Below are positions 1 through 7,426 of a stretch of DNA of 7,426 nucleotides, in pieces (within the stretch, counting starts at the first letter, position 1; each line of letters opens with the position of its first letter). The position numbers and the translations under genes are program-made. Below the pieces are notes generated by a model. The model was not told the DNA's origin, searched no databases, and worked only from the letters and a program-made list of their open reading frames with translations. The stretch is from Acidimicrobiaceae bacterium (GTDB lineage Bacteria; Actinomycetota; Acidimicrobiia; Acidimicrobiales; UBA8190), in assembly GCA_003131945.1 (NCBI GenBank), contig PKWD01000320.1, positions 5,516 through 12,941 on the forward strand, read 5' to 3'.

Positions 1-1
1 G

Positions 2-427
2 CGTGGGGTGATTCGCACGACGAACGCCCCGGCCGGCGACTACGCCGAATTCCTCGTCGGAAGGGCCTTCGGTGGGACGCTGGCCCCCAACTCCGCGAAG
101 AGCTGGGATGTATTGGCGGCCAACGGGGATCGTCTGCAGGTCAAGTGCCGCGTGGTGTCCGAACCGATCAAGGGCAGAGGGCAACGGCAACTCGGCGTGT
201 TTCGCACCTTCGACTTCGACGCACTGGTGATCGTCCTACTGGGGGACGCCGACTACCGCGTGGTCCGGGCCGTGATAGTGCCGCAAGCCGTCGTCGTGGC
301 GCTCGCTGTCCGATATGACTACTCCAACGGTTTCACCCTATTCGCCACCGACGCGGTCCTCAACCACGCCGACGCCGAGGATGTGACGGAACGAGTATCA
401 GCAGCCGCCCTCACATCTGACGGGTAG
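2..427 (+). CDS. PD-(D/E)XK nuclease-like hypothetical protein, 5' end cut by window
   Basis: The frame is open to the window edge. The first possible start, a GTG at 8, gives 139 residues but is probably internal, because proteins of this kind that I remember from actinobacteria carry some 50 more N-terminal residues. Counting from that GTG, the order Glu14, Asp34 and Gln44-x-Lys46 (in DRLQVKCR) resembles the E...D...(E/Q)xK active site of the restriction-endonuclease-like fold. The rest alternates hydrophobic strands (DALVIVLLGD, RVVRAVIVP) with helices, as in that fold. No signal peptide or membrane segment is seen. Such proteins often occur singly in accessory regions, and their substrate is unknown to me. 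It converges with the HTH gene on the minus strand across about 210 bp. The nuclease assignment is inferred from motif spacing; a catalytically inactive member is possible. Confidence 0.6.
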   Translation, partial: RGVIRTTNAPAGDYAEFLVGRAFGGTLAPNSAKSWDVLAANGDRLQVKCRVVSEPIKGRGQRQLGVFRTFDFDALVIVLLGDADYRVVRAVIVPQAVVVALAVRYDYSNGFTLFATDAVLNHADAEDVTERVSAAALTSDG

Positions 428-637
428 ATCCCCTTTTTCCTGGTCTCGCACCAACGGGTTGGCCGGGGGTATGTCGATCACCGCCGTTTGCAGCGACTCG
501 ATCACCATCTGGGCGTCGGGCGCCACTTCGCCGAACCTGTGTGAATCAGTTCGGGCAACATTTCGACCGACTGGTTGGCACCATTGCCGGTTCTTCACGG
601 TGGCGTCGAACTCACCGAGACAGCTGACGCTCCGAGT
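428..637. other. Convergent intergenic gap without a supported gene
   Basis: This lies between the 3' ends of the nuclease-like gene and the HTH gene. A T-rich run (CTTTTT) follows the first stop codon, but no strong hairpin precedes it. The 9-mer TCGATCACC occurs twice (474-482 and 498-506), 24 bp apart. A 66-codon minus-strand reading frame here has no recognisable domain or good ribosome site, and I do not call it. Confidence 0.4.
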
Positions 638-844
638 TCACGGCTCTGTGATGTCGCCATGGAGGTACCGTGCCAATCGAGGGACCGAGACTTTCCATCG
701 AGCACCGATCTGGAAAGCCGGCGGGAATCGGCCTGTTCGACAAAGGCGGTAGAGCGTGTCGACGTGCAGGCCGATGTGGCGGGCCGCTTCGGGGACCGAG
801 ATCAGATCGGCGTCGGCCAGCCCCGACTGGTCCATGGCCGTCAT
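638..844 (-). CDS. Small helix-turn-helix DNA-binding protein, excisionase/MerR-like
   Basis: From the ATG at 844 the product has 68 residues. Nearly all of it is one HTH domain of the type seen in phage and plasmid excisionases (HTH_17-like): SVPEAARHIGLHVDTLYRLC forms the helices and GRFPPAFQIGARWKV the wing. It should bind DNA as a recombination directionality factor or as a regulator of the element; which one cannot be told, since no integrase is in the window. The frame is open further upstream to 940, but I prefer 844. That ATG overlaps the stop of an 18-codon ORF with a strong ribosome site, as ATGA, so translation is probably coupled. The start at 940 has only a weak ribosome site, and Met at 850 or 835 is also possible. 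The array of CGTCACC heptamers at 960-1098, upstream of this gene, is a candidate binding target. Confidence 0.75.
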   Translation of the reverse strand: MTAMDQSGLADADLISVPEAARHIGLHVDTLYRLCRTGRFPPAFQIGARWKVSVPRLARYLHGDITEP

Positions 845-897
845 GTCCATGTCGACGACGTTCGGGAATAGCTGACAGCGGTGGTCTCCGTAAGCAT
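841..897 (-). CDS. Putative 18-residue leader peptide upstream of the HTH gene
   Basis: Reading on the minus strand, AGGAGG (902-907) stands 4 nt before an ATG at 897, and the frame runs 18 codons (MLTETTAVSYSRTSSTWT) to a TGA at 841-843. That TGA overlaps the ATG of the HTH gene as ATGA, a classic coupling arrangement. The peptide has no recognised function and is rich in Ser and Thr (9 of 18). It may simply bring ribosomes to the weak HTH start. Alternatively the ribosome site may have served a longer HTH protein whose frame has shifted. The ribosome site and overlap are seen directly; expression is inferred. Confidence 0.45.
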   Translation of the reverse strand: MLTETTAVSYSRTSSTWT

Positions 898-901
898 TGG
901 G

Positions 902-907
902 CCTCCT
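902..907 (-). promoter_or_regulatory. Strong Shine-Dalgarno of the leader ORF
   Basis: AGGAGG on the minus strand, 4 nt before the ATG at 897. It is the best ribosome site near the HTH gene and is not in frame with the HTH reading frame, which is why the leader ORF is called. Confidence 0.6.
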
Positions 908-959
908 TCGTTCGGTACCAGGACGAAGCGCCCTGATCACTGCTCATCGTCCGAACGCG

Positions 960-1098
960 CGTCACCTCGAGCGTCACCTCTCCCACGGACTCCGGCGGTG
1001 TCTCTGGCCGACCGGGACGTCACCTTGGAGTCGGGAACGTCATCTCGCCCGTCACCCTGGATCCAGGAGTTGTCACCCGAGAGGGGTCGAACGTCACC
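960..1098. repeat. Array of seven CGTCACC-type heptamers (iteron- or operator-like)
   Basis: Direct repeats start at 960, 972, 1018, 1038 (CGTCATC), 1050, 1071 (TGTCACC) and 1092; the five others are exact CGTCACC. Start-to-start distances are 12, 46, 20, 12, 21 and 21 bp. From 1018 onward the offsets are 20, 32, 53 and 74 bp, close to whole helical turns, so a protein could bind on one face of the DNA. The array lies between the divergent HTH gene and ssb. Such arrays act as plasmid replication iterons or as sites for excisionases and partition or repressor proteins. I infer a role in replication or regulation of this element; the binding protein is unproven. Confidence 0.55.
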
Positions 1099-1322
1099 CA
1101 GCCGGCCACACCGCCGCCAGTCGGCGCTCGGCGTGGGCGAGCGCACTCGGCGCTGAGCTCTGCCGTCCCCTTCCCCTCGGGCTGGTCGTGTCACACCGTC
1201 CCCGGCCTTCAAGGTCGACGCTGCGAGGCGCCGGCACGGAAGGTGACCCTGCAGGTCGGCTCGTGCCTCGCCTCACCATCCGGCCTTCGCTTCTCGCTCT
1301 CGCTGCGCTCGCTCCCCTGACT

Positions 1323-1334
1323 GCCGGCGCCGGC
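1323..1334. repeat. 12-bp perfect palindrome GCCGGCGCCGGC
   Basis: A self-complementary 12-mer in the gene-free stretch before ssb. In DNA this rich in GC it may be compositional. The rest of 1099-1320 shows only CGCT-rich sequence and no gene that I can support. Confidence 0.3.
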
Positions 1335-1354
1335 GGGGGCAATCGGCTTTCAGC

Positions 1355-1404
1355 GATTGATGACGCACCAGGCGGGGCGAGAAGTGCCCCGCCGGTCATC
1401 AATC
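1355..1404 (+). promoter_or_regulatory. Two-step hairpin in the ssb leader
   Basis: The outer arms GATTGATGAC (1355-1364) and GTCATCAATC (1395-1404) are perfect complements. Inside them GGCGGGGC (1371-1378) pairs with GCCCCGCC (1386-1393) around a 7-nt loop, leaving an asymmetric bulge of 6 nt against 1. The structure ends 3 nt before the ssb ribosome site AAGGAG (1408-1413). It could limit ribosome access, act as an autoregulatory SSB site or be an operator. No T-run follows on the plus strand, so it is not a standard terminator. Confidence 0.55.
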
Positions 1405-1421
1405 AAAAAGGAGAGAGAACC

Positions 1422-1829
1422 ATGACAACCATGAGCACCGTCACCGTGGCCGGCAACCTCACCCGGGACCCGGAAATCCGCTATACGCGCGATGGTCAGG
1501 CCCACAGCTCACTGTCTCTGGCCGTCACCCGCCGCTGGCAGAACCGGGACACTCAGGAGTGGGAGGAGGCCACCGCCTTCTTCGACGTCTCCTGCTGGCG
1601 GGAGCTGGCCGAGAACGTGGCCCTCAGCCTCACCAAGGGGGCGCGGGTCGTGGTCACCGGTCGCCTGGAGCAGCACAGCTGGGAGACCGAAGGCGGTGAC
1701 CGCCGGACCAAGGTGGAGATCCTGGCCGACGACATCGGGGCCAGCCTCCGGTTTGCCACGGCCGAGGTTCAAAGGGTCCAGCGCCACAACGGTGCCCACG
1801 AGTCCGTCGACAAGGCTGCACCCGCTTGA
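1422..1829 (+). CDS. ssb: Single-stranded DNA-binding protein, plasmid/MGE type
   Basis: The 135-residue product is a bacterial SSB that coats single-stranded DNA during replication and conjugative transfer. The OB fold spans about residues 5-110, with the family signatures GNLTRDPEIRYT (11-22), FFDVSCWRELAENV (53-66) and KGARVVVTGRLEQ (72-84). The aromatic residues Trp39, Phe54 and Trp59 lie where DNA-stacking residues are expected. The ATG at 1422 follows AAGGAG at 1408-1413 with 8 nt between them; Met4 is a possible second start. After the OB fold only about 25 residues remain, ending HESVDKAAPA. The Gly/Pro-rich linker and the acidic tip (DDDIPF type) that bind replication partners in chromosomal SSBs are absent. 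The gene sits 298 bp before the relaxase gene, with a terminator between them, and fits an element-encoded helper. The open frame extends far upstream, but that part is not coding-like. Confidence 0.93.
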   Translation: MTTMSTVTVAGNLTRDPEIRYTRDGQAHSSLSLAVTRRWQNRDTQEWEEATAFFDVSCWRELAENVALSLTKGARVVVTGRLEQHSWETEGGDRRTKVEILADDIGASLRFATAEVQRVQRHNGAHESVDKAAPA

Positions 1830-1877
1830 CCGGGTAATCCAAAAGCCACGTCGTGCGCTTGCGTCGTCAGTATCCCC

Positions 1878-1912
1878 ACGAAGGCCCCTTCCATCGAGGA
1901 AGGGGCCTTCGT
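1878..1912 (+). terminator. Perfect 15-bp hairpin terminator after ssb
   Basis: The arms 1878-1892 and 1898-1912 are exact complements around the loop ATCGA. No T-run follows, as is common in high-GC actinobacteria. It lies 48 nt after the ssb stop and would separate ssb transcription from the oriT/relaxase region. It is symmetrical, so it could work in both directions. Confidence 0.75.
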
Positions 1913-2127
1913 CATGACAACCCATCGGCTGCGCCAGCCCTGGACCGAAAAAGACACACCCGTGCACTCCGCGAGTGCGCCGCCCTCCGGGCGGAAATCC
2001 GGCCGCGTCCGGGGGCACGTTCATCCAGGTAGACGGCTCCGTCGGGCTGAGGTGACGTTCGGGGTGATGCCGATCCGGACGATTCGGTTATGGACCGTTC
2101 CCCGAGACTCCGCCACGGGGCGCATCG
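1913..2127. other. Candidate oriT / relaxase upstream region
   Basis: This gene-free stretch precedes a MobF relaxase, the usual place for an origin of transfer. It holds three short perfect hairpins with 3-nt loops: GGCTG/CAGCC (1927-1939, loop CGC), GCACTC/GAGTGC (1964-1978, loop CGC) and CCGCCC/GGGCGG (1980-1994, loop TCC). It also has one GGTGACG (2051-2057), the reverse complement of the heptamer in the upstream array. The relaxase promoter must also lie here or upstream, but I see no convincing -35/-10 pair. The oriT role is inferred from position and structure. Confidence 0.4.
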
Positions 2128-4494
2128 ATGTTGTCCATAGGGCGACTCGGCACCACCGGCGGAGCCGAGTACTACCTCGACAAGGTCGCTAACAACGTCG
2201 ATGACTACTACCTCGGTCGGGGCGAAGCCCCGGGGCAATGGATCGGAGCGGCGACCCAAGGGCTGGGGCTGGTCGGCGAAGTCGACGCCGTGGCCCTGCG
2301 GAACCTGCTGGCTGGGAGGTCGGCCTCGGGGGAGGAGCTGGGAGCCCGGCTGTCCAAAGAGCGACGCCCTGGCTACGACCTCACGTTTTCGGCCCCAAAG
2401 AGCGCCTCGCTGCTGTGGGCCTTCGGGGCCGACGAGGTCCGTGATGCCATCTCGGTCGCCCATGACCGGGCTGTGGAGAGCGTCCTCGACCACCTGTCCA
2501 CCGAGGCTTGCTACGCCCGCCGAGGCGCCGGGGGCAGCCGACTCAGCGAGGCCAACGGCTTCATCGCTGCCGCCTTCCGGCACCGCACCAGCCGGGCCGG
2601 CGATCCCCAGCTCCACACCCACGTCGTCGTGCCGAACCTGGTCCAGGGCTCCGACGGCCGGTGGTCAGCCCCCGACGGCCGTCATCTCTACGCCTGGAAG
2701 ATGACCGCCGGCACCCTCTACCGCTCCGCCCTGCGGGCCGAGCTGCGACCTCTCGGCCTCTCCTGGCACGTCCGGCGCAACGGCCTGAGCGAGGTGCGCG
2801 ACGTCCCCCAGGCGATCCTCCGGGCCTTCTCCAAGCGCAGGGTGGACATCGAAGCGGTCATGGCTGAACGAGGCAGTACCTCGGCCAGAGCGGCCGAGAC
2901 CTCGGCTCTGGCCACCCGACAACGCAAACCAGCCGGTACGGCACCGACAGGCCTGTTGCGCCAAGGCTGGTGGGAGCAGTTGGCCGGTATCGAGCTTGCC
3001 GACGCCGCCGGGGGCACTCGTCCGGCTGGCGTGGACGACATCACCGCCGCCCTCGGCCAAGAGACAGCGATCCCGCCCGGACCTGAGGACACCGAGGCCG
3101 TCCTCCGGGTCCTGGCCGGAGAGAAAGGCGTGTCTCTCGACGACTGGGAGATCGACGACCACCTGGCTCCCGACGCCCGGGCCATCCCCGTCACCCTGCT
3201 GGGGTCGACCTTTACTCGCCGGGAAGCGATCAGCGCCGTGGCCAGGGCCTTCGACGTCACCCCCGATCAGGCGCTGGTTCTCACCTCCGAACTGCTCGAC
3301 CGTGACAGCGTCGTCCGGGTCCTGGCTGACCTCGATGCCCCGACGGACAGCATTCGGACGAGAAGCGGCCACATCGTCCCCGCCACGACCGGCGATCGGC
3401 GCTACACCACTACCGAGCTCCTGGCCGCGGAGCAGCGCATCATCGGTTCGGCGACCGCTCGAGTGGGCGAGGGTACCGCCCGGGTCGCCCCCGGCACCGT
3501 CGAAAAGGTCCTCGAGTCCTATGCGCAGCTCGATCCCGAACAGGCCAACGGCGTGCGGACTCTTCTCACCTCGGGCAACGGCTACGACCTGGTGATCGGC
3601 CAGGCCGGAACGGGGAAGTCGACCATGCTCGGTGCCGCCCGGGCCGGCTGGGAGGAGGCGGGCTACAAGGTCATCGGCACTGCCGTAGCGGCCCGGACGG
3701 CCGCCGACCTCGAGACCGGTACGGGAATCCCGAGCTCGTCCCTCACCCAGCTCCTGGCCGACCTGAGAGAAGGAGGCGGACTCACCTCCCGCCACGTCAT
3801 CGTGGTCGATGAGGCGTCGCTCGTGGGCAGCCGGCCCCTCGACCGGCTCCGCTCCCACGTCGACGGGGCCGGGGCGAAACTGGTTCTCACCGGCGACAAC
3901 CGCCAGCTGTCGTCCATCGACGCTGGCGGGGCCCTGCGGTCGCTGTCGCACGAACTCGGATCCCACGTCGTCACCCTCACCGCCAACCGCCGCCAGGCCG
4001 GCTCCGACCAGCAGTGGGAACGCGACGCCCTCGTCGCTCTCAGGGACGGGAACGCCGAACGGGCCGTCCACGCCTACACCGAGCACGGACGGGTCACGAT
4101 CTCCGGCACCATCGACGAGGCCCGGCACCGACTCGTCGAGGACTGGTGGGCCGCCCACCACGACCACACCACCGCCATCCTGGCCCTCCGCCGGGCCGAC
4201 GTGGTCGCCCTGAACGACATGGTCCGAGCTCGGCGCCACGCCGGCGGTGAGCTCGGCCAAGAGATCACTCTCGGCACCAAGGCCTTCAGCGTCGGCGACC
4301 GGGTGCTTTTCGAGAAGAACCAGCGGGTGGCAGAAGCGGACAACCCCAGTCGCTCCGTCAGACTCCAGGTGCGAAACGATGCTTCTATCGATGTCAAGGG
4401 GCAAGTTGTCGTGGTTGCTGGCAGACCAGTGATGGGCCGCTCGTGTGTGAGGGGCAGGCTTCTATTAGGCCAAGCTCCACGAGATCGTGTGTAG
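2128..4494 (+). CDS. MobF (TrwC/TraA-type) relaxase-helicase, 5' fragment cut by an IS
   Basis: MobF relaxases nick oriT, attach covalently to the 5' end and unwind the strand for transfer. The ATG at 2128 gives the family N-terminus MLSIG. The catalytic tyrosine region has pairs at Tyr15/16 and Tyr27/28 (VDDYYLGRGEAPGQW). The metal-binding histidines are His152, His163 and His165, in FRHRTSRAGD and QLHTHVVVPN. The helicase half shows Walker A GQAGTGKST (491-499, Lys497), Walker B VVDEAS (Asp561-Glu562) and motif III LTGDNRQL (Asp590). The native sequence ends at about codon 752 (4383). After that, 36 residues encoded by the IS lead to a stop at 4492-4494, for a 788-residue product. It therefore keeps the nickase domain and ATP-binding motifs but lacks the last helicase motifs and the C-terminus. 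No strong ribosome site is visible; CGGGG lies about 10 nt upstream. Transfer function is probably lost or reduced. Confidence 0.9.
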   Translation: MLSIGRLGTTGGAEYYLDKVANNVDDYYLGRGEAPGQWIGAATQGLGLVGEVDAVALRNLLAGRSASGEELGARLSKERRPGYDLTFSAPKSASLLWAFGADEVRDAISVAHDRAVESVLDHLSTEACYARRGAGGSRLSEANGFIAAAFRHRTSRAGDPQLHTHVVVPNLVQGSDGRWSAPDGRHLYAWKMTAGTLYRSALRAELRPLGLSWHVRRNGLSEVRDVPQAILRAFSKRRVDIEAVMAERGSTSARAAETSALATRQRKPAGTAPTGLLRQGWWEQLAGIELADAAGGTRPAGVDDITAALGQETAIPPGPEDTEAVLRVLAGEKGVSLDDWEIDDHLAPDARAIPVTLLGSTFTRREAISAVARAFDVTPDQALVLTSELLDRDSVVRVLADLDAPTDSIRTRSGHIVPATTGDRRYTTTELLAAEQRIIGSATARVGEGTARVAPGTVEKVLESYAQLDPEQANGVRTLLTSGNGYDLVIGQAGTGKSTMLGAARAGWEEAGYKVIGTAVAARTAADLETGTGIPSSSLTQLLADLREGGGLTSRHVIVVDEASLVGSRPLDRLRSHVDGAGAKLVLTGDNRQLSSIDAGGALRSLSHELGSHVVTLTANRRQAGSDQQWERDALVALRDGNAERAVHAYTEHGRVTISGTIDEARHRLVEDWWAAHHDHTTAILALRRADVVALNDMVRARRHAGGELGQEITLGTKAFSVGDRVLFEKNQRVAEADNPSRSVRLQVRNDASIDVKGQVVVVAGRPVMGRSCVRGRLLLGQAPRDRV

Positions 4495-4576
4495 CTGGAG
4501 CGGCGGGCCGGCAAATCGTTTCAAAGACAGCCCGAAGGCGTCAGGCACTTATGGGGCCAGGCCCGCCGCTCCAGTG
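4405..4576 (-). ncRNA. Candidate bridge RNA (seekRNA) of the IS110-family element
   Basis: Read 5' to 3' on the minus strand, a perfect 15-bp stem (4574-4560 with 4509-4495) closes a 50-nt loop. The loop holds GTGCC (4548-4544), a GCC-TTCG-GGC mini-hairpin (4539-4530) and GAAACGAT (4522-4515). A second stem, TCGTGG (4482-4477) with CCACGA (4414-4409), closes a loop holding ATAGAAGC (4465-4458) and CATCACT (4434-4428). GAAACGAT equals the plus-strand target just left of the insertion (4373-4380), and GTGCC equals the minus strand just right of it (5897-5893). ATAGAAG matches one IS end with its core (4388-4382), and CATCACT equals the plus strand at the other end with its core (5886-5892). The order, target loop then donor loop, and the strand choice fit known bridge RNAs. 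The RNA limits are approximate, and one core-adjacent base on each target guide does not match. Confidence 0.7.
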
Positions 4577-4578
4577 AC

Positions 4579-5619
4579 CTACGCGCGAGGCAGGTAGGGA
4601 TAGACCTCGCGGGCGACATAGCGTTTCAGGATCCGGATGATCTCGCGCTTGGAACGACCCTCCTTGGTGCGGCGCTCGACGTAGTCACGCGTGCGCGGAT
4701 CACTGACCATGCGGACCATGACAATGCGCCACAGCGCACTGTTGGCGTGACGGTCGCCGCCGCGGTTGAGCCGGTAACGGGTGACCTTTCCCGAGGAGGC
4801 CTCGATGGGAGCCACCCCGCACATATGCGCCCACGCCGCCTCTGAGCGCAGCCTCTCGGGGTTGTCTCCGGCGGCGACGAGCAGGGCCGAGGCCGTGTCG
4901 ATTCCCACGCCATGAAGCGCCAGCAATGACGGAGCCGTGGCCGTGACGAGCTCGCTGAGGACGGCGTCGATGCGGGCCGTCTCGTCCTCGAGGTCGAGGA
5001 GCCGCCGTCCGAGTGTCTGGATGGCCAATTTAGTAGCGAAGACGACCGGATCGGACCCGGTCCGGGGCCGCAGGGCGGCCGCCTCGGCCGCCAGCATCTT
5101 CGCCGACACGTCCTTCAGTCGTTCCCGCAGGTCGTCGGGACTGGTGAAGCTGAGGTGCCGAATCTGGTTGAGGGTCTTGATGCGCACGTCACGAGCGGAG
5201 CGTTTGGTTACCACCAAGGCCCTGATCGCTTCGACGTTTCCGTCCCTGGTCTTGGCTGCTCCGCTGGCCCGACCGGACTGCGCGGCCCGGGCCGCCTCGA
5301 TGGCATCGGCGGTGTCGGACTTGCCCCGGGCCCGCCGGGCTTGGCGGTTCTGACGGTCGACCTCCACCACGTCGATGCCGTGCCGGCGCAGATACCGGGT
5401 GAGCCCGGCGCCGTAGGCGCCGGTGCCCTCCACCCCGACCAGGACGACGGGTCCGAAGGCGCCCATCCAACCGAGCAGCTTCCGGTAGCCGGTCGGGGTC
5501 GTGGCAAACGACTCCACGCCAAGGAGCCCACCAAGCGGATCGAGGGCCGCCGCCACGTGGATATCCAGGTGGGTGTCGACTCCACCCGTGACAGAACGCG
5601 TAGCTTCTACGATGGTCAT
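4579..5619 (-). CDS. IS110-family DEDD transposase (recombinase)
   Basis: This 346-residue enzyme recombines the circular IS with its target under RNA guidance. The N-terminal RuvC-like domain shows Asp15 (GGVDTHLD), Glu64 (VGVEGTGAYG), Asp102 and Asp105 (KSDTADA), the DEDD set. The C-terminal Transposase_20 domain has GVGIDTASALL (237-247) with GVAPIEASSGKVTRYRLN (268-285), which contains the catalytic serine (Ser275 or Ser276). The length is normal for the family, and no frameshift is seen. The ATG at 5619 is preceded by AAGGAAGGAAGGG, a good ribosome site. The frame stays open 86 codons further upstream, but that stretch is noncoding in character. It is transcribed opposite to the relaxase gene, and its stop lies 4 nt before the stem of the candidate bridge RNA. 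The gene appears intact, so the element may still be active. Confidence 0.96.
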   Translation of the reverse strand: MTIVEATRSVTGGVDTHLDIHVAAALDPLGGLLGVESFATTPTGYRKLLGWMGAFGPVVLVGVEGTGAYGAGLTRYLRRHGIDVVEVDRQNRQARRARGKSDTADAIEAARAAQSGRASGAAKTRDGNVEAIRALVVTKRSARDVRIKTLNQIRHLSFTSPDDLRERLKDVSAKMLAAEAAALRPRTGSDPVVFATKLAIQTLGRRLLDLEDETARIDAVLSELVTATAPSLLALHGVGIDTASALLVAAGDNPERLRSEAAWAHMCGVAPIEASSGKVTRYRLNRGGDRHANSALWRIVMVRMVSDPRTRDYVERRTKEGRSKREIIRILKRYVAREVYPYLPRA

Positions 5620-5890
5620 GCCATCCCTTCCTTCCTTTAGCTCAAGGGGTGGCACGCACGTCCCGGGACGGAGCAACGGTGCTGATCGGCCTGCTCCTAC
5701 AGGACGATCCGTTACCCCTCCGGAACGGGGCGTGCCGTGTCTGTTCTCGGGTCCCGGTCGACGACGCCGTTCCCAAGACAGCTGGGCGTCACGCGGCTTC
5801 GAAGTCAGACCAACGACCCGAGTGTGCCTGAAGGTAGCGAGATCCTTTCCGCATGGGGTGGATCCACGACCAAGCACCTCTTAATCATCA
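5620..5890 (-). other. Noncoding segment upstream of the transposase (IS end)
   Basis: These 271 nt precede the transposase. They include a 12-bp palindrome CGTCCCGGGACG (5659-5670) and, on the minus strand, a CCCC/GGGG hairpin around 5721. The inverted GTCGTGG copy lies at 5864-5870. In IS110 elements the transposase promoter often forms at the junction of the circular form, which this end would help create. I find no guide-like match to the target here. Confidence 0.45.
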
Positions 5891-5892
5891 CT

Positions 5893-7083
5893 GGCACCTT
5901 CGGCACCGTCGTCGGTGGCGTCGACCTGGCTGGCAACGCTCCGACCAGGGAGGGTGACGCTCCCCAGGCCCAGGGTGACGTTGCCGGCCTGCGAGAGACG
6001 AAGGTCCAAGCCGAGGCGGCCTCGGCTCTCTTGGTCGAGCTCAACGACGGTCGGCGTGCTGTTCTCCCCCGAAGCTACGTCGAGAATTCGACGAGCCTGG
6101 GCTATGCCCTCACGGTGTTCCGCTCTCAGGGGATCACCGTCGACCACACCTTCGGCCTCGGGGGCGACAGTCTCTTCCAGGAGGCCGGCTACACCCAACT
6201 GTCGCGGGGACGGCTGTCCAACAACCTGTACGTCGCCTCCCCTGAGAATCCCAGATGGGAGATCGGTCACCACGCCGACGACACCGCCCAGCGAGATGCC
6301 CTAAAGTCCCTCGTAAGCGCTCTCGCACAGTCCCGGGAACAGACCATGGCCCAGGACCATCTCCCGCAGTGGTCGGCTCCCTCACCCGCCGACCTCGACG
6401 CCACCTACCGCCACCACGCCACGATGGCTCAGTGGCTCAGCGACCAAGCGCCGCCAGACGTCACCGACGCCCTCGCCGCCGCCTCCGACAAGGCGCACAG
6501 CGCCCGTGTCGCTGGCCGGGACACGAGGAGTGCGGAGGCCGACGTGTCAGTCCTCGTCGCCGAGCAACGCTGTCGCGACGAGTGGGTGGCGTCCCACCGA
6601 GGCGAGATCACGGCCTGGTCCAGACTGGAGACAGATGTCCGGCGCTACGAGTACCGGCTCGGCCAGGCCGCCAGCTACACCCAACCCGAGCACGTCATGG
6701 GCCTTCTCGGCCTCCTCCCCGAACGCGTCGGTCACGTCGAACGATGGCAGAGCGCGGCGGGAGCCATCGAGGCGTATCGCACCCGTTGGAACATCGCCGG
6801 CTCAGCCGCCCTTGGCCCCGAACCTGCCGATCCCGAGCAGCATGCCCACTGGGACGCGACCGTTGCCATCGTTGGCGCAGCCGGGTTCCTCACCGCGGGT
6901 GACACGCGTGAAGGCGGATCCGATCGGGCATCGCTGGCCACGCGGTGGGAGAACCTTCGTAACGCTAACCGAGAGCCAGATGAGGACCGCAGCGTCGCTG
7001 GATCGCCGGTCCCGTCACGGGCATCCCTCTGGACCGACGAGCCCGATCTTGATTATGGCTTGGACGACGGCTTCAGTTTGTAA
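5893..7083 (+). pseudogene. MobF relaxase-helicase, 3' fragment separated by the IS
   Basis: These 396 codons continue the relaxase from codon 753 after the IS and have no proper start of their own; the open frame only begins inside the IS, with a GTG at 5737. They carry the last helicase motifs of the TraI/RecD-like domain: LGYALTVFRSQGITVDHTFG (around rebuilt residue 831) and YTQLSRGRLSNNLYV (Arg857). A charged, mostly helical C-terminal region of about 270 residues follows and ends [11 protein letters not shown]. Joined to the upstream fragment through the CT core, they rebuild a protein of 1148 residues, normal for actinobacterial MobF proteins. A linker at about 5935-5995 holds two AGGGTGACG copies 21 bp apart. 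No frameshift or internal stop is seen, so the interruption looks recent. Confidence 0.88.
5951..5980. repeat. AGGGTGACG direct repeat, 21 bp apart
   Basis: The 9-mer lies at 5951-5959 and 5972-5980. Its last seven bases, GGTGACG, are the reverse complement of the CGTCACC heptamer near ssb, and the 21-bp step also occurs there twice. It encodes part of a variable linker (GDAPQAQGDV) in the relaxase, so a coding explanation is possible. Confidence 0.4.
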
Positions 7084-7426
7084 AGAAAAGTGAAGCGGGA
7101 CCCGCGTTGCGGGAGGCGATCCCCGAGGAGTCAGCGTCGACTGACCCGGGTGATCCAGGGGGCTGATTCGAGGATCCCCCCGGATCCGGAGCTGATGTCG
7201 CGACGACTGAATGCCTCGCCCCCACCGGTCCGTTCGGGGCGACCGGGTGTTCACGCTTGACGACGGGAAGGTAGACCCGGGCGCCCTGGTGCAAGAACTC
7301 CGCTGATTTCTGCCGCATGCCCAGCTCGAGAGCGTCGGCGTCCTCGACACCGTGCTCGGCGGCGTACTTGCGGACGTCCTGGCTGATCCGCATGGAGCAG
7401 AAATGAGGGCCACACATCGAGCAGAA
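7073..7426 (-). CDS. thiC: Phosphomethylpyrimidine synthase ThiC, C-terminal part
   Basis: ThiC is a radical-SAM enzyme that turns aminoimidazole ribotide into HMP phosphate in thiamine synthesis. The visible 117 residues start inside the gene with [10 protein letters not shown], the CxxCxxxxC motif that holds the [4Fe-4S] cluster, then [29 protein letters not shown] and GARVYLPV, the normal C-terminus. The gene enters from beyond the right edge of the window. After YLPV it runs on for about 62 low-complexity residues (rich in Pro, Ser, Gly and Ala) to a TGA at 7075-7073, overlapping the convergent relaxase stop by 11 bp. ThiC normally stops within a few residues of that point, so the native stop may have been lost by a frameshift, a sequencing error or an element junction. 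One frame over, a TGA lies directly after VYLPVVK (about 7257-7259). Confidence 0.93.
7086..7113 (-). terminator. Hairpin plus T-rich tract, likely thiC terminator
   Basis: On the minus strand CCCGC-AAC-GCGGG (7113-7101) is a perfect 5-bp hairpin, followed about a dozen bases later by CTTTTCTTT. It looks like a factor-independent terminator for thiC, but it lies before the in-frame stop at 7073, so the run-on tail would be transcribed past it. Confidence 0.45.
7155..7183. terminator. GGGGG/CCCCC hairpin in the thiC run-on tail
   Basis: CCAGGGGG (7155-7162) pairs with CCCCCCGG (7176-7183) with one mismatch and a 13-nt loop, next to the palindrome CCGGATCCGG (7180-7189). It is more typical of an intergenic region than of coding sequence. 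Confidence 0.35.

What the first reader, a model, noticed from the sequence alone, without database searches (positions are those of the whole stretch)
4405..4576. Bridge RNA candidate whose guides can be read from the sequence
Two stem-loops follow the transposase stop. The first loop holds GAAACGAT (8 nt, equal to the target left of the insertion) and GTGCC (5 nt, equal to the minus strand right of it). The second holds ATAGAAG and CATCACT, matching the two IS ends, each including the CT/AG core. Order and strand choice are those known for IS110-family bridge RNAs, in which one guide of each loop pairs with the bottom strand and the other with the top strand. A single short match could be chance; four in the right order within two stem loops are unlikely to be. 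The core-adjacent base differs on each target guide, so this target may be a relaxed one.
Basis: partly seen in the sequence, partly recalled or inferred. Interest (0 to 1): 0.85.

Follow-up and report, generated by a model that had tools for sequence, protein, structure and literature searches.

The report
Relocated bridge RNA with leftover copy
A bacterial jumping gene carries, behind its transposase gene, the RNA that tells it where to insert, and still keeps the worn-down original in front of it; its relatives catch this guide RNA in the act of being copied from one end of the element to the other.

Summary
Window 4410-4574 (minus strand) is a bridge RNA: target loop and donor loop behind an IS110 transposase (4579-5619). 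Across relatives all four guides track the DNA they should pair with, and 19 of 24 target-loop and 6 of 9 donor-loop pairs show compensatory changes. One detail fails: the CT/AG "core" is probably not target DNA. Relaxase relatives without the insertion lack it, and the circle-junction promoter has a proper 17-18 nt spacer only if the element is 4379-5893. The supposed core mismatches then vanish, and GTGCCGTTTC, 10 nt, is matched without a break.

Beyond the finding: in this lineage the RNA ancestrally lies in front of the transposase and moved behind it twice. In one clade it was duplicated: 21 of 75 classified complete elements hold a target loop at both ends; none holds two donor loops. 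In 12 elements with a strong front copy the two right target guides co-evolve while the stems do not. The window is a late stage: a decayed front target loop (5747-5822) plus a closed hairpin (5651-5736) where the donor loop was. New variant of a known kind: relocation through a two-target-loop intermediate. Not shown: transcription, or function of the front RNA.

The parts
4379..5893 (-). IS110-family element, 1515 bp, inserted in a MobF relaxase/helicase gene (ends shift together by 1 nt: 4378-5892 is equivalent)
   Evidence: Uninterrupted relaxase relatives lack the extra six bases; 17-18 nt junction promoter spacer only with these ends; length
4579..5619 (-). IS110 (DEDD) transposase/recombinase, 346 aa, open frame intact, with motif G..P....SG
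   Evidence: NF033542 163.4 bits above its cut-off of 140, PF01548 and PF02371; nearest solved: ISCro4, IS621; motif
4496..4574 (-). [quoted passage not shown]
   Evidence: Fold; covariance model R1 81.5 bits (the window is in the training set); 19 of 24 pairs with compensatory change
4544..4553 (-). left target guide CATAAGTGCC; GTGCC equals the left flank here and at three further copies in a relative's genome
4517..4522 (-). right target guide GAAACG, complementary to target CGTTTC
4515..4516 (-). handshake guide AT, pairs with the element's right terminal AT after strand exchange
   Evidence: covaries with the right terminus, 1.61 of 2 against 1.27, n=33, 0 of 20000 shuffles; named by analogy with IS621
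4410..4484 (-). 3' donor-binding loop
   Evidence: model R2 64.1 bits (in the training set); 6 of 9 pairs with compensatory change
4458..4466 (-). left donor guide AATAGAAGC
   Evidence: 8 of 9 match to the right end
4427..4434 (-). right donor guide CATCACTG
   Evidence: 8 of 8 match to left end CAGTGATG
4379..4397 (-). right end of the element (TTGACATCGATAGAAGCAT), with the -35 half of the circle-junction promoter at 4392-4397
5884..5893 (-). left end of the element (CAGTGATGAT), with the -10 half GATGAT of the junction promoter at 5884-5889
5747..5822 (-). decayed 5' target-binding loop; guides CGAAGCCGCG / GGGAACGGCG
   Evidence: R1 32.5 bits, E 2e-4, not in training; 5' guides of the nine weak copies with readable flanks do not detectably track flanks, though the window's own 5' left guide agrees with its flank at 7 of 10, as many as the 3' guide
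5651..5736 (-). 5' hairpin in the place of the ancestral donor loop, closed, without guide loops
   Evidence: fold -55.1 kcal/mol, z -4.30; no R2 hit there
2128..4378 (+). 5' part of the interrupted MobF relaxase/helicase gene
   Evidence: PF08751 275 bits, NF041492 263 bits
5894..7083 (+). 3' part of the interrupted relaxase gene
   Evidence: weak TraA profile matches below their cut-offs; collinear with relative L147

Best explanation
This is an IS110-family element whose working bridge RNA sits behind the transposase gene. Its target loop (guides GTGCC and GAAACG) reads a 10-nt target, GTGCCGTTTC, and its donor loop reads the element's own two ends; the recombinase then inserts the circular element there with no target duplication (mechanism inferred from IS621). 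The 3' position is derived. In this lineage the bridge RNA was ancestrally in the 5' leader; it was duplicated to the 3' end, the 5' donor loop closed into a plain hairpin, and the 5' target loop then either kept tracking the target (sister groups) or decayed (the window). Shown here: structure, guide-flank covariation, order of events on a rooted tree. Inferred: transcription from the circle-junction promoter, RNP assembly, recombination.
For: Stem covariation, 19 of 24 and 6 of 9 pairs. Guide tracking at flanks and ends. Weak-5' elements (9 with flanks): 3' left guides track (5.89 against 3.19, 1 of 20000; right 4.44 against 3.34, 88 of 20000), 5' guides do not detectably (3.22 against 2.70, 2128; 2.33 against 2.26, 9319). 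The window and three copies with a left part about 95% alike, at four different sites, all have GTGCC on the left, equal to the end of the window's 3' guide. No element has two donor loops: 75 complete elements classified, and ten further complete loci scanned later have a donor loop in front (9) or none (1). Rooted tree: 5'-only elements basal and paraphyletic, dual and 3' elements in one clade (33 rows, 100/98), a second 3' clade of 5 (99/95). Junction promoter: TTGACA/G with an nAnnnT hexamer at 17-18 nt in 31 of 31.
Against: No transcript or activity data. Related copies are not independent, so shuffle counts are not probabilities. The window's left guide matches only five bases without a break, and its decayed 5' left guide also agrees with the flank at 7 of 10. 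Nearest relative L001 has a 3' end that fits neither its left flank nor its own left end, so not every copy tracks. The clean empty site rests on one close relative (85% DNA identity) plus four distant relaxases; a fifth distant one (L152) aligns there without a gap but without the motif.
Confidence: 0.86

Rival explanations
1. Both RNAs work: in dual elements the 5' leader gives a target-only RNA that loads one recombinase dimer, and the 3' bridge RNA supplies donor (and target) loops, a natural two-RNA arrangement; the window is a lineage that lost it.
For: Among 12 dual elements the right target guides of the two copies agree within an element (6.25 of 8 against 4.73, 0 of 20000; within subclades, 11 elements without L043, 157 of 20000), while the stems do not (13.08 against 13.33 of 28, 14226 of 20000). 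5' guides of strong copies track flanks weakly (377 and 146 of 20000). In IS621 target and donor loops of one synapse come from two RNA molecules, and separate loops work in vitro (PMC11208158, passages); a 58-nt RNA suffices for ISEc21 (PMC11187229 section 12).
Against: Left guides agree less clearly (248 of 20000; within subclades 2334). Repeated decay shows that the front loop is dispensable. L043 has a strong 5' loop whose guides fit nothing at its site.
Confidence: 0.35
2. The 5' loop and closed hairpin are kept as a regulatory leader of the transposase mRNA (the recombinase binds its own message) rather than as a guide.
For: A hairpin at this place ahead of the start codon is present in both independent 3' clades (sequences; folds of the window, L013, L009, L003 and L069 beat their shuffles).
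Against: Does not explain co-evolution of 5' and 3' right guides; folds of L025 and L042 are no better than shuffles; the consensus fold is weak (7 of 13 pairs with compensatory change, -5.8 kcal/mol).
Confidence: 0.25
3. IS1111-type element with the usual 3' RNA.
For: 3' position.
Against: Left guide precedes right guide (IS1111 order is reversed, PMC11187229); the sister group and the basal rows of its tree carry 5' RNAs.
Confidence: 0.03
4. Guide-flank matches are chance or shared descent.
For: Many flanks share CGGC with related guides.
Against: Among the 10 elements with a 3' loop and flanks not ending GGC the left guide still tracks (6.90 against 3.06, 0 of 20000).
Confidence: 0.02

Closest known systems
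IS621 bridge RNA (IS110 group; Durrant 2024 PMC11208160, Hiraizumi 2024 PMC11208158; passages read)
   Same: Target loop then donor loop, left/right guides for opposite strands, handshake bases, circular donor
   Different: RNA in the left end there; here in the right end with a decayed left copy; no two-base core shared by target and donor can be shown here
ISEc21 seekRNA (IS110 type; Siddiquee 2024 PMC11187229, sections 6 and 12 read)
   Same: Same guide order; transposase of similar size (358 aa)
   Different: 5' NCR; no second copy described in the sections read
IS1111 group (ISEc11, ISPa11, ISKpn4)
   Same: RNA behind the transposase
   Different: Order of the two target matches reversed; subterminal inverted repeats of 7-17 bp
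IS with two long NCRs (26 of about 350 in ISfinder, e.g. ISHvo10, ISAcp5; PMC11187229 section 6)
   Same: Non-coding stretches at both ends
   Different: The main text says only that both are long; here both are shown to derive from bridge RNA, one without donor loop

Membership tests
IS110 family | DEDD transposase with PF01548 and PF02371 and the SG motif | tested here: met
   catalytic residues not checked one by one
IS110 family | Insertion without target duplication | tested here: met
   Relative L147 aligns as GTGCGAAACG then GCACC with nothing doubled beyond one base; one close relative
IS110 group (as against IS1111) | Left (bottom-strand) target guide 5' of the right guide | tested here: met
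   4544-4553 is transcribed before 4515-4522
IS110 group | Bridge RNA in the left end (typical, not strict: exceptions are in print) | tested here: not met
   Complete RNA is in the right end; left end has a decayed target loop only
IS1111 group | Reversed guide order | tested here: not met
   as above; rule from PMC11187229
IS1111 group | Subterminal inverted repeats of 7-17 bp | tested here: inconclusive
   Longest matches between the two 60-nt ends: CAGTGATG, which is the donor guide itself, and GTCGTGG, 7 bp
bridge RNA | Two internal-loop hairpins with conserved stems | tested here: met
   target loop 19 of 24 pairs compensatory; donor loop 6 of 9
bridge RNA | Four guides covary with target and donor DNA | tested here: met
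bridge RNA | RNA is made, binds the recombinase, directs recombination | not testable with these tools
   needs RNA-seq and assay
bridge RNA | Core dinucleotide shared by donor and target | tested here: inconclusive
   The empty-site relative allows at most one shared base, C; rests on one close relative

The most novel reading that the evidence does not exclude
A clade of IS110 elements uses two RNAs with two target loops and one donor loop: a target-only RNA from the 5' leader whose former donor loop has been zipped shut, plus a full bridge RNA from the 3' end. Both target guides are kept in step by selection when the element changes target. This would be a natural split bridge system, and the intermediate by which bridge RNAs change ends.
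Probability: 0.35. Interest if true: 0.85.

Novelty: new variant of a known kind. Interest (0 to 1): 0.7.

Why it matters
In the papers I saw, the move of bridge RNAs between the two ends of IS110-family elements is inferred from a deep split (PMC11208160, passages). Here the move can be followed among transposases 48-72% identical to the window's, twice, with its intermediates still present. It also points to recombinases that may accept a separate target RNA in nature, which bears directly on programmable recombination, and gives a further case of handshake-guide covariation.

Tried and rejected
Rfam at gathering thresholds: 0 matches in the window. Viral contigs, one scan with the single protein: no relative. 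Transposase in plasmids: 1969 records, 20 at 60-80% identity and 1949 below, none followed up. Empty sites for two copies (L118, L124) in 65 genomes of one genus: these copies insert just behind stop codons, where relatives do not align; 3 of 15 relatives whose sequence was shown read CTGACCC there, which agrees with the revised ends but proves little. An ORF-span test of joined flanks, run for the revised ends only, told nothing, since the two end models differ by six bases and both stay in frame. A consensus fold of the closed 5' hairpin is weak. Core CT/AG as target-derived: rejected. Gene conversion between the two target loops: not favoured, since stems are no more alike within than between elements. 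A meeting report on IS621 (PMC12859917, passages) added nothing.

Choices that could bias: left ends were found by eye, and right ends by a pattern that asks for TTGAC; three right flanks (L002, L006, L007) were set by hand because the pattern had missed them or taken a site inside the donor loop. In one search I had put L043 in the weak group after seeing its mismatch; one search repeats the test with a fixed cut (5' score 45 bits) and is the one I rely on. Elements without a readable end are left out of the guide tests. Of 114 loci scanned with R1 I carried 92 to the table; of the 22 dropped, 5 repeat other loci, 7 are partial, and 10 are complete, distant (49-55% identity) and have a weak R1 match (5) or none (5); those 10 are not among the 75 but were scanned with R2 afterwards. 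One of the 92 (L137, partial) has no hit. L019 (8 stops) and L142 (long branch) were dropped from the rooted tree but kept in the guide tests. Close copies remain in the counts (L104/L118, L075/L144, L009/L010).

Full report
OBSERVATION. The stretch folds better than all 200 shuffles (z -3.75), and the internal loops of the two hairpins hold the words. The gene 4579-5619 (-) is an IS110 transposase with the motif G..P....SG known from the family (PMC11187229, section 6 read). It interrupts a MobF relaxase gene.

RELATIVES. One scan of genome contigs gave 32 loci encoding relatives. Whole-genome searches gave matches in 23 of 23 genomes chosen because they held such loci, in 76 of 397 of the order (E up to 1e-40), 10 of 396 of the phylum and 16 of 200 of another family (E up to 1e-90; some genomes recur). 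Twenty more stretches were fetched by place. A covariance model of the target loop (R1) was built from 37 loops, 22 from behind and 15 from in front of the transposase; 19 of its 24 pairs have compensatory changes. A donor-loop model (R2) was built from 36 loops, 25 behind and 11 in front; 6 of its 9 pairs have compensatory changes.

ALL FOUR GUIDES TRACK THEIR DNA. 3' left target guide: 6.48 of 9 against 3.84 shuffled, n=27. 3' right target guide: 4.64 of 8 against 3.10, n=33. Neither reached in 20000 shuffles. With only the 10 elements whose left flank does not end in GGC: 6.90 against 3.06, 0 of 20000. Donor guides against the element's ends: 7.04 of 8 against 5.56 (n=28) and 7.61 of 9 against 6.94 (n=33), 0 of 20000 each. 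Single cases are striking: L043 AAAACGTACC 10 of 10; L003, L007 and L058 9 of 10. The nearest relative L001 is a counter-example: 3' left guide 3 of 10. For the window itself, three copies in one relative's assembly (L001, L018, L028; 89-96% DNA identity over the aligned part) sit at other sites, and all have GTGCC on the left, the last five bases of the window's 3' guide. These counts use related copies, so they are not probabilities.

WHERE THE ELEMENT ENDS. L147, an uninterrupted relaxase 85% identical in DNA, reads GTGCGAAACG-GCACC; the window's flanks joined around one CT would read GTGCGAAACG-ATGCTG-GCACC. Of nine relaxase loci with a protein match, five that cross the site lack the two extra residues (L147, L148, L151, L155, L162; L148 is gapped nearby), one distant one (L152) crosses without a gap but without the motif, three stop short of it. 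The base after AG follows the left donor guide (31 of 33 against 24.9 expected; 2 of 20000), so it belongs to the element. If the element is taken as CAGTGATG...ATAGAAGCAT (4379-5893), the circle junction puts an nAnnnT hexamer 17 or 18 nt from TTGACA (TTGACG in L012) in 31 of 31 elements with both ends read, with 4 of 6 consensus bases in 13 and 3 in 18; with the AG-core ends the best hexamer at 16-18 nt has 4 in 1, 3 in 11, fewer in 19. At most one base, C, is then shared by the two joints. The target becomes GTGCCGTTTC, matched without a break by the two guides, and the AT that follows GAAACG pairs with the element's own terminal AT. That position covaries with the element's end (1.61 of 2 against 1.27, n=33, 0 of 20000), as expected of the handshake guides described for IS621 (PMC11208158, passages).

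A SECOND, OLDER COPY. R1 also hits the 5' leader of the window, 5747-5822, at 32.5 bits (E 2e-4; not a training sequence). R1 and R2 over 92 loci (123 R1 hits; 83 R2 hits), sorted by position, give for 75 complete elements: 37 with both loops in front; 21 with a target loop in front plus both loops behind; 13 with both behind only; 2 with a target loop behind only; 2 with a target loop in front only. None has two donor loops. Ten further complete, distant loci left out of that table have an R2 hit in front (9, three of them partial) or none (1), and none behind. In front, dual elements carry a hairpin without guide loops in the donor loop's place (window z -4.30; L013, L009, L003 and, in the second clade, L069 also beat their shuffles; L025 and L042 do not).

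DIRECTION. On a tree rooted with six distant IS110 proteins (two of them partial), elements with the RNA in front are basal and paraphyletic; all 22 dual elements in the tree and 11 of 16 behind-only elements form one clade of 33 (100/98), and the other 5 (L069, L070, L073, L079, L081) a second clade (99/95) nested elsewhere. The unrooted tree of 82 rows shows the same two groups. So the RNA moved from front to back twice, and the strong dual state occurs in three separate branches of the first clade.

DO BOTH COPIES MATTER? Dual elements split at 45 bits for the 5' loop. Weak (9 with flanks, window among them): 5' guides do not detectably follow the flanks (2128 and 9319 of 20000 shuffles as good), 3' guides do (1 and 88). 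The window's own 5' left guide does agree with its flank at 7 of 10, like the 3' one; the same guide in L001, L018 and L028 agrees at 4, so I take it as chance. Strong (12 left, 9 right): 5' guides follow weakly (377 and 146 of 20000), 3' guides too (428 and 2). Within strong elements the right guides of the two copies agree more than between elements (6.25 of 8 against 4.73, 0 of 20000; within subclades, 11 elements, 157), left guides less clearly (248; within subclades 2334), stems not at all (14226). L065 and L066 appear to have changed their right guide in both copies. This is what selection for one target in both loops would give; gene conversion should carry the stems along. In IS621 the two loops of one synapse come from two RNA molecules, and separate loops work in vitro (PMC11208158, passages); for ISEc21 a 58-nt RNA suffices (PMC11187229, section 12). 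So a target-only RNA is plausible, not shown.

KNOWN AND NEW. Location behind the transposase in some IS110-type elements, and two long non-coding regions in 26 of about 350 ISfinder entries, are in print (PMC11187229 section 6), as is the inference that the RNA changed ends between IS110 and IS1111 (PMC11208160, passages). I found no description of two target loops with one donor loop, or of guides co-evolving between the ends; searches cover open-licence PMC only, no preprints, and supplements were not read, so absence is weak evidence.

Noticed in passing
L001 2226-3750 (relative of the window's element): L001 is a likely recombinant: 5' leader 95% and the first four sixths of the transposase gene 92-97% identical to the window, then 87% and 73%, 3' RNA region 57%, while that region is 82% like paralogue L100 of the same genome. 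Its 3' guides fit neither its left flank nor its own left end: guide-cassette exchange between paralogues.
   Followed up: partly
L104, L118, L122, L124 (one genome, four copies): All four copies of a 5'-RNA relative follow CTGAC; for the two checked against relatives (L118, L124) the TGA is the conserved stop codon of a gene, so the guide targets a stop-codon context and would spare the gene.
   Followed up: partly
window 4546-4530: The inner hairpin of the target loop followed by TGTCTTTG scores as a terminator-like site; one found against 0.6 expected, so probably chance.
   Followed up: no
window 1422-1829 and 638-940: SSB gene (PF00436, 108 bits) and an ORF with a helix-turn-helix (PF12728, 40 bits) upstream of the relaxase: looks like a plasmid or conjugative element whose relaxase the IS has broken.
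   Followed up: no
window 7073-7417: ORF on the minus strand that resembles the C-terminal end of ThiC by recall only; no Pfam match.
   Followed up: no
L009 and L010: Two closely related elements with different target guides in similar flanks (CACCGTCCCGGC / ATTCGCATGGGGACACC): one may have been inserted by the other's RNA.
   Followed up: no
L043: Strong 5' target loop whose guides fit nothing at its site, while the 3' left guide matches 10 of 10: the 3' copy was retargeted alone.
   Followed up: partly
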